Origin: Catenulispora acidiphila DSM 44928
GTDB taxonomy: Bacteria; Actinomycetota; Actinomycetes; Streptomycetales; Catenulisporaceae
NCBI RefSeq assembly: GCF_000024025.1
Contig: NC_013131.1
Coordinates: 1,550,001-1,614,000 of the forward strand
Reading direction: 5' to 3'
DNA: 64,000 bases
In this document: positions 1-64,000 of the stretch, piece by piece
Position numbering within the stretch: the first letter of the stretch is position 1
How the letters are laid out: every line of letters begins with the position of its first letter
The notes under the pieces: generated by a model
The model's input: only the letters and a program-made list of their open reading frames with translations
Database searches by the model: none
Told to the model about the DNA's origin: nothing
Program-made: the position numbers and the translations under genes

Positions 1-408
1 GCACGAGTCGCTGATGCGCGTCGCCTGGACCAGGACGATCGCCCGCGCGCCGGGGTCCGCGGCCGCCGGGAACAGGCCGATGTACTCCTCCCAGCGGGGG
101 TCGTCGCGCCAGAGCACCTCGCCGGTGCCGTGGACGCGCACGATGTTCGGCGGCCCTTCGAAGGCTACCCACATCACCGTGATGCGGCCGTTCTCGCGCA
201 GGTGCGCCAGGCTCTCGGCGCCGCTGCCGGTGAGGTCCAGGTACGCCAGGCGGTCCGGGCCGAGGATCGCCAGCGAGCCGAGCGTGCCCTTCGGCGAGAG
301 GTTGACGTGTCCCTCGGCGGCCAGCGGCGCGGTCGCCACGAAGAACAACGGTTGCGCCTCGATGAACTTACGCAGTTTGGCGTCGATGACCTCGTGCACG
401 GTAGCCAT
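1..408 (-). CDS. Pyridoxamine 5'-phosphate oxidase family protein (3' part missing at window edge)
   Basis: Reading leftward from ATG at 408 the frame stays open for 136 codons to base 1, so the C-terminus lies outside the window. The visible part has the split-barrel flavin-binding look of the PNPOx-like family: an N-terminal helix (EVIDAKLRKFIEAQPLFFVA), then NLSPKG, LAYLDLTGSG and ITVMWVAFEGPPNIVRVHG strands. Such proteins usually bind FMN or F420 and reduce small substrates, but the substrate cannot be told from sequence. It lies 60 bp downstream of the PadR gene on the same strand and may be co-transcribed with it. Family call fairly sure; function open. Confidence 0.82.
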   Translation of the reverse strand, partial: MATVHEVIDAKLRKFIEAQPLFFVATAPLAAEGHVNLSPKGTLGSLAILGPDRLAYLDLTGSGAESLAHLRENGRITVMWVAFEGPPNIVRVHGTGEVLWRDDPRWEEYIGLFPAAADPGARAIVLVQATRISDSC

Positions 409-468
409 GCTCAGAGTGTCTCGCCTGCCCGCATTCTGGGCAAGAACGTTTCGGATCATGGACAGCTT

Positions 469-1140
469 TCAGCTGTTGTCATCAGGTCCCGAAGATATCG
501 CCGCGGCCGCTGGTGCGGTGGCACGCCCCGAAGCCGCCAGCGCGTCCAGATCCGCCAGCATCCGCTCGGCCAGATCCCGCTCCGCCGCGTGATACCGCTC
601 GGCCCACTTCAGCGCGATCTCGGGATGGGCCCACGCCGTCTCGTCGTGCGCGGCGGCGACGTCCACCGCGGCCTCGGCGCGCCGCCGCTCGGAGTTGTCG
701 CGGTGCTCCGCCACGATCTCGCGCAGCCGCTCGGGCTGGGTGAGGTGTCCCAACCAGACCCGTAGAAGCACGCCGTGCTTCAGCACCGGCACCTCGACCG
801 GCGCCGTCCGCGCCCACCGGCGCACCGCCTCGCGCCCCGCGCCGCTGATCGTGTACACCCGCTTGCCGCGCACCTCGTCCTGCATCACGGTCCGCGACGT
901 CACATACCCGTGCTTCTCCAACCGCTTGAGCTCGCCGTAGATCTGGCTGAACGACGGCGACCAGTAGAACAGCTTCAGCGACGAGTCGGCCCGCTTCTTG
1001 ATGTCGTAGCCGGACAGCTCCTGCTCGAAGGCCAGCATGCCGAGCACCGCCCAGCTGGTCGCCGGCAGCCGCGGATCGTCGGTGCCTGTGCCGGTCCCGG
1101 TCCCGGTTACCGCCGGTTCGTCATGTGATTGAGGGGCCAC
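469..1140 (-). CDS. PadR family transcriptional regulator
   Basis: 223 aa. Residues about 28-105 form the PadR winged helix (LGMLAFEQELSGYDIKKRAD, then FSQIYGELKRLEKHGYVTSR). A C-terminal helical dimerisation region of the Vir_act_alpha_C type follows (about 115-205). These are cytosolic DNA-binding repressors that often answer to aromatic or toxic small molecules. The start used is GTG at 1140 without a clear ribosome site. The N-terminal tail carries a GTGTGTGT dipeptide run encoded by a short hexanucleotide repeat, and family homology only begins after it. The PNPOx-like gene follows on the same strand and is a plausible target. Confidence 0.88.
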   Translation of the reverse strand: MAPQSHDEPAVTGTGTGTGTDDPRLPATSWAVLGMLAFEQELSGYDIKKRADSSLKLFYWSPSFSQIYGELKRLEKHGYVTSRTVMQDEVRGKRVYTISGAGREAVRRWARTAPVEVPVLKHGVLLRVWLGHLTQPERLREIVAEHRDNSERRRAEAAVDVAAAHDETAWAHPEIALKWAERYHAAERDLAERMLADLDALAASGRATAPAAAAISSGPDDNS

Positions 1141-1251
1141 GCCCGCAAGAATAGTGGTTCGCAGCTCGCGCCCCGGGCGCCCTCCGACAGTGCTCGACGA
1201 CAGGGCTCGACGACGTGATCCCGCATGTCCGGCTCGAGTCCTGCGATACCG

Positions 1252-1998
1252 CTACTTGACCGTGATTCCGCCGCTGGAAGTGTGGATGTAGAGGACGTTG
1301 GCGGACCGGCGGTCTCGGACGTTCTGCAGGTTCGTGTCGCCGTTGGAGGTCTTGACGTCGTCGTAATACGGCGTGTGGCCGTCCGTGACGATGCTGACGC
1401 TCGCGTTGCTGGTGGTCGCCCTGATGCTCTTCGGGGCGCCGGTGAACGAGGCGTGGATCGAGGCGTTCTGGGTGGCCAGGGTCGCGTCGCCGGATCCGAG
1501 CTGCTTCGCCGTGATGCTCGCGTTCGAGCTGTGCAGATCCACCGCGCCGAGGACGCCGGTGACAGAGATCCCCGCGTTGCTGGTGTTGACCTGTACCGAG
1601 ACCTTCGGCGGCACCTGGATGTCGATGTCCGCGCCGCAGTCGATGCCGCCGCAGTCCTTGCTCAGCGTCAGCACGCCGTCGGCGTACTGCTCGACGACCT
1701 TCGCGTGGCTGGTGCCGCTGAAGGCGTGCCAGCTCAGCGTCGCCTGGCCGCTCACGCCGAACAGCGCGGGGTTGGCGGTGACGTGGACGCTGCTGTCGCT
1801 GTCGACGATGACCACCCGGCTGACCGGCTGGTCCATGCCGAGATTCTGCTGCACCTGCTTGCTGTCGACGGTGCCCGACAGGACGATCGCGGCGGCGCAG
1901 GCCGGGACCGCGACCGCGGCGACGATGCCGAGCAGCGCGATCGTGCTGATCCGGACGGCGGCGATCGGGCGGCGGGTCGGAGTGGGTTCAGAGCTCAT
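1252..1998 (-). CDS. Membrane-anchored DUF4097-like beta-repeat protein (copy 1)
   Basis: 248 aa. A short cytoplasmic tail and one membrane segment (about 16-42, ISTIALLGIVAAVAVPACAA) precede an extracellular region. That region is built of repeated short strands rich in Ser, Asn and Thr (VNTSNAGISVTG, LHSSNASITAK, ATTSNASVSIVTDG), as in the DUF4097/DUF4098 adhesin-like beta-helix family. Two cysteines in KDCGGIDCG could form a disulfide. The gene lies 10 bp after a paralog of exactly the same length (2009-2755) and the two align from end to end. No enzymatic motif is visible. A cell-surface role is inferred; function unknown. Confidence 0.72.
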   Translation of the reverse strand: MSSEPTPTRRPIAAVRISTIALLGIVAAVAVPACAAAIVLSGTVDSKQVQQNLGMDQPVSRVVIVDSDSSVHVTANPALFGVSGQATLSWHAFSGTSHAKVVEQYADGVLTLSKDCGGIDCGADIDIQVPPKVSVQVNTSNAGISVTGVLGAVDLHSSNASITAKQLGSGDATLATQNASIHASFTGAPKSIRATTSNASVSIVTDGHTPYYDDVKTSNGDTNLQNVRDRRSANVLYIHTSSGGITVK

Positions 1999-2008
1999 CT
2001 CAAGGCCT

Positions 2009-2755
2009 CTAACTGATGGTCACGTCGCCGTTGGTGGTGGTCGCGTCGATCTCGTCGGGGGAGGTGCGGTCCTGCGCGTTGGTCAGCGACTCCACGCCGT
2101 CGGTGGTGTGGACCGCGTCGTAGTAGGCGGTCCGGCCGTCGGTGCCGATGGCCACCGAGGCGTTCGTGGTCTCGGCCACGATCCGGGCCGGCGCGCCGGT
2201 GAAGGCCGCGTCGATGGTGCCGTTGGTGGTGTGGAAGGAGGCGTTCGCCGAGCCCAGGCCGTCGGCGTCGATGCTGCCTGCGCTCGAGGTCAGGTCCACC
2301 TGACCGGTGACGCCGCTGAGAGCGATGTTCCCGTCGGAGGTCGTTGCCTGCACCGAGACGTCCCGCGGCACCGACACCATGATGTCGATCGGCCCGCAGC
2401 CGCCCCCGGAGCAGTCCTTGATCAGGGTCAGCACCCCGCCGGAGACGCTCTGCCGCAGCGCCGGACGCTTGCCGTCCTCACCCTTCCACTGCACGACCGC
2501 CTGCCCGGTCACGCCGTTCGCGGCCGCGTCGCCGGTGATCCGGACGTCGCTGTCGGAGTCGGCGATGACGATCCGCGAGATCGGGCCCGCGGCATCGATC
2601 TTCACCAGCGCCTGCTGGTCGCTCACCTGCGTGGACAGCGCGATCGCCGCCGCGACGGCCGGCACACCCACCGCCACGATCACGCCGGCGACGGCGATGG
2701 TGCTCATCCGCAGGGCGCCGATCGGGGCGCGGTTCGGGGTGGCGTTGGAGGTCAT
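2009..2755 (-). CDS. Membrane-anchored DUF4097-like beta-repeat protein (copy 2)
   Basis: 248 aa from ATG at 2755. This start was chosen because the N-terminus then aligns residue by residue with the neighbouring paralog (TPNRAPIGALRMSTIAVAGV against TPTRRPIAAVRISTIALLGI). A GTG 17 codons upstream would add a Pro-rich tail with no counterpart. It has one transmembrane helix (about 16-42), then beta-repeat strands (TTSDGNIALSGV, DLTSSAGSIDADG, TTNASVAIGTDG) and a Cys pair in KDCSGGGCG. The cysteine-pair motif, the YYD motif and the length are shared with copy 1, so the two are a tandem duplication. Function unknown; surface location inferred. Confidence 0.72.
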   Translation of the reverse strand: MTSNATPNRAPIGALRMSTIAVAGVIVAVGVPAVAAAIALSTQVSDQQALVKIDAAGPISRIVIADSDSDVRITGDAAANGVTGQAVVQWKGEDGKRPALRQSVSGGVLTLIKDCSGGGCGPIDIMVSVPRDVSVQATTSDGNIALSGVTGQVDLTSSAGSIDADGLGSANASFHTTNGTIDAAFTGAPARIVAETTNASVAIGTDGRTAYYDAVHTTDGVESLTNAQDRTSPDEIDATTTNGDVTIS

Positions 2756-2854
2756 GAGGAAATGGTGGCTCGGCGGCGGGGGTCCGGGCGATGGGGGTAG
2801 CCCCACTCTTGCCCGGGCCCAACACTACCTGCGCGCGATCTTGGGGGTCGGTGC

Positions 2855-3757
2855 CTACAGGTCGGCGAGTTGGTCGAGCTGGTCGAGCTGGTCGAGCAGC
2901 CGAGCACGGTGGAACGACGGACTTCCCCACGCCGAGTGCAGCGCCCGGATCTTCTTGAAGTAAACGGACAGGTCGTACTCGTCGGTGTACCCGATGGCGC
3001 CGTGGAGCTGGAGCGCGGCGCGGGCGGCACGGTACGCCGCGTCGCTCGCGGCAGCCTTCGCCGCGGAGACGTCGCGCGCGTCGGAGCTGAGCGCGGCGGC
3101 GAAAACGAGGGGACGTGCGAACTCCAAGCCGGTGTGCGCGTCAGCGAGACGGTGCTTGACCGCTTGGTACTCGCCGATGACGCAGCCGTACTGCACGCGC
3201 TGCTTGGCGTAGGCGACAGTCATGTCGAGCGCGGCACGCCCGAGGCCGAGCAACTGCGCGGCGGTGAGCAGCGCGGCGGTGTCGAAGATCAGCTCGGCGT
3301 GCGGCGGCTGACCGGAGACGGGGAACAGGCTGCGGGTTGGGTCGAGTGAGGCGATCGGCCTGTCGGAGGCGTTCGGCGCGACGGCAGGGATACAGAACTC
3401 TGCGATGTCGGCGTTCGGTGCATAAGGCGCAACCGGCGGAACGGCGGTGGTGGCCATCGATCCGGCGCCTAGGCGCTCGCGCCACTCGGCGAGTGCGGTC
3501 GCGACTGCGAGCGATTCGGGATACGGTCCGGGCGCCGCGTGGTAGCCGACGCGCTCCATGGCCGCGCAGAGTTCGACCGGATATTCGCCCGCGAGCGAGT
3601 GCATGCCGATGGCTGCCAACCCTCGCCAGATTTCGAGGCCCGGCTTGCTATCGCCGGCCGCCCACGCGCGAGCCGCCGCGATGCCGTTCGCGTCACGCAA
3701 CAGGGAGTCGACCGCGTTGCGGAAGTCGCGCTGCTCCTCGGTCAGGGAAAACCTCAC
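2855..3757 (-). CDS. Short acyl-CoA dehydrogenase, FadE32/33-like (HIP/steroid ring pathway)
   Basis: 300 aa from GTG at 3757, which has a good ribosome site (GAGGAGG, 8 bases upstream). The frame is open further upstream, but only through a DNA repeat that looks non-coding. The acyl-CoA dehydrogenase fold is recognisable: RFSLTEEQRDFRNAV at the start, LGLGRAALDMTVAYAKQRVQYG in the C-terminal helical domain, and LQLHGAIGYTDEYDLSVYFK near the end. At 300 residues it is about 80 shorter than a standard family member, as in the small subunits of heteromeric steroid acyl-CoA dehydrogenases of mycobacteria. It may pair with the 380-aa dehydrogenase upstream. The C-terminus is a LDQLDQLDQL repeat. 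Family call sure; pathway inferred from context. Confidence 0.85.
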   Translation of the reverse strand: MRFSLTEEQRDFRNAVDSLLRDANGIAAARAWAAGDSKPGLEIWRGLAAIGMHSLAGEYPVELCAAMERVGYHAAPGPYPESLAVATALAEWRERLGAGSMATTAVPPVAPYAPNADIAEFCIPAVAPNASDRPIASLDPTRSLFPVSGQPPHAELIFDTAALLTAAQLLGLGRAALDMTVAYAKQRVQYGCVIGEYQAVKHRLADAHTGLEFARPLVFAAALSSDARDVSAAKAAASDAAYRAARAALQLHGAIGYTDEYDLSVYFKKIRALHSAWGSPSFHRARLLDQLDQLDQLADL

Positions 3758-3815
3758 CGGACAGCCTCCTCGCTCCGCGCCCGGTCGCGGGGAGTGCGCG
3801 GCTCGCGGGAGCTGA

Positions 3816-3957
3816 CTGGTGCGCGCGTTGCAGAGCCGCCCTTGCTCCGCGCCGGACCATCGGCCTTCGCGCGAGCGCTGCGGGTGCTGGCTGGTGCGCG
3901 CGTTGCAGAGTCGCCCTCGCTCCGCGCCGGACCATCGGCCTCCGCGCGAGCGCTGCG
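3816..3957. repeat. 75-bp tandem duplication between two fadE genes
   Basis: Two copies of a 67-bp sequence begin at 3816 and 3891 (period 75 bp) and differ at three positions. Each starts CTGGTGCGCGCGTTGCAGAG and contains CGCGCCGGACCATCGGCC. The repeat fills most of the 211-bp gap between the 380-aa and 300-aa acyl-CoA dehydrogenase genes. It leaves frames open, so the downstream gene could be miscalled about 90 codons too long. No terminator-like hairpin was noticed inside. Confidence 0.8.
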
Positions 3958-3968
3958 CGACCCCGCCC

Positions 3969-5111
3969 TCACCGCGCCCCCCTCGGCAGCCCGAGTACCC
4001 GCTCGGCGACCACGTTCCGCTGTACCTCATTCGTTCCGGCGTAGATCGGCCCGGCCAGGGCGAACAGGTAGCCGTCCATCCAGGCCGAGTCCAGCTTTTC
4101 CGCGTCGGGTCCCAGCAGGTCCAGCGCGGTCTCGTGCATCGCCAGGTCCAGCTCTGACCAGAACAGCTTGTTCACACTCGTCTCCGCGCCGAGCGTCCCG
4201 CCGTCCGCGATCCGTGCCGCCGTCTCGAACGTCGCCAGCTGGTATGCCCGCGCGCCGATCCACGCCTCCGCGACCCGGTCCTGGAACTCCGCCGGTCTGC
4301 CCGCTGCCTTCCACAAGGCGACCAGGCGCGCGGCCGTCGCCATGTAGCGCCCCGGCGAGCGCAGGTAGAGTCCGCGTTCCTTGCCGGCGGTGGCCATCGT
4401 GACCTTCCAGCCGTCGCCGACGCCGCCGAGTACGTCCGTGTCCGGGACGTACACGTCGTCGAAGAAGAGCTCTGCGAAGCCCGGCTCGCCGTCGAACTGC
4501 GGGATCGGTCGGACCGTGATCCCGGGCGCTGTCAACGGGAACAGGAAGTAAGTCAGCCCTCGATGACGCTCTGCCGCCGGGTCGCTGCGGAACAGTCCGA
4601 ATCCCCAGTCCGCGAAGCTCGCCCGCGAGGACCATGTCTTCTGTCCCGCCAGCAGCCAGCCGTCGTCCGACGGCGCGCGCACCGCCGTCGAACGCAACGA
4701 CGCCAGGTCCGATCCCGCCTCCGGCTCGGACCACACCTGCGCCCAGATCTGCTCGGCGGAGGCCATCGCGGGCAGGAAACGCGCCTTCTGCGCGTCGGTC
4801 CCGTGGTCGAGCATCGAGGGCGCCAGCAGGTTGATCCCGTTCTGCGACACCCGCCCCGGCGCGCCCGCGGCCCAGTACTCCTCCTCGAAGACCAGCCATT
4901 CGGTGATCGACGCGCCGCGTCCGCCGTACTCGGTCGGCCACGACACCACCGAGTAGCGCTCCTCGAACAGCTGCCGCTCCCAGCGCCGGTGCGCCTCGAA
5001 GCCCTCGGCGGTGTCCATCGACGGCAGCGGGTCGGCCGGTACGTGCTCTGCCAGCCAGGAGCGCACCGCCGCACGGAACGCGTCCTCGGCCGTGCTGAAG
5101 CTCAGGTCCAC
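3969..5111 (-). CDS. Acyl-CoA dehydrogenase, FadE31-like (HIP/steroid ring pathway)
   Basis: 380 aa from GTG at 5111, the full length for an FAD-dependent acyl-CoA dehydrogenase. Visible features are the N-terminal helical domain (FSTAEDAFRAAVRSWLAEHV), the flavin/substrate loop (QVWSEPEAGSDLASLRSTA), the middle beta domain (GQKTWSSRASFADWGFGLFR) and the C-terminal signature IYAGTNEVQRNVVAERVLGL. It starts 43 bp from the divergent fadE at 5154, with an operator-like palindrome between them. The short dehydrogenase gene lies downstream on the same strand. It probably introduces a double bond in a CoA-activated steroid fragment; the exact step is inferred from synteny with the mycobacterial KstR2 regulon. 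Confidence 0.88.
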   Translation of the reverse strand: MDLSFSTAEDAFRAAVRSWLAEHVPADPLPSMDTAEGFEAHRRWERQLFEERYSVVSWPTEYGGRGASITEWLVFEEEYWAAGAPGRVSQNGINLLAPSMLDHGTDAQKARFLPAMASAEQIWAQVWSEPEAGSDLASLRSTAVRAPSDDGWLLAGQKTWSSRASFADWGFGLFRSDPAAERHRGLTYFLFPLTAPGITVRPIPQFDGEPGFAELFFDDVYVPDTDVLGGVGDGWKVTMATAGKERGLYLRSPGRYMATAARLVALWKAAGRPAEFQDRVAEAWIGARAYQLATFETAARIADGGTLGAETSVNKLFWSELDLAMHETALDLLGPDAEKLDSAWMDGYLFALAGPIYAGTNEVQRNVVAERVLGLPRGAR

Positions 5112-5122
5112 GCGGCCTACCG

Positions 5123-5142
5123 TACCAAGCAAACGATTGGTA
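5123..5142. promoter_or_regulatory. Operator A: palindromic site between divergent fadE genes (KstR2-like regulator)
   Basis: TACCAAGCAAACGATTGGTA has perfect 6-bp TACCAA/TTGGTA arms around 8 bases. It sits about 11 bp from both divergent start codons. Its reverse strand, CCAATCGTTTGCTTGG, lines up with sites B (18305) and C (25697): the half TTGCTTGG is identical in all three. The encoded TetR regulator at 7137 is the likely binder. Binding is inferred; no protein data. Confidence 0.7.
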
Positions 5143-5153
5143 GGGTAGACTCC

Positions 5154-6356
5154 GTGGACCTCACGTACACCGCCGAGGACGAGGCGTTCCGTGCCGAGCT
5201 CCGGGCATGGCTCCACGACCACCTCACCGGCGAGTTCGCCGCGGCCAAGGGTCTGGGCGGCCCGGGGCGCGAGCACGAGGCCTTCGACGTCCGCGTCGCC
5301 TGGGACCGCCACCTCGCCGCGCACGGCTGGACCTGCCTGGACTGGCCGAAGGAGTACGGCGGCCGCGCTGCCGGCGTCGCGCAACAGGTGATCTTCCACG
5401 AGGAGTACGCCCGCGCCAACGCACCGATCCGCGTCAGCCACATCGGCGAACAGCTCCTCGGTCCGACGCTCATCGCCTTCGGCACGGAAGAACAGAAACA
5501 GCGCTTCCTGCCCGGCATCCGCGACGTGACAGAGCTCTGGTGCCAGGGCTACTCCGAACCCGACGCCGGCTCAGACCTCGCCAATGTGAAGACCACCGCC
5601 GTTCTTGCCGAGCCGCAGTCGGAAGCGCAAGGCGGCGGCGAGTGGATCCTCAACGGGCAGAAGGTCTGGACGTCGCTGGCGCACCTCGCCGACTGGTGCT
5701 TCGTCGTCGCGCGCACCGATCCTGGCGCGCCGAAACATCGAGGCCTGTCATACCTGCTGGTCCCGATGAAGCAGCCCGGCGTCGAGGTCCGCCCGATCCT
5801 TCAGCTCACTAAGACCTCCGAGTTCAACGAGGTCTACTTCACCGACGCCCGCACCGCCGCGACCAACGTCGTCGGCGGCGTGCACGACGGCTGGCGGGTC
5901 GCGATGGCCACCCTCGGCTTCGAACGCGGCGTCTCCACACTCGGTCAGCAGATCGGCTTCCGCCGCGAACTCGACGGCGTCATCGCGCTCGCACGTCAGA
6001 CCACTGCGATCGACGATCCGCTGATCCTGGACCGCCTCACCCGCGCCGCGCTCGGTCTGGACGTGCTGCGCCTCAATGCCCTGCGATCGATGACCGGGCT
6101 CGCCGACGGCACGCCCGGCGCCGAAGCCTCGATCGCCAAGCTGGCGTGGGCGCGCTGGCATCGCGACCTCGGCGAGCTGGCGATGGACGTGCTCGGCGCG
6201 GCCGGTACCGTCACCGGCGCCGACTACGACCTCGACGAGTGGCAGCGGCTGTGGCTGTTCAGCCGCGCCGACACCATCTACGGCGGGTCCGACGAGATCC
6301 AGCGGAACGTCATCGCCGAGCGCGTCCTCGGCCTCCCGAAGGAGCCGCGAGCGTGA
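5154..6356 (+). CDS. Acyl-CoA dehydrogenase, FadE30-like (HIP/steroid ring pathway)
   Basis: 400 aa from GTG at 5154. The N-terminus (VDLTYTAEDEAFRAELRAWL) matches the family start, and the longer open frame upstream runs antisense through the divergent fadE. Conserved parts include CQGYSEPDAGSDLANVKTTA (flavin region), NGQKVWTSLAHLADWCFVVA, and the C-terminal IYGGSDEIQRNVIAERVLGL. It is the first gene of a rightward operon fadE-SDR-kstR2-like-fadA6-like and overlaps the SDR gene by 4 bp (GTGA), implying translational coupling. In mycobacteria the equivalent enzyme acts in beta-oxidation of the propionate side chain of HIP-CoA. Family certain; ortholog assignment likely. Confidence 0.88.
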   Translation: MDLTYTAEDEAFRAELRAWLHDHLTGEFAAAKGLGGPGREHEAFDVRVAWDRHLAAHGWTCLDWPKEYGGRAAGVAQQVIFHEEYARANAPIRVSHIGEQLLGPTLIAFGTEEQKQRFLPGIRDVTELWCQGYSEPDAGSDLANVKTTAVLAEPQSEAQGGGEWILNGQKVWTSLAHLADWCFVVARTDPGAPKHRGLSYLLVPMKQPGVEVRPILQLTKTSEFNEVYFTDARTAATNVVGGVHDGWRVAMATLGFERGVSTLGQQIGFRRELDGVIALARQTTAIDDPLILDRLTRAALGLDVLRLNALRSMTGLADGTPGAEASIAKLAWARWHRDLGELAMDVLGAAGTVTGADYDLDEWQRLWLFSRADTIYGGSDEIQRNVIAERVLGLPKEPRA

Positions 6357-7144
6357 CCGTGCCGCCTGTGCCCTCGTACGTCCCCGGCCACGAGCTGCTC
6401 GCCGGCAAGAACGTCGCGATCACCGCCGCCGCCGGGACCGGCATCGGCGCCGCCGCCGCGCGCCGCTGCCTGGAGGAGGGCGCGCGCGTCGTGGTCAGCG
6501 ACCATCATGAGCGCCGTCTGGAGGAGACCCGCGCGGCGCTCGCCAAGGATTTCGGCGAGGACGCCGTCCACGCGATGGTCTGCGACGTCACCCGCGAGGA
6601 GCATGTCCAAGCCCTGATCGACGGCACCGCCGAGCGCTTCGGCAGCCTGGACGTCCTGATCAACAACGCCGGGCTCGGCGGGACCGCGTCCGTCCTGGAC
6701 ATGACCGACGAGCAGTGGCTCCGCGTCCTGGACGTCACCTTGAACGGCACCTTCCGCTGCACCCGCGCGGCGCTGCGCCGCATGCGCGACCAGGACTCCG
6801 GTGGCGCCGTGGTGAACAACGCCTCGGTGATCGGCTGGCGCGCGCAGGAGGGCCAGGCGCACTACGCCGCGGCGAAAGCCGGGGTCATGGCGCTGACCCG
6901 CTGCTCGGCCCTGGACGCCGCCGTCTACGGTGTCCGGGTGAACGCCGTCGCGCCCTCGCTGGCCATGCACCCGTTCCTCGCCAAGGTCACGACCGACGAA
7001 CTGCTCGCCGAGCTGACCGCCCGCGAGGCGTTCGGGCGCGCCGCCGAGCCGTGGGAGGTCGCGAATGCCATGGTGTTCCTGGCAAGCGACTATGCCTCCT
7101 ACCTGACCGGTGAAGTCCTCTCCGTTTCGAGCCAACATGCCTAA
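6353..7144 (+). CDS. Short-chain dehydrogenase/reductase, Rv3559c/IpdF-like
   Basis: 263 aa, starting at the GTG that overlaps the fadE stop. Rossmann NAD(P) motif ITAAAGTGIG at about 23-32 (a TGxxxGIG variant), NNAG at about 104, and a YxxxK catalytic pair in HYAAAKAG (Tyr171, Lys175) preceded by a Ser in NNASVIGW. In the mycobacterial HIP cluster the SDR beside fadE30 and kstR2 handles the ring hydroxyl/keto group, and the gene order here is the same. It ends in an 8-bp overlap with the TetR gene. SDR family certain; substrate inferred from context. Confidence 0.85.
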   Translation: MTVPPVPSYVPGHELLAGKNVAITAAAGTGIGAAAARRCLEEGARVVVSDHHERRLEETRAALAKDFGEDAVHAMVCDVTREEHVQALIDGTAERFGSLDVLINNAGLGGTASVLDMTDEQWLRVLDVTLNGTFRCTRAALRRMRDQDSGGAVVNNASVIGWRAQEGQAHYAAAKAGVMALTRCSALDAAVYGVRVNAVAPSLAMHPFLAKVTTDELLAELTAREAFGRAAEPWEVANAMVFLASDYASYLTGEVLSVSSQHA

Positions 7145-7730
7145 ACCTCCTGCCTCCGACCGCCGCGCCGAGCTGCTGGCCCTGGCCGCCGGCCTGTTCG
7201 CCGAGCGCGGCTATAAGAACACGACGGTGCGCGACATCGCCGACGCCGCCGGGATCCTGTCCGGGAGCCTCTACCACCACTTCGACTCCAAGGAGACGAT
7301 GGCGGACGAGATCCTGCGGACGTTCCTGGACGAGCTGTTCCGCGACTACCGCGCGATCGTCGAGCGGCAGAGCGATCCGCGCCGCGCCTTCGAGCAGCTG
7401 GTCGACGCCTCGTTCCAGGCGATCGACCGCAGCCACGCGGCGATCGCGCTGTACCAGAACGAGGCCAAGCAGCTGCGCCAGTCGCCGCGCTTCGCCTATC
7501 TGGACGACACCGACCGCGAGTTCCGCGAGATCTGGCTCGGCACGCTGGAGAAGGGGATCGCCTCCGGGGCGTTCCGCGCGGATCTGGACGCCACGATGGC
7601 TTATCGCTTCGTGCGGGACACCGTGTGGGTGGCGGTGCGGTGGTACACGCCGGGCGGGAAGCTCACCGCCGAGGCGGTCTCGGCGCAGTACCTGTCGATG
7701 ATTCTCGAAGGGTTCCAGAGCAGGGATTAG
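7137..7730 (+). CDS. kstR2: TetR family repressor, KstR2-like
   Basis: 197 aa from ATG at 7137, overlapping the SDR stop by 8 bp. The N-terminal helix-turn-helix (about 10-55) reads LAAGLFAERGYKNTTVRDIA followed by GSLYHHFDSKETMADEIL. The rest is the ligand-binding helical domain. KstR2 of mycobacteria is of the same size, lies in the same neighbourhood (SDR and fadE30 on one side, fadA6 on the other) and is released from DNA by HIP-CoA. No operator copy is visible directly upstream, so it is probably transcribed from the fadE promoter and represses its own operon through operator A. Ortholog call is by synteny and motif, not by alignment. Confidence 0.8.
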   Translation: MPKPPASDRRAELLALAAGLFAERGYKNTTVRDIADAAGILSGSLYHHFDSKETMADEILRTFLDELFRDYRAIVERQSDPRRAFEQLVDASFQAIDRSHAAIALYQNEAKQLRQSPRFAYLDDTDREFREIWLGTLEKGIASGAFRADLDATMAYRFVRDTVWVAVRWYTPGGKLTAEAVSAQYLSMILEGFQSRD

Positions 7731-7750
7731 CTCCAGGGAGTGATGCGCGC

Positions 7751-8902
7751 ATGGGTGAGGCCTACATAGTCGGGGCGCTTCGGACGGCGGTCGGGCGCAA
7801 GAAGGGCGCGCTGGCCGCGGCGCATCCGGCTGACATGGGCGCGCACGTCATCAAGGCTGTCGTGGACGCCTCGGGCGTGGATCCGGCGGCGGTGGACGAC
7901 GTCGTGTTCGGCTGCGTGGACACCATCGGGCACCAGGCCGGCGACATCGCGCGCACCGCGTGGCTGGCCGCCGGGCTGCCCGAGGAGGTGCCGGGCGTGA
8001 CCGTCGACCGACAGTGCGGTTCGTCGCAGCAGGCGGTGCACTTCGCGGCGCAGGCGGTGCTGAGCGGGACGGCGGATCTCGTGGTCGCCGGCGGCGTGCA
8101 GAACATGTCGCAGATCCCGATCGCGGCGGCGATGACGGTCGCGGGGCAGTTCGGCGTCACCGATCCGTTCTCCGGGTCGCGCGGCTGGCGGGCCCGGTAC
8201 GGCGACCAGCCGGTGTCGCAGTTCCACGCCGCCGAGCTGATCGCCGAGAAGTGGGACGTGTCGCGGGACGCGATGGAGGATTTCGCGCTGGAGTCGCATC
8301 GGCGGGCGCTGGCGGCGATCGACGCGGGGCGGTTCGAGCGGGAGATCGTGCCGTACGAGGGTTTCGCGGTCGACGAGGGTCCGCGCCGGGACACGTCGAA
8401 GGAGGCGATGGCCGGGCTGCGGACGCTGGTCGAGGGCGGACGGCTGACCGCCGCGGTGTCGTCGCAGATCTCTGATGCCTCCGCCGCGCTGCTCATCGCC
8501 TCCGAGGACGCGGTGCGGACGCACGGGCTTACGCCGCGCGCCCGCATCCATCACCTCTCCGTTCGCGGCGCCGATCCGATCTACATGCTGACCGCGCCGA
8601 TCCCGGCCACCGCGCACGCTTTGCGCAAGACCGGGATGAGCCTGGCGGACATCGACCTCGTCGAGATCAACGAGGCGTTCGCGCCGGTGGTGCTGGCGTG
8701 GGCGAAGGAGACCGGCGCGGACCTGGCGAAGGTGAACGTCAACGGCGGTGCCATCGCGCTGGGACACCCGCTCGGCGCGACCGGAGCGCGGCTGATGACC
8801 AGTCTGCTGCACGAGTTGGAGCGCACGGGCGGCCGATACGGGTTGCAGACGATGTGCGAGGGCGGCGGGCAGGCGAACGTGACGATCATCGAAAGGCTCT
8901 GA
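7751..8902 (+). CDS. fadA6: Acetyl-CoA acyltransferase (thiolase), FadA6-like
   Basis: 383 aa from ATG at 7751 (GGGAG 9 bases upstream). Thiolase signatures are complete: nucleophile Cys89 in VDRQCGSSQQAVHF, NEAFAPVVLAW, GGAIALGHPLGATGARL, and the second Cys region MCEGGGQAN near the end. It cleaves a beta-ketoacyl-CoA with CoA. FadA6 of M. tuberculosis cleaves the ring-opened product 6-methyl-3,7-dioxo-decanedioyl-CoA in the HIP pathway. It is the last gene of the fadE-SDR-kstR2-fadA6 operon. Thiolase certain; FadA6 role likely from the surrounding genes. Confidence 0.88.
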   Translation: MGEAYIVGALRTAVGRKKGALAAAHPADMGAHVIKAVVDASGVDPAAVDDVVFGCVDTIGHQAGDIARTAWLAAGLPEEVPGVTVDRQCGSSQQAVHFAAQAVLSGTADLVVAGGVQNMSQIPIAAAMTVAGQFGVTDPFSGSRGWRARYGDQPVSQFHAAELIAEKWDVSRDAMEDFALESHRRALAAIDAGRFEREIVPYEGFAVDEGPRRDTSKEAMAGLRTLVEGGRLTAAVSSQISDASAALLIASEDAVRTHGLTPRARIHHLSVRGADPIYMLTAPIPATAHALRKTGMSLADIDLVEINEAFAPVVLAWAKETGADLAKVNVNGGAIALGHPLGATGARLMTSLLHELERTGGRYGLQTMCEGGGQANVTIIERL

Positions 8903-9027
8903 ACTGTATTTATTCGCCGGCGGCATCGAGACACGGAAAACGTTCGCCGAAACGTGTGCGATCTGTGATGCTTCTCAGTTCCCGAAGCCAGTGACCGCAC
9001 TCACCCCCGGCAGTACGCTGACTGGTG

Positions 9028-9492
9028 ATGAGCAACAATACGAAGGCCGGCGCAGCCGTGGCAGCCATAGTGCTGCTGCTGTTCCTCATCGTGCGGCCGA
9101 GCAGCTCGGGACACCACTTCAAGGTGACCGCCACCGAGTACGACTGCAACGTCAAGATCGCCGACGACCCGCGCCCCCTCAACAGAGAAATCCTCTCAAC
9201 AGTGGCCCTCAAATGCGCCACCCCGCCAAAGCAGACCTCCCTGGTCCTGCAACTCCAGTACCGCAAAGACGGCAGCAGCCCCTGGGCCAACGACGGCGAC
9301 GCCCGCGCCTTCACCGGCGTCCCCGGCCCGGACTACACGGACATCAACATCACCCAGCCCTGCAAAGCCGGCAACTGGCGCATCCAGTACCAACTCCAAG
9401 GAGTAGCCGCCGCCCTGGGCACCAACTTCCAGGCGACGCCGCAGTATGGCAACAGCAAGGCGATCAGCCAGTCGGCGTGCGACAACTCCTGA
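9028..9492 (+). CDS. Small secreted or membrane-anchored protein, unknown
   Basis: 154 aa from ATG at 9028; a GTG lies immediately before it. Residues about 8-25 (KAGAAVAAIVLLLFLIVRP) form a signal/anchor helix. The rest is a predicted extracellular beta-type domain with four cysteines (YDCNV, LKCAT, QPCKAG, QSACDNS) that could form two disulfides. I do not recognise the family. It stands alone between the thiolase operon and a repeat tract, with no operon partner. Confidence 0.65.
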   Translation: MSNNTKAGAAVAAIVLLLFLIVRPSSSGHHFKVTATEYDCNVKIADDPRPLNREILSTVALKCATPPKQTSLVLQLQYRKDGSSPWANDGDARAFTGVPGPDYTDINITQPCKAGNWRIQYQLQGVAAALGTNFQATPQYGNSKAISQSACDNS

Positions 9493-9630
9493 GGCGAGTT
9501 CTGGGGCTGGGGCAAGATTTCTGGGGCTGAGGCGAGTTCTGAGGCTGGGACAAGATCTGGTGCTGGGACAAGACCCGAGGCTGAGCAAATTCCGAGGCTG
9601 AGGCTGAGGCAAGTCTTGAGCTGATTCGCG
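9493..9630. repeat. Degenerate short tandem repeats after the small secreted gene
   Basis: The tract repeats variants of CTGGGGCTGGGGCAAGATTT / CTGAGGCGAGTTCTGAGGCT with a period near 17-18 bp, slowly decaying to the right. It follows directly on the stop codon of the secreted-protein gene. The rest of the 383-bp gap up to 9875 is rich in CGCCGCCGC and GCTCGC runs. I see no gene, RNA or clear terminator in it. Confidence 0.6.
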
Positions 9631-9875
9631 CTCGGCGCGGTCGCATGCCCGATGCTGACCCCTGGCTCGCGCTGCCGCAGTCTTCCCAGCAAGCACTATT
9701 CGCCCGCTGCCCGCTGCCGCCGCTTCTAGCTTGAGCCGAAGGTTCCTGTCCTAGCGCTTGCCATTCGCTCGCCGCCGCCTGCCGCAGCTCGCTCCGCGCT
9801 AACCGACTGCTCAGCCGCCGCCGCTTTTCGTTCGCGCCGCCGCAGTCCTCCCACCAAGCAGCTATCGCTCGCCAC

Positions 9876-10154
9876 TCACCCAGCGCTCCCCGCCGTCGAG
9901 TTCCCTGCGCCGCTGCGCTCCGCGCGCGCGGAGCGCGCCTCGCGTCGGCTCTTCTCCAGGGGGTCGCCGTGCCAGCGCATCGACAGGGCGATGAAGGTGC
10001 TCAGCAGGGCGCCGACGATGGCGTAGTTCCAGCCGCCGAGGGCGTGTTGGCCGGGGAGGGGGGAGAGGGTGTAGGTCAGGATCCAGATGGTTGCGGTGGT
10101 GAGGCTGCCGAGGATCAGTGCACCGAACCAGGGGGGTGAGGGCTTGTCATTCAT
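9876..10154 (-). CDS. CrgA-like small two-helix membrane protein
   Basis: 92 aa from ATG at 10154 with AGGAG 5 bases upstream. Two membrane helices (about 9-29 and 42-60) flank a Pro-containing extracellular turn, and the second is preceded by LGGWNYAIVG. Actinobacterial CrgA, a small inhibitor and scaffold of the division septum, has the same layout and a matching GNWN...G...M..RW motif. Unlike typical CrgA it lacks the basic, Pro-rich N-terminal tail and carries a charged C-terminal tail instead (KSRREARSARAERSG). It may be a diverged paralog. A septum role is inferred only. Confidence 0.6.
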   Translation of the reverse strand: MNDKPSPPWFGALILGSLTTATIWILTYTLSPLPGQHALGGWNYAIVGALLSTFIALSMRWHGDPLEKSRREARSARAERSGAGNSTAGSAG

Positions 10155-10270
10155 GGCGCTCCTGTCAACTTGGACCCTTGCTCTGCAGTGTGATGCGTGC
10201 CACTCTCATTGTGCAAGGGGTCCAATAAGGGATTCCCTCGAAAGCGTGCGGAGCAGCGGGAGGCTGTGAC

Positions 10271-11482
10271 ATGTCGGCGTCGACCCTCGGTTCCACCGGT
10301 GTGCGGCCGGAGGCGCAGGCCTGGCAGGACGGCAAGCGGTACCTGTGGCCGCTGGCGCTCGTCGTGCCGATCCTGCCCTACGTCGGTTTCGGGCTGTGGC
10401 ATCGCTTCGACAACGCGCTCGCCTGGTACCTGACGCCGTTCCTGGTCTACGTCATGGTGCCGATCGGCGACTGGCTGATCGGCGAGGACGCCGGCAATCC
10501 GCCGGTGGAGCGTGAGGCGCAGCTGCAGTCGGCCTGGTACTACCGGGTGCTCACCTTCCTGTACTTGCCGCTGCAATTCGGCTCGCTGGTCCTCGGGGCG
10601 TGGGCCTGGAGCCAGCCGCACGTGAACCTGGCGTCCAGGGTCGGCATCGTGGTCACCGTCGGCATCGTGACCGGTATCGCCATCAACACCGCGCACGAAC
10701 TCGGGCACAAGCGCGAGGACGTCGAGCGCTGGCTGTCGAAGATCGCCCTCGCGCCGTCCGGCTACGGGCACTTCTACGTCGAGCACAACCGCGGCCACCA
10801 CGTCCGTGTCGCGACGCCCGAGGACCCGGCGTCGGCGCGCCTCGGCGAGTCGTTCTACCGCTTCTGGCCGCGCACGGTCTGGGGTTCGCTGAAGTCGGCG
10901 TGGGTGCTGGAGACCAAGAAGCACCGCCTGCGCAAGCGCTCGCCGTGGACGCTCCGCAACGACGTCCTCAACGCCTGGCTGATGACCCTGCTCCTGTTCG
11001 CAGCCCTCACCGTCTGGCTCGGCGTCGGCGTGCTGCCGTTCCTGCTCGTGCAGATGGTCTTCGGCTTCTCGCTGCTGGAGATCGTGAACTATCTCGAGCA
11101 CTACGGCCTGCTGCGCCAGCGGACCGCGAGCGGGCGCTACGAGAAGGTCGAGCCCGTCCACAGCTGGAACAGCGACCGGCTCTCGACCAACGTCTTCCTC
11201 TACCAACTCCAGCGCCACAGCGACCACCACTCCTACCCGAACCGCCGCTACCAGGTCCTGCGGTCCTTCGACGAGGCGCCGCAACTCCCGGGCGGTTACG
11301 CCACGATGATCGTCGTCGCGCTGTTCCCGCCGCTGTGGCGCCGCGTCATGGACCAGCGCGTGCTCGACCACTACGACGGCGACGCCCTGAAGGCGAACCT
11401 GACGCCGAAGCTCCGGGCGAAGTACGAGGCCGAGGCAGCCGCTGCGGCTTCGGCCGGAGCTACGGCTACCGCACGACGCTGA
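10271..11482 (+). CDS. alkB: Alkane 1-monooxygenase (AlkB)
   Basis: 403 aa from ATG at 10271 with GGGAGG 7 bases upstream. An integral-membrane non-haem diiron hydroxylase. The histidine boxes are HELGHK (142-147), EHNRGHH (about 171-177) and LQRHSDHH (about 313-320), plus the NYLEHYG motif near 273. Several membrane helices lie before and between the boxes. It hydroxylates the terminal carbon of medium- to long-chain alkanes and needs a rubredoxin. No rubredoxin is fused to it or encoded beside it, so the electron donor lies elsewhere. Transcribed alone and closed by a strong hairpin. Confidence 0.93.
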   Translation: MSASTLGSTGVRPEAQAWQDGKRYLWPLALVVPILPYVGFGLWHRFDNALAWYLTPFLVYVMVPIGDWLIGEDAGNPPVEREAQLQSAWYYRVLTFLYLPLQFGSLVLGAWAWSQPHVNLASRVGIVVTVGIVTGIAINTAHELGHKREDVERWLSKIALAPSGYGHFYVEHNRGHHVRVATPEDPASARLGESFYRFWPRTVWGSLKSAWVLETKKHRLRKRSPWTLRNDVLNAWLMTLLLFAALTVWLGVGVLPFLLVQMVFGFSLLEIVNYLEHYGLLRQRTASGRYEKVEPVHSWNSDRLSTNVFLYQLQRHSDHHSYPNRRYQVLRSFDEAPQLPGGYATMIVVALFPPLWRRVMDQRVLDHYDGDALKANLTPKLRAKYEAEAAAAASAGATATARR

Positions 11483-11497
11483 GGTAGCGTCCGCGCA

Positions 11498-11539
11498 GCT
11501 GAAGCCCGGGATCGACCGACACCGGTCCCGGGCTTCAGC
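11498..11539 (+). terminator. Hairpin terminator after alkB
   Basis: GCTGAAGCCCGGGA and TCCCGGGCTTCAGC form a perfect 14-bp stem around a 14-base loop (which can pair further, GACCG with CGGTC). It starts 15 bp after the alkB stop and is followed by a short TTCTGAC tail rather than a T-run. Confidence 0.75.
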
Positions 11540-11622
11540 CTTCTGACAGAACCCCTGGAAGCGGCATCCCCCTACGATTGCGCACAATCGGCCGCCGCCG
11601 TCCTCGGGGAGGAACACCAACG

Positions 11623-12684
11623 ATGCGAGCGCTCCTTTACGCCACCCTCATCGCGCTGGTCTGTTCGCTGGCGGGAACCCCGGTGGCGATCCGGTACTTC
11701 ACCCGCCGGGGCTGGGGACAGGAGATCCGCGACGAGCTCCCGGAGATGCATCAGGTCAAGCGGGGCACGCCGACGATGGGCGGCACGGTCATCGTCCTGT
11801 CCACGCTGGTCGCCTACTTCGTGACCAAGCTCGCGACGATGAAGGCGCCGACGAGCTCGGGCCTGCTGGTCCTGTTCCTGATGGCAGGCCTCGGCGCGGT
11901 CGGATTCATGGACGACTTCATCAAAATCGTCCGACAGCGCTCGCTGGGATTGCGGGCGCGGGCGAAACTCGCCGGACAGCTGGCCGTGACGCTCACCTTC
12001 GCGGTCCTCGTCCTGCACTTCCGCAACACCGCCGGTCTGACGCCGGCGAGCGAGAACATCTCGTTCCTGCGCGACATCGGCTGGCTCAGCCTCGGACCGG
12101 CGCTCTTCCTCCTGTGGAGCTATGTGATGATCGCGGGCTGGTCCAACGCGGTCAACCTCACCGACGGCCAGGACGGTCTGGCCGCCGGCACCTCGGTCAT
12201 GGCCTTCGGCGCCTACGTGGTCATCGGCCTGTGGCAGTACGGACAGAACTGCGCCGTCTCCCCGAGCCAGGGCTGCTACCAGGTCCGCGACCCGCTGGAC
12301 CTGGCGATCGTCGCGGCCGCGGTGATGGGCGCCTGCTTCGGCTTCCTGTGGTGGAACGCCGCCCCGGCGCAGATCTACATGGGAGACACCGGCTCGCTCG
12401 CGTTGGGCGGCGCCTTCGCGGGACTGGCGATCTGCTCGCGGACCGAACTGCTCGCCGTGCTCATCGGCGGCCTGTTCCTCATGGAGCTGCTCTCGGTGGT
12501 CATCCAGGTCACCTCCTTCAAGCTGCGGCACAAACGGGTGTTCTTGAACTCGCCGATCCACCACCATTTCGAGCAGAAGGAGTGGAAGGAAGTCACCATC
12601 ACGATCCGGTTCTGGATCATCGCAGGGCTCTGTGTGGCGCTGGGTCTCGGTGTGTTCTACGGCGGATTCAAGGCCTCTGCCTGA
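11623..12684 (+). CDS. mraY: Phospho-N-acetylmuramoyl-pentapeptide-transferase (orphan MraY)
   Basis: 353 aa from ATG at 11623 (GGGAGG 9 bases upstream); an upstream in-frame start would overlap the terminator region. Polytopic membrane enzyme that joins UDP-MurNAc-pentapeptide to undecaprenyl phosphate to make lipid I. Key motifs are present: FMDDFIKI (about 94-101), [12 protein letters not shown] (about 178; the usual NLTDGLDGL with Leu to Gln), GDTGSLALG, and NSPIHHHFE near 309-317. It is not in a dcw cell-wall cluster but stands alone between alkB and a hemerythrin gene. A second, canonical copy elsewhere is expected. It should be active by motif content. Confidence 0.9.
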
Positions 12685-12712
12685 CGGGACGCCAGCGCTA
12701 CAGCAAGACAGA

Positions 12713-13219
12713 TCAACCGCGCGAGTTGTTCTGCCGCACATGATCCGCGAGCGCGGGATCGGCGAACGGGGCGAGGTCGCCCCCGGTGAGCTGATCGAGC
12801 GCGGCGACAAGCTTGCGTTCCTCGTAGGTGAAGTGCGATTCCGCCAACGCCGCCAAGCCGTCCAGCTCGTTGCGCAGCCGGCGCAGTTCCTCCGGCGACG
12901 GCTCGTCAGCGAGCGCGTCCGCCACGATCCGCACCTGCCGCAGCAGCGCGGCGATCTGCTCGTGGTCCCGCATCAGCTCGGCGACGACGGATTCCAGCTC
13001 CGGATATTCGGCGACCACGGCGAGAAATACCGAGGTGTCCTCCAGCCGGTGGTGGTCCTCGAGTGCGGCGCAGAAGGCGAAACAGTGGGCCCGCAGATCC
13101 AGGTCGGAGGTATCGACGGCCGTTCCGTCCTCAGCGGCGTCGCGCAGCCGCCCCAGTTGCTCCCGCAGCCAGCCGTGTACTGCCAAAAGCTGATTCCCGA
13201 ACGCGGTCAACTGATCCAT
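12713..13219 (-). CDS. Hemerythrin HHE-domain protein
   Basis: 168 aa, all alpha-helical. The diiron ligand pattern of hemerythrin HHE domains is visible: a His near the start (AVHGWLREQ), EDHHRLEDTSVF in the second helix, MRDHEQIAALL in the third and ESHFTYEERKL in the fourth. Such cytosolic proteins bind O2, NO or iron; the ligand here is not known. It is convergent with mraY (28 bp between stops), followed on the other side by a WYL regulator gene on the same strand. Confidence 0.85.
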   Translation of the reverse strand: MDQLTAFGNQLLAVHGWLREQLGRLRDAAEDGTAVDTSDLDLRAHCFAFCAALEDHHRLEDTSVFLAVVAEYPELESVVAELMRDHEQIAALLRQVRIVADALADEPSPEELRRLRNELDGLAALAESHFTYEERKLVAALDQLTGGDLAPFADPALADHVRQNNSRG

Positions 13220-13267
13220 CGCTCCATGGTCGCACGAGGTGTTTCATGAGCGGCGAGAAGGCGAGAA

Positions 13268-14254
13268 CTAGAAGCCGTACATCTTCGCCAGCCCCGCCGC
13301 CGTCTCCGCGATCCGCTCCCGCAACGGCTCCGGCGCCAGGACCTCGACCTCGGCGCCCAACGCCAGGAACTGGCCGTGCGCATGGGTCAGCGACTCGATC
13401 GGCACCGTCGCCTTGACCCATCCCGCGCGCTCGTGGTCGTCCTCGGCGGTGGCTTCGACCGCCTTCACCACGTCCGCCGCCATCACTTCCGCCAGCCGCT
13501 GCCTCCCGGCCGGCGACAGCCGGATCAGCGCGTCGCCCTGGATCAGCCGCGTCCGGAACTCCGCGACCTGCCGGGCCCAGTACGCGGTGAGGTCGAAGTC
13601 CTCCGGACGCTCGAAACAGGAATCGTCGTCCTCCAGCGCGGTCAGCTCGAGGATCTGGTTCACGCGGTAGGTGTTCGTCCGCCCCGCGGATTCCGCGACG
13701 GTGTACCACTTGCCGGTCTTCAGCACGATCCCGTACGGCGCCAGCGTGCGCTCGACCTCCGTCGGCTCGGTCCACCGCCGATACAGCACCCTGATACGCC
13801 GCTGGTTCCAGACCGCCTCGGCGACCGCGGGCAGGAAAGGGCTGGTGTCCCCGTCGTCGTACCAGCCCGGCGCGTCGAGCAGGAAGCGCTCCTGGATGCG
13901 ACCGCTGCGGTCGGCCAGCTCCGGCGGCAGCGCCGCCTTCACCTTCAGCTGCGCGGCGGCCATCACCGAGCCCAGCCCGAGCTCGGCAGCCGGGCCCGGA
14001 AGCGCGGCCAGGAACATGGCTTCCGCCTCGTTCGCCGACAGCCCGGTCAGCCGGGTGCGGTAGCCGGCCAGGAGCTGGTAGCCGCCGGCCGGGCCGGCGT
14101 CGCCGTAAAGCGGGATGCCGGCCTCGTGCAGCGATTCGACGTCCCGGTAGATGGTGCGGACCGAGACCTCCAGCTCCTCGGCCAGCTGATGGGCCGTCAT
14201 GCGTCCCCGGGTCTGCAGGAGCAGGAGCAGGGAGACGAGTCGGCTGGCGCGCAT
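13268..14254 (-). CDS. YafY-type HTH/WYL-domain transcriptional regulator
   Basis: 328 aa. The N-terminal DeoR/HTH_11 domain (1-60: RLVSLLLLLQTRGRMTAHQL, then VSVRTIYRDVESLHEAGIPL) is followed by the WYL ligand-sensing domain (about 145-225, IRVLYRRWTEPTEVERTLAP, GKWYTVAESAGRTNTYRVNQ) and a WCX-type C-terminal extension. WYL regulators respond to nucleic-acid or small-molecule ligands and often control metabolic or stress genes. The target is unclear; neighbours are hemerythrin and a GNAT enzyme on the same strand. Confidence 0.88.
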   Translation of the reverse strand: MRASRLVSLLLLLQTRGRMTAHQLAEELEVSVRTIYRDVESLHEAGIPLYGDAGPAGGYQLLAGYRTRLTGLSANEAEAMFLAALPGPAAELGLGSVMAAAQLKVKAALPPELADRSGRIQERFLLDAPGWYDDGDTSPFLPAVAEAVWNQRRIRVLYRRWTEPTEVERTLAPYGIVLKTGKWYTVAESAGRTNTYRVNQILELTALEDDDSCFERPEDFDLTAYWARQVAEFRTRLIQGDALIRLSPAGRQRLAEVMAADVVKAVEATAEDDHERAGWVKATVPIESLTHAHGQFLALGAEVEVLAPEPLRERIAETAAGLAKMYGF

Positions 14255-14290
14255 GTCTGGATTATCCGTCGCACCGCCGACAGTTTCGCC

Positions 14291-14878
14291 TCAGGCGGTG
14301 AAGCCGGTGCGGACTTTGCTGGTGACGGTCTTGCGCGCGGCGTAGAAGTCGGCGCGCACGGTCGCGAACACGACCATGTCGCGGTACTCCCCGGCGCGGA
14401 AGTGGCAGCCGCGGCAGACGCCCTCGCGCACCAGGCCGGCCTTCTCCAGCGCGCGCTGCTCGGCCAGGTTCTCCACGTCGGTCGAGGCCTCGACGCGGTT
14501 CACCGTCGTGGTGTCGAACAGGTACTCGATCAGCTGGCGCTGCGCCTCGCTCCCGTGGCCCTTGCCGCGGCCGGAGGGGATCAGGCTGATCCCGAAGTTG
14601 AGCGCCGGCGCCGTGACCGGCCCGTAGTGGACCGGGTGCCAGCTCACGTTGCCGATGTACTCGCCGTCGGCTTCCACCGACAGCCGGCCGTTCAGCTCGC
14701 CGAACTTGGGGAAGGATTCGCCCGACTCGACAGCCTTGCGGGCGCGGCCCGGGTTGATGAAGCCGTAGTAGCTGTAGGGCTCGGTCTCGGGGGTCGGCGC
14801 GTTGGCCTCCTCGATGGCACAGTCCTCCAGCGTGATCGGACGGAGGCGGACCGTGGTCGCAGGGGTGTCGTAAGTCAT
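14291..14878 (-). CDS. GNAT family N-acetyltransferase (RimJ/RimL type)
   Basis: 195 aa from ATG at 14878; a TTG three codons upstream is possible. RimL-like layout: VRLRPITLEDCAIEEANAP at the start, LNFGISLIPSGRGKGHGSEA (acetyl-CoA binding, RGKGHG matches the Q/RxxGxG/A motif), and RVEASTDVENLAEQRALEKA followed by GLVREG. It probably acetylates an amine on a protein N-terminus or small molecule. It starts 10 bp after the ipdC stop and may be the last gene of the echA20-ipdABC transcript, but a pathway role is not obvious. Confidence 0.85.
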   Translation of the reverse strand: MTYDTPATTVRLRPITLEDCAIEEANAPTPETEPYSYYGFINPGRARKAVESGESFPKFGELNGRLSVEADGEYIGNVSWHPVHYGPVTAPALNFGISLIPSGRGKGHGSEAQRQLIEYLFDTTTVNRVEASTDVENLAEQRALEKAGLVREGVCRGCHFRAGEYRDMVVFATVRADFYAARKTVTSKVRTGFTA

Positions 14879-14888
14879 AGCCGCCAAG

Positions 14889-15959
14889 TTAGCCCACTAC
14901 AGTCGCCGATGCCCCCGACAAAGCAGCCACCGCCTCGGCGATGATCCGGTCGACGAGGTCCTCGCAGCTCGGCAGATCCTCGATCAGGCCGACGACCTGA
15001 CCGGCGGACAGCACCCCGGCCGCCGGATTCCCCTGTACCAGCCCGGCTTTCAGCAGCATCGGCGTGTTCGCCGCCATCACGACCTGTCCCAGGCGCAAGC
15101 CGTGATGCTTGCGCATCGCCAAGCCGTCCTTGGCCATCGCGCGCAGCGACATGCCGGTCATCTTCTTGAACGCCAAGCCGTTGCGGGCCGAGCGCAGCAG
15201 CGAACTCGCCGTTCCGGAGCGCTCGATCTGCTCCACGAGCCCGGTGCGCAGCACGCGGTGCGGGACGCCGTCGATCTTCGGCGTCGCGATGGTCCCGTTC
15301 ACGTCCGCCGCCAGATACAACGCCTTCACCGCCTCGGGAACGCGCGAGTCGGAGGTCAGCAGGAACCGCGTCCCCATCGCGATGCCGTCGGCGCCGTAGG
15401 CCAATGCCGCCGCGAGTCCGCGTCCGTCGAAGAAGCCGCCGGCGGCCAGGACCGGGATGTCCACGGCGGCGGTGATCTGCGGCAGCAGCAGGCTGGTCGC
15501 GACGCCGCCGGTGTGCCCGCCGCCCTCGCCGCCCTGCACCACCACCGCGTCCACGCCCCACGCCGCGACCTTCTCGGCGTGCCGCTTCGCGCCGATCGAC
15601 GGCACGACCACGGTCCCGGCGTCCTTCAGCTTCGCGATCAGCTCCCGCTTCGGCGCCAGCGCGAAGGAGGCGACCCGCACCCCTTCCTTGATGAGCAGAT
15701 CGACGCGTTCGGCGGCGTCGGCGGCATCAGCCCTCAGATTTACACCGAAGGGAGCATCAGTACGCTCCTTCACTTCACGGATCGCCGCGGCCAGCTCGTC
15801 GTAGGACATGGTCGCCGACGCCAGGATCCCCAACGCTCCGGCGCGGGCGGTCGCGGTCACCAGGTGCGGACCGGCGACCCAGCCCATGCCGGTCTGCACG
15901 ATCGGGTGCCGGACGCCCACGATCTCCGTCCACCGGGTGCGGATCCGCTGCTCCAGCAT
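14889..15959 (-). CDS. ipdC: Nitronate-monooxygenase-like flavoprotein, IpdC-like (steroid C/D-ring pathway)
   Basis: 356 aa. TIM-barrel FMN enzyme of the 2-nitropropane dioxygenase/NMO family: VRHPIVQTGMGWVAGPHLV at the start, VVQGGEGGGHTGG (about 140-152), PVLAAGGFFDGRGLAAALAY and ADGIAMGTRFLLT for phosphate binding. In mycobacteria and Rhodococcus the NMO-like protein next to ipdAB is IpdC, a flavin-dependent enzyme of HIP degradation. It is the fourth gene of echA20-ipdA-ipdB-ipdC and begins 6 bp after ipdB. True nitronate oxidation is less likely given this operon. Confidence 0.86.
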   Translation of the reverse strand: MLEQRIRTRWTEIVGVRHPIVQTGMGWVAGPHLVTATARAGALGILASATMSYDELAAAIREVKERTDAPFGVNLRADAADAAERVDLLIKEGVRVASFALAPKRELIAKLKDAGTVVVPSIGAKRHAEKVAAWGVDAVVVQGGEGGGHTGGVATSLLLPQITAAVDIPVLAAGGFFDGRGLAAALAYGADGIAMGTRFLLTSDSRVPEAVKALYLAADVNGTIATPKIDGVPHRVLRTGLVEQIERSGTASSLLRSARNGLAFKKMTGMSLRAMAKDGLAMRKHHGLRLGQVVMAANTPMLLKAGLVQGNPAAGVLSAGQVVGLIEDLPSCEDLVDRIIAEAVAALSGASATVVG

Positions 15960-15965
15960 GCGCGG

Positions 15966-16724
15966 TCATCCCCTTCCGGCGGACGGGACTTCGCGCTCGC
16001 GGGTGGTCTTCGGGTCCAGGACCTCGCGGATCAGCCGCAGCGCCTCGGCGTCCGGCTCCGGGGTGGTGTCCGGGTTGTCGGTGCCGACCAGGACGAAGCC
16101 GGTCGCCGCCACCACGTCGTCGACCGAGACGCCGGGATGGATCGACCGCAGGCGCATGCGGTGGTCCTTGGTCTGGAAGTCGAACACCGCCAGGTTCGTC
16201 ACGATGCGGCGGATCTCGTGGAAGCGCGCCGCGTATCCGACGCCGCGCGCGCGGTCGTATCCGAGCCCTGAGACGGTGTCCACCTTCTCCACGAACACCT
16301 TGGGGGAGTGGTTGGCGATCCAGTAGCTCGTCGGGTGGTTGACGGTGTTGCCCGGCGCGCCGCGGACGCCGATCAGCTGCGCCTTGGGGCGCGTGAAGTC
16401 CGTGCCGATGGCGGAGATGTTCTGGTTGCCGAACTTGTCCAGTTGGCTGGCGCCCATCATGACGTGGCGCGAGCCGTGCCAGACGACGTCGAACAGCTGG
16501 CGGTAGGGGATGTGCGCCTCGACGTGCGAGGCGGCGCCGGTGGGGTCGGTCAGGTAGTTCGCGTCGCCGTCGGAGAGCATGAGTCCGGGGGCGAAGGTCA
16601 GCTTGGCCAGTCGGGCGCCGAGCGCCGGGATCAGGCCCATCGGCGAGGCGATGATCTCGCCGTCGCCGCGCCAGGCTTCGGCGCAGGCGGCGACGCAGAC
16701 TTCGGCGCGGGTCACGTCGCTCAT
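15966..16724 (-). CDS. ipdB: CoA-transferase-family subunit beta, IpdB-like (steroid ring C hydrolase)
   Basis: 252 aa. Class I CoA-transferase beta-type fold: VTRAEVCVAACAEAWRGDGE, MGLIPALGARLAKLTFAPGL, HVMMGASQLDKFGNQNISAI, and GAPGNTVNHPTSYWIANHSP. The gene overlaps ipdA by 4 bp (ATGA), so the subunits are made together. In M. tuberculosis IpdAB does not transfer CoA but hydrolyses the last steroid ring (COCHEA-CoA) in a retro-Claisen-type reaction. The position between ipdA and ipdC supports that role here. Heteromeric cytosolic complex expected. Confidence 0.87.
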   Translation of the reverse strand: MSDVTRAEVCVAACAEAWRGDGEIIASPMGLIPALGARLAKLTFAPGLMLSDGDANYLTDPTGAASHVEAHIPYRQLFDVVWHGSRHVMMGASQLDKFGNQNISAIGTDFTRPKAQLIGVRGAPGNTVNHPTSYWIANHSPKVFVEKVDTVSGLGYDRARGVGYAARFHEIRRIVTNLAVFDFQTKDHRMRLRSIHPGVSVDDVVAATGFVLVGTDNPDTTPEPDAEALRLIREVLDPKTTREREVPSAGRG

Positions 16725-17506
16725 CGGCTTGCCTCCACGAAGATCTCACCGGCCGCGTATGCCTTCTGCGCCACCTCGTCGCGGCCGTAGTCCGGGACAC
16801 AGCTGGTGAATCCGGCGCCACCGGGGATCTCGACCACTCCGTCGACCATCATCCGGTTGATCTTCAACGATTGCGGCGGTCCGGCGGCCAGGAGTTCGGC
16901 GGTGTCGACGACGCGTTCGCAGGAGACGTAACGCTTCTCGGCGGCCAGGCAGTAGAGGTCGTCGAAGTAGATGTCAGGGCCCAGATACTGGGTGTTGCCG
17001 AACATGTCGGCGCGGTTCAGGTGGACCAGGGCGGCGTCGAGGTGGATCGCCGGCATGGCCAACAGTTTCTCGCCGTCGTCGTAGGGCGAGTCGACGGTGC
17101 GCAGGTCGCGGTTGTTGCGCATGACGTCGGTGCCCAGACCTGCGCGGGTGGGCAGGAACGGCAGGCGCAGCGCGGCGGCGTACAGACCCCACTGCAGCGC
17201 GCCTTCGTCGAACTCTGATACCTCGATCTCGCCTTCCTGGCGGGCTTTGCGGAAGTGCGGGTCCAGGGGGATCGAGTCCAGGGACACGAAGCCGTACACC
17301 GCTTTGCGGACCTTGCCGGTCGCGCAGAGCATGCCGACGTCCGGGCCGCCGTAGGACACGACGGTCAGGTCTTTCAGGCTGGACTTGGCGATCGCGCTCA
17401 CCAACGCCATCGGCTTGCGCCGCGATCCCCAGCCGCCGATGCCGACGGTCATGCCGTCGCGCAGTTCGGCGACCACGTCCTCGATGCTCATCCGCTTGTC
17501 GCGCAT
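16721..17506 (-). CDS. ipdA: CoA-transferase-family subunit alpha, IpdA-like (steroid ring C hydrolase)
   Basis: 261 aa. Alpha-type class I CoA-transferase domain: RMSIEDVVAELRDGMTVGIG, GWGSRRKPMALVSAI, LTVVSYGGPDVGMLCATGKV, and NRADMFGNTQYLGPD. It lies between echA20 (2 bp gap) and ipdB (4-bp overlap), the same order as in the mycobacterial HIP cluster. With IpdB it would open the last ring of the steroid nucleus as its CoA thioester. The alternative, a plain 3-oxoacid CoA-transferase, is less likely because of the echA20 and ipdC partners. Confidence 0.87.
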   Translation of the reverse strand: MRDKRMSIEDVVAELRDGMTVGIGGWGSRRKPMALVSAIAKSSLKDLTVVSYGGPDVGMLCATGKVRKAVYGFVSLDSIPLDPHFRKARQEGEIEVSEFDEGALQWGLYAAALRLPFLPTRAGLGTDVMRNNRDLRTVDSPYDDGEKLLAMPAIHLDAALVHLNRADMFGNTQYLGPDIYFDDLYCLAAEKRYVSCERVVDTAELLAAGPPQSLKINRMMVDGVVEIPGGAGFTSCVPDYGRDEVAQKAYAAGEIFVEASR

Positions 17507-17508
17507 GC

Positions 17509-18267
17509 TCAGACCCCGCCTTCCACGAACTTGTCCCGTTCCTCGTCGGCGACCCCGGCCAGGTTGATCTCGAAGGTGAAGCCCTGCTCAAAGCGGTAGG
17601 AGCGCTTCACGTCGACGGGGTCGATCCCGTTCAGCGCGGCCTTGGCGGCGCGGATCACCGCCGGGTGTTTGGCGGCGATCTCGGCGGCGAGTTCCAGGGT
17701 GCGCGCGTGCAGCTTCTCGCGCGGGACGACGTCCCAGACCGAGCCGAACTCCAGCAGCCGCTGCGCCGAGACGGTGCGCGCCGTGTAGTACATGGTCCGC
17801 AAATAGTGCTGCGGGACGAGGCGCCCGAGATGCGTCGCCGCGCCGAGTGCGCCGCGGTCGACCTCGGGCAGCCCGAAGTAGGCGTCGTCGCTGGCGATGA
17901 TGCTGTCGGCGTTGCCCACCAGGCCGATCCCGCCGCCGACGCAGAACCCTGCGACCTCCGCGATCACCGGCACCGGGCAGTCGTAGACGGCGGCGAACGC
18001 GGCGGCGCAGCCGGCGTTGGCGCCGAGCAGCGCGTCGAACCCGGCGGTGTTCTGCATCTCCTTGATGTCCACCCCGGCATTGAATCCGCGGCCCTCGGCA
18101 CGCAGGATGACCACCCGTGTCTCAGGATCCTGACCCGCGGCCCGCAGCGCGTCGGCGAGCGCGAACCAGCCGGCCACCGGCAGCGCGTTCACCGGCGGCT
18201 GGTCCACGCTGACGGTGACGACGCCGCGATGCGCCGCACCGGGCTCGCTGGTACTGGTGACGGCCAA
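17509..18267 (-). CDS. echA20: Enoyl-CoA hydratase/isomerase family, EchA20-like (steroid ring D hydrolase)
   Basis: 252 aa from TTG at 18267, chosen because GGGAGG lies 5 bases upstream and homology begins just after; the longer upstream frame is unrelated. Crotonase fold: TVSVDQPPVNALPVAGWFAL, GRGFNAGVDIKEMQ (CoA-binding loop), EVAGFCVGGGIGLVGNADSI (oxyanion hole), YFGLPEVDRGALGAA. EchA20 of M. tuberculosis opens ring D of a CoA-linked HIP intermediate. It is the first gene of the leftward ipd operon, with operator B 37 bp upstream of its start. Confidence 0.86.
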   Translation of the reverse strand: MAVTSTSEPGAAHRGVVTVSVDQPPVNALPVAGWFALADALRAAGQDPETRVVILRAEGRGFNAGVDIKEMQNTAGFDALLGANAGCAAAFAAVYDCPVPVIAEVAGFCVGGGIGLVGNADSIIASDDAYFGLPEVDRGALGAATHLGRLVPQHYLRTMYYTARTVSAQRLLEFGSVWDVVPREKLHARTLELAAEIAAKHPAVIRAAKAALNGIDPVDVKRSYRFEQGFTFEINLAGVADEERDKFVEGGV

Positions 18268-18304
18268 GGCGGCCTCCCGGGTCGGTGGGATGCGGGCAGA
18301 GCAA

Positions 18305-18320
18305 CCTAGCATTTGCTTGG
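18305..18320. promoter_or_regulatory. Operator B upstream of echA20-ipdABC
   Basis: CCTAGCATTTGCTTGG is a near-perfect 16-bp palindrome (arms CCTAGCA and TGCTTGG, one mismatch). The half TTGCTTGG is identical to that in sites A and C. It lies 37 bp before the TTG start of echA20, a typical place for a TetR repressor to block a promoter. Confidence 0.7.
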
Positions 18321-18453
18321 GACCGATCCTAGCCGTCGCTCGGAGGGGTGACCAGAGCGGCGGGAAACGCGCCCGTGACGGACAGTGGCCCTTGTAGGGA
18401 ACTTGCACGGAACCAGCACGGAACCAGCACCGCGACCGATCGGAGCGCGCACG

Positions 18454-19596
18454 ATGTCCCAGGACGACCAGCGCAACCAGCCGAACGAGGACTCTGCGCG
18501 GGACGCGGCGGCCGCCGGTGCCGCGGAGTCGGCCGGCACCTCGGCGCCGGGCGCCACTGGGCCCGCGCAGCCTGCTGCCACGACCTCGGGCCAGGATCCG
18601 GTGCAGCCTGCCGCCTCCGACCCTGGCGCTCCCGATCCCGTGCACCCTGATATCACGACCACTTCCGGCGCTGCCGATCCCGCGCACCCTGCTGCCGCCA
18701 CCACTTCTGGCGGTGCCACCGTCTCGACCGCTGCCGCCGCCTCTGCATCCGCCCCCGCATCGCCTTCCGCGCGCCAGACCTCGGCTCGCCGCGAGTTCCA
18801 TGAGGCTGGCGAGGGTGCCGCGCGGTATGCCGTCAGCGTCGGCGAAGCTCCGCGGTCCGGGTCCGAGCAGTCGTGGAGTGCCGAGCCGAATCCCGGCTAC
18901 CAGCGTGATCCCGCCATCAACTACCCGACCAAGCGGGTCGTCGCCGGTACTTTGATCGGCGCGCTGCTGCTGGCTGGCGGTGTCGTCTATGCCGCGCGCC
19001 TGCTCACCAACCGGTCCGGCAACGGAAACGGCGCGGCGCCGTGGACCGCGGCGTACTCGCAGGACGGTGCCGTGGTCGGCGGGATCAGTGCGCAGAACAA
19101 CGGCTCGGCGCCCGAGATCGAGCTCCCAGCCCACCTCACGTTCGGGACCAGCGGGTCGGTCAGCTCAGGGGTGTTCACCGCGGCGATCGCCTCGTGCCGG
19201 ACCGCCACGGCGATCTCCGTGCCGGTGACCAGCGAGACCGGTACGGCCGCCGCTATCGGTACGTGGTCGTCGCAGGCTGCCGCCGCTGCGCAGAAGCTGC
19301 GTGCCGACGCTGCCACGCTGGAGAGCGCGCTCAACCTCGGGCACGCTGACGCGGTGGCGAGTGCGGCGAACACGTTGTGCCTGGGGTATCCGACCATCGC
19401 CGCCGTGCCGCCGATGCCGGATGCGGAGGGCTCGCACGCGTGGGCGTCCGCTGTCAGCTCCTTCGCCAACGCCGCGACTCAGGCGCTGCAGGGCGTCAGC
19501 GGCAACCCCGATGCGACCTCGGCGGCGTTCGACGCCCTCCGGCAGGGCAACGATCAGCTGACCGCGATGTCTGCGCGGATTGACAGCGTCTCCTAA
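18454..19596 (+). CDS. Single-pass membrane protein with Ala/Thr/Pro-rich cytoplasmic tail, unknown
   Basis: 380 aa from ATG at 18454. Residues 1-150 are low-complexity (Ala, Ser, Thr, Pro, Gly) with recurring DPxxP and TTSG units. A transmembrane helix follows (about 168-188, VVAGTLIGALLLAGGVVYAA). The extracellular part (about 190-380) is mostly helical, with two Cys (SCRTAT, LCLGYP) and a segment of Ala-rich helices (QAAAAAQKLRADAATLESAL). No enzyme motif is seen. It diverges from the echA20 operon and ends at a strong terminator. Function unknown. Confidence 0.7.
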   Translation: MSQDDQRNQPNEDSARDAAAAGAAESAGTSAPGATGPAQPAATTSGQDPVQPAASDPGAPDPVHPDITTTSGAADPAHPAAATTSGGATVSTAAAASASAPASPSARQTSARREFHEAGEGAARYAVSVGEAPRSGSEQSWSAEPNPGYQRDPAINYPTKRVVAGTLIGALLLAGGVVYAARLLTNRSGNGNGAAPWTAAYSQDGAVVGGISAQNNGSAPEIELPAHLTFGTSGSVSSGVFTAAIASCRTATAISVPVTSETGTAAAIGTWSSQAAAAAQKLRADAATLESALNLGHADAVASAANTLCLGYPTIAAVPPMPDAEGSHAWASAVSSFANAATQALQGVSGNPDATSAAFDALRQGNDQLTAMSARIDSVS

Positions 19597-19628
19597 AACA
19601 ACAGCGCTGACCTGCGCTTCAACCCCTC

Positions 19629-19666
19629 CTGACAGCCGCTGACGGACCCGCGTCGGCGGCTGTCAG
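19629..19666 (+). terminator. Hairpin terminator after the unknown membrane protein
   Basis: CTGACAGCCGCTGACG and CGTCGGCGGCTGTCAG pair over 16 bp with one G-U, around a 6-base loop (GACCCG). It lies 33 bp after the stop at 19596. No T-run follows. Confidence 0.7.
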
Positions 19667-19763
19667 CCGCTGTCAGCGCCATGTGCGCGAGCTATCAGCG
19701 GCATCCCTGATGCTTCTACTCGTCAGCGAAGACGAGTACAGACGACACAGAGGGGACGGGGCG

Positions 19764-20774
19764 ATGACCTCCTACGCGATCGAGGCCGAGGGCCTGCAGA
19801 AGGCATTCGGCGAGACCAAGGCGCTCCAGGGCGTCGACCTGTTCGCCAAGCAGGGCACCGTGCACGCGGTTCTGGGCCCGAACGGCGCCGGCAAGACCAC
19901 CAGCGTGCGGATCCTGGCCACGCTGATCAAGGCCGACGCCGGGCACGCCCGCATCGGCGGCTACGACGTGGCCAAGGAAGCCGAGAAGGTCCGCGCCACG
20001 ATCGGGCTGACGGGCCAGTACGCCTCGGTCGACGAGGACCTGACCGGCATGGAGAACATGGAGCTGATCGGCCGGCTGCTGGACCTGTCCAAGCGCGACG
20101 CCCGGGCCCGTGCCGCCGAGCTGCTGGAGTGGTTCGACCTCACCGACGCAGCCAAGCGCCCCGCCAAGACTTACTCCGGCGGCATGCGCCGGCGCCTGGA
20201 CCTGGCCGCCTCACTGGTCGGCCGGCCTTCAGTGATCTTCCTGGACGAGCCCACCACCGGCCTGGACCCCGCCAAGCGCGAGGACATGTGGGGCGTGGTG
20301 CGCCGGCTGGTCGGCGAGGGCTCGACGGTCATGCTCACCACGCAGTACCTGGAGGAGGCCGACGCCCTGGCCGACGAGGTGACGGTCATCGACCACGGCC
20401 GGGTGATCGCCCACGACACCCCGCTGGGCCTCAAGCGCGTCGTCGGCGGGCAGACGCTGACCGTGCAGCCGCTGGACCCGGCCCGCCTGGCCGAGGCCGC
20501 GGCGCTGCTCCAGCAGGTGTCCGGCAACAAGGCCGAGTCGCCGCGCACCGGCGTGGTGTCCGCCCCGGTGAAGGACGACGCCGCACTGACCGAGGTCGTC
20601 GCCCGGCTCTCCGCCGCCGGCATCGGCGTGACCGAGCTGTCGCTGCACCTGCCGAGCCTGGACGAGGTGTTCTTCTCCCTGGTCGGCCGCCGCGCCGGAG
20701 ACGACAAGGCGCCCGGCGGAGCCGCCAAGGAGCCGGCCGAACTGGACGACGCCTCGACCCCGGTCGCCGTCTGA
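19764..20774 (+). CDS. ABC transporter ATP-binding protein, DrrA type
   Basis: 336 aa from ATG at 19764. Walker A GPNGAGKTTS (about 40), signature YSGGMRRRLDLAASLVGRP, Walker B VIFLDEPTTGLD, and a C-terminal DrrA-type extension (about 225-336, LTVQPLDPARLAEAAALLQQ ... LSLHLPSLDEVFFSLVG). These ATPases energise two-component exporters of antibiotics or lipids. The partner permease follows, but only after 513 bp of repeat DNA instead of the usual overlap. The substrate is unknown. Confidence 0.9.
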   Translation: MTSYAIEAEGLQKAFGETKALQGVDLFAKQGTVHAVLGPNGAGKTTSVRILATLIKADAGHARIGGYDVAKEAEKVRATIGLTGQYASVDEDLTGMENMELIGRLLDLSKRDARARAAELLEWFDLTDAAKRPAKTYSGGMRRRLDLAASLVGRPSVIFLDEPTTGLDPAKREDMWGVVRRLVGEGSTVMLTTQYLEEADALADEVTVIDHGRVIAHDTPLGLKRVVGGQTLTVQPLDPARLAEAAALLQQVSGNKAESPRTGVVSAPVKDDAALTEVVARLSAAGIGVTELSLHLPSLDEVFFSLVGRRAGDDKAPGGAAKEPAELDDASTPVAV

Positions 20775-21260
20775 GCCCTGCGAGGGCACTGGCACGGCGA
20801 GCGCCAGCAGCCGCAACGAGCGCCGCCAGCACAGCGCGCACCACCGAGCACCGAGCACCGAGCACCGAGCACCGAGCACAGCGCGCGCCACCACAGCGAT
20901 CGCCGCCAGCGCACCGAGCACCAAGCACCAAGCACCAAGCACACCAAGCACACCGAGCACCGAGCACCGAGCACAGCGCGCGCCACCGCGAGCACCGCCA
21001 GGGCACTGAGTACCACCACAGCGAGCACCAGCGCAGCGGGCACCGCCACCACAGCGAGCGCTACCAGCACAGCGCGCACTAGCACGGCGAGCGCCACCAA
21101 CGCAGCGAGCGCTACCGCCACTGCGAGTACCGCCACCGCACCGAGTACTACCAGCACTGCGAGTACCGCCACCGCACCGAGCACTACCAGCGCAGCGAGT
21201 GCACCACCGCAGCGAGCACCGCCACCGCAGCAAGCACCATCGCCACAGCAAGCACCACCA
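20775..21260. repeat. 486-bp simple-repeat tract between drrA- and drrB-like genes
   Basis: The tract consists of short degenerate units: CACCGAG repeated in tandem (five copies near 20848-20882), AGCACCA, CAGCGAGCG and TACCGCCAC. Longer blocks are duplicated, e.g. GAGCACAGCGCGCGCCAC near 20875 and 20969, and ACTGCGAGTACCGCCACCGC near 21121 and 21158. It is purine/CA-rich on the + strand with almost no T in the first half. Open frames on both strands through it encode only monotonous peptides and are not genes. The drrB ribosome site (AAGGGGACC) follows at about 21276. Confidence 0.85.
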
Positions 21261-21287
21261 CACAAGACTTCTCAAAGGGGACCCACC

Positions 21288-22097
21288 ATGACCACCGCCA
21301 CCGTCGTCGCCGCCGGAACCACCGCCGCCGCCCCCAAGCCGTTCAAGACCATCCGCCACAGTGCGGCGCTGGCCAAGCGCAGCCTGATCAAGACCATGCG
21401 CACGCCGGAGGCGCTCCTGGACGTGACGCTCCAGCCGGTGATCTTCCTGCTGCTGTTCACCTATGTCTTCGGCGGTGCGATCGCCGGATCTCAGAGTGTG
21501 TACTTGCAGTACCTGTTGCCGGGCATCCTGGCGCAGACGATTGCGATGAGTGCCACGGCCATCGGCGTGAACATGAACACCGATATCTCCAAGGGTGTGT
21601 TCGACCGCTTCCGATCACTGCCGATCGCCAGGTCGGCTCCGCTGGTCGGCGCGGTGCTCGCCGACTTCGTCCGCTACGCGCTGGTCGCCGTCATCACGCT
21701 GACCGTCGGCTACGCGATGGGCTTCCGGATCCACACCAACCCGCTGGAGGCCGGCGCGGCGCTGCTCGTCTCCGTGGCCTTCGCTTTGGCGCTGAGCTGG
21801 GTGTCGGTGTTCCTCGGGATGCTGGCCCGGACCCCTGGCGCGGTGCAGGGCATGATGATCCTGCTGGTGCTGCCGCTGAGCTTCGGCAGCAACACCTTCG
21901 TGCAGACCAACACCCTGCCGGGCTGGATGCAGGCCTTCGTCAACGTCAACCCGATCACGCACCTGGCCGGCGTCTCCCGCGGCCTGTTCCTGGGCGGGCC
22001 GGTCGCCACCCACATGCTGTGGACGTTCGGCTGGATCGTCGGGCTGACCGCGGTCTTCATGCCGCTGGCGCTGCGGGCCTACGGCCGCAAGGTCTGA
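21288..22097 (+). CDS. ABC-2 type transport permease, DrrB type
   Basis: 269 aa. Six membrane helices expected of ABC-2 permeases; family hallmarks include TMRTPEALLDVTLQPVIFLL, FVFGGAIAGS-like YVFGGAIAGSQSVYLQYLLP, GVFDRFRSLPIARSAPLVGA, and LPLSFGSNTFVQTNTLPGWM. It is the membrane partner of the DrrA-type ATPase at 19764. Its last 19 bp overlap the end of the convergent AfsR-like gene. Drug or lipid export is likely; the substrate is not known. Confidence 0.9.
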   Translation: MTTATVVAAGTTAAAPKPFKTIRHSAALAKRSLIKTMRTPEALLDVTLQPVIFLLLFTYVFGGAIAGSQSVYLQYLLPGILAQTIAMSATAIGVNMNTDISKGVFDRFRSLPIARSAPLVGAVLADFVRYALVAVITLTVGYAMGFRIHTNPLEAGAALLVSVAFALALSWVSVFLGMLARTPGAVQGMMILLVLPLSFGSNTFVQTNTLPGWMQAFVNVNPITHLAGVSRGLFLGGPVATHMLWTFGWIVGLTAVFMPLALRAYGRKV

Positions 22098-25000
22098 ATG
22101 CCGCTCTTCGGGTCGGTCAGGATCTCCTCCGGCAGACCCAGCGTGTGCGCGACGAGAGCTTGGTTCTCGTCGCGCGTCGCGCTTTTTCCGGCCGTATAGC
22201 AGGACTCGTAGTCGGGCTGCCCGGCGAGCTTCTTCACCAGCGCGACGCGTTCGGTGTCGCTGTGGTCGGCCGCGCCGAGCATGCTCTCGGAGGCGCCGAG
22301 CAGCCGCATCGCGAGCTCGGTCTGGCCGACGGCGTGGGCGTAGCGTGCGGCGCCGCCCGCCATCCGCGCCTGGATGGGCATGTCGCGGGCGATCAGGCCG
22401 AAGCAGAAGGCCCGGCCCAGCGCGGCGCGCGCGGCGTCGGTCTGGCCGGAGTCCAGGTACAGGTTCGCCACGCTCGCCTCGCGGAACGCCAGCAGCTGCG
22501 GCGGTCCGTTCCAGCTGTCGATGAACTCCACACTGGCCATGTTCAAGTAATGCCAGGCGCGGTCGGTTTCGCCGGATTGCCGGTGGTGTTCGCTGAGCCC
22601 GAGCATCGCCACGAAGCAGCTCATCTGCGAACCCGAGCGCCGCGCCGACTCCAGGACCTCCTCCAGCAGCGCGCGGGCGGCGTCGGTCTGGCCGAGCCGG
22701 GTGAGCAGTTGGGCCCGGCCGATCTGGATCTGCGCGGCGCTGGTGAAGGCGTTGATCTCCTGGATCAGTTCCAGCGCCTCGGATTGCAGCCGCAGGGCCG
22801 TCTCGTCGTCGCCGTCGGTGACGGCCAGCGAGGCCAGGCCGTTCAGGGCGGCCGACAGACCCCAGCGGTCGCCGAGCTCTTCGAAGACGGCGGAAGCGTG
22901 CTCCAGGTCGGCACGCACCGGCGCGCGGACCCCGGCGTTCTCCGCGGACATGCCGCGCATCAGGTGCAGCATCGCGCCGACCCACGGATCCGGGTGCACG
23001 CCGTACTTCTCGACCGCGGCGTTCAGCTGCTCCCGGTCGTCGCTGAGCATCGGCGCGATGACCGCCGCCAGCGCCAGCAGCGGATGCTCGATCTCGCCCA
23101 GGGCGGCGATCTCCGCGGCGATCTCGCGGGTCATCCGAGGGACCTCCTCCCAGAGGTAGTCCTCCATGACCGAGGTGATGCGCGCCATCACCGAGACGAT
23201 CGCGCGCGCCTCCTTCGGCGAGGGTCCCGGAACCTGCAACGCCAACCGCGTCCAGGACCGGCCCTCCTGGTTCTGGTCGCCGAGCGTCCAGTACCAGGAC
23301 ATCGCGGCGGCCAGGCGGATCGCGGTGTCGGCGTCCTCGTCGGCGGCGGCGAACCGCAGTGCGGCCAAGATGTTGTCGCGCTCGGCGTTGAGGCGCTTGA
23401 GCCACGCCATCTGCTGCGAGCGCCGCAGCTGCGGCTCCGCGGTCTCGGCGAGTTCGAGAAAGAACGCCGCGTGCGCGCGCCTGGTGACGGCCAGCCGGCC
23501 GGTCTCGCTCAAGCGGTCGGCGCCGTACTCGCGCAGCGTCTCCAGCATGCGGAAGCGCGGGTCCTGACCGGGCTCGGTCGGCACCGACTGCAGCAGCGAC
23601 TTGTCCACGAGCGCGGAGAGCAGGTCGAAGGCGGAATCGGCGTCCAAGCCGGGGGTCACCGCGGCGGCGGCCGCGGCGGTGACGCCGCCGGGGAAGACCG
23701 CCAGGCGCTCGGCGAGGTCGCGCTCGTCGTCGGAGAGCAGCTCCCAGCTCCACGCGACGACGGCGCGCAGCGTCTGATGCCGCGGCATGGCAGTGCGGCT
23801 GCCGCCGGTCAGGAGCCGGAACCGGTCGCTGAGCCGGCTGGCGATCTGGTGCAGCGGCAGGGTTCGGAGGCGCGCGGCGGCGAGTTCGATCGCCAGCGGC
23901 AGTCCGTCCAGGCTGCGGCAGATGCGGATCACGTCGGGGAGCGTGTCGGCGTCGACGGCGAAGTCCGGCACGACAGCGGCGGCGCGGTCGGCGAACAGCC
24001 GGACGGCGGGGTAGGCCAGCACGGTGTCGGCGACGGTGTAGGTAGAAGGGTCCGCGGATTCGCTTGCTGGGGCTCGGTTTCTGCCCGCCGAGGCGAGGCT
24101 TCCGGATCCGCCGGACGGTGCGCAGATCACGGCTTCGTCGGTCACGCTGTACGTCCCGCCACCGGTCGTCGGATCGCAGGTCTCGCCGCCGATCCCGTTC
24201 CCAAGCCCGTTCCCGTTCCCGTTCCCGTTCCCGCTCCCGCTCCCGTTTCCGTCCGCCGGAGTCCGGCTCCGGCTGTCCGCCCGGCCCATCGCCGCCAGCC
24301 GGCGCGACTCGCGGGCCCGCGCACCGGCCTCGTCGAAGTCCTCCGCGTCCGGCAATCCCAGCGGCGGCACCGGGAACAGGCTCTCGCCGTCGATGGTCAG
24401 CGGTTCACGGCTGGTGGCCAGGACGCGCAGCCCCGGCGCGTGGCCCAGCAGCGTCTCGGCGAGCCCGGCGGCGGCGCCGACCAGGTGCTCGCAGTTGTCG
24501 AGGATGAGCAGGATCCGCTTCTCGGCCAGCGTCTCGATCAGGTGGCCCTCGGCGCTGCGCAGCAGGGCGGCGGCCGCGGCCGGCGAGCCGTTGCTGCTCA
24601 TCATCCGGCTTTCGCGCGGACCCAGCGCCGACAGCACCGCCTGCGGTACCTCGCCGGGATCAGTGACCGGCGCGAGTTCGGCGAGCCAGGCGCCGTCAGG
24701 GAAGCGTTCCAGGACGCGCTGCGCCGCCTCGCCGGCCAGCCGGGTCTTGCCCGCGCCGCCCGGGCCGACGAGCGTCACCAGGCGGGAGGCGTCCAGCATC
24801 TTGCCGATCCGGGTCACCTCCTCGTCGCGCCCGACGAAGCTGGTCAGGCGGGACTTGAGGTTCGTGCGCGGCGCGTGTTCCAGAGCAGGCGGCGCCAAGG
24901 CGGGGTCGCTGCGCAGCACCGCGAGATGGACTTCGGCCAGGTCCTTGGACGGGTCGATGCCGAGCTGGTCGGCCAGGGCCCGCCGCACTTGTTCGTAGAC

Positions 25001-25639
25001 GGCCAGCGCGTCGGCCTGCCGTCCCACCGCGTACAGGGCTCTGACATGCAGCGCGGCGATGTTCTCGCGCAGCGGGTGTTCGGCGCCGAGCGCCTCGAGT
25101 TCGGCCAGCGCCTCGGCGGCGTGTCCCAGCCGCAGCTCGGCGTCGAGCCGGTCGGTCAGCGCGGCGAGCCGCAGCTCGTCCAGCCGTGCGGCCGGCGCCA
25201 CCGCGAACGCCGCGTCGGCGACGTCGGCCAGGGCCGGACCCCGCCACAGCGCCAGCGCCTCGCGCAGCGTCGCGCGCGCCGCCGAGGGGTCGTCGGCCCG
25301 CAGCGCCTCACGGCCCGAGCGCGACAGCGACTCGAACCGCATCGCGTCCACCGACTCCGGCGCGATCGCCAGCCGGTATCCGCCGGGAGCGGAGGCGAGC
25401 AGCGCGGGATCGCCGAGGACTTTGCGGACACGCGAGATCAGGGACTGCAGCGCGTTCGCGGCGCCTTCCGGAGGCTCGTCGCCCCACAGCGCGTCGACGA
25501 GCGCCGAGACGGTGACCGCGCGCCCGGCGTCCAGCGCGAGCCGGGACATCAGGGTCCGCAGACGCGCGCCGCCGAGGGCCACCGGCGCGCCGTCGACACG
25601 GATCTCCAGCGGGCCCAGGATCGATACGGTCAGCGGCAC
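22079..25639 (-). CDS. AfsR/SARP-type ATPase regulator with a large insertion
   Basis: 1186 aa from GTG at 25639. Order of domains: OmpR-like winged helix (about 1-95, TVSILGPLEIRVDGAPVALG), BTAD helical domain (about 100-245), NB-ARC/STAND ATPase (about 255-640; Walker A GPGGAGKTRLA near 288, Walker B ILLILDNCEHL), then a long TPR-like helical region to the end. Between ATPase segments (VPPLGLPDAEDF and PAVRLFADRA) sits an unusual insertion of roughly 110 residues containing an (Asn-Gly)n run. Regulators of this family activate secondary-metabolite or transport genes. Targets may include the convergent drrAB-like pair or the divergent SDR genes; not shown by sequence. Confidence 0.88.
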   Translation of the reverse strand: MPLTVSILGPLEIRVDGAPVALGGARLRTLMSRLALDAGRAVTVSALVDALWGDEPPEGAANALQSLISRVRKVLGDPALLASAPGGYRLAIAPESVDAMRFESLSRSGREALRADDPSAARATLREALALWRGPALADVADAAFAVAPAARLDELRLAALTDRLDAELRLGHAAEALAELEALGAEHPLRENIAALHVRALYAVGRQADALAVYEQVRRALADQLGIDPSKDLAEVHLAVLRSDPALAPPALEHAPRTNLKSRLTSFVGRDEEVTRIGKMLDASRLVTLVGPGGAGKTRLAGEAAQRVLERFPDGAWLAELAPVTDPGEVPQAVLSALGPRESRMMSSNGSPAAAAALLRSAEGHLIETLAEKRILLILDNCEHLVGAAAGLAETLLGHAPGLRVLATSREPLTIDGESLFPVPPLGLPDAEDFDEAGARARESRRLAAMGRADSRSRTPADGNGSGSGNGNGNGNGLGNGIGGETCDPTTGGGTYSVTDEAVICAPSGGSGSLASAGRNRAPASESADPSTYTVADTVLAYPAVRLFADRAAAVVPDFAVDADTLPDVIRICRSLDGLPLAIELAAARLRTLPLHQIASRLSDRFRLLTGGSRTAMPRHQTLRAVVAWSWELLSDDERDLAERLAVFPGGVTAAAAAAVTPGLDADSAFDLLSALVDKSLLQSVPTEPGQDPRFRMLETLREYGADRLSETGRLAVTRRAHAAFFLELAETAEPQLRRSQQMAWLKRLNAERDNILAALRFAAADEDADTAIRLAAAMSWYWTLGDQNQEGRSWTRLALQVPGPSPKEARAIVSVMARITSVMEDYLWEEVPRMTREIAAEIAALGEIEHPLLALAAVIAPMLSDDREQLNAAVEKYGVHPDPWVGAMLHLMRGMSAENAGVRAPVRADLEHASAVFEELGDRWGLSAALNGLASLAVTDGDDETALRLQSEALELIQEINAFTSAAQIQIGRAQLLTRLGQTDAARALLEEVLESARRSGSQMSCFVAMLGLSEHHRQSGETDRAWHYLNMASVEFIDSWNGPPQLLAFREASVANLYLDSGQTDAARAALGRAFCFGLIARDMPIQARMAGGAARYAHAVGQTELAMRLLGASESMLGAADHSDTERVALVKKLAGQPDYESCYTAGKSATRDENQALVAHTLGLPEEILTDPKSGIQTLRP

Positions 25640-25696
25640 CGTCCCAGTCTGGCATGCGGGCCGCCGCTGGGGCGCCGGCGCGCGCCGGGTTCCCAA

Positions 25697-25712
25697 CCTA
25701 ACACTTGCTTGG
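25697..25712. promoter_or_regulatory. Operator C upstream of the two-SDR operon
   Basis: CCTAACACTTGCTTGG matches operator B at 14 of 16 positions and shares TTGCTTGG with A and B. It lies 12 bp before the GTG of the SDR at 25725, in the 85-bp gap shared with the divergent AfsR-like gene, so it could influence both. Confidence 0.68.
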
Positions 25713-25724
25713 TACGCTCCCGGC

Positions 25725-26495
25725 GTGGCCCTCACCCTCGACCTCACCGGCCGCGTCGCCCTGGTCACCGGCGGCGCCCGGGGCGTGGGGCGGGGCGTCG
25801 TCAGCCGGCTGCTCGCCGCGGGCGCGCTGGTCGTCAGCTGCGGACGCACCGTCCCGGACCCGCCGCTGCCGGACGGCGCCGAGCACCGCACCGCCGACGT
25901 GCGCGACGCCGACCAGGTGCGGGACCTGGTCGAGGGCGTCGTCGCCGACCACGGACACCTGGACCTGGTCGTCAACAACGCCGGCGGCGCGCCCTATGCC
26001 CTGGCCGCCGAGGCGAGCCCGCGCTTCTCGGCGGCGATCGTCGGTCTCAATCTGCTGGCTCCACTGACGGTCGCGCAGGAGGCGAACCGAGTCATGCAGC
26101 GCCAGGAGGGCGGCGGCCACATCATCAACATCTCCAGCGAGAGCGCCCGCCGAGCCAGTCCCGGCACGGCCGCGTACGGCGCCGCCAAAGCCGGGCTGGA
26201 GAATCTGACGCGCACGCTCGCGGTCGAGTGGGCGCCGCGCGTCCGGGTGAACGCGATCACCGTCGGACCGGTGCGTACCGAACAGTCTCACCTGCACTAC
26301 GGCGACGAGGCAGGCCTCGCCGCCGTCGCCCGCACCATCGCTCTGGGCCGGCTCGCCGAGCCGGAGGATGTCGGCGATCTGTGTGTCCTGCTGGCATCGC
26401 CGTTCGCTTCCTACCTCACCGGGACAGCGATACTTCTCGACGGCGGCGGGACCCGCCCGGCGTTTCTCGACGCCGCCAACGCCGAACATCCGTGA
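25725..26495 (+). CDS. Short-chain dehydrogenase, Rv3549c-like (steroid ring pathway)
   Basis: 256 aa from GTG at 25725. NAD(P) motif VTGGARGVGRGV (about 13-24), NNAGG at about 86, catalytic Ser in INISSESARR and YGAAKAG (YxxxK). C-terminal FASYLTGTAILLDGGGTRP is typical. No ribosome site is visible between operator C and the start, so the message may be leaderless. In mycobacteria two SDR genes (Rv3549c, Rv3548c) sit beside echA20-ipdAB under KstR2; here the pair is 7 kb away but carries the same operator. SDR certain; role by analogy. Confidence 0.84.
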   Translation: MALTLDLTGRVALVTGGARGVGRGVVSRLLAAGALVVSCGRTVPDPPLPDGAEHRTADVRDADQVRDLVEGVVADHGHLDLVVNNAGGAPYALAAEASPRFSAAIVGLNLLAPLTVAQEANRVMQRQEGGGHIINISSESARRASPGTAAYGAAKAGLENLTRTLAVEWAPRVRVNAITVGPVRTEQSHLHYGDEAGLAAVARTIALGRLAEPEDVGDLCVLLASPFASYLTGTAILLDGGGTRPAFLDAANAEHP

Positions 26496-26504
26496 GGAGC
26501 AGTC

Positions 26505-27410
26505 ATGGCAGGGATCTGCGAAGGCCGCGTGGCCGTCGTCACCGGAGCCGGGCGCGGTCTGGGGCGCGCGCACGCCCTGGAGTTCGCGCGGCAGGGCGCC
26601 AAGGTCGTGGTCAACGACCTCGGGGTCGGACCCGACGGGAGGGACGGCAGCGACGCCCCGGCGCAGGAGGTCGTCGCCGAGATCGCGAAGGCCGGCGGCG
26701 AGGCGGTCGCCGACCACCACGACATCGCCACCTGGGACGGCGCGGCGGGCCTGGTGCGGACCGCCCTGGACGCCTTCGGCCAGCTCGACGTCCTGGTCAA
26801 CAACGCCGGCTTCCTGCGCGACCGGATGCTGGTCAACCTCTCGGAGCAGGACTGGGACGACGTGGTCCGGGTTCACCTCAAGGGCCATTTCCTGACCCTG
26901 CGGCACGCCGGGGCGCACTGGCGCGACCAGTACAAGTTCGGCAACCTCAACGACGCCCGGGTCGTCAACACCAGCTCCGGCGCCGGTCTTCTCGGCTCGG
27001 TCGGCCAGGGCAACTACGCCGCCGCCAAGGCCGGCATCGCCGCGCTGACCATCCAGGCCGCCGCCGAACTCGGCCGCTACGGCGTCACCGTCAACGCCAT
27101 CGCCCCGGCGGCGCGCACCCGCATGACCGAGGGCCCGTTCAGCTCCATGATGGCCGCGCCGGACTCCGGCTTCGACGCCATGGCGCCGGAGAACGTCTCC
27201 CCGCTGGTGGTCTGGCTCGGCTCGGACCGCTCCCGGGCGGTCAGCGGCCGAGTCTTCGAGGTCGAGGGCGGCCGGATCGGCGTCGCCGACGGCTGGCAGC
27301 ACGGCCCGACCGTCGACAAGGGCGCGCGCTGGGAGCCCGCGGAGCTGGACGCGGTGGTGGCCGGACTGATCGAGCAGGCGCCAGTGCCGGGAGCGGTGTA
27401 CGGCGCGTAA
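26505..27410 (+). CDS. Short-chain dehydrogenase, Rv3548c-like (steroid ring pathway)
   Basis: 301 aa, GAGGAG 5 bases before ATG at 26505, 9 bp after the previous SDR. VTGAGRGLGRAHALEFARQG (about 11-30) binds the nucleotide, NNAGFLRD follows, and SSGAGLLGSVGQGNYAAAKA holds the catalytic Ser and YxxxK. The length and the VNDLGVGPDGRDGSD insertion resemble the large-SDR subgroup that includes the multifunctional-enzyme type 2 dehydrogenase domains and Rv3548c. It probably oxidises a hydroxyacyl-CoA. Last gene of the operator-C operon. Confidence 0.85.
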   Translation: MAGICEGRVAVVTGAGRGLGRAHALEFARQGAKVVVNDLGVGPDGRDGSDAPAQEVVAEIAKAGGEAVADHHDIATWDGAAGLVRTALDAFGQLDVLVNNAGFLRDRMLVNLSEQDWDDVVRVHLKGHFLTLRHAGAHWRDQYKFGNLNDARVVNTSSGAGLLGSVGQGNYAAAKAGIAALTIQAAAELGRYGVTVNAIAPAARTRMTEGPFSSMMAAPDSGFDAMAPENVSPLVVWLGSDRSRAVSGRVFEVEGGRIGVADGWQHGPTVDKGARWEPAELDAVVAGLIEQAPVPGAVYGA

Positions 27411-27503
27411 AGGGCCGCTGCTTCAGCACTCTGGCGCGCTGTCCGCATGGGATAGCCTCGCGTCTCGGACGAACAACGGACGATTTGGACGGGAGCGGCG
27501 AGC

Positions 27504-28241
27504 ATGCGGGTGTCATTGCGGCACGGTCGATACGGTCGATGGGCAGTGCTGGCGGCGGCCGGCGCGCTGGCGCTGGCGGGGTGCAGCTCGTCCGGGAGCG
27601 CGAAGGGTTCGACCGGCGGCTCGGCGCCGCAGGGTGCCCCGTCGAGCACGAGCACGGCTTCGAGCGCGGCGTCCGGAGGGACCGCGGCCGGCAAGCAGTG
27701 GTCCAAGGAACCGGCGATGACCATCGACGCGAGCAAGAAGTACACGATGGTGCTGCACACCTCGCAGGGCGACATCACCATCGCGATGGACGCCGCCAAG
27801 GCGCCGCACACCGTGAACTCGTTCAACTTCCTGGCCGGGCAGCACTTCTTCGACGGCAGCTACTGCCACCGGCTGTCCACCTCCGCCGGTCTGCAGATGC
27901 TGCAGTGCGGCGACCCGACGGCCGGCGCCACGCCGAAGGACACCGACGGCTCCAACGGTCCCGGCTACACCTTCCAGGACGAGAACCTCTCCGGCGCCAC
28001 CTACCCGGCCGGCACCGTCGCGATGGCCAACGCCGGCCCGAACACCAACGGCAGCCAGTTCTTCCTGGTCTTCGGCGACAGCCAGCTCGCGCCGAACTAC
28101 ACCCCCTTCGGCACCATCACCGACGGCATGGGTGTCCTGGTCCACGTCTCCTCCGGCGGCATCAGCAACCCCGGTCAGGACGGCACCGGCCGCCCGACGG
28201 TCCCGGTCGAGCTGAAGTCGGTCTCGGTCACCGCGGGCTGA
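27504..28241 (+). CDS. Cyclophilin-type peptidyl-prolyl isomerase lipoprotein
   Basis: 245 aa. N-terminal signal peptide with a lipobox (ALALAGC, Cys about 29), then a Ser/Gly/Thr linker to about 70 and a cyclophilin domain: YTMVLHTSQGDITIAMDA, VNSFNFLAGQHFFDGSYCHR, GTVAMANAGPNTNGSQFFLV (the conserved NGSQFF motif), YTPFGTITDGMGVL. It would sit on the outer face of the membrane and help proteins fold after export. Single gene; start is ATG with a GGAGCGGCGAGC ribosome site. Confidence 0.9.
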   Translation: MRVSLRHGRYGRWAVLAAAGALALAGCSSSGSAKGSTGGSAPQGAPSSTSTASSAASGGTAAGKQWSKEPAMTIDASKKYTMVLHTSQGDITIAMDAAKAPHTVNSFNFLAGQHFFDGSYCHRLSTSAGLQMLQCGDPTAGATPKDTDGSNGPGYTFQDENLSGATYPAGTVAMANAGPNTNGSQFFLVFGDSQLAPNYTPFGTITDGMGVLVHVSSGGISNPGQDGTGRPTVPVELKSVSVTAG

Positions 28242-28396
28242 CGGAGCTCGAGGGCTGATAAAGCTCGCGAGCCGATGTAACCCGTCCCGGCGTCGGCCGG
28301 TGTGTCCAGTGGTGTACTGACCACCGACCGACAGGGGCGGGCATGGAAGGGACGGTCGCCGAACGGCGATTGCGAGCACAAGGCGGGGGATCGGCG

Positions 28397-28903
28397 GTGA
28401 AGGAAGCGCAGGAGGAATCCTTCCGGGAGTTCGTCGAGGGTTCCTGGAGCCGCCTACTGCGCACCGCGTACCTGCTGACCGCGGACCACGGCGCGGCCGA
28501 GGACCTGGTCCAGGTCGCGCTGATGCGCACCTACCGGCACTGGGACCGGATCGAGGCGTACGAGTCGCCGGAGGGCTACGTCCGCCGCGCGATGGTCAAC
28601 GCCAACATCTCGGCCTGGCGCCGCCGAAAGCACGTCGTCCACGTGATGGCCGAGCCGCCGGAGCGGCCCGCCGAATCGGGCGACCATCAGGACGCGTACG
28701 CGGTGCGCGACGAGCTGTGGCGCGCGGTCTGCGCGATGTCGCCGCGCATGCGCACCGTCTTCGTCCTGCGGTATTTCGAGGACCTGACCGAAGCCGAGAC
28801 CGCCGCGGTGATGGGGTGCGCGGTCGGCACCGTGAAGAGCCAGATCGCCCGCGGGCTGACGAAGCTGCGCGGTGAACTGCGGGCCGAGGGGAGTTTGCGA
28901 TGA
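28397..28903 (+). CDS. SigE-family (ECF-type) RNA polymerase sigma factor
   Basis: 168 aa from GTG at 28397 (GGGGGA 7 bases upstream; ATG at 28343 would give 186 aa). Region 2 (EFVEGSWSRLLRTAYLLTAD, then AAEDLVQVALMRTYRHWDRI) and region 4 (FVLRYFEDLTEAETAAVMGC followed by VGTVKSQIARGLTKL) are intact and no other domain is present. This matches the actinobacterial SigE-family sigma factors of about 170 aa. The stop overlaps the start of the PBP-like gene (ATGA), so the two are co-translated. No classical anti-sigma gene is next to it; the PBP-like protein may serve as the signal partner. Confidence 0.9.
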   Translation: MKEAQEESFREFVEGSWSRLLRTAYLLTADHGAAEDLVQVALMRTYRHWDRIEAYESPEGYVRRAMVNANISAWRRRKHVVHVMAEPPERPAESGDHQDAYAVRDELWRAVCAMSPRMRTVFVLRYFEDLTEAETAAVMGCAVGTVKSQIARGLTKLRGELRAEGSLR

Positions 28904-30300
28904 GTGCCGACGAGCGCGAGAACGTCCCCGGCCGCGGCAATCTGGAGAACGACCTCGATAACGACCTGGAGCACAACCTGGAGAACGAGTTCCGGGCGAT
29001 GTTCGCCGAACGCTCGGAGACGGTGCGGCCGGCCACGTCGCCGTACGCGGCCGTGCGGCAGCGCATCGGCGCGGCGCGGCGCCGGCGCCGGATGCGGATC
29101 GGCGGCGCGAGCATGGCGTTCGCGGTGGCGGCGGTCGGGATCGGGGTGTGGGCGACGGTGCCGGACGCGCATCATCGCGCGATCGGTCCGGCGTCGCACG
29201 GCGCGGGGACGCTGACACCCGAGGTCATGTACGCCGGCGGCCGCACCGAGATCCCCGCCGGGCCGCTGCGGGATGCCGCGCTGGCCTGGCTGCGCGCGAA
29301 CTACCACGGCAGCCTGTCCGGCCGCACCGTGGTGACGACGTTCGACGAGAACCTGCAGACGGTGGCCTCGACGAAGGTGGAACCCGGCGACAGCGGCGTG
29401 GCGATCGTCGACTGGCGGAACGGCGAGGTGCTGGCTCTCGGCGGCACCTGGAACCGGCCGCTGCCGATCGCCGACACCATGAAGCCGCTCGTCTTGGCGG
29501 CGGCTTTCACCACCGGTCATTACACCCCCGACTCGACGGTGCCGCTCGACGCCCAGACGCACCCGCTGGTCTGGCCTCCGAATGCGAAGCAGCCTATGAC
29601 GTACATGGGGGCGCACGGAAAGGCCGACTGGCCGCCGGAATCACCCACCGTCCACATCCAGGACGTCGACGTCACGCTGCGCAAGGCTGCCGAGATCGGC
29701 GCCAACGGGCCCTTCGCCCAGCTGGGGCTGGCGCCCGACCTGGGACCGGCCGAGGTCTACGATCTCGCCACGCGGATGGGGATTCCGAGTGGGACGAAGG
29801 ACTTCGTCCCGGTGCCCGCGCTGATCCTGGGGACGGCGGAGGCGACCCCGCTGACGATGGCGACGGTCTACGCGACCCTTGCCGACGGCGGCGTCCGGCA
29901 CGATCCGGTGATGGTCGGTCAGCTGCTCGGCAAGGACGGCCGGGTGGTCTGGACGCCGAGCGCCAAGAGCGAGCAGGTCCTGGCGCCGAGCGCCGCGCAG
30001 GGAGTCACCGACGTGCTGCACTCGGCCCTGACCGACGGCACCACCGGGACCGCGGTCGAGCCTCGGACCAGCGCCGAGGCCGGGACCTGGGCCATGGCCG
30101 GAGCCATGGACGGGGCGAAGGCGGCCTGGTTCGACGGCGCCGACTCGCACTACGTGATATCGGTGGCGGTGTCCAAGACCGACGCGAAGGGGACCCTGCT
30201 CCCGCTCTCCGCCGACGGGCACAACGGTCCCGACGTCGGCAGCCGCCTCGCGGGCCCGATCTGGGCGGGGATGGTGCAGACGCTGCGGAACCAGGGCTGA
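28900..30300 (+). CDS. Membrane protein with catalytically degenerate penicillin-binding (transpeptidase-like) domain
   Basis: 466 aa. An acidic cytoplasmic tail (1-63), one membrane helix (about 64-88) and an extracellular domain (about 105-466) that follows the PBP transpeptidase plan (FDENLQTVASTKVEPGDSGV, VAIVDWRNGEVLALGG, ATVYATLADGGVRHDPVMVG). All three active-site motifs are altered: SxxK reads D192-T-M-K195, SxN reads G267-A-N269, and KTG reads M399-A-G401. It therefore should not form the acyl-enzyme. Co-translated with the sigma factor upstream, so I infer a pseudoenzyme sensor that may bind peptidoglycan or a beta-lactam-like ligand and control the sigma factor. This is a hypothesis. 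Confidence 0.82.
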   Translation: MSADERENVPGRGNLENDLDNDLEHNLENEFRAMFAERSETVRPATSPYAAVRQRIGAARRRRRMRIGGASMAFAVAAVGIGVWATVPDAHHRAIGPASHGAGTLTPEVMYAGGRTEIPAGPLRDAALAWLRANYHGSLSGRTVVTTFDENLQTVASTKVEPGDSGVAIVDWRNGEVLALGGTWNRPLPIADTMKPLVLAAAFTTGHYTPDSTVPLDAQTHPLVWPPNAKQPMTYMGAHGKADWPPESPTVHIQDVDVTLRKAAEIGANGPFAQLGLAPDLGPAEVYDLATRMGIPSGTKDFVPVPALILGTAEATPLTMATVYATLADGGVRHDPVMVGQLLGKDGRVVWTPSAKSEQVLAPSAAQGVTDVLHSALTDGTTGTAVEPRTSAEAGTWAMAGAMDGAKAAWFDGADSHYVISVAVSKTDAKGTLLPLSADGHNGPDVGSRLAGPIWAGMVQTLRNQG

Positions 30301-30318
30301 TCCCGGGGTGTGGGCGAG

Positions 30319-30356
30319 GGATCCGCCGGGCGGCCTGAGCGCCGTCCGGCGGATCC
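30319..30356. terminator. Bidirectional hairpin terminator
   Basis: GGATCCGCCGGGCGGC pairs with GCCGTCCGGCGGATCC over 16 bp (one G-U) around a 6-base loop. It lies between the convergent PBP-like gene and the DUF885 gene and could stop transcription from both sides. Confidence 0.75.
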
Positions 30357-30381
30357 GGGTCCTGATCTCAGTGCGGCGATC

Positions 30382-32106
30382 TCAGCGCAGCGCCACCCGC
30401 CGAGCCAGCCCCAGCGGCAGCCCGCCGGACCCGGCGATCGTGTCGTGGAACTGCTTCAGCGTCCCCTTGCCCTGCTTCACGTACTCCGCCCGGATCGCCT
30501 CGATCTCCAGGCATCCGGTCAGGTACGACGCCGCCTGGGTCGGCCACGCGCAGTAGCGGTTCACCTCGCCCTTGGCGGTCTCCGGGGTCAGCGAGGCCTT
30601 CGAGGCCATGAAGCGCTCGGCCTCCTCGATGCCCATCTCGCCGGTGTGCAGCGCGGTGTCCACCACGATGCGCGCCGCGCGGAAGATGCGCGCGTCCAGG
30701 TGTCCCAGCTCGTGCCGCGGGTCGGCGAAGTAGCCCTGCTCGCGCATCGCGGTCTCGATGTACATCGCCCAGCCCTCGGTGAAGTACGGGGTGGTGAACG
30801 TGCTGCGCACCGGCCGGCCCTGGTCGGCGACCCACGACAGGTGCCAGTGGTGCCCGGGGTAGGCCTCGTGCACGGCGATCGTCGGCATCGACACCCGCGC
30901 GTTGGTCTTCAGCCGGCCTCGCACCGCCTCCGGAGCCGAACCCGCGGGGGTGAACGGCACGTTGAACACCCCGGTCCGGGACGACGTCAGCGCCGGCGGC
31001 CGGCTGTAGGACGCCACCGACAGCACCGCGCGCACGAACTCCGGGCCCGGCTGCACCAGGCACTGCTCGCCCGGCGCGAACGACACCAGGTCGTGGTCCT
31101 TCGTGAACTGCCGGGCGCGCTCGGTCTCGGCGGTGTACTCGGCGAGCATCGCCTCCTCGGTCGGCGGGATGTCCTCGCAGAGCATCTCCATGGTCGCGCG
31201 CCAGTCCCGGGACCCGCCGGGGATCCGCGCCGCCAGCTCCTGCATCTCGGTGTTCAGCCGGTCGTACGCCGCCTGGCCGCGCCGGTGCAGCTCCGCCGTG
31301 TCGTAGCCGAGCATCTCGACGTCCTGCAGCAGCCGGGAGTACGTCTGCTCGCCGAGCCGCCAGTCGCCTTCGCAGCGCTCTGCGAAGTCCGCCAGGTGCG
31401 CCGCCAGCTCGTCGAACGCCGCGGCGGCCGGCTCGGCGGCCTCGGCGACCTGGGCCCGCAGCCCTTCGTCGGCCAGCATCGCCGGCAGCGCTCCGGTCAA
31501 GAACGCTCGTCCGGTGCGCGCCTGGCCCAGCGCGCGGTCCACGAGAAGCTTCGGCGCCACGGCGGGGTCCAGGTTCTGCCGGCACGCCGCCAGAACCTCA
31601 GGGACCTGCTTGAGCTTTGCCAGCGTCTCCTCGGCCAAACGCTCCTCCGGCCGCGTCTTCTGCTCCAGCGGGAGGTAGAGACCGAACAGCGCGGTGGTCA
31701 CGTAGTCGCCGGGATCGCGGCGCCACACCTGACGCTCGGCCATGATCCCTTGCCGGCGCAGCTGCGCCCTGACCAGGTCGCGGTCGATGCCGTCCTGGAA
31801 CGCGGCTTCGGCCGACGCGCCGTCCGCGCGGTCATCGGTGCCGTCCGCGCGGTCGCCGGCGTCGGAGTCGGCGGAGCCCTCGCCCGAACCCCCGCCGCCG
31901 GCCAGCGCGTCCAGCTTCGCCAGCTGCGCCGCCGCCTCGCGAGCCCGGCGCTCGTAGCCGTCGGCCGTCAGATCGCCGAGGGTCCGCGTGCGGTCCGGAT
32001 CGTCCGAGCCCATGACCGTGGCCAAGACCGGGTTCGCGTCCAGGTACCAGCCGACTGCCTCGGCGACCGCCGCCGCCACCGGGTTCTGGGAGTCATCCGT
32101 CGTCAT
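30382..32106 (-). CDS. DUF885 family protein (predicted metallopeptidase-like)
   Basis: 574 aa from ATG at 32106; an ATG nine codons upstream is also possible. The DUF885 hallmark VHEAYPGHHWHLSW (a HExxxGHH metal-binding motif) lies about two thirds in, followed by FTEGWAMYIETAMREQGYF, where the Glu may be a third ligand. The rest is long helices. The family is predicted to contain zinc-dependent carboxypeptidase-like enzymes, with few members characterised. No signal peptide, so cytosolic. Single gene. Confidence 0.86.
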   Translation of the reverse strand: MTTDDSQNPVAAAVAEAVGWYLDANPVLATVMGSDDPDRTRTLGDLTADGYERRAREAAAQLAKLDALAGGGGSGEGSADSDAGDRADGTDDRADGASAEAAFQDGIDRDLVRAQLRRQGIMAERQVWRRDPGDYVTTALFGLYLPLEQKTRPEERLAEETLAKLKQVPEVLAACRQNLDPAVAPKLLVDRALGQARTGRAFLTGALPAMLADEGLRAQVAEAAEPAAAAFDELAAHLADFAERCEGDWRLGEQTYSRLLQDVEMLGYDTAELHRRGQAAYDRLNTEMQELAARIPGGSRDWRATMEMLCEDIPPTEEAMLAEYTAETERARQFTKDHDLVSFAPGEQCLVQPGPEFVRAVLSVASYSRPPALTSSRTGVFNVPFTPAGSAPEAVRGRLKTNARVSMPTIAVHEAYPGHHWHLSWVADQGRPVRSTFTTPYFTEGWAMYIETAMREQGYFADPRHELGHLDARIFRAARIVVDTALHTGEMGIEEAERFMASKASLTPETAKGEVNRYCAWPTQAASYLTGCLEIEAIRAEYVKQGKGTLKQFHDTIAGSGGLPLGLARRVALR

Positions 32107-32175
32107 GGGGCGACCGTAGCGCTCCAAGAGCATTTGCGGCTGCGGCGATCCCCCTTGACGTACCCTCGCCACCGG

Positions 32176-32209
32176 TCTGGACCAGTGCTGAGACCAGCAC
32201 TGGTCCAGA
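32176..32209 (-). terminator. Perfect hairpin terminator after the MDMPI-type gene
   Basis: TCTGGACCAGTGCTG and CAGCACTGGTCCAGA form a perfect 15-bp stem with a 4-base loop. It follows the stop of the gene at 32242-33045 (reading leftward) and precedes the DUF885 gene, separating the two transcription units. Confidence 0.75.
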
Positions 32210-32241
32210 GCGTCCGGTGGGCGCCCCACCCCGCGTGCGGC

Positions 32242-33045
32242 TCAGAAGGTGGCGTTGGTCACCCAGTGGTCCACCAGTACGTGGTCGCCCAGTACTTCGA
32301 TCTCCTGGGCGCCCGGAGAGCGCCGGCGCCACAGGAACAGGTACAGCTCGCCGACCGGTCCGCGGACGGCGGCCGCGCCCTTGGCGTGCGCGCGGCGCCA
32401 GCGGAAGCCGTTCGGCTCCAGGGTGATCAGCCATTCGGCGCGCTCGCCGGCGGCGGAGGCCGGGTCGGCGTCGGTGGCGTGCAGGTGCAGGGTCTCGCCG
32501 TCGCCGGTCAGGGCCCTGATCTTCGGGGAGAACGCGGCCGCCGAGGGCAGCACGGTCAGGAACTCGTCGATGCCGTCGGCCGCGACCGCCGGGTCGAACT
32601 CCGGTGTCCGGCCCAGCGCCATGATCATGTCGGCGCCGTGCATCGTGGTCTCGTGCAGCATCCGGCGCGCCCAGAAGCGGGCGTGCTGGTCCGGACCCCA
32701 GGACCAGACCGGCTTGTCCGGGCCGGCCTCGCGGACCGCGTGCGCCAGTTCCGCGGCGCCGGCCCGGATCCAGTCGCTGTAGCCGGCGTTGGACTCCGGG
32801 AAGCCCAGATCCAGGCTGCGCGGGTTGACCGCCTCGCTGCCCGGCGAGCGGACGATCGCCGCCGCCCAGCGGTGCGCCGTGCCGATGTGCCGGGCGACCT
32901 TGCGCACGGTCCAGCCGGGGCAGGTCGGGACCGGACGGGTCCAGTCGTCGGTGCCGAGGCCGTCGAGCAGCGTCGCCACGCGCTCTGCCTCGGCAGTGAA
33001 TCGGTCCGTGTGGACGAGGTGCGGGTTGGCCGTCTCGCTCATCAT
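32242..33045 (-). CDS. Maleylpyruvate isomerase/mycothiol-dependent (MDMPI, DinB-like) family protein
   Basis: 267 aa from ATG at 33045, with GGAAGG 7 bases upstream (an ATG five codons earlier lacks this). The N-terminal four-helix DinB-like domain has the family signature CPGWTVRKVARHIGTAHRWA and a second His-containing helix (RRMLHETTMHGADMIMALG), giving the His triad that binds metal in these mycothiol-linked enzymes. A smaller C-terminal domain follows. Substrate unknown. Confidence 0.85.
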   Translation of the reverse strand: MMSETANPHLVHTDRFTAEAERVATLLDGLGTDDWTRPVPTCPGWTVRKVARHIGTAHRWAAAIVRSPGSEAVNPRSLDLGFPESNAGYSDWIRAGAAELAHAVREAGPDKPVWSWGPDQHARFWARRMLHETTMHGADMIMALGRTPEFDPAVAADGIDEFLTVLPSAAAFSPKIRALTGDGETLHLHATDADPASAAGERAEWLITLEPNGFRWRRAHAKGAAAVRGPVGELYLFLWRRRSPGAQEIEVLGDHVLVDHWVTNATF

Positions 33046-33425
33046 CGGCTTGCCTTCCATCGGTGGTCTCGGGCGCCGCCGGCCGCGCGGACGAGGGTGC
33101 GCGCGAGGAGGACGACGGCGTGAGGGGACGAGTCATCGGTGGTGAACGGATATGGAATTGGTCGTGGACGCCGGTGCGCCCAGGAGGAACACTGGACCAC
33201 CGCGCGGCAGGCCGCCACCCCCGGAGGTGTGATCATCGTCTCTTGCGTCCGCGTGGTTCCCGACCACCTTCCCCACCCGGACGCTGTCCACACCTGCGTC
33301 GCAGGTCCGACCTGAAAAACCGGGTCCGCGGTTTCCGCGAGGTCGGGCCGGTGCGTAACAATCGGGCCAAAGAACCGGGACTCACCGACCGCGGTGGCGG
33401 CTCCGGACGATCGGGAGGCACGCGC
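33046..33425. other. 380-bp divergent intergenic region
   Basis: Lies between the MDMPI-type gene (leftward) and the EamA-type transporter (rightward). I see no gene. A palindrome with 7-bp arms (ACCTGCG T CGCAGGT, 33292-33306) might be an operator. The transporter's ribosome site (GGGAGG) is at its right end. Otherwise nothing recognisable. Confidence 0.4.
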
Positions 33426-34310
33426 GTGGGACTGGTTTGGGGCTTGGTGGCGGCGGTCGGCTGCGCGCTCGCCTACGGCGCGGCGACGGTGTTCCAGGCG
33501 ATCGGCGCCGGCCGCACCAAGGACACCGCCGGCGCCGGGGTGGACCCGCGCGTGCTGATCAGGGCCCTGTCCCAGCTGCCGTTCCTGGCCGGCGTGGGCC
33601 TGGACACCGTGGGACTGGTCGCGGACCTGATCGCGCTGGAGAAGCTGCCGCTGTTCGCGGTGCAGGCGATCATGAACTGCTCGCTGGCGGTGACCGCGCT
33701 GCTGGCGGTGCCGCTGCTGAAGGCCAAGCTGAGCCGCAACGACTGGATCGCGGTCGCCGCGGTGGTGCTGGGTCTGATCCTGGTCGGGATCTCCGCCGGC
33801 GCCGAGCCGCCGGTGCACGTCGGGCGCGGGGTCCACTGGGCCGTGCTGATCGCGGTCGTGGTGCTGATCGCCGGGTCCTTCTTCGCGATCTGGAAGCTCG
33901 GCGGCAACCCGGTGGTCCTCGCGGCCTTCGCCGGCTCGCTGTTCGGCGCGTTCGCGATCTGTGTGCGGATCCTGCCGGACCTGCATCCGGTGGCGCTGCT
34001 GACCGACCCCGCGGCCTACGCCGGGGTGGTCGCCTCGATCACCGGGTTCCTGTTCTTCACCACCGCGCTGCAACGCGGCTCGGTGACGATGGCGACCGCG
34101 ACGCTGGTGGTCGGCGAGACCGGGCTGCCGGCGCTGCTGGGCTTCACGCTCTTCCACGACCACACGCGGCACGGGTTCGTGCCGGTGGCCGTGGTCGGCT
34201 TCGTGTGCGCGGTCGGCGGCGCGGTCGCGCTGTCCCGGTTCGGGGAAGCGGCGCCGCACTCGCCGGACGGTCAGGACGCGGACGCGGCCTCGGCGGAGTC
34301 GTCGGCCTGA
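33426..34310 (+). CDS. EamA/DMT-superfamily transporter
   Basis: 294 aa from GTG at 33426 with GGGAGG 7 bases upstream; the longer frame upstream is not coding. About nine hydrophobic helices with short loops, e.g. GLVWGLVAAVGCALAYGAAT, VTALLAVPLLKAKLS and ATATLVVGETGLPALLGF, as in drug/metabolite or NIPA-like carriers. Both halves are hydrophobic but the duplicated EamA repeat is weak. Substrate unknown. The 3' end overlaps the convergent DedA gene by 40 bp. Confidence 0.82.
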   Translation: MGLVWGLVAAVGCALAYGAATVFQAIGAGRTKDTAGAGVDPRVLIRALSQLPFLAGVGLDTVGLVADLIALEKLPLFAVQAIMNCSLAVTALLAVPLLKAKLSRNDWIAVAAVVLGLILVGISAGAEPPVHVGRGVHWAVLIAVVVLIAGSFFAIWKLGGNPVVLAAFAGSLFGAFAICVRILPDLHPVALLTDPAAYAGVVASITGFLFFTTALQRGSVTMATATLVVGETGLPALLGFTLFHDHTRHGFVPVAVVGFVCAVGGAVALSRFGEAAPHSPDGQDADAASAESSA

Positions 34311-35041
34311 CGGCCGGCCCGCTCCCCTTCGTGGTCGATCGCGCGGTCGAGCGCCTCCCCGACGGCGGCGACCGCGTGCTTGACGTCGTCTACGACGTCC
34401 TCGACTTCTCCTTTGACGGCTTCGGCCGCCCCTTTGCGCCGTTTGACCACGAACAGCGCCGCGGCACCCACCACGACCAGGCCGAGCAGCACCCAGCTGA
34501 CGATCGAGGCGTAGTGCTCCACCTTGTGCCAGGCGTTACCGGCGGCATAGCCCAGAAGAGTGAATCCGGTCGCCCAAACGATGCCGCCCAGCGCGTTCCA
34601 GAAGAGGAACTTGCGGTAGGGGATGCGCGACACGCCGCACAGTCCGGGCACCAGCGCGCGCAGCGCCGCCGCGAACCGTCCGGTGAACACCGCCTTCCCG
34701 CCGAGCCGGTTGATCAGCTGCTTGCCCTGCTCGATGTGCTCGGGCTTGACGAACCGCTCGGGCAGCCGGGTCAGCAGGCTGTCGCCCCACTTCTTGCCGA
34801 CCTCGTACCCGATGCTGTCGCCGATCACCGCGCCGGCGATCGCCGCGGCCAGCGCCACGCCGAGGTTGACCTTCCCGCTGAAGGCCAGGAAGCCGCCGAT
34901 CACGACGGCGATCTCCCCGGGGATCAGGAAGCCCAGGAAGACCGAGGCCTCCAGGGCCGGCAGCAGGAAGACCAGCGCCAGCGCGGCCGGGCCGGGCAGT
35001 TTCTGCAGCGTGTCCGCGATCCAGGTCAGTAGCGCTCCCAT
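34271..35041 (-). CDS. DedA family membrane protein
   Basis: 256 aa from ATG at 35041. DedA/SNARE-associated features: PALEASVFLGFLIPGEIAVV with the conserved Glu and PGE turn, GDSIGYEVGKKWGDSLLTRL, and FTGRFAAALRALVPGLCGVS (the FxxRFxPxxR-like motif) with ISRIPYRKFLFWNALGGIVW. Members are flippases or transporters for undecaprenyl phosphate or phospholipids in the inner membrane. The C-terminus is basic then acidic and cytoplasmic. Convergent overlap with the EamA gene. Confidence 0.9.
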   Translation of the reverse strand: MGALLTWIADTLQKLPGPAALALVFLLPALEASVFLGFLIPGEIAVVIGGFLAFSGKVNLGVALAAAIAGAVIGDSIGYEVGKKWGDSLLTRLPERFVKPEHIEQGKQLINRLGGKAVFTGRFAAALRALVPGLCGVSRIPYRKFLFWNALGGIVWATGFTLLGYAAGNAWHKVEHYASIVSWVLLGLVVVGAAALFVVKRRKGAAEAVKGEVEDVVDDVKHAVAAVGEALDRAIDHEGERAGRQADDSAEAASAS

Positions 35042-35121
35042 GGCGGTCAAGCTTAGGCGCTCGGCAATTCCGGCGGGACGTGCGAAGGTCGCCGATGGCA
35101 GTCATCCCTGAGGAGGACGCC

Positions 35122-35538
35122 TCAGGCGTGCGACGGCACCCTGGTCCACGCCCTCACGATGTCCCGCACCGAGATCATGCCGACGACCTCGTCGCCGTCG
35201 ACCACGATCAGGTGCCGGAAGCCGCCGCGGGTCATCGCCTCAGCGGCCTGCTCCAGGGTCCAGCGCGGGGTGGCGAACACGACGTCGGAGGTCAGGTGTG
35301 ACTCGACGGCCTCGGTGTCCGCGTCCAGGCCGGTGCCGAGGGCGTGCAGGATGTCCCGTTCGGTGATGATCCCGATCCCCGAGGTCTCGGGGTTGTGCAC
35401 CACGGCGCTGCCGACGCCGCGCTGAGTCATCCGGTGTGCCGCCTGCCGGAGGGTGTGGCGTGGGCCGATCATGAGGATCTCGGTGGACATGGCGTCACGG
35501 ACGTCGGCGGGCGGGGTGGAGGCAGACGAGGCAGACAT
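35122..35538 (-). CDS. Two-CBS-domain protein
   Basis: 138 aa with AGGGAG 6 bases upstream of ATG at 35538. Two CBS motifs (about 13-70, DAMSTEILMIGPRHTLRQAA ... GIGIITERDILHAL; and 78-132, LTSDVVFATPRWTLEQAAEA ... VVGMISVRDIVRAW) form one Bateman module that usually binds AMP, ATP or other adenosine compounds. No attached enzyme domain, as in Hrp1-type stress proteins of actinobacteria. Single gene. Confidence 0.9.
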   Translation of the reverse strand: MSASSASTPPADVRDAMSTEILMIGPRHTLRQAAHRMTQRGVGSAVVHNPETSGIGIITERDILHALGTGLDADTEAVESHLTSDVVFATPRWTLEQAAEAMTRGGFRHLIVVDGDEVVGMISVRDIVRAWTRVPSHA

Positions 35539-35669
35539 GGTCGCTCCCTGATGATTCGCCTCGGGGTGGGCGCCGTGCCGGGGGAGGCGCGGTGCCGGAG
35601 GTCCTTCTCTTCACAAATTCACATGCAGGGAAGAGGTTGGCAAGGCGAAAGCGGGGAGTTTTTTCCAGT

Positions 35670-36473
35670 TCACCCTTCGAGCTGCTGGCCGCCCACGTAA
35701 AAGAGCAATTCCTCGTGCAAAAGACCGTTGGAGACCGCCGCCGAACCGCCCAGCACGCCGGGCGCTCCGTCCACCGAGGTGAACATCCCGCCGGCCTCGG
35801 TGACGATCACCGCCAGCGCCGCCATGTCCCACAGCGAGAGCTCGGGCTCGGCGGCCATGTCGCAGGCGCCCTCGGCGACCAGCATGTGCGACCAGAAGTC
35901 GCCGTAGGCGCGGGTGCGCCAGCAGGCGCGGGACAGGTCCAGGAACGCCTCGAGCTTGCCGTACTCCTCCCAGGACAGCGCCGAGCTGTACGCCAGGGAA
36001 GCGTCGGCTATGGCCGCCACCTTGGAGACGTGGCAGCGCTGCGCCGAGGCCAGCGAGCGGCCGGTGAACGCCCCGCCGCCCTTGGCCGCCCACCAGCGCC
36101 GGCCCAGCGCGGGCGCGGAGACCACGCCGGCCACCACCTCCTCGCCCTCCATCAGGCCGATCAGGGTGGCCCAGACGGGAACGCCGCGCACGTAGTTCTT
36201 GGTGCCGTCGATGGGGTCGATGATCCATTTGCGGCCGGTGGCGCCGGCCGCGGTCTCGCCGAACTCCTCGCCGAGCATCGCGTCGCGCGGACGCGCCCGG
36301 GACAGCGCGGAGCGGATCGCCTCCTCGGCCGCCTTGTCGGCGTCGGAGACCGGGGTCATGTCGGGCTTGGACTCCACCACCAGATCCCGGGCCTTGTAGC
36401 GGCCCATGGTGATGGCGTCGGCGGAGTCAGCGAGGACGTGGGCCAGCCGAAGGTCGTCGTCGAAGGCGGTCAT
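35670..36473 (-). CDS. hisN: Histidinol-phosphatase/inositol monophosphatase family (HisN-like)
   Basis: 267 aa. Metal-binding motifs of the IMPase superfamily: GEEFGE (about 68), WIIDPIDGTKNYVRGVPVWA (about 82-101), and a late W-D-M (LSLWDMAALAVIVTEAGGMF). The tight similarity of the opening (DLRLAHVLADSADAITMGRY, SKPDMTPVSDADKAAEEAIR) to actinobacterial HisN supports dephosphorylation of histidinol phosphate. No other his genes are adjacent, so an inositol or nucleotide phosphatase remains possible. Confidence 0.85.
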   Translation of the reverse strand: MTAFDDDLRLAHVLADSADAITMGRYKARDLVVESKPDMTPVSDADKAAEEAIRSALSRARPRDAMLGEEFGETAAGATGRKWIIDPIDGTKNYVRGVPVWATLIGLMEGEEVVAGVVSAPALGRRWWAAKGGGAFTGRSLASAQRCHVSKVAAIADASLAYSSALSWEEYGKLEAFLDLSRACWRTRAYGDFWSHMLVAEGACDMAAEPELSLWDMAALAVIVTEAGGMFTSVDGAPGVLGGSAAVSNGLLHEELLFYVGGQQLEG

Positions 36474-36659
36474 GGGTCACACGATAGGGCGAATCCGCGA
36501 CCCGCCGCGCCTGTCCTCCCAGGATGTGTGCGCCCTCCTCACTAGGCTGGCCGTATCTTCCGACGAACATCACCCCCAGGCCTGACGCCGCCGCGACGGA
36601 CGCCGATCCCGTCGCCGCGGCGCCTGCGGTCGTGGCTGGGATTCGGCGCGGAGGCGGGG

Positions 36660-37136
36660 ATGCCCGGCGAGGGCGGGTCGGACTCGGGTCCGACGGTGCC
36701 TTCGGCGTCGTCCGGGGCGGACGCGTCTTCGGTGCCGCACGCGCCGTCGCCGTCCTCCTCGCAGCCTTCCCAGTCCTCCGCGAGCAGCCGTCGCGGCAAG
36801 GAACGCATCGACCGCCTCCCGCCCGACCTCCTGGAACCGGTGGTCGAGCCGCGCTGCGGCATCGACGGCTGGACCTATCAGGGCACGGAGCTCGAGGAGT
36901 GCTTCCCGCCCCAGGTCGAGGCGGAGCTGGCGCAGACCGTGCACATGATCTGCACCCGGCTGGCGACCGCGTGGAACTACCGGCGCGCGGCGCAGCTGCT
37001 GGAAAGCCAGCGTGCTTACTCGCAGGCGTACGCCGTCCTGGAGATCTGGTCCGCCGAGGGACCGGACCCGGACCCCACGCTGCCGAAGTGGCGCGCGCGG
37101 CTGGCCCGCGCGGTGCTGGCGAACACCGGAGCTTGA
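36660..37136 (+). CDS. Conserved-looking hypothetical protein
   Basis: 158 aa from ATG at 36660. Residues 1-45 are Ser/Pro-rich and look disordered. The remainder (RIDRLPPDLLEPVVEPRCGI, LEECFPPQVEAELAQTVHMI, then helices to the end) looks like a folded helical domain. I do not recognise it. It is a single gene between hisN (divergent) and a TetR gene 38 bp downstream. The codon pattern fits a real gene; function unknown. Confidence 0.6.
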   Translation: MPGEGGSDSGPTVPSASSGADASSVPHAPSPSSSQPSQSSASSRRGKERIDRLPPDLLEPVVEPRCGIDGWTYQGTELEECFPPQVEAELAQTVHMICTRLATAWNYRRAAQLLESQRAYSQAYAVLEIWSAEGPDPDPTLPKWRARLARAVLANTGA

Positions 37137-37174
37137 GAGCTTGACAGCGCCAGCCGCCGTGTCAAGCTAGCCTC

Positions 37175-37756
37175 ATGGGTTCCGCTCGTGAAGCACTGCT
37201 GGACGCCGCCTACGAGACCATCGTCGCCGGCCTGTGGTCCAGCGCCCGCATGGCCGACCTCGCGGCGCGCGCCGGCGTCTCGCGCCAGACCCTGTACAAC
37301 GAGTTCGGGAACCGCGACCAGCTCGCCGCCGCCCTGGCGCTGCGCGAGGCCGAGCGGTTCCGGGAGCTGACCGGGCACGCGGCCCGCACCGCGCCCGGCG
37401 ACATCGGCGCCGCCACCGCGGCCTCGGTGACCGCCGCGCTCACCGCCGCCCGCGACAACCCGTTGATCAAGGCCACCCTCACCGACGACACCTCGGGCCT
37501 GCTGCCGTACCTGACCACGCGCTCCGCGGCGATCATGGACGTCTTCCGCGAGGACTCGATCGCGGTGTTCACCGAGCGCTGGCCGGAGCTCGCCGAGCGG
37601 CCCGAGGTCCGCGCCGAGGTGGGCTGGATCTGCGAGACCGCCTTCCGCCTGGTGATCAGCCACCTGATCATCGCGACCGAGCCGGTCCAGACCACCAGCG
37701 CGCACATCGCCGAAGTGGTCCGCCGCCTGATGAGGGACCTCACGACGAACGAGTGA
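37175..37756 (+). CDS. TetR/AcrR family transcriptional regulator
   Basis: 193 aa. HTH (about 1-50): REALLDAAYETIVAGLWSSA, MADLAARAGVSRQTLYNEFG, NRDQLAAALALREAERF. The C-terminal part is a TetR ligand-binding domain of the TetR_C type. It begins 19 bp before the diiron protein gene and almost certainly regulates that two-gene unit. Its HTH differs from that of the KstR2-like regulator, and none of the steroid-type operators is seen upstream. Confidence 0.88.
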   Translation: MGSAREALLDAAYETIVAGLWSSARMADLAARAGVSRQTLYNEFGNRDQLAAALALREAERFRELTGHAARTAPGDIGAATAASVTAALTAARDNPLIKATLTDDTSGLLPYLTTRSAAIMDVFREDSIAVFTERWPELAERPEVRAEVGWICETAFRLVISHLIIATEPVQTTSAHIAEVVRRLMRDLTTNE

Positions 37757-37775
37757 CCCGAGCGAGGAGTCCGCT

Positions 37776-38885
37776 GTGACCACCCATGACCTCTACACCC
37801 TCCCGGCCGACCACGAGACCTGGGACGTCGCGAACACCGGCTACTCCCGCTTCTCCTGGGAGTACGACAACGGCCGCGACCGCCTCCTTCGCCTGTACCA
37901 GAAGGGCAAGGACAAGCAGTGGGACCAGGTGACCCGCATCGACTGGGACATCGAGGTCGACCCCGACGACATCCTGGGCTTCCCGCACGAGACCTCGCCC
38001 CTGTTCGGCTCGGAGATCTGGGACAAGATGACCCCCGAGCAGCACAACGAGCTCGGCCGCCACCAGGTCGCCTGGCAGTTCTCGAACTTCCTGCACGGCG
38101 AGCAGGGCGCGATGATCTGCTCGGCCCGCATCGTGGAGTCCGTCCCGGACCTGGACGCCAAGTTCTACGCCGCCACCCAGACCATGGACGAGGCCCGCCA
38201 CGCCGAGGTCTACAGCAGGTTCTTGAAGGAGAAGGTGGGCCTGTTCTACCCGATCAACGACCAGCTCAAGGCCCTCCTGGACGACACCCTGTCCGACTCC
38301 CGCTGGGACATGCCCTACCTGGGCATGCAGGTCCTCATCGAAGGCCTGGCCCTGGCCGCCTTCGGCGTCATGCGCGACCTGACGGACATGCCGCTGCCCA
38401 AGCAGATCCTCGCCTACGTGATGCAGGACGAGGCGCGCCACGTCGCATTCGGCCGTCTGGCCCTGCGCGACTTCTACAAGGAACTCAGCCAGGCCGAACG
38501 CGACGAACGCGAGGAATTCGTCGTCGAGGGCTGCTACCTGATGCGCGACCGCATCAACGGCCGCGACGTCTACGAACACCTCGGCCTCCCCGTCGAGCGC
38601 TGCCTGGAGCTCAACGAGCACTCCGAGTACTACACCGCCTTCCGCAACCTGCTGTTCACCCGCATCGTGCCCACCGTGAAGGACATCGGCCTCTGGGGAC
38701 CCCGCGTCCAGAAGGCCTACGAGGACATGGGCGTCCTGAACTACGCCGCCTCCAACGTCGAGGACCTGATGAAAGCCGACGAGGACCTCGCCGAACGCCT
38801 GGACCGCGAGAAGCGCTTCGCCGCCGAGGAGGCGGCGCGCGCCGCAGATGTGGACGCGACCATCGCTGCGGGGGAGGGGGAGTAG
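37776..38885 (+). CDS. Ferritin-like diiron-domain protein
   Basis: 369 aa, RBS GCGAGGAG 9 bases before GTG at 37776. Two diiron half-sites are plain: HGEQGAMICSARIVESVP with TMDEARHAEVYSRFLKEK, and LIEGLALAAFGVMRDLT with MQDEARHVAFGRLALRDFY (paired E...DEARH motifs). This is the ferritin-like/AurF-RNR R2-type carboxylate-bridged diiron fold. It may be an oxygenase or desaturase-like enzyme. The C-terminal tail is charged and helical. It is co-transcribed with the TetR gene; substrate unknown. Confidence 0.83.
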   Translation: MTTHDLYTLPADHETWDVANTGYSRFSWEYDNGRDRLLRLYQKGKDKQWDQVTRIDWDIEVDPDDILGFPHETSPLFGSEIWDKMTPEQHNELGRHQVAWQFSNFLHGEQGAMICSARIVESVPDLDAKFYAATQTMDEARHAEVYSRFLKEKVGLFYPINDQLKALLDDTLSDSRWDMPYLGMQVLIEGLALAAFGVMRDLTDMPLPKQILAYVMQDEARHVAFGRLALRDFYKELSQAERDEREEFVVEGCYLMRDRINGRDVYEHLGLPVERCLELNEHSEYYTAFRNLLFTRIVPTVKDIGLWGPRVQKAYEDMGVLNYAASNVEDLMKADEDLAERLDREKRFAAEEAARAADVDATIAAGEGE

Positions 38886-38937
38886 GGAGTAGATCGTCGA
38901 GCGGACGCCGTCGCCACAGCCTTCGCCGCCCCGCGCC

Positions 38938-39399
38938 CTACTTCGTGATGTACGACGACCACGTGGCCCGCGCGCCGGCGTCCCCGACCCGCACGGTCTG
39001 CACGACGGCGGCGACGGCGACGATCGTCGCGACTATCGCGAAGACGGTCGTCAGCGGCGGGCGCTCGTACTTCTCGGCGAGGATCAGGAGGATGGCGGCG
39101 ACCAGGAGGCCCAGGACGTACCAGATCAGGGTCAGGCCCAGGTTCTTGTGGTCCACGATCTGCTTCAGCTGGCTGAAGCCGGGGTTGTGGTTGTAGAACT
39201 GCTCGCCGCTGATCCGGGCGACGTAGGTCCCGACGACGGCCAGCGCGTCGATGACGACGACGGCCAGACCGGCCTTCCCGGAGCGCCATTGCGGCCGTAC
39301 CGCTATGGCGATCGTGGCCAGCGCGGCCACCGGGATACCCACGACCACGAGGTGGATCACGAGGATGTGGGTGGGCAGGTCGAAGATCTTGTACGTCAC
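38938..39399 (-). CDS. DUF2231-type four-helix membrane protein
   Basis: 153 aa from GTG at 39399 with GGAGG 6 bases upstream. Four hydrophobic helices; the start IFDLPTHILVIHLVVVGIPV carries the conserved Pro-His and His of the DUF2231 family. Loops are short (ISGEQFYNHNPGFSQL between helices 2 and 3). Members may bind haem or sit near redox proteins, but function is not established. Convergent with the diiron gene. Confidence 0.75.
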   Translation of the reverse strand: MTYKIFDLPTHILVIHLVVVGIPVAALATIAIAVRPQWRSGKAGLAVVVIDALAVVGTYVARISGEQFYNHNPGFSQLKQIVDHKNLGLTLIWYVLGLLVAAILLILAEKYERPPLTTVFAIVATIVAVAAVVQTVRVGDAGARATWSSYITK

Positions 39400-39478
39400 C
39401 GATGCCTCCGTCTAGTGGCTGTGCTGGAGCTAACGTACGGCACCTGTCCAAGGGTTCAATGCTGAGGCGAGCCGCCCG

Positions 39479-40843
39479 TCACCGGCCCATCCGCCGGGCC
39501 CAGAACTCCGCCTGCGCGTCGGCGGTGTCGTTGAAGAACTCGAGGATCGCCTGCGAGGAGAAGGGAGCGAAGGGGGAGAAAGCCTCGACCCCCTCGACCT
39601 CGCGCACCTCGAGCTGCGCGATCCCGGGAACCTGCCGCGCCGACGGCGTCTCGGCCTCGACGCCCCGTCCCAACAACCGCATATCCGCGACCAGGCACGT
39701 GACCGACCCCACGGCGTCCCGCCCGATCCACACCGGATACGACCCGTCACCCTTCCCGCTCGGGAACGTCAACAACTCCGAGACCCCGTCGCCCGGAATC
39801 GTCGCCTCGGCAGCCTCGACATCGTCAGCGTCCTGATACGCCGCAAGGGCGCTCACCGCAGACGCGTCCATGAACGCCGCGGTCCCGGAATCCACCACAA
39901 ACCCGAAGAACTCCGACGCCCCCAACAACCGCTCGTCCTGCCCCGGCCGCAGCGCCAACTCCCACGTCGCGACCGGCTCATCGCTCACCCGCACCCGGGC
40001 GGCGGCAACGACATCCGTCTGGCGCCCCACAGCCCGCACGCGCGCGGTCTCCACCGCGTACTCGCCCGGCGTCAGCGTGACCGTATAAGGCGCGGCGGCT
40101 TGTTCCCCGAGCAGCTCCACCGTCGCCGGATCCGCCGCCACGATGCGTCCCGTCCCCAGCCGCAGCCGCCCGACCGCGCCCGGCTCTTGCACCTCGTACA
40201 CATCGCCCTGCCCGTTGCGGATCCGCGTCCCCGGCACGAACAACGCCTCCAGCGCCGTCGGCCGCGCCCCCTCCGGCGCGCTCCACGGCGCCCAGAACGG
40301 TCCCTCGGCCTCCCGCTCGGGATCCGGCGCCGTGACGAACTCCAGCGGCTCGAACGCGCCCAGCAGCCAGCCGTCCACCGGCCAGCGCCCGAACTCCAGC
40401 AGCGGGATCCGGTGCAGCGGTGCGGGCAGCTTCACATAGCTCGTGAACTGGCCGCGCCGGGCGTCGTCCAGCGTCGCGCGCACCGGCTCGTCCGGCCAGA
40501 ACCGGAAGGTGATCCGCAGATCGGCGCCGAACTCCGGCTCGTCGTCGTCCAAGTGCCGCCAGGCCTTCAGTTCGCGCAGCATCAGGTGGTCGCCGAGGTC
40601 CCGATAGGAGAACTTCAGCGACCTCCGGCCCGCCAGGTCGAAGGAGAACACCCCGACGTACCCGGCTCCGGTGTCCGCCTGGATCAGCGCCCGCGGCTCC
40701 GCGTCGATGCTGAGCAGCGCCGCATAACGCCGCCCCGCGTTGTGCCGCTCGCGGGCGGTCTGCTCCTTGAGAGGCCGGAACGCCGCGTGGGCCGCAGCAT
40801 CCCAGCCCTCGCAGTACGCGACCTCGACGCGCGTCGGCTCCAT
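39479..40843 (-). CDS. DUF4241 domain protein
   Basis: 454 aa with AGGAGT 9 bases before ATG at 40843. N-terminal half unassigned (LKFSYRDLGDHLMLRELKAW, ITFRFWPDEPVRATLDDARR). The C-terminal half (about 235-450) matches DUF4241: YTVTLTPGEYAVETARVRAV, RVRVSDEPVATWELALRPGQ, GFVVDSGTAAFMDASAVSAL and YPVWIGRDAVGSVTCLVADM. No catalytic motif is known to me. It lies just downstream of the FHA/FtsK-like gene on the same strand. Confidence 0.72.
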   Translation of the reverse strand: MEPTRVEVAYCEGWDAAAHAAFRPLKEQTARERHNAGRRYAALLSIDAEPRALIQADTGAGYVGVFSFDLAGRRSLKFSYRDLGDHLMLRELKAWRHLDDDEPEFGADLRITFRFWPDEPVRATLDDARRGQFTSYVKLPAPLHRIPLLEFGRWPVDGWLLGAFEPLEFVTAPDPEREAEGPFWAPWSAPEGARPTALEALFVPGTRIRNGQGDVYEVQEPGAVGRLRLGTGRIVAADPATVELLGEQAAAPYTVTLTPGEYAVETARVRAVGRQTDVVAAARVRVSDEPVATWELALRPGQDERLLGASEFFGFVVDSGTAAFMDASAVSALAAYQDADDVEAAEATIPGDGVSELLTFPSGKGDGSYPVWIGRDAVGSVTCLVADMRLLGRGVEAETPSARQVPGIAQLEVREVEGVEAFSPFAPFSSQAILEFFNDTADAQAEFWARRMGR

Positions 40844-40860
40844 CCGTTCGTGACTCCTTT

Positions 40861-40911
40861 TACTCCACAGCTTTCTTCAGCGCGTTCTACTCCACAGCCT
40901 TCTTCAGCGCG
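40861..40911. repeat. 27-bp tandem duplication of a gene 3' end
   Basis: TACTCCACAGCTTTCTTCAG and TACTCCACAGCCTTCTTCAG, each followed by CGCG, start at 40861 and 40888. The right copy is the last codons (ALKKAVE) and stop of the FHA/FtsK-like gene. The left copy repeats them after the stop, in the same frame, ending in its own stop. Confidence 0.85.
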
Positions 40912-43727
40912 CCGATCAACAGCGTGAGGTCCGTCGGTCCGCTGTCCGCGTCCCGCCGGGCGCGCACGACCCGCACTTGCTCGCCCAACTCGTGCCAATC
41001 CTGAATACGCACACTAGGCCGGTTCGACGGCGACGCCGAAGACGCCATCGGCACGCCGATCCCGGCCGCCTGGAACGGCACCACCGCCCCGGACGTCAGC
41101 TTCGCCTGTCCGCGCCCCGGCAGATACGGCCCGCCCGGCGCCGCCGTGGTCGCCCCGGAGCCCAGCATCAGCCGCAGCGCCTCGGGGCTCGAGGTCTGCA
41201 TCGCCACGCGCAGATCGGCGGCCAGGCACACCGGAGCGCTCAGCGCCGCCAGGAGCGCGCGCTCGCCGGTGGCGTTGCCCGGCGCGCCATACCCGGCGGT
41301 GTCGATGACCGAGGCACCGAGCACTATCCGCAGTCCGAACCGCCGCCCGCGGTCGGCCAGCCCGGCGAGCGTCTCCACGAACGCCGGGTGCTCGGCGGCG
41401 AGCGCGGTCAGGTTGTCGACGGCCAGCAGTATCCGCGGCGGCGCCTTGCGTCCTGGGGCAGCGCCGCTGGAGGGCACCAGCGCCGTGCCGTACTGCCCGC
41501 CGGTCGGCGGCATCGCGCCGGCTCCCGGAGGCGCTCCCGCGCCCGGCCCGCCGGCATACCCGTCCTGCTCGTCGTCCGGCGGCCACTCCCGCTGGTCGAG
41601 CTCGTACTCCAGCCGCCGCACCAGCCGCACCAGCGCCTCGTCGCCGACCGCGGAGGCGTCGACGTACTCGAAGACGTGCGGCAGGTCCTCGCACGGCGCC
41701 AGCGGCTTGCCGGGCCCGGCCGAGACCAGCGCGATGTCCAGGGTGTCCGGGTGGTTGGTCGCGGCCTGCCCGGCGACCACCGCGCGCACCAGCTCCGACA
41801 CGCCCGAGCGGGAGTCGCCGCCGATCAGCACGTGCGCGGGCTCGGCGGCCAACGGACCGTCCGCGACCCGGCCCAGCGCGATCCGCGGCGTGGCCGGGTA
41901 CGCCGCCCAGCGCGCGGACAGCTTGGCCGGCGTCAGCAGGTCCAGGCCGAGCAGCTCCAGCAGGCGCACCTGCTCCGGCAGCTGCGAGGTGGGAGAGACC
42001 CGGTCGATGCGGGTCTGCTCGTCCGGAGAAGTCGGGGTGTCGGTGCGGTCCCGCAGTGGCGCCAGGGCCCGGGCGAAACGGTCCGCCCACGCCACCGACA
42101 CCATGTCCGCCACGGCGCCCTCGACCGGCGCGGCGTCCGGGGTGTCGACGCGCAGCCGGGAGTTGACCTCGCCGCCCAGTGTGACCATCGCACCGGTCTG
42201 CGGCGGCAGGTCGCCGGCGCGCTCGGCCAGACAGAGGGTGAACACGCCGGCCGACGGTCCCTCGGCCAGCACCTCGTTCAGCTCCGGGGAGCCGGACAGC
42301 GCCCGGATCGGGTCGACGACCAGGACCACCGCGCGGCCGGAGTCCGGCGTCGCGGCCGTCCCCGGACCGGGCGCGGGCGTCCGGCCGGTGCGCTGCCGGA
42401 TCCGGTCGACCAGCTCGCCGAGCCGGGCCCGCGCCTGCTCCGGGCCCAGACCCAGCAGCCGCGAGCAGTCCTGGTCGTCCTCGGGCAGCAGGTGCGGCAG
42501 CCAGCGCGTCCAGCGCCAGTGCTCCTCGCCGGCCGGCGCGCCGTGCTCGCCGGCGGACTCCGGTACCAGCATCACGATCTCGACGTACTTCGGGCTGTGT
42601 GCCCCGGCGACCTGAGCGAGCGCGTAGCGCGCCAGGCGCGCCAGCTCCGGCCGCGGGCCCACCAGGCCGACGACGCCAGACTGCGCCAGGTCCACGGTCA
42701 CCGGCACGGTCGGGACCCGCGGATGCACCGCCTTGCCGCCGACCACGGTCACGTTCGACGGCAGCGCGCCGGTCCCCAGGCGCAGCCGCAGGAAGTCCGG
42801 CTCTCCGGGACGGCGCTCCCACAGGCGCGCGTCGGGGCGTACCGCGGACACCAGAAGCGTCGCCGGGTCCGGCGCCGCCTCGCGCCGGATGCGCGCCTCC
42901 GCGGTGAGTGCGGCGGCGATCCGGCGGTCGACGTCCGCGCGCTCCTGCTCGTACTGCTCCATAGCGATACGGCGCGTTGCGGGGCGTCCCTTGTCCGACG
43001 GGCGCGGCGGGAGGTCGATGCGCACCTGTGGCGGATCCACCGGACCGCGTCCCCAGCCGATCCGGCCGACCGACACATGGCCGTTGCCATCGGGATGCAC
43101 AGGTAGGTCCGGTACTCCGCCGGCCTCTACAGACAGCGCTATAGAGGATTCCCCCATACGCAACAGAGAGCCCGGACGCATCTCCACCGGAGCGCCGCCG
43201 ACCTGTGCGCCGTCCAGGGTCATGCCGTTGGTGGAACCGAGGTCGCGCACGTATACGCGCACATAGCCGTTAGCAGACACAGCTTCGTGTTCGTGGCGAA
43301 CCAGTAGCTCAGCGTGGATACGGGAGATATCGGGATCATCTACACGGATGTCCGCATCCGAGCCACGCCCGATCCGGATGGGGAGTTCTCCTCCGTAACC
43401 ATCATCCTTAGGAGTGAGGAGATGGACCCCTCCGGCGTCCGGACCGGACACCACATATAGAGCGAGATTCCCGATCAGCGTCGCGGGCGTACCCGGAACG
43501 TCCAGCCACAGTCGCGCTCCGTCAACCAGTAACGGCCGTCCCAAGGGAGCTTCGTCCTCCAGCGGATCCAGCCCGGCGAACAGCCGTCCCGGTGCGCTCA
43601 CCCCTGCGGCGGTGCGCAACTGCTGTGCTACGGAAGACAAAGTGGCGCCCGGCTCGGCGGTCACTAGAACGTCAGCGGAAGTCTGCCGGGATCCTTGGGT
43701 TCGGGTGACGGTGAGCCGGATCTGCAT
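40887..43727 (-). CDS. FHA-domain FtsK/SpoIIIE-like protein
   Basis: 946 aa from ATG at 43727 (GCGAGG 9 bases upstream; ATG at 43736 possible). Residues 1-85 look ubiquitin-like/EccD-like (QIRLTVTRTQGSRQTSADVL). An FHA domain follows (about 110-185: IRIGRGSDADIRVDDPDISR, HAELL, RDLGSTNGMTLDG), then FtsK/EccC-like ATPase modules. The Walker A-like loop is LIGGDSRSGVSELVRA: the Lys is missing, so ATP use there is doubtful. FHA domains bind phospho-Thr, fitting the divergent Ser/Thr kinase 100 bp away. Similar proteins occur beside type VII secretion or division genes, but no WXG100 gene is visible here. Confidence 0.82.
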   Translation of the reverse strand: MQIRLTVTRTQGSRQTSADVLVTAEPGATLSSVAQQLRTAAGVSAPGRLFAGLDPLEDEAPLGRPLLVDGARLWLDVPGTPATLIGNLALYVVSGPDAGGVHLLTPKDDGYGGELPIRIGRGSDADIRVDDPDISRIHAELLVRHEHEAVSANGYVRVYVRDLGSTNGMTLDGAQVGGAPVEMRPGSLLRMGESSIALSVEAGGVPDLPVHPDGNGHVSVGRIGWGRGPVDPPQVRIDLPPRPSDKGRPATRRIAMEQYEQERADVDRRIAAALTAEARIRREAAPDPATLLVSAVRPDARLWERRPGEPDFLRLRLGTGALPSNVTVVGGKAVHPRVPTVPVTVDLAQSGVVGLVGPRPELARLARYALAQVAGAHSPKYVEIVMLVPESAGEHGAPAGEEHWRWTRWLPHLLPEDDQDCSRLLGLGPEQARARLGELVDRIRQRTGRTPAPGPGTAATPDSGRAVVLVVDPIRALSGSPELNEVLAEGPSAGVFTLCLAERAGDLPPQTGAMVTLGGEVNSRLRVDTPDAAPVEGAVADMVSVAWADRFARALAPLRDRTDTPTSPDEQTRIDRVSPTSQLPEQVRLLELLGLDLLTPAKLSARWAAYPATPRIALGRVADGPLAAEPAHVLIGGDSRSGVSELVRAVVAGQAATNHPDTLDIALVSAGPGKPLAPCEDLPHVFEYVDASAVGDEALVRLVRRLEYELDQREWPPDDEQDGYAGGPGAGAPPGAGAMPPTGGQYGTALVPSSGAAPGRKAPPRILLAVDNLTALAAEHPAFVETLAGLADRGRRFGLRIVLGASVIDTAGYGAPGNATGERALLAALSAPVCLAADLRVAMQTSSPEALRLMLGSGATTAAPGGPYLPGRGQAKLTSGAVVPFQAAGIGVPMASSASPSNRPSVRIQDWHELGEQVRVVRARRDADSGPTDLTLLIGALKKAVE

Positions 43728-43827
43728 GGGGTGCATCCTCGCATGAGGTGACAGCTACGCGACACGGATGGCCTCTCAAGCCCTAGTCTTTGCCCTGGAG
43801 GGTTCTTCTTAAGCTGGTACTGGGGGG

Positions 43828-45768
43828 ATGAGGAGCAGCGTGGGCAGGGCGATCGGAAGCAGGTACGAGCTCGACGACGAGATCGGCCGCGGTGCGTTCG
43901 GCGCGGTCTGGCGCGGCCGCGTGCGCGCGACCGGCGAGGCCGTCGCCATCAAGGTGCTCCTCGAGGAGTTCGCAGCCGACGCCGACGTGGTGACGCGGTT
44001 CCTGCGCGAGCGCGCGGCGCTGGTCGGTCTGAACCACCGCTCCCTGGTGCGGCTGCGCGACCTGGTCGTCGAGGGCGACATCCTGGCGCTGGTGATGCAG
44101 TTGGTCGAGGGCCCGGACCTGAAGAAGTACCTGGCCGGGCGCGGGCGCCTGGCGCCGGACGAGGCCGGGCTGCTGGTCGCCGAGGTCGCCGAGGGCATGG
44201 CCGTGGCGCACTCGGCCGGCATCGTGCACCGCGACATCAAGCCCGCCAACGTGCTGCTGGAGCAGGCCGACGGCGGTCTGCGGCCGCTGCTGACCGACTT
44301 CGGCATCGCCCGGATCGCCGACGCGCCCTCGGTGACCCGCACCCACCAGGTCGTCGGCACCCCCTACTACCTGGCGCCGGAGGTGGTGGCCGGGAAGAAG
44401 GCCACGCCGGCCGCCGACGTGTACGCCGCCGGCATCATGGTCTACGAGCTGATCACCGGCCACCCGGTCTTCCGCGGCCCGGACGCGGTCAGCGTCTTCC
44501 GCCAGCACATGAACACCGTCCCGGAGCGTCCCGCCGAGATCCCGCAGCGGCTGTGGCCGGTCATCGCCGCGGCGCTGGTCAAGGAGCCGGAGGCGCGGCC
44601 CTCGGCGACCGTGCTGGCCGCTCAGCTGCGGGCCGCCATCGGGCGCAGCGTGGAGGGCCCGGACGGCGAGCCCACGCACCACCTGCCGGTGGAGGGGCAG
44701 TACGGGACGCTGCGCCTGCCGCCGATGGGCCTGGCCGCCGCCGGCGCCGCCGCCTCGGGTGACTCCTCGCAGCCCGGCTCCTCCGGCCAGGGCTCGGCCG
44801 CCTCGGCGTCGGCCGGCGCCCCGACCACCGCGTTGCCGGCCGTCTCCCCGGCTGCGGCCGCGGCAGCTGCCAAGGCGGCCTCCGCAGCCGCCTCGGCCAT
44901 CGAGCCGACCGTCCCGGTGGTCCGCCCCGCCGCGTCCTCCGCGCCGCTCCCGCAGCGCGCGGCGCGGATGGACGGCAAGATCGCCGGCTGGGACGCGCCC
45001 TCGGAGCCGGACGCCATAGGAGCCGGCGTCTCCCGCCGCCCCGCCGAGCCCGGCAAGGTCCCCGGCTGGGACGCCCCCTCGGACCCCGACGCGATCGGCG
45101 CCGGCGTCTCCCGCCGCGCCAACAGCCCGCAGCAGCCGCTCCCGCCGCAGATGCAGCGCCAGATCGAGCAGCTCCACAAGGAGCGCCAGCAGGAGTCGGC
45201 GCCGTCCCACCAGCAGCGCCTGGCCTCCTACCCGCCGCAGCCGCAGTTCGCCCCGCAGGGCTACCAGCAGCCCGGTCCCCAGGGCTACCAGCAGCCGGCG
45301 CCCGGCCAGCCCTACCCGGCGCAGAACCAGGGCTATCAGCCCACGCAGTTCCAGGGCAGCGTCCCGGCGCCGCCGCGGCCGGTTGCCCAGGCGCCGACCC
45401 ATCAGCAGCGCCAGGCGCCGCCGCGCGAGCGGGAACGGGAGCGGGACCGCGAACGGGAGCGCGACCGAGACCGCGAGCCCTCCCGCCCGCCGGTCCAGAA
45501 GACGGTCGTCAAGCGCCGCCGCGGCATGCCGCTGGGCTGTCTGGTCAAGCTCGCGATCCTCGCCCTGATCGGGTTCGGCATCTACACCGGTGTCAACTGG
45601 GCCATGGCGAAGGTCAACGGCATCCACCACGATCTGAACAACTGGGTCTCGCGCGAATGGCATGTGATCGCGCAGAAGATCGACCTGGAGAAGAAGAAGG
45701 CCGTGCCGAAGATCCCGGGCCCGTCGGACCTCCCGACGTCCTTCCCGGGGTCGGTCACCACACCCTGA
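43828..45768 (+). CDS. Membrane-anchored Ser/Thr protein kinase
   Basis: 646 aa. Hanks-type kinase domain (about 13-275): GRGAFGAVW, Lys42 in AIKVL, HRDIKPANVL (His134), DFGIAR (Asp157), and APEVVAGKKATPAADVYAAG. A long Ala/Pro/Gln-rich linker follows (about 290-565) containing two near-identical blocks (IAGWDAPSEPDAIGAGVSRR and VPGWDAPSDPDAIGAGVSRR) and an (Arg-Glu/Asp)n run. One membrane helix near 571-592 leaves a short external tail. It diverges from the FHA-FtsK gene and is followed by a second kinase. Active by motif content. Confidence 0.92.
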   Translation: MRSSVGRAIGSRYELDDEIGRGAFGAVWRGRVRATGEAVAIKVLLEEFAADADVVTRFLRERAALVGLNHRSLVRLRDLVVEGDILALVMQLVEGPDLKKYLAGRGRLAPDEAGLLVAEVAEGMAVAHSAGIVHRDIKPANVLLEQADGGLRPLLTDFGIARIADAPSVTRTHQVVGTPYYLAPEVVAGKKATPAADVYAAGIMVYELITGHPVFRGPDAVSVFRQHMNTVPERPAEIPQRLWPVIAAALVKEPEARPSATVLAAQLRAAIGRSVEGPDGEPTHHLPVEGQYGTLRLPPMGLAAAGAAASGDSSQPGSSGQGSAASASAGAPTTALPAVSPAAAAAAAKAASAAASAIEPTVPVVRPAASSAPLPQRAARMDGKIAGWDAPSEPDAIGAGVSRRPAEPGKVPGWDAPSDPDAIGAGVSRRANSPQQPLPPQMQRQIEQLHKERQQESAPSHQQRLASYPPQPQFAPQGYQQPGPQGYQQPAPGQPYPAQNQGYQPTQFQGSVPAPPRPVAQAPTHQQRQAPPRERERERDRERERDRDREPSRPPVQKTVVKRRRGMPLGCLVKLAILALIGFGIYTGVNWAMAKVNGIHHDLNNWVSREWHVIAQKIDLEKKKAVPKIPGPSDLPTSFPGSVTTP

Positions 45769-45903
45769 CCCACCGGACGACCGGACGACCCGACGACCCC
45801 ACGGCGAGCCCGCTTGCCCGGAAGGCGTGCGGCGCGGGAAAGTTTCGTGTCCCGGCGTTTCCCACGCGCCGGGCACGGCAGCGGACAGGAGCGAGAAAAC
45901 CTC

Positions 45904-48054
45904 GTGGCTCGGAAGATCGGCAGCAGGTACACCATCACCGCGGTGCTGGGCCGCGGGACGTGCGGCACCGTGTGGGAGGGCGAGGGTCCCGAAGGGCCGG
46001 TCGCCGTCAAGCTGCTGCGCGAGGACCTGGCCGCCGACCAGACCCTGATCGCGCGGTTCGTGCAGGAGCGCACCGTCCTGACCTCGCTGCAGCACCCGAA
46101 CGTGGTCGGCGTGCGCGACCTGGTCGTCGACGGCTCCGACCTGGCCCTGGTCATGGACCTGATCCGGGGCTCGGACCTGCGCCACCTGCTGGACGCCGAG
46201 CACGCGCTGCGCCCGCAGCTGGCCGTGCTGATCGTGGCCGGCGTCGCCGAGGGCCTGGCGGCCGCGCACGCCCAGGGCATCATCCACCGCGACGTGAAGC
46301 CCGAGAACATCCTGCTGGACCACTCCGGCGGCGCCCTGGTCCCGCGACTGGCCGACTTCGGCATCGCGCGCCTGGTCGACGGCCCGCGCCGGACCCGCGC
46401 CACCCGGATCATCGGCACTCCGGACTACCTGGCGCCGGAGGTCATCGAGGGCCTGCAGCCGGGCCCGGCGGTGGACATGTACGCCCTGGGCACCGTGCTG
46501 TTCGAGCTGCTGGCCGGCTGGACGCCCTTCGGCGGCGGCCACCCCGGCGCGGTGCTGCGCCGGCACGTCACCGACAAGGTCCCGCCGCTGCCCGGGGTCC
46601 CCGGCCCGCTGGCCGCGCTGGTCGCCTCGTGCCTGGCCAAGGGTCCGGCGGCGCGGCTGACCGCCTCGGAGTTCGCCGCGCGGCTGCGCGATCTGGCGCC
46701 GCTGCTGGAGGACATGCCGCCGCTGGCCATCCCGGACCCGCGCGAGGGCGGCTGGGACGTGCGCTCCTCGGCGCGCGCCAGCCAGCACGGCGGCCGCACC
46801 CCCACGATCGACCCGATCCCGATGCGGCACAGCGGCATCGTCCCGCTGGTGCACAACGCCGAGGTCAAGGACGAGGACGAAGACACCCACCTGAACCTGA
46901 TGCGGCCGATCCGCGAGCGGGACCAGGGCGAGGTGCGGCGGCGTTCGGGCACGGGCAGTTACGACGTCTCGGAGCTGCGCGCCGAGCGCGCCAACGCGGC
47001 CGCCGCGGGGTCCAAGCGTCCCAAGTGGATCGCCGCGACCGCCGCCGCTCTGCTCGTCGGCGGAGCCGCGGCTGCGATCGCCATGGGGATGTCCGGGGGC
47101 GACGACCCCGCGAAGGACAACAAGGCGCACTCTCAGACACCCGCCGGATCGACGACCTCTTCTGTGTCGTCGCCTCCCGGGACCACTACGCGCTCTACCG
47201 CAGTGGGGCTGAGCTTCCAGCCGCCACATGAGCTGCCTCCGGTGCCGGTGAGTATCCAGGGTGCTCCGCGTACTGCAGTCTTTAAGGACGCTTCCGGTAC
47301 GGCGACTCTCTTTGTGTTCGTCACAGGTACCGACGACACCGTCTGGTACCTCCCTGGGGAGAACAGCCACTCCTGGCTGCCGTTGCACGGACTGAAGACA
47401 GGTACGGAGCCCGCTGTAGTAGCCACTAGCGCGGGACGCCTAGAGCTGTTCGCTGTACGGAGCGACGGAGTGGTTCACCAGCGCAGCTACACAGCCGGCG
47501 GCTGGTCGGCGAAGTGGGTCGCGATCGGCACCGGGAAGGTGCACGGTGCTCCCGGAGCGCTGGCGAACCCTGACGGCTCCGTGGTGGTCGCCGCGGTCGG
47601 GAGCGGTAAAACGCTGATGACTACTACGGGGACTCCTAGTGGGGCGTCCGGTGCGTTCTCATTTGGCGAGTGGCAGGCGGTCTCGACGGTCGGCGACCTC
47701 GGCTCGGGGGTCGCGCTGACGCCGAGTCCGTCGACGTCCGGCTACACCGCGTACGTGCCGCGCGCCTCTGACGACGGCATCATGGCGATCGCATATGCGA
47801 ACAAACTGTGGGGAACGCCTGTGCAGACCCCACTGTCGGGTCTGCCCACAGCAGCGACTTCCGGGGACGGTACGTCCTATGTGTTCGTGCGCTCCGTCGG
47901 CGGTGCCGTCAAGGCCATGAACGGGAACGGCCAGGCCGGTGCCGGTGGACTTCAGTCCGTGCTCCCGCCCGGCGCCACGGAGATGCCCGACGGACGGCTC
48001 GCGGTCGTCACCGCCGCATCTTCTACGAAGCTGCGGGTCTCGTACTCCGGATAG
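45904..48054 (+). CDS. Receptor Ser/Thr protein kinase with extracellular beta-propeller-like domain
   Basis: 716 aa from GTG at 45904 (AGGAG 12 bases upstream). Kinase domain (about 5-265): GRGTCGTVW, Lys36 in AVKLL, HRDVKPENIL (His128), DFGIAR (Asp151), APE. A linker leads to one membrane helix (about 378-400). The exterior (about 430-716) repeats blocks such as TLFVFVTGTDDTVWYLPGEN, LELFAVRSDGVVHQRSYTAG and TAYVPRASDDGIMAIAYANK, which look like PLL/tectonin-type propeller blades that bind sugars or cell-wall parts. Stands 9 bp before prfB. Ligand unknown. Confidence 0.9.
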   Translation: MARKIGSRYTITAVLGRGTCGTVWEGEGPEGPVAVKLLREDLAADQTLIARFVQERTVLTSLQHPNVVGVRDLVVDGSDLALVMDLIRGSDLRHLLDAEHALRPQLAVLIVAGVAEGLAAAHAQGIIHRDVKPENILLDHSGGALVPRLADFGIARLVDGPRRTRATRIIGTPDYLAPEVIEGLQPGPAVDMYALGTVLFELLAGWTPFGGGHPGAVLRRHVTDKVPPLPGVPGPLAALVASCLAKGPAARLTASEFAARLRDLAPLLEDMPPLAIPDPREGGWDVRSSARASQHGGRTPTIDPIPMRHSGIVPLVHNAEVKDEDEDTHLNLMRPIRERDQGEVRRRSGTGSYDVSELRAERANAAAAGSKRPKWIAATAAALLVGGAAAAIAMGMSGGDDPAKDNKAHSQTPAGSTTSSVSSPPGTTTRSTAVGLSFQPPHELPPVPVSIQGAPRTAVFKDASGTATLFVFVTGTDDTVWYLPGENSHSWLPLHGLKTGTEPAVVATSAGRLELFAVRSDGVVHQRSYTAGGWSAKWVAIGTGKVHGAPGALANPDGSVVVAAVGSGKTLMTTTGTPSGASGAFSFGEWQAVSTVGDLGSGVALTPSPSTSGYTAYVPRASDDGIMAIAYANKLWGTPVQTPLSGLPTAATSGDGTSYVFVRSVGGAVKAMNGNGQAGAGGLQSVLPPGATEMPDGRLAVVTAASSTKLRVSYSG

Positions 48055-48063
48055 GCTTGCCGC

Positions 48064-49170
48064 GTGGCTACAGATCCTTCCGAAGAGCTCAAGAACCTCC
48101 GCACGACCATGGCCTCCATCGAGGCCGTGCTCGACCTCGGCAAGCTGCGCGCGCAGATCGCGGACCTGGAGGAGCAGGCCTCGGCACCGGACCTGTGGGA
48201 CGACCAGGCCAAGGCGCAGGCCGTGACCTCGAAGCTGTCGGGGCTGCAGGCCGAGCTGAACCGGTTCTCCACCCTGAACCGGCGCCTGGAGGACATCGAG
48301 GTGCTCTTCGAACTCGGGCAGTCCGAGGGCGACGAGGACGCGCTGGCCGAGGTGCAGGGCGAGCTGGTCGACGTCTCCAAGGCGGTCGGCGAGCTGGAGG
48401 TGCGCACGCTGCTGTCCGGCGAGTACGACGCGCGCGAGGCGCTGGTGACGCTGCGCGCCGAGGCCGGCGGCGTGGACGCCGCGGACTTCGCCGAGATGCT
48501 GCTGCGCATGTACACGCGCTGGGCTGAGCGGCACAACTACCAGTACGAGGTCTATGACACCTCCTACGCCGAAGAGGCGGGCATCAAGTCCGCGACGCTG
48601 ACCGTGAAGGCGCCGTACGCCTACGGCACGCTCTCGGTGGAGCAGGGGACGCACCGCCTGGTGCGCATCTCCCCGTTCGACAACCAGGGACGGCGCCAGA
48701 CTTCCTTCGCCGGCGTCGAGGTGGTGCCGGTGGTCGAGCAGAGCGACCACGTCGACATCCCCGAGGACGAGCTGCGGGTCGACGTCTACCGCTCCTCCGG
48801 CCCGGGCGGTCAGGGCGTCAACACCACCGACTCCGCGGTACGCATCACGCACCTGCCGAGCGGGATCGTGGTGTCCTGCCAGAACGAGCGCTCGCAGATC
48901 CAGAACCGCGCCTCGGCCATGGCGGTGCTCCAGGCCAAGCTGCTGCAGCGGCGGCGCGAGGAGGAGCAGGCGAAGATGGACGCCCTGAAGGACGACTCCT
49001 CGGGCTCCTGGGGCAACCAGATGCGCAGCTACGTGCTGCACCCCTACCAGCTGGTGAAGGATCTGCGGACGAACTACGAGACCGGCAACACCACTGCGGT
49101 GCTGGACGGCGACATCGACGAGTTCATCGAGGCCGGGATCCGCTGGCGCAAGCAGCGCGAAAACAGCTAA
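48064..49170 (+). CDS. prfB: Peptide chain release factor 2
   Basis: 368 aa from GTG at 48064. Stop-codon recognition tripeptide SPF (203-205) and the catalytic GGQ (248-250, [20 protein letters not shown]) are present. It releases finished chains at UGA and UAA. The E. coli-type programmed +1 frameshift with an in-frame UGA early in the gene is absent; the frame is continuous. Part of the conserved actinobacterial order prfB-ftsE-ftsX-smpB-ssrA. Confidence 0.97.
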
Positions 49171-49175
49171 AAGCG

Positions 49176-49222
49176 ACAGAAGCCGCTATATGGAGCACTT
49201 GGCGCCATATAGCGGCTTCTGT
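49176..49222. terminator. 18-bp perfect hairpin, bidirectional terminator after prfB
   Basis: ACAGAAGCCGCTATATGG and CCATATAGCGGCTTCTGT pair perfectly around an 11-base loop (49194-49204), starting 5 bp after the prfB stop. The A/T-containing stem is unusual in this GC-rich DNA. It lies between prfB and the convergent 61-aa gene and can serve both. Confidence 0.85.
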
Positions 49223-49255
49223 ATGTATATGGGCACCACGTATAGCGATGATCCA

Positions 49256-49441
49256 TTAATGGATGGTCGTGGTGAGAAAAGCCACAGCGATGAGCAAGGT
49301 CAACAGGACGGCGACCATCGCGGAGAACGAGAGCCCTCCGGTCTCGTGGTGCATCTGGGCCCTCTGGCCACGGCAGACGCTGCACCTGCCCTCGGACACC
49401 GGCCCCGCGCAGTTCGCGCAAATCAGGTGCTCACAGCACAT
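49256..49441 (-). CDS. Tiny Cys-rich (zinc-ribbon-like) membrane protein
   Basis: 61 aa: a Cys-rich head (MCCEHLICANCAGPVSEGRC then SVC) that could bind one zinc through CxxC pairs, then a short linker and one membrane helix (about 40-58, FSAMVAVLLTLLIAVAFLTT). GAGG about 9 bases before the ATG. Small proteins of this kind occur in actinomycetes near ftsE. Convergent with prfB behind a shared terminator and divergent from ftsE. Function unknown. Confidence 0.7.
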   Translation of the reverse strand: MCCEHLICANCAGPVSEGRCSVCRGQRAQMHHETGGLSFSAMVAVLLTLLIAVAFLTTTIH

Positions 49442-49629
49442 GCCGCCTCACCTCCTGTGTTCCGTACCCGCCGGCAGCCGGTGCGGATTGTGGTTCCCGG
49501 CGGAAGGGGCCATGAACCCCTACTTCCGGCGTGTACTGTCATCTCTACTGTGACACTACGTCCGAGCGTACGCATAAGTGCCCGCCGGGGCTTCCTGAAC
49601 GCTGCGCTTGTCGCGGAGGCGATGCCAGC

Positions 49630-50319
<690 letters not shown>

Positions 50320-50375
50320 AGCGCCCCCGAACACGCAGCACTAGAAGCAGAACTCACGTAGGAGTCCTACCGACC

Positions 50376-51308
50376 ATGCGCGCACAATTCGTCCTGTCCG
50401 AGATCTTCATCGGCCTGCGCCGCAACCTCACGATGACCGTCGCGGTCATCGTCTCCGCGGCGGTGGCCCTCGGCATGCTCGGCGTCGCGCTGCTGATGCT
50501 GTTCCAGACCAGCCACATGAAGGACTTCTGGTACAACAAGGTCGAGGTCACGGTGTTCATGTGCACCAAGGACGACGCGACCCTGCACCCGACCACCTGC
50601 GCCGGCGGCGCGGCGACGCAGAACCAGATGAACGCCCTGCAGACCAACCTGACGGCCAACTCGCTGGTTCAGACGGTCTTCACCGAGAGCCAGGCCGACG
50701 CCTTCGCGCGCTACCAGCAGCAGTCCCAGGGCAGCGCCAGCGGCACGTCGATGGCTCAGTACGTCACCGCCGACCAGATCCCGGCCTCCCTGCGGGTGAA
50801 GCTGAAGAACCCCAGCACCGAGAACATCGACGCCATGATCAGCTCCTACCAGGGGCAGCAGGGCGTGGAGACGGTGTCGGACCAGCGCACCATCCTGCAG
50901 CCGCTGTTCAAGCTGTTCAACGGCCTGACCGTCTCGGCGACCACGGTCGCGATCGTGATGGTCGGACTGGCGCTGATGCTGATCGTGAACACAGTCCGGT
51001 TGTCGGCATTCAGCCGAAGGCGTGAGACAGGCATCATGCGCCTGGTCGGAGCCTCGAACTTCTACATCCGCCTTCCATTCCTCATGGAAGGCGCGGTGGC
51101 CGGCCTCGGCGGCGTCGCGGTGGCCACCCTCGGCGTGGCGAGCTTCAAGTTCTTCCTGATCGACCGGGTCCTGGCACCCAACTTCACCTTCACCAGCTTC
51201 ATCGGCTGGGACAAGGTCGTGGTCACGGTCCTGATCCTGATCCCCGTGGGCCTGCTGATGGCCGTCGGCGCCAGCGCCCTGTCCCTGCGGAAATACCTGA
51301 AGGTCTAG
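50376..51308 (+). CDS. ftsX: Cell division membrane protein FtsX
   Basis: 310 aa from ATG at 50376 with TAGGAG 12 bases upstream, 56 bp after ftsE. Four membrane helices: one near 20-45 (MTVAVIVSAAVALGMLGVAL) and three in the C-terminal FtsX domain (TTVAIVMVGLALMLIVNTVR, GAVAGLGGVAVATLGVASF, VVTVLILIPVGLLMAVGASA). The large extracellular loop (about 55-180) contains a Cys pair (FMCTKD, TTCAGG) and binds the hydrolase partner. RETGIMRLVGASNFYIRLPF is the conserved coupling region. Confidence 0.96.
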   Translation: MRAQFVLSEIFIGLRRNLTMTVAVIVSAAVALGMLGVALLMLFQTSHMKDFWYNKVEVTVFMCTKDDATLHPTTCAGGAATQNQMNALQTNLTANSLVQTVFTESQADAFARYQQQSQGSASGTSMAQYVTADQIPASLRVKLKNPSTENIDAMISSYQGQQGVETVSDQRTILQPLFKLFNGLTVSATTVAIVMVGLALMLIVNTVRLSAFSRRRETGIMRLVGASNFYIRLPFLMEGAVAGLGGVAVATLGVASFKFFLIDRVLAPNFTFTSFIGWDKVVVTVLILIPVGLLMAVGASALSLRKYLKV

Positions 51309-51326
51309 CGCCGTTCATCGGGGATA

Positions 51327-51821
51327 ATGAACCCCATGCCGAAGGAACAAGGCCAGAAGGTCATCGCCCGCAACAAGAAGGCGCGCCACGAGTACGAGAT
51401 CGAGGCCACCTACGAAGCGGGCATCTCCCTGACCGGCACCGAGGTCAAGTCCCTGCGCGCGGGCCGCGCCAGCCTGGTGGACGGCTACGCGGTCATCAAG
51501 GACGCCGAAGTCTGGCTCCAGGGCGTCCACATCGCGGAGTACGCCGAGGGCACCTGGACCAACCACAGCCCCCGCCGCAACCGCAAGCTCCTCCTCCACC
51601 GCGCCGAGATCAACAAGCTCATCGGCAAGACCAAGGAGACCGGCCTCACCCTGATCCCCCTGGAGCTCTACTTCAAGGACGGCAAGGTCAAGGTCGAAAT
51701 CGGCCTGGCCCGAGGCAAGAAGACCTACGACAAACGCCAGACCCTCATGGAGCGCCAGAACAAGCGCGAAGCCGAACGCGCCATGGCCGCCGCCTTCAAG
51801 CGCAACAACCGCCGCAAATAG
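51327..51821 (+). CDS. smpB: SsrA-binding protein SmpB
   Basis: 164 aa (or 161 from the second ATG at 51336). Beta-barrel core [40 protein letters not shown], and a basic C-terminal tail ([20 protein letters not shown] ... KRNNRRK) that enters the decoding site. It delivers tmRNA to stalled ribosomes. The tmRNA gene follows 172 bp downstream. Confidence 0.97.
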
Positions 51822-51993
51822 GCGAGTGACCTGCGCGGCACCGTTCGCCCACGGCGAACCGGCTGGAGTCTGCCGCCCCGAACCGCTACCCTTGGATCAC
51901 GGCCCCGGGAAACCGGAGCCGACAGGTTGATAACAGAACAGAGACGACCAAGCGTCAGAAAACCAAACGTTTCCGACCACAGTCGTCCAACAA

Positions 51994-52375
51994 GGGGCCG
52001 AACGGTTTCGACATTGGACGTTTTGGCAGGGGAAGCGGGCCGAGGAAGCAGCGATGATCTCGTTAACCACACGCTGCAAAAAAAATAACTGCCAACAAGA
52101 CGCAGCTGAAGTCGCAGACCGCTTACGGTCTCGCCGCCTGACACTAATCAGGTCATGACTTCTGTCGACCCGGGAGCGCCTCCGGCCCGGTAAGACATCA
52201 TTAGGAGGATCCACCGTCGAGCACGGCCACAGGGCCCGACGGGACACTCATGTGGCTGGGCCTGTCAGCAGCGTGCCTGTGAGACTGCCGGGGCCAACAA
52301 AAGCGACCACAGGCTCCGCCCGAAGAAGCCCTGACAAGCCGCCGATGGACGCGGGTTCAATTCCCGCCGGCTCCA
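51994..52375 (+). ncRNA. ssrA: Transfer-messenger RNA (tmRNA, ssrA)
   Basis: About 382 nt. The 5' end GGGGCCGAACGGTTTCGACA and the 3' end CGGCTCC-A pair as an acceptor stem; the T-arm GCGGGTTCAATTCCCGC precedes it. CCA is not encoded (next bases are CTG). The tag reading frame begins at GCC (52091) and ends at TGA (52139-52141), giving ANKTQLKSQTAYGLAA, a 16-residue tag with the usual hydrophobic -LAA end for proteolysis. Works with SmpB to rescue stalled ribosomes. Confidence 0.95.
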
Positions 52376-52386
52376 CTGTTTTAAAG

Positions 52387-52452
52387 GTGCGGTAGGGCGT
52401 GGAGCCGGCGGGAATTGAACCCGCGTCCACGCTCTGCCGCACTTTTTCTTTT
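52387..52452 (+). terminator. tmRNA terminator with T-run, containing a copy of the tmRNA T-arm
   Basis: GTGCGGTAGGGCGTGG (52387-52402) pairs with CCACGCTCTGCCGCAC (52427-52442) over 16 bp with two G-U pairs, followed by TTTTTCTTTT (52443-52452). The 24-base loop is the reversed tmRNA T-arm and can itself fold (GCGGG/CCCGC). It is the classical intrinsic terminator shape for ssrA. Confidence 0.88.
52399..52429 (-). repeat. Inverted 31-bp copy of the tmRNA 3' end
   Basis: Bases 52399-52429 are the exact reverse complement of 52346-52376 (the T-arm, acceptor 3' strand and discriminator of the tmRNA), 22 bp away. The remainder of the minus strand to the right does not show a matching tmRNA 5' end or tag frame, so this is a fragment rather than a second gene. 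Confidence 0.92.
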
Positions 52453-53254
52453 ATCGGCAGTCGCGTGCTTGCCTGAACGGATGTCCTACCTTCTCCGTAT
52501 CTGTTGTGCTGCCGGAGTCTCAGCGCAGTGTACCGTGGTCAGGGCTTCGGCTACGGGCCTGTATGTGGCGTGCTCCGTACGTCGGCATCAGGTGTCTAAG
52601 GGACGTACGCGCCCCCGCGTCTGGTGACGAGCCGACGGCGAACGGCGCTGGCTGTTTCGAGTCGACTTTGTACGGCTAACCGACACGGTATTCGGCGGCG
52701 ATATGGATAGTCACGCGGTAACTGAAAGCGAGTGCTCGCTCCGCGGTGCGGAGTCGCAGTCGCAGGTGCCACGAGCGCATGTGTCGTGCGATCGCCACGC
52801 TCGGCATCTCCGTTAGCCAGGATCTGTCGAGTGGGGCTTAGGCGATCCAACCTCCTGCGATAGGGCGGTGTCAGCCTCGTTCATGGAAGGCGTGGTGTAG
52901 GAGGGTGCTGTCGATCACAGACGACGCCGCCGATAGCTCGGAAGCACGCTTATAATGATGCCACGTCGCCATGGCGCTGATGATCGTCGTTCCCAGCACG
53001 ATGAGCGCGCCTCTGTTAGTGGCGTCCCACGCTACCGCAGCCGGTGACTCAATGGGCTGCGGTAGCGTGGACCCTGCCGGGGCGAGGGTTCCAGCTTCGG
53101 CGGTGGTCTAGGCATGTTGGAATTTTTTCCATGCCGCATCTTTCCGATGACTGTCACAGCTTCGAACATCGACAGAGCGATCATCCCGGCGTCCAGCTCG
53201 CTATCAGCCATCGATAAGGCGACTGCCATGAGCGCCGCACTGATAGCACCTATC
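52453..53254. other. 800-bp region at the left edge of the restriction island
   Basis: No confident gene. On the minus strand two short hydrophobic frames occur: 53032-53229 (65 aa, IGAISAALMAVALSMADSEL upstream and through its start) and, in another frame, about 52880-53107 without a good start, ending RGALIVLGTTIISAMATWHH and so on to a stop. Together they could be a frameshifted small membrane protein. A hairpin lies at 53027-53070. The rest, including many CGTACG-like words at 52560-52620, shows nothing recognisable. Confidence 0.4.
53027..53070. terminator. 16-bp hairpin downstream of the restriction operon
   Basis: CCACGCTACCGCAGCC pairs perfectly with GGCTGCGGTAGCGTGG around a 12-base loop. 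It lies about 185 bp beyond the stop of the leftward operon's last gene and is the first strong hairpin met, so it is the likely terminator of that operon. Confidence 0.6.
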
Positions 53255-54586
53255 TCAGCTCGCCGTGCAGGTATCGGGTTTGCACGTGTGTCGTACCGAC
53301 GCTGTCTCTTCGTCGAGGCGGAGAAGCACGGCGAACTGGCAACCTATGGCTAGGCCCATGTCGTCCACAAAAGACTTCATGCTCGAGAACTGTGCCCCGC
53401 TTGTATGACGGCTGACGGTGATCACATCTCCGTCGCCTCCCGGGACGGAGAATCGTCGGGTCATCGGTGCCCGACGTAATCCGAGGTGCCATGTGAGCCA
53501 CGGATGGACGATGACCCCGCTTCCCCGCAAGACTTCCCTGTCTACTGTCAATAGGACACCCGCGATGTTCCCGGCCTCATCGATGATGATGTTCCGCGGC
53601 CTTCGCGGCTCAGATTCCTCATATGGACTAGCCCCGCGTTCGACCAGATCGAACCGGCCGTCTCGATGGATACCGACGCGTACCCCAATGAGACACTGCA
53701 CAACGCGTGCGGCACTCACCGGATAGCGGCGTACGACCTCTGCGATCAGGTTCTTCCGTGTGATCGGTCCTCGCTCTGTGAGTACGTCGACAACGACATC
53801 CATCGCGTTCGTGTATTCGGTCGCGCCTGGAACGTGCCAGTCCGTTAGGGCCCACGTGCCCTCGGGGCGCAATTGCCGGAAACGGCTGTCACGACGCATC
53901 GCCTCGGCGACAGCGTTGCGGTTACCCCCGACAGCCATCACGATTGGTTCGATTCTCCGCGGCTCGCCCTCAGAAAGCAGCCAGAGGTAGCTGGCGTCTC
54001 GCGCTCTAGCGTTACGTCGCAGCCAGTAATCGTGAGGGCCCCGCACCAGAGGGCTGCGCGAATGGGTGAGGATGGCTCGCAACGGAGTGTTCTCTGGAAA
54101 CTCGAGATTCGCCGCGGCGGTGTCCAAGTCGTCGTCTGTGAACGGAGCCAACGCGATCAAGTCACGTAGTTGTGCGGCGAGACCACTTGGGTCCATCGAC
54201 CAAATCCCATCGATAGGTCCAGCCCACGTCCGGGCGCGGTCAGCGCCCGCAGCGCGGAGTAGCGTCCCCCGTACGATGCCGACCGAGTCCGGAAGAATAT
54301 CGGCGAAGTCGGATTCGGCGACGACAGGCCTCACCGCGAACCTCTGTCTAACGCTCGCACGCCACCCTGGTCGAAGCGCGTCGACCTGGTCGACCCAAGA
54401 CTTCTCGCCGCGGCTGATCAGCTGGCGGATTCGCTCGCGCGAAAGCCCATAGGACTGTCCAATCGAATCCAGAGTCTCGCCAGAGGCCCGACGCGAGTGC
54501 AAGGCTTGGTCCCGTGGCGAGAGACTCTTCCATAGGGCCATGATCGTGTCCTCGGTGAGCTCCATGTCGTCGCCGAATGGGTTCAT
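53255..54586 (-). CDS. Sigma-region-4-like HTH protein of the restriction operon
   Basis: 443 aa from ATG at 54586, which overlaps the previous stop as ATGA. The N-terminal part (about 8-65) carries a sigma-70 region-4-like helix-turn-helix: LSPRDQALHSRRASGETLDS followed by IGQSYGLSRERIRQLISRGE. There is no region 2, so it is not a full sigma factor. Later segments look like winged helices (VVVDVLTERGPITRKNLIAE, VVRRYPVSAARVVQCLIG), suggesting several DNA-binding modules. It is the last gene of the four-gene operon. It might direct the complex to DNA or regulate it; unknown. Confidence 0.75.
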   Translation of the reverse strand: MNPFGDDMELTEDTIMALWKSLSPRDQALHSRRASGETLDSIGQSYGLSRERIRQLISRGEKSWVDQVDALRPGWRASVRQRFAVRPVVAESDFADILPDSVGIVRGTLLRAAGADRARTWAGPIDGIWSMDPSGLAAQLRDLIALAPFTDDDLDTAAANLEFPENTPLRAILTHSRSPLVRGPHDYWLRRNARARDASYLWLLSEGEPRRIEPIVMAVGGNRNAVAEAMRRDSRFRQLRPEGTWALTDWHVPGATEYTNAMDVVVDVLTERGPITRKNLIAEVVRRYPVSAARVVQCLIGVRVGIHRDGRFDLVERGASPYEESEPRRPRNIIIDEAGNIAGVLLTVDREVLRGSGVIVHPWLTWHLGLRRAPMTRRFSVPGGDGDVITVSRHTSGAQFSSMKSFVDDMGLAIGCQFAVLLRLDEETASVRHTCKPDTCTAS

Positions 54587-55167
54587 GGGTTGATGTGCAC
54601 CACGCGAAGCCGGCATCGTTCGGCGATGCGCTTGTGATGCTTCTTGATGTCGTCAGGCGTTGGGCTTTCGAACGAGTCAACTACACAAAGGACCCAGTCC
54701 GTCTGATCGCCGTCGGCGATGGCCGACAGCGCGGCCCAAACGAGGTGCTTGAAGTTGGCCGCCGAGTCTGCCCACGTCAGAGTGACTGTTTGCTCACCTT
54801 TGAGGGCTCGGACTCGCATCGGCTTGATTCGCCTCGTGCCTGGGAGAGCATTCCAGCCGGAACCAAGCGCGGAGTTGACTAGCTGGTCGAGGCTGGCCGC
54901 TGGGTTCGGTACTAGCGGAGCGTACTTGCCTTCACCATAAAGAGCGCGTGCGTACTCCTTCATCACTCCGTCCTTGATCCATACTCGGACCTGCTCAAGG
55001 GTCATGAAATCCTTGAGCTTGCCACCGATCTCCGGGTCGGTTGCCCACTTCTCGTACATCTCCGTCTTTTTGCCGAGAGGCAGGTGAGCCCAGCGGAGGG
55101 CGTCGGCCTCCAGGAACAGGCATCGGACGATCTTCTCTTCTACCTCTGCCGTTAGTCGCTTAGTCAT
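54583..55167 (-). CDS. Unknown 194-aa protein of the restriction operon
   Basis: 194 aa; start and stop overlap its neighbours (TAATG with the helicase gene, ATGA with the HTH gene), so it is clearly co-translated. The N-terminal half is helical and charged (MTKRLTAEVEEKIVRCLFLE, KTEMYEKWATDPEIGGKLKD). The C-terminal half has alternating strands and helices (RVRALKGEQTVTLTWADSAA, DWVLCVVDSFESPTPDDIKK). I do not recognise the family and see no catalytic motif. Its conserved place in the operon would be the key to its role. Confidence 0.8.
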   Translation of the reverse strand: MTKRLTAEVEEKIVRCLFLEADALRWAHLPLGKKTEMYEKWATDPEIGGKLKDFMTLEQVRVWIKDGVMKEYARALYGEGKYAPLVPNPAASLDQLVNSALGSGWNALPGTRRIKPMRVRALKGEQTVTLTWADSAANFKHLVWAALSAIADGDQTDWVLCVVDSFESPTPDDIKKHHKRIAERCRLRVVHINP

Positions 55168-56837
55168 TAGTCAATCCCCCAATTCTCAGGAAACTGCAGT
55201 CTTACCTCGTCCGCGGCCGTCTCCAAATCAGCCGCGTCCTTGATCCAATTATCGAGAAGGCTTCCGGCGGTCTCGTCACTGAAGCGGACGCCGGCATGTG
55301 GCGCGGCCAACCTCAGATGTTCGGACTCTGATTCATCGAGCGATCTTCGCAGGTCAAGGGTGGCCGCTACGCGCCGGATGTCTGTGACGAAATCGAGCAC
55401 CTTGAGTTCCTTCTTGCCCGGGCTTAGACGTAGGCCTCGGCCGAGTTGCTGGACGAAGATCCGCCGGCTGTGCGTGACGCGAAGGAACCCGATCAAGTTG
55501 ACGTCGGGTACGTCGACACCTTCGTTGAACACGTCCACGCAGGTGATCACCGGTACCCGGCCGAGTCGGAACTCGTTGAGCAGGATCTGGCGCCTTTGCC
55601 GAGACAACCCGCTGTGCAGGAATGTGGCTCGTTGCCAGGCGGAGTCGGCTGTGGCGAGGAGTTTCGCGATGTGCTCCGCGTGTTCGATGGTCTGGCAGAA
55701 CAGGATGGCTCTTGGGTCGCGGGTCTCTCGCCACGCGGTACGGAAGAACTCCAAGATCTCCTCATCGCGCTGCGGCAGGAATAGTTGTCGGTTCAGCTCT
55801 TTGATGGAGTACTGGTGATCACTCGCTCGCCGTACGAACTCCCAGTCGATGTTGTCGACGAAGATCCTGTAGTCGACCGCTGAGAGGTAGCCGGCGGACA
55901 TGCCTTCGGCGATGCTCATCTTGAAACTTGGGCGCCCGAAGCGGGACGTGATGTCGAACTTGTCCCCGCGCCACGGCGTGGCTGTCACGCCAAACCTGGC
56001 GGCATCACCACACAGATCAAGCAGTTCCGCAAATCTTCCGTTCTCGCTGACGTGATGCGTCTCATCGATCATCACCAGCGACGGGGTGAGTCTTCCCGAG
56101 CGCACAAGGCCCAACACTGACTCCACCGTCCCCACCACGACACCGTCGAGGGCTGGAGGTTTGTGGTCTCCAGTGACCAGGCGGGTGGGGACGTCCTTGC
56201 CTAGATGCCGCCAGAGTGCCCGTTCCAATTGTTCGACGAGCTCTTTCATGTGCGCGGCGACGAGCACGGCCGCGTCCGGCCGATCGGCGAGGTGCCTTCT
56301 GATCACTTCGCCGCCAATGACCGTCTTGCCCAAACCAGTGGCGAGGACGAGCAGGGAGCTTCCGTGATCACGCAAGTCGGCCTCCACTCGGTTGGCCGCC
56401 GTGACTTGGTAGTCCCGAAGGTCGAATGTGGCTGGAACCCGAACCGGCATCCGCTCCCAGATTGACGCGAGGGTCGGGCCGGTCCACGTCGTGATGTTGA
56501 TGCCAATGGACTCCAGGGCACTTCGCCTCTCCTCGGCGGAGCGGTTCAAGCCGATGTTCGTGACCAGTACGGCCTTGTCGGCACGGTACGTGTGACGTGC
56601 GCGCTCGAGGTCATCGACGCCTTGCCGATCGATCGCGCGGTTACTCGACCACTTGCATTGGAAGACCCACTGCTCCCGATCACGAACGGCGAGAAGGTCC
56701 GCGCCGTCGTCCCCGGAGCCGTCGACGATTCGAACGTCGGAGAAACCGAGATGCCATAGCGCGCGTTCGACGGCATGCGGCAGCCCGCGTGGGCCAGCGG
56801 CGAGCAGCGCCTCAGCTGAGAGGAACCCACCACTCAT
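55167..56837 (-). CDS. Mrr-type nuclease fused to SF2 helicase (restriction/defence)
   Basis: 556 aa. Residues about 15-120 are an Mrr-like PD-(D/E)xK nuclease: GDDGADLLAV (Asp47) and WVFQCKWSS (Gln60-Cys-Lys62). From about 140 an SF2 helicase follows: DLRDYQVTAANRVEADL, motif I LATGLGKTV (about 166-174), motif II DETHH (about 257), motif III TATPWRGD, and motif VI QQLGRGLRLS (near 465). It should use ATP to translocate on DNA and cut it. It overlaps the upstream ATPase gene by 4 bp (ATGA). Type III/Type I-R-like restriction role inferred. Confidence 0.9.
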   Translation of the reverse strand: MSGGFLSAEALLAAGPRGLPHAVERALWHLGFSDVRIVDGSGDDGADLLAVRDREQWVFQCKWSSNRAIDRQGVDDLERARHTYRADKAVLVTNIGLNRSAEERRSALESIGINITTWTGPTLASIWERMPVRVPATFDLRDYQVTAANRVEADLRDHGSSLLVLATGLGKTVIGGEVIRRHLADRPDAAVLVAAHMKELVEQLERALWRHLGKDVPTRLVTGDHKPPALDGVVVGTVESVLGLVRSGRLTPSLVMIDETHHVSENGRFAELLDLCGDAARFGVTATPWRGDKFDITSRFGRPSFKMSIAEGMSAGYLSAVDYRIFVDNIDWEFVRRASDHQYSIKELNRQLFLPQRDEEILEFFRTAWRETRDPRAILFCQTIEHAEHIAKLLATADSAWQRATFLHSGLSRQRRQILLNEFRLGRVPVITCVDVFNEGVDVPDVNLIGFLRVTHSRRIFVQQLGRGLRLSPGKKELKVLDFVTDIRRVAATLDLRRSLDESESEHLRLAAPHAGVRFSDETAGSLLDNWIKDAADLETAADEVRLQFPENWGID

Positions 56838-59176
56838 TCGCCGCTCGCGGTCTCGTCTAGTAGGAGGCGCAAGCTAAGGCGAGTGCGTTGCAGTCGTGTC
56901 GAGCCAGGGTTGGAACGGAAGCTCAGCAGAGTAGCGATGTCGTTCAAATAGCCGGCCACACGCGCCACGCTGAGCGCCCGTGACGATTGCGAGCTCACGG
57001 CCTCATAAGGGCCGACGAAAACCGTGCCGTCGAGGAACGCCTCGGGCCATGACTCGAACAGGCGGACCAGATACAGAGGTGGCGCGTAGAGCAAGAACTC
57101 CGCGTTGGCGCCAAGGTGTCCTGCCGTGAGGATCCCGTTCGCGATCATCTCATTCTCGGTCGCCGTGACCTCCTCAGCGGTCAGGTATTGGAAAGCTCGC
57201 GCCGGATCGGAGTCGACTTGCTTGACCATCATCCACCGGATCTCATTGAGGACCTCGCGAGCCTGACCTGTGAGCGTATCGACGTCGAGGGCCGTATCAG
57301 GCATGCAGACACGGCGAAGCTCAGTGATGAGGTGCGAGATCGGGAGGTCGCTGTTCGCGCGGACGCGAAGGGACATCGCGATCTCAGTGAGGAGCAATTC
57401 CGCAGGGTCGACACCTAGTCGACCGAACGCGTCATGACTGGCGTCCACATAGGCGGTGGCGGTGCCGCCAGCTCCTTGAACGAGTAGCAGAGGCGTGTCG
57501 TGGCCGGCGTCATCGGTCACGGTGGTGCCGACGACTCTTCGTGTCTCCACGCGCAGGTCACCCAGTCGCGGTAGGCCGAAGTCACGAGTCAACTCGGGAA
57601 TGATCGTTGACTGAGCTTGGTAGCGGTCGAGCCGTTCTCGCGCCGTCTCGGCCGGCGACTTTGGCGAGGAGGCCGGTGTCGACGAGGGAGTGACGGCCGG
57701 TGCGTCGCCAACGGGAGGAGCCGCTGACGTCAGGTCGCCGAGCGCCTCGATGACCGCAGCCTCGTCGGGGCGCTCTGGGGATACCGCCCGGGTCTTGCCC
57801 AGCTTGGCTTCCTTGACCCTCTCGTCGTGGTTGGCGACCGCTTCCCACCAGCGCTCGTCGTTCTGATACTCCTCGACGCCGTTGTGGAACTTCTGCGCCC
57901 ATAGCCGGGTCTGTTCGTGGATCGGTCCCGTCCCGTCACCTGGGATCAGGCAGCGTGTGCCTGCGGCGTTCCGGCGGTAGCCCTTGTACAGCAGTCCGAG
58001 AGGACTGGCGTTCTCGGGATAGCCGGCTTTCTTGGCCTTCTCTGGTTGCAGTGGGCCCGCGCCTCGCAGGAAGTCCATCGCGGCCTTCCAGCTGCGGTCT
58101 CCATAGTCGAAGGCATCCTTCTGGTACGTGACCGGGACATGGTCGAGGTGGATCTCGCCGACGAGGCGACCCCCCTGGTGGACTAGCTCGATCGGGTACT
58201 CGACGTCGATGACGCCGAGCGGATCGTTCGGGTTCTGCCAGTCGAACAGCCTCTTGTCCCATTGAAGGATCTTGCGGCCGTTGCGGAGGAAGTCGATGCC
58301 GAACTCGCGTTTGTCGAGGTGCCGTTGCACACCGAGCCATCCGTGGATGCGGCGCTGTCGTAGCGACAGCTGACCGCTCCCGCACTGGTCGCAGATGCCC
58401 TTGTTCGGCGCTTGCCAGTTCCCACAGTCCAGGCACACCTCACCTGGATCGAATGTCTGATCGATGGGGATGAAGGCGGGGACGCGCTCTTGGCTGGAGC
58501 CGTTGCCGTAAAGGACGAAGCGATCGTCTCCCCACCGGCAATGCCTCCGTGGTAGCACCCGTGTGCCTTGGACCCAGAGCTCGTAGCCTCTGTGTTCGAG
58601 GATCCACGAATAGAGCTTGCCGAGCGTGGTGCGAAGGTTCGCCTGGTTCTTACGGAGCCATTCGGCGCGAACGGGGTTCAATTTGCTGATCTCGATCCGA
58701 GTGCCGTGCTCGTTGGGGTCGGCCTTGGGCTCCACGAGGTCGAGAGCCTCGAAGTCCTCACCGATCTTGTCCAAGTCGATCTCGACGCCGATCCACTCGG
58801 GGTCGCCGACGCGAGTCGTCAGCACACGGGTCTTCCTGCCTAGCCGAGCCGTCGCCACATTGAAGCCCATGCCGAACAAGCCGAGCTTGTCGAAACGGTC
58901 GTTGCTGGACCAGCCGGCGCGCACGGCTCGCTCAAGCCTCGCCAAGCTCATGCCCTGGCCGGTGTCTCGGATGACGACCGTGGAGTCAGAGACCCTGCCA
59001 CCAGCGCTGGGCAGCGCGACACTCACCTTCATGCCTCCGGCCCATGGTTGGCCAGAGCGGACGATCTCGGTGAAGTCATCGAAGGAGTTGTCGATCAACT
59101 CAGCGACGCACTGCCACTCGTCGAACTGAATCTCGCCCAGCATCTTGAGGATGCGTGGAGATGGTGGGATCCTCAT
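56834..59176 (-). CDS. MORC/MutL-like GHKL ATPase of a restriction-modification locus
   Basis: 780 aa from ATG at 59176 with AGGAGAG 3-9 bases upstream. GHKL ATP-binding motifs: Glu26-LID-Asn30 (ELIDNSFDD), G1 box D71-T-G-Q-G (RDTGQGM), and G2 box GLFGMGFN (99-106). A second (S5-like) domain follows, and a four-Cys zinc ribbon (CLDCGNWQAPNKGICDQC, about 255-272). A Pro/Ser/Ala-rich linker (about 505-530) leads to a C-terminal region without a known motif. ATPases of this type, related to MutL and eukaryotic MORC, are known from bacterial restriction loci, where ATP-driven clamping on DNA is proposed. First gene of the operon. Confidence 0.87.
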   Translation of the reverse strand: MRIPPSPRILKMLGEIQFDEWQCVAELIDNSFDDFTEIVRSGQPWAGGMKVSVALPSAGGRVSDSTVVIRDTGQGMSLARLERAVRAGWSSNDRFDKLGLFGMGFNVATARLGRKTRVLTTRVGDPEWIGVEIDLDKIGEDFEALDLVEPKADPNEHGTRIEISKLNPVRAEWLRKNQANLRTTLGKLYSWILEHRGYELWVQGTRVLPRRHCRWGDDRFVLYGNGSSQERVPAFIPIDQTFDPGEVCLDCGNWQAPNKGICDQCGSGQLSLRQRRIHGWLGVQRHLDKREFGIDFLRNGRKILQWDKRLFDWQNPNDPLGVIDVEYPIELVHQGGRLVGEIHLDHVPVTYQKDAFDYGDRSWKAAMDFLRGAGPLQPEKAKKAGYPENASPLGLLYKGYRRNAAGTRCLIPGDGTGPIHEQTRLWAQKFHNGVEEYQNDERWWEAVANHDERVKEAKLGKTRAVSPERPDEAAVIEALGDLTSAAPPVGDAPAVTPSSTPASSPKSPAETARERLDRYQAQSTIIPELTRDFGLPRLGDLRVETRRVVGTTVTDDAGHDTPLLLVQGAGGTATAYVDASHDAFGRLGVDPAELLLTEIAMSLRVRANSDLPISHLITELRRVCMPDTALDVDTLTGQAREVLNEIRWMMVKQVDSDPARAFQYLTAEEVTATENEMIANGILTAGHLGANAEFLLYAPPLYLVRLFESWPEAFLDGTVFVGPYEAVSSQSSRALSVARVAGYLNDIATLLSFRSNPGSTRLQRTRLSLRLLLDETASGE

Positions 59177-59582
59177 GTGCTCTCCTGTCCGTTCGAAGTG
59201 AAGACGCGCTATCGGGTGGGTTGGTGGCTCGGCCGTCGTGACGTCAAACGGGATGGGCGGCTCCCGCGGCGAGCATAGGGCGCGCCGCTGACAAACCACA
59301 TCGTGGAGGAGGGCGGCGTGTTCCTCCCTCCTCGGCTGACCAAGCTCAGCGACTGTTCATGGGTGGCGCGGATGACGTTCCGGCACCGCTGCGGGGTCTT
59401 GTGGACGGTCGCGTTGGCGATGGGCCAGACGGTGTCGCCTGAATGGTCCAGCCGCATGGCAGAGCGTAGCGGAGTGGCACCCGTGGCGCGAGCGTCTAGT
59501 AGCCTCACGCGATCGAGTGATCCCGTTTAGTAATGAAATATGGCTTGATGCGGCTTGAACGACTCCGCGGTAGATTTCGTTC
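59177..59582. other. 406-bp divergent promoter region of the restriction island
   Basis: Separates the leftward ATPase operon from the rightward methyltransferase gene. No gene is visible. A hairpin or operator-like inverted repeat GAGGAGGG/CCCTCCTC lies at 59306-59333 (12-base loop). Near the methyltransferase a TAGATT hexamer (59571-59576) lies 7 bases before the ATG and could be a -10 box for a leaderless message. The stretch 59515-59560 is comparatively A/T-rich. Confidence 0.5.
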
Positions 59583-60842
59583 ATGCACACTCCTGCTGAT
59601 CGGATCCCACCGCCGCGAACCGCCGCCACTCCGGCAGCGGGAACCAGCGTCGAGTTGTTCAGTGGCGGGGGCGGCCTCGCGTTGGCGATGCATCGAGCGG
59701 GCTTCCAGCATCTGATGTGCAACGAGTTCGCGCCGCGGGCGTGCGAGACGCTGCGAATGAACAGTGAAGCCCTAGGACGTCCGCAACTGATCGAGGGCGA
59801 TATCGCCACCGCCGTGACTGACGAGCGTCTCGCGGAACTCACTGGCAAGGTCGACGTCGTCGCTGGCGGGCCGCCATGCCAACCGTTCAGTCTTGGTGGC
59901 GACCACCGGGGTCACGAGGACAGGCGAAACATGTTCCCTCAGCTCTTCAGAGTCGTGCGGGGGACTCGCCCAAAGGCGATCATCTGCGAGAACGTCCGGG
60001 GCTTGTTGCGCCCTTCGTTCAAGCCATACTTCGACTACATCCTTCGGGAGCTGGAGGCTCCTTTCGAGCAACGCGTGGACGGTGAGGTTTGGACAGAGCA
60101 CGACGAGCGCTTGCGAAAGGCGCTGCGAGGCCGCGGTGGCGAACCCTCGGAGCGATATGTGGTCAAAGCGATTCCTGTCAACGCCGCCAACTTCGGAGTG
60201 CCTCAGGTTCGCTACCGCGTGATCATCGTCGCTTTCCGTGCTGATCTGAGCGTCGCGTGGACGCCGCCGGCGGAGACGCATAGCCAAGCGTTGCTCGAAT
60301 TGGCTCAATCCACTGGCGAGTACTGGGACGAGCATCCCGAGGCGCCGCGACCTGACACGCCAGGTGGGTTCGTCCAACAGCGACTCGATGGTGGGCCGGA
60401 GGATGGAGGGACGCGGCGGTGGCGTACGTTACGGGACGCTCTAAAGGACCCAATGCCACTTCCTGAGCCGATCAACGGCAAGAATCGCGCGGGTTTCACT
60501 TACCACATCGGTATCCCTAACGCCCGCACGTACAAGGGCCACACGCCAAACCGACGTGACTGGCCGGCCAAGACCGTCAAGGCTGGAGTCCATGGTGTAC
60601 CGGGAGGCGAGTCTGTGATCGAGAATGACGATGGCACACATCGCTACATGACTGTGCGCGAGACCGCGCGAGTCATGACGTTCCCCGATACTTGGAAGCT
60701 GGATGGACCACGGACCGAGCAAATGCGGCAGCTTGGTAACGCTGTGCCGGTGCTGCTTGGCAACGTGTTCGCGGATTCGGTCGCCGCGGCGCTCGCGGCG
60801 AACATCGAGCCTGAGCGGCGAGTCGATGAGCGAATGGCGTGA
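59583..60842 (+). CDS. DNA (cytosine-5) methyltransferase
   Basis: 419 aa from ATG at 59583; no ribosome site is seen. C5-methyltransferase motifs in order: I FSGGGGLALAM (Phe26), IV GGPPCQPFSLGG (catalytic Cys99), VI ENVRGLL (Glu136), VIII VPQVRYRVIIV, IX-X RMTVRETARVMTFP-like YMTVRETARVMTFPDTW and LGNAVP (Gly385). The target-recognition domain lies between VIII and IX. It methylates cytosine in a specific DNA word not readable from sequence. The next gene is Vsr, which repairs the T:G mismatches such methylation causes. It protects host DNA from the nuclease operon, by inference. Confidence 0.94.
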   Translation: MHTPADRIPPPRTAATPAAGTSVELFSGGGGLALAMHRAGFQHLMCNEFAPRACETLRMNSEALGRPQLIEGDIATAVTDERLAELTGKVDVVAGGPPCQPFSLGGDHRGHEDRRNMFPQLFRVVRGTRPKAIICENVRGLLRPSFKPYFDYILRELEAPFEQRVDGEVWTEHDERLRKALRGRGGEPSERYVVKAIPVNAANFGVPQVRYRVIIVAFRADLSVAWTPPAETHSQALLELAQSTGEYWDEHPEAPRPDTPGGFVQQRLDGGPEDGGTRRWRTLRDALKDPMPLPEPINGKNRAGFTYHIGIPNARTYKGHTPNRRDWPAKTVKAGVHGVPGGESVIENDDGTHRYMTVRETARVMTFPDTWKLDGPRTEQMRQLGNAVPVLLGNVFADSVAAALAANIEPERRVDERMA

Positions 60843-61596
60843 GCGAAAGCCTCCAGAACGAGCTTGGCGCGCGGCACCAGGGAAGAGCCGCTCCGAGCGT
60901 TCCGCCGAACAGGACGTCGCGGCGGGCGGTCGCGAACATCGAATCGTCGTCACCTCCGCCGGAGGCGGTCCCTTGGCGTCCATCGAGCTGAAGACGCTTC
61001 CTCGATCTCGACGCGTATACGCCTACTTGCGGTGGTCCGACGCGGGAAAGACCGTCAACCGCTACGTTGGTGAGGTCAGTGGCGATGAGCGAGCGGACAA
61101 CCTGACTCAGGCATGGTCCATCGTCGCGGAATCCGGTATCGATAGGTTCATCGCGAAGCCGGAGGGCACGGTCGAGCCACGCGGCGCTTCATGGGCTTCG
61201 TCGCCCGCCGTGCGATCGGTGATGCAAGGAAACAGAGGACGGGATACGCGGCCGGAGATCGCTGTTCGATCGGCTCTCCATCGTGCCGGTCTTCGGTATC
61301 GTGTGAATTTTCGGCCGCTCACGGAGCTGCGTAGAACCGCGGATATCGTCTTCACTAAGGCTAAGGTGGCCGTTTTCATCGACGGTTGTTTTTGGCATGG
61401 CTGTCCAGAGCATCACAGAGCTTCACATGTCAACGCGAGCTATTGGAAAGAGAAGATCGCCACCAACAAGGCTCGAGACGCTGATACGGAAAGACGCCTA
61501 CAGGTCGCGGGATGGACGGTGATTCGTGCTTGGGAGCATGAAGCCCCAGATGCTGTAGCGGATCGCGTTATCGCCACCGTCAGGATCCAGATGTGA
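60826..61596 (+). CDS. vsr: Vsr (very short patch repair) endonuclease with N-terminal extension
   Basis: 256 aa from ATG at 60826, overlapping the methyltransferase by 17 bp. The Vsr domain spans about 130-256: NRGRDTRPEIAVRSALHRAG, catalytic Asp173 in ADIVF, and FIDGCFWHGCPEHH (186-197, with the zinc and catalytic Cys/His), then EKIATNKARDADTERRLQVA and a W residue in WEHE. It nicks at T:G mismatches from 5-methylcytosine deamination. Residues 1-125 are an extra domain (SIELKTLPRSRRVYAYLRWS, AGKTVNRYVGEVSG) absent from E. coli Vsr; it resembles a small beta-sheet DNA- or RNA-binding module of unknown role. Confidence 0.9.
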   Translation: MSEWRERKPPERAWRAAPGKSRSERSAEQDVAAGGREHRIVVTSAGGGPLASIELKTLPRSRRVYAYLRWSDAGKTVNRYVGEVSGDERADNLTQAWSIVAESGIDRFIAKPEGTVEPRGASWASSPAVRSVMQGNRGRDTRPEIAVRSALHRAGLRYRVNFRPLTELRRTADIVFTKAKVAVFIDGCFWHGCPEHHRASHVNASYWKEKIATNKARDADTERRLQVAGWTVIRAWEHEAPDAVADRVIATVRIQM

Positions 61597-61772
61597 GCGT
61601 GCGTGACGTTTGGCGTCGTACGAGGTGTAGCCGGTAGGCCGTGGTTGGCACTTCGTTTGAGAGCGCCGCAAAATCGGCGTCTACGCCCTGAAAGGTAAGG
61701 CGGGTTCTGCCGACAGGCGAATTCATTTGCTGTTATGGTCAATGCCATGCGCGGTCGACGGGAAATCGTAGA

Positions 61773-62087
61773 TTACTTCTCAAGCGATGGAAACGCGTGC
61801 TTAAGTTCACGGAAAAGCCGCCTCGCGGCTTCCTCGCTAAGGCCATCGGACGTGGCGAGAGATGGAAACGCGGCCTTGATGATTGCTACTAGCTGGCGCG
61901 CGCTATCGAGGTCAAGCTGAATCGACTGGCTTGTCTTTCCGGGGATCGCGCGTTCCTCTGACCCGTAGGTGTCTAGTTGGAGTATGGTCGCACCTTCATC
62001 CGAGAATGCCCTATAGCCGCAGCTAATCGGCTTATGCCGGCTCTGTGAATCACTTGATACGGGATTGAATTCTTTGATCATCGCCAC
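61773..62087 (-). CDS. Small conserved-type protein, unknown
   Basis: 104 aa. Sequence such as ATILQLDTYGSEERAIPGKT and SQSIQLDLDSARQLVAIIKA recalls a widespread family of small hypothetical proteins seen in islands and near restriction genes. The C-terminus repeats a motif (AAFPSLA and HAFPSLE). Codon use is less GC-rich than in the core genes. It is oriented against vsr and has its own promoter region. Function unknown. Confidence 0.65.
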   Translation of the reverse strand: MAMIKEFNPVSSDSQSRHKPISCGYRAFSDEGATILQLDTYGSEERAIPGKTSQSIQLDLDSARQLVAIIKAAFPSLATSDGLSEEAARRLFRELKHAFPSLEK

Positions 62088-62631
62088 ACGAGCATCTTGC
62101 CACCGCAGCTCGCCGAACGCCAGAGGTGGTCGCCCGTAGTGATCGAGCCGTTACGTCCGTATGCGGCGCGGGCGTCCACTGAGTCGCAGTGAAAATGCTT
62201 GAAAAAGTGTCATGCTGGTGTGTGAGGTTTCGCTACAGAGTATTGAAGCCGCTGTAAAACCCGGGCCTGCGGGCAGCCCTACTCTGGCGGTGTTCGCAAA
62301 TTTAGGATCTTCGCGCCGGTATCAGAAGCCTTCGGTATCGCCTTAGTCGATCTTTCGTCGTTCTATTCTGTGCCAGTTCGGTCGATACCGGCTCACGAGG
62401 GGGCTTAACGGTGGCGGTCGTGTTTCTTCCGCAGATCGTAGCCGGCAAAGAACCACCCTTTACCATACGGACCTAGTGCGGGCGTGAACCGCCATCGCTC
62501 GATCATCGACAGGGGCTTAGGTCTGTGCTGTACGGCAACGCGGATTCCACAGCGATCACAGGGTTGGGAAGCATAATTTGGTCGACAGCACGATTCGCGT
62601 AGGTGCGGGGATGCGTCCCGGAGGAGAGATC
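62088..62631. other. 544-bp non-coding right edge of the island
   Basis: No open frame with gene-like codon use. A/T content is above average (e.g. GAAAATGCTTGAAAAAGTG near 62190). I looked for a repeat of the tmRNA 3' end, integrase remnants or tRNA-like arms and saw none. The ribosome site GGAGGAGAG of the next gene is at its right end. Confidence 0.4.
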
Positions 62632-63459
62632 ATGGCTCAGCAGAATGGTCCCATATCGCAGCAACAGCAGCCTTTGCCGGAGTCGGCTCGGGGGCGGTTG
62701 GTGCAGTCGCAGCAGGGGCGGGGTTGTTTTACGTCGGACTTGTCGGTGAATGAGTTCGTGTTGGCTGCGCAGGCTGGGTTTGTGCCGGTGGGGTTGGTGA
62801 TGGGGACGAGTATCTATCACATTGGGATTCAGCCTGCGCGGTGGAATGCTAGTCAGGAGTTGACGGTGTTGACGCAGGCTATGTACACCGCGCGGGAGTT
62901 GGCTATGGCTCGTATGGAGGCTGAGGCCGATGTGCTGGGTGCTGATGGGATCATCGGGGTTGAGGTGCGGGCTCGGCGGTATGCGTTTTCGGCTGAGATC
63001 ATGGAGTTTGTTGCCATTGGGACGGCGGTGAAGGCTGAGGGCGGCACCATGGCGTTGCGGACGCCTGCCGGGCGGCCGTTCACCTCGCATCTGTCGGGGC
63101 AGGACTTCTGGACGTTGTGGCAGCACGGTTGGGTGCCGCGGGCGCTGGTCCTTGGTACGTGCGTGTACCACGTCGCGCATCTGACGTTCCGGCAGGCGCT
63201 TCAGGCTTCGGGTCAGAACACGGAGCTGGGCACGTACACCCAAGCCGTCTACGACGCCCGCGAGATCGCCATGGGACGCATGCAGTACGAGGGCAACCAG
63301 GTCGGTGCGGACGGCATCGTGGGCGTCACGGTGCACGAGAACGACTGGGTGTGGGGCGAGCACGCGATCGAGTTCTTCGCGATGGGGACGGCGGTGAGCA
63401 AGCTCCATCAGGACGCCTCGCCGGTGTCGCCGCAGATGACGATGCCGCTGACGGACTGA
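62632..63459 (+). CDS. Tandem YbjQ-like (UPF0145) heavy-metal-binding-domain protein
   Basis: 275 aa from ATG at 62632 with GGAGGAGAG 3 bases upstream. Two similar domains: residues about 30-145 (FVPVGLVMGTSIYHIGI, LTQAMYTARELAMARMEAEA, VLGADGIIGVEVRA) and about 150-260 (WVPRALVLGTCVYHVAH, YTQAVYDAREIAMGRMQYEG, QVGADGIVGVTVHE). The pattern is that of the YbjQ family, whose pentamers may bind metal. Codons in the first part are G/T-rich, unlike the genome norm. Single gene; role unknown. Confidence 0.78.
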   Translation: MAQQNGPISQQQQPLPESARGRLVQSQQGRGCFTSDLSVNEFVLAAQAGFVPVGLVMGTSIYHIGIQPARWNASQELTVLTQAMYTARELAMARMEAEADVLGADGIIGVEVRARRYAFSAEIMEFVAIGTAVKAEGGTMALRTPAGRPFTSHLSGQDFWTLWQHGWVPRALVLGTCVYHVAHLTFRQALQASGQNTELGTYTQAVYDAREIAMGRMQYEGNQVGADGIVGVTVHENDWVWGEHAIEFFAMGTAVSKLHQDASPVSPQMTMPLTD

Positions 63460-63463
63460 GAAT

Positions 63464-63550
63464 AGGGGAGCAAGCGAGCAGGGGAGCAGGGGAGCAAGGG
63501 AGCAGGGGAGCAAGGGAGCAAGGGAGTGGAGGAGCGGGGGAGCGGGGGTG
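63464..63550. repeat. GGGGAGCA simple-repeat tract
   Basis: About ten head-to-tail variants of GGGGAGCA/AGGGAGCA follow the stop of the YbjQ-like gene, ending in GGAGCGGGGGAGCGGGGG. It recalls the tracts at 9493 and 20775. No gene or terminator is seen in it. Confidence 0.75.
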
Positions 63551-63592
63551 CGTCCGCCCCGGCTCCCCGAGCCGGAGGCGAACAGGTAACCC

Positions 63593-64000
63593 CTACAGCC
63601 GAGCGCTGCCAAACATCGGCGGGTTCAACCGGGCGAAAGCCTCCTGTCGCTCGTAAGGAAAGTACGGATACGGCGCCTCCTTCCCGCTTGCCGCGTCCAG
63701 TCGCGCGACCTGCTCCGCCGTCAGTTCCCAGCCGATGGCGCCGAGGTTCTGCTGTAGCTGCTCCTCGTTGCGGGCGCCGATGATGACTGAGGCGACGGTT
63801 GGCCGGCGCAGGAGCCAGTTGATGGCGATCTGCGGTACCGCCTTGCCGGTCTCCTCGGCGATCTGGTCCAGGACGTCGACCACGTCGTACAGCAACTCGT
63901 TGTCGACCGGCGGGCCGAAGTCAGCAGTCTGATGCAGTCGGCTTCCCGCTGGGAGCGCCTGCCCGCGCCGGATCCGACCGGTCAGCCGTCCCCATCCCAG
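63593..64000 (-). CDS. Aldo/keto reductase (5' part beyond window edge)
   Basis: The frame is open from base 64000 leftward to the stop at 63593 (about 135 residues visible, N-terminus missing). It contains the C-terminal half of an aldo/keto reductase: LGWGRLTGRIRRGQALPAGS, VPQIAINWLLRRPTVASVII (NADP-binding IxxWLLxRP), GARNEEQLQQNLGAIGWELT and the terminal helix. The catalytic Tyr lies outside the window. Substrate unknown; NADPH-dependent carbonyl reduction expected. Confidence 0.87.
   Translation of the reverse strand: MGWGRLTGRIRRGQALPAGSRLHQTADFGPPVDNELLYDVVDVLDQIAEETGKAVPQIAINWLLRRPTVASVIIGARNEEQLQQNLGAIGWELTAEQVARLDAASGKEAPYPYFPYERQEAFARLNPPMFGSARL

Follow-up and report, generated by a model that had tools for sequence, protein, structure and literature searches.

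The locus described here raises the question of what a membrane protein carrying the transpeptidase fold of a penicillin-binding protein (PBP), stripped of its catalytic residues, does when its gene overlaps that of an ECF sigma factor. The window, that is the whole stretch of 64,000 nucleotides of the Catenulispora acidiphila genome (10.47 Mb, one contig) that was analysed, contains on its forward strand a gene for a SigE-type ECF sigma factor of 186 residues (28343–28903), followed on the same strand by a gene for an anti-sigma-like membrane protein of 466 residues with a pseudo-transpeptidase ectodomain (28900–30300). The sigma factor scores 183.9 bits against NCBIfam TIGR02983, above the curated cut-off of 141.55; the family bears the name of S. 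coelicolor sigma-E. The partner ATG lies at 28900 and the sigma TGA at 28901–28903, and the 4-bp overlap reported in the preliminary description of this DNA is thus confirmed. Translation of the sigma gene probably begins at ATG 28343, since this codon is kept in all eight loci that hold the region (the window's own included), whereas GTG 28397, the start proposed previously, reads GCG in locus L007 and is probably internal. The absence of a second anti-sigma gene, also claimed previously, holds for the adjacent genes, to which the check extended.

The partner comprises a cytoplasmic tail, one membrane helix and an outer transpeptidase domain, an organisation that had been recognised from the sequence and is borne out here. 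The conserved tail, supported by profile matches described below, spans residues 27–64 (28978–29091) and ends in an Arg run at residues 60–64, the entire stretch ahead of the helix measuring about 66 residues. The single predicted helix, at about residues 67–87 (29098–29160), corresponds to a hydrophobic stretch conserved in orthologs. Alignment, model and fold match assign residues 105–466 (29212–30297) to a catalytically degenerate class A PBP-type transpeptidase fold. The partner scores 39.7 bits against Pfam PF00905 (Transpeptidase; cut-off 22.1), the sole match in a Pfam scan to E 1 over the 466 residues, while among NCBIfam models the class A PBP_1a family fits it best, at 85.5 bits, far under that family's cut-off. 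Of solved structures, E. coli PBP1B is the closest in sequence (E 1.4e-8). Structure prediction, which had been suggested as a check, yielded a PBP transpeptidase fold: the model, computed from 70 sequences, has a mean pLDDT of 84.3 with 295 residues at or above 90, matches E. coli PBP1b with a Z of 38.9 and an rmsd of 2.6 over 330 residues, and has 4r23_B as its best Foldseek match (E 3.4e-20). Its input joined nine Catenulispora copies to 61 class A domains, the nine copies alone giving a pLDDT of 34, and the model leans to the active-enzyme fold because the deeper rows of the alignment are active enzymes. Residues 66–92, with the membrane stretch inside, fall below a pLDDT of 50, and the tail is modelled with low to middling confidence as two helices (15–37 and 47–66), the N-terminal class I anti-sigma domain (ASDI) being built of four. 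Anti-sigma Pfam models did not match the partner, and a PDB sequence search with residues 28–95 returned nothing better than E 2.7.

The loss of all three catalytic motifs, read at first from the window's copy alone, extends to every ortholog sampled. The former SxxK reads D192-T-M-K195 (29473–29484), the former SxN reads G267-A-N269 (29698–29706) and the former KTG reads M399-A-G401 (30094–30102). Orthologs were found in eight of the nine other Catenulispora genomes, the ninth (G006) being 77% complete, and are 46–62% identical to the window's copy; one locus (L009) starts at a contig end, with tail and sigma gene outside its sequence, and the L002 row of alignment A1 lacks its first residues. 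The class A set aligned with the nine copies numbered 61 domains, of which the genus supplied 10 and its order the other 51. At the nucleophile position Asp occupies 9/9 orthologs and Ser 61/61 class A domains, while the Lys of SxxK is kept in both sets (9/9 and 61/61). The Ser of SxN is replaced by Gly in seven copies and Ala in two (Ser in 61/61), the Asn being kept in eight of nine, and the Lys of KTG is replaced by Met in seven and Ala in two (Lys in 61/61). Loss of the three motifs is therefore found in 9/9 orthologs and 0/61 class A domains. The possibility that the motifs are merely shifted was rejected, as the lost residues stand in register with those of the 61 intact domains, and the search for homologs retaining the catalytic Ser ended with Asp in each ortholog. 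By alignment, the ectodomain of the nine sampled Catenulispora copies is a transpeptidase fold without catalytic residues.

The gene arrangement is less singular than had been supposed. The genome carries 44 TIGR02983 sigma factors above the cut-off. Besides the window's own locus, the 44 best-scoring TIGR02983 loci were taken, of which 43 pass the family cut-off and the last falls just short; 40 of these 44 have a short-tail, one-helix partner. The same 4-bp overlap occurs in 20 of these 40 partners, and 38 display at least four Arg/Lys within the eight residues before the helix. Candidate partners were ORFs whose start lies between −35 and +250 nt relative to the sigma stop, selected for GC-rich third positions and for a hydrophobic stretch, which makes the presence of a helix partly a product of the selection. 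Four loci are without a partner: L113 offered no candidate, and L071, L086 and L099 were excluded by eye, L099 also scoring four on the Arg/Lys measure. The window's partner shares gene order, short tail, Arg run and single helix with these actinobacterial TIGR02983 partners but differs from them in its ectodomain, since only 3/40 carry a Pfam-named ectodomain above cut-off (37/40 have none) and no D,D-transpeptidase was detected by Pfam among the 40. The partner layout is common in actinobacteria, and the ectodomain of the pseudo-PBP partner is unusual.

The three named ectodomains are a thioredoxin/DsbA-like domain (L074:1134–1961), a YceG/MltG domain (L077:1104–2372; G000:C1:4683908–4685176) and a YkuD L,D-transpeptidase (L108). 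With the pseudo-PBP included, three of the four recognisable ectodomains have the fold of a peptidoglycan enzyme, dead transpeptidases accounting for two of the three. The thioredoxin/DsbA-like domain retains CPPC, and the protein that carries it may be a redox sensor. The YceG/MltG domain keeps both Glu of an ASIAEGE stretch. A second gene of this genome (2699192–2700223, L137) is 79% identical to L077 over residues 81–423, the tail excluded, which suggests that the ectodomain was copied. Another YceG-type partner (L133; G007:C7:234590–235885) contains one in-frame TAA and carries Gln at a position that is Glu in the other copies compared, and is possibly a broken copy.

The tail was compared across the class with profile A2, which covers the tail, the helix and the beginning of the transpeptidase part. 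Of the 394 genomes searched within the class, A2 matched 56, and 65 of the 67 matches listed were foreign. All 27 foreign matches starting in the tail or helix part were examined. The 18 that include the tail (model start 3–22) invariably follow a sigma gene on the same strand at a distance of 24–207 nt, two of the upstream sigma matches being weak (L161, 53.8 bits; L232, 92.5 bits). In contrast, none of the nine that start in the helix part (model start 26–41) has a sigma gene upstream, L158 and L237 having a sigma-like match further downstream. Matches confined to the transpeptidase part likewise have no upstream sigma gene (0/8, eight of 38 being examined). Because 18/18 tail matches follow a sigma gene and 0/9 helix-only matches do so, the tail is to be read as a sigma-partner tail, and the profile is independent sequence-level evidence that it belongs to sigma partners. 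We infer that the tail binds the sigma factor. The earlier proposal that the sigma factor is controlled through the tail stands as the best reading, since the layout fits SigE-type partners and the tail resembles theirs elsewhere. Membership of TIGR02983 is in itself no proof of control by a partner, because PMC6767563 distinguishes S. coelicolor sigma-E from the sigma factors that make use of an anti-sigma factor.

A second dead transpeptidase, of unrelated fold, occupies the same position in the genus. The sigma partner at L108:1103–1756 (G000:C1:10328445–10329098) has a YkuD ectodomain with Asp at the position of the catalytic Cys, the Cys of SHGC. Partners of this type (L108 and the L115–L122 series) are present in eight of ten genomes of the genus, the window's own included, and not in G002 and G008; two are split matches. 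In the eight Catenulispora loci the Cys position holds Asp four times, Glu twice, His once and Gly once, never Cys, and a sigma gene lies upstream in 8/8. In contrast, four other Catenulispora YkuD proteins keep SHGC and none has a sigma gene upstream. Among the matches listed in the class search, six foreign YkuD proteins were examined whose match extends far into the N-terminal part; five have an intact SHGC and no adjoining sigma gene. The sixth, L241, comes from a different family within the order, lies directly downstream of a sigma gene and has Val at the Cys position. All told, the 18 YkuD proteins looked at divide into nine that are sigma-linked and without the Cys and nine that are unlinked and with it. 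An acid (Asp or Glu) occupies the Cys position in 6/9 of the sigma-linked proteins.

Conservation is unevenly distributed along the partner. The reading frame is open in 9/9 copies, with no stop. Within the ectodomain, conservation over 13 residues peaks at the former SxxK helix, with 9/13 residues invariant against 72/362 overall; A191, D192, M194, K195 and P196 are invariant. The former SxN window retains 3/13 invariant residues and the former KTG window 0/13. In the model, D192 stands at the start of helix 191–204. Median dN/dS, obtained by simple counting on very GC-rich genes and to be read as relative values only, is 0.30 for the sigma gene, 0.25 for the tail (31–63), 0.72 for helix and linker (64–96) and 0.78 for the ectodomain (97–466); on the same relative scale the pseudo-domain stands at about 0.76 and its class A counterpart in these genomes at 0.56. 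The dN of the pseudo-domain is 2.1 times that of the genus class A PBP (median; range 1.03–3.23; 36 genome pairs). Constraint on the ectodomain is thus looser than on the active class A enzyme, and its former SxxK helix is either still functional or structural. The nine pseudo-domains form one clade (support 100/99), which fits a single loss; since the tree has no root and joins long branches, no parent PBP is named from it.

Several characterised systems combine parts of this arrangement. RsgI6 of Clostridium thermocellum, according to PMC4711584, is an anti-sigma-I6 factor whose outer GH10 domain has very low activity and is used for binding. It resembles the partner in being a membrane anti-sigma factor with a feeble enzyme as outer binding module, and differs in belonging to other sigma and anti-sigma families and in joining GH10 to plant polysaccharide, where a peptidoglycan transpeptidase fold is found here. 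The RsgI-type N-terminal domain is given as about 165 residues in the same paper, whereas no such domain was found in the partner by the Pfam scan to E 1 and its pre-helix stretch is far shorter. PbpP of Bacillus thuringiensis, as presented in PMC8092216, is a separate PBP that controls the ECF factor sigma-P through RsiP. There too a penicillin-binding protein governs an ECF sigma factor via an anti-sigma factor, but PbpP is a separate protein with an active-site Ser (S301) and binds beta-lactams, while here the domain is fused to the tail and the Ser is absent. RsiV of Bacillus subtilis is described in PMC5014341 as an anti-sigma factor that is the receptor for lysozyme; it likewise receives a cell-wall-active protein, through another ectodomain and for another sigma factor.

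We consider it probable that the two genes encode a sigma/anti-sigma pair in which the retired transpeptidase acts as a non-covalent cell-wall sensor in the manner of RsgI6, a reading for which the layout, the tail profile, the fold, the motif loss, the YkuD parallel and the RsgI6, RsiV and PbpP precedents argue together. The short cytoplasmic tail would keep the SigE-type sigma factor inactive, and the outer fold would serve as a non-covalent module binding wall material or wall enzymes. Altered binding outside would free the sigma factor, through a change of shape or regulated proteolysis as in RsiV, RsiP and RsgI, with the signal presumably crossing the membrane via the single helix. The preliminary description had inferred a cell-wall or antibiotic sensor; the cell-wall half of that proposal is carried by analogy with these systems, and the antibiotic half fails for a sensor of the covalent beta-lactam kind, the nucleophile being lost in 9/9 orthologs.

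Such a covalent sensor of beta-lactams or peptidoglycan would follow BlaR1/MecR1, and the shared feature, a transpeptidase-like outer domain used as sensor, is genuine in so far as the partner's outer part folds like a penicillin-binding domain. BlaR1, according to PMC8092216, bonds covalently to beta-lactams, and it has a cytoplasmic protease domain; neither trait was found here. The replacement of Ser by Asp and the loss of the KTG Lys, each in all nine copies, together with the lack of a protease domain in the Pfam scan, make this explanation extremely improbable, and it was rejected on sequence. The same low standing belongs to a decaying gene or an annotation artefact. The fast ectodomain, with its dN/dS above that of the class A control, would fit decay, but the frames are open in all copies at the identities given above and the tail and sigma gene are well kept at the low dN/dS values reported, and chance or decay was rejected on these grounds.

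Two explanations that retain the sigma/anti-sigma pair deserve more weight. The ectodomain may sense a protein (an active PBP, a glycosyltransferase partner or a protease) in place of peptidoglycan, a view that overlaps the cell-wall-sensor reading and that we regard as possible though not favoured. RsiV with lysozyme and PbpP with RsiP are precedents for it and the pocket is poorly conserved except at its first motif, but the neighbouring genes scanned with Pfam include no cell-wall gene. Alternatively, the dead domain could be a passive anchor or spacer without ligand, in which Asp merely caps the helix as Ser would. Asp and Ser both cap helices well, D192 heads its helix in the model, the ectodomain outpaces the active class A domain in rate of change and the KTG region is without any invariant residue; the fast ectodomain and the poorly kept KTG and SxN windows would fit a loosely used spacer and count to that extent against a cell-wall sensor. 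Against a spacer stand the nine copies free of stops (L009 as read from its contig end), the invariance of A191, D192, M194, K195 and P196 and the recruitment of a second, unrelated transpeptidase fold to the same kind of partner with its nucleophile lost as well. We hold the spacer to be unlikely and prefer the non-covalent cell-wall sensor.

The dead PBP partner was found only in Catenulispora within the searches made, and rare relatives elsewhere are possible. The class search of 394 genomes and a separate search whose listing took in 50 non-genus genomes revealed none outside the genus among the matches listed; a search of a contig collection returned four dead-PBP-partner loci, all from Catenulispora; and 45 plasmid records matched, none covering 80%. 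Among the literature titles and abstract openings listed, none concerned an anti-sigma factor that carries a dead domain of the PBP or L,D-transpeptidase kind, and a literature search on TIGR02983 gave no match. Anti-sigma factors that sense through a domain derived from an enzyme are a known kind of protein; the variant in which SigE-type partners carry dead transpeptidase ectodomains, of the D,D and the L,D type, appears to be new.

Among 40 other partners of which 37 have no Pfam domain, a recognisable dead cell-wall enzyme as ectodomain points to a concrete class of ligand, and the second dead transpeptidase in the same role, found outside the genus too, suggests a theme. As a tentative generalisation, rather doubtful as it stands, retired D,D- and L,D-transpeptidases may serve as anti-sigma sensor domains whose pocket, with the nucleophile often replaced by an acid, reads the wall without chemistry. 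If so, such pockets might recognise features like the free amino groups of stems that are not cross-linked, and these proteins would be dedicated non-covalent sensors of cross-linking. To our knowledge, the direct measurement of peptidoglycan cross-linking by bacteria is an open question, which a non-covalent sensor with a transpeptidase fold would make testable.

Searches of the own genome with a promoter pattern found no regulon for the sigma factor: the first spacing gave one match and missed the sigma gene's own flank (control 0), and the second gave three matches, one being that flank (control 1). The flank itself, immediately 5' of the sigma gene (28276–28342), contains the block TGTAACCCG and other conserved bases in 8/8 loci and is possibly an autoregulated promoter. 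Elsewhere in the window, the minus strand encodes at 22079–25978 a large regulator with BTAD and NB-ARC domains and a central Gly-Asn/Ser repeat run, a domain make-up of the AfsR/SARP-like kind.
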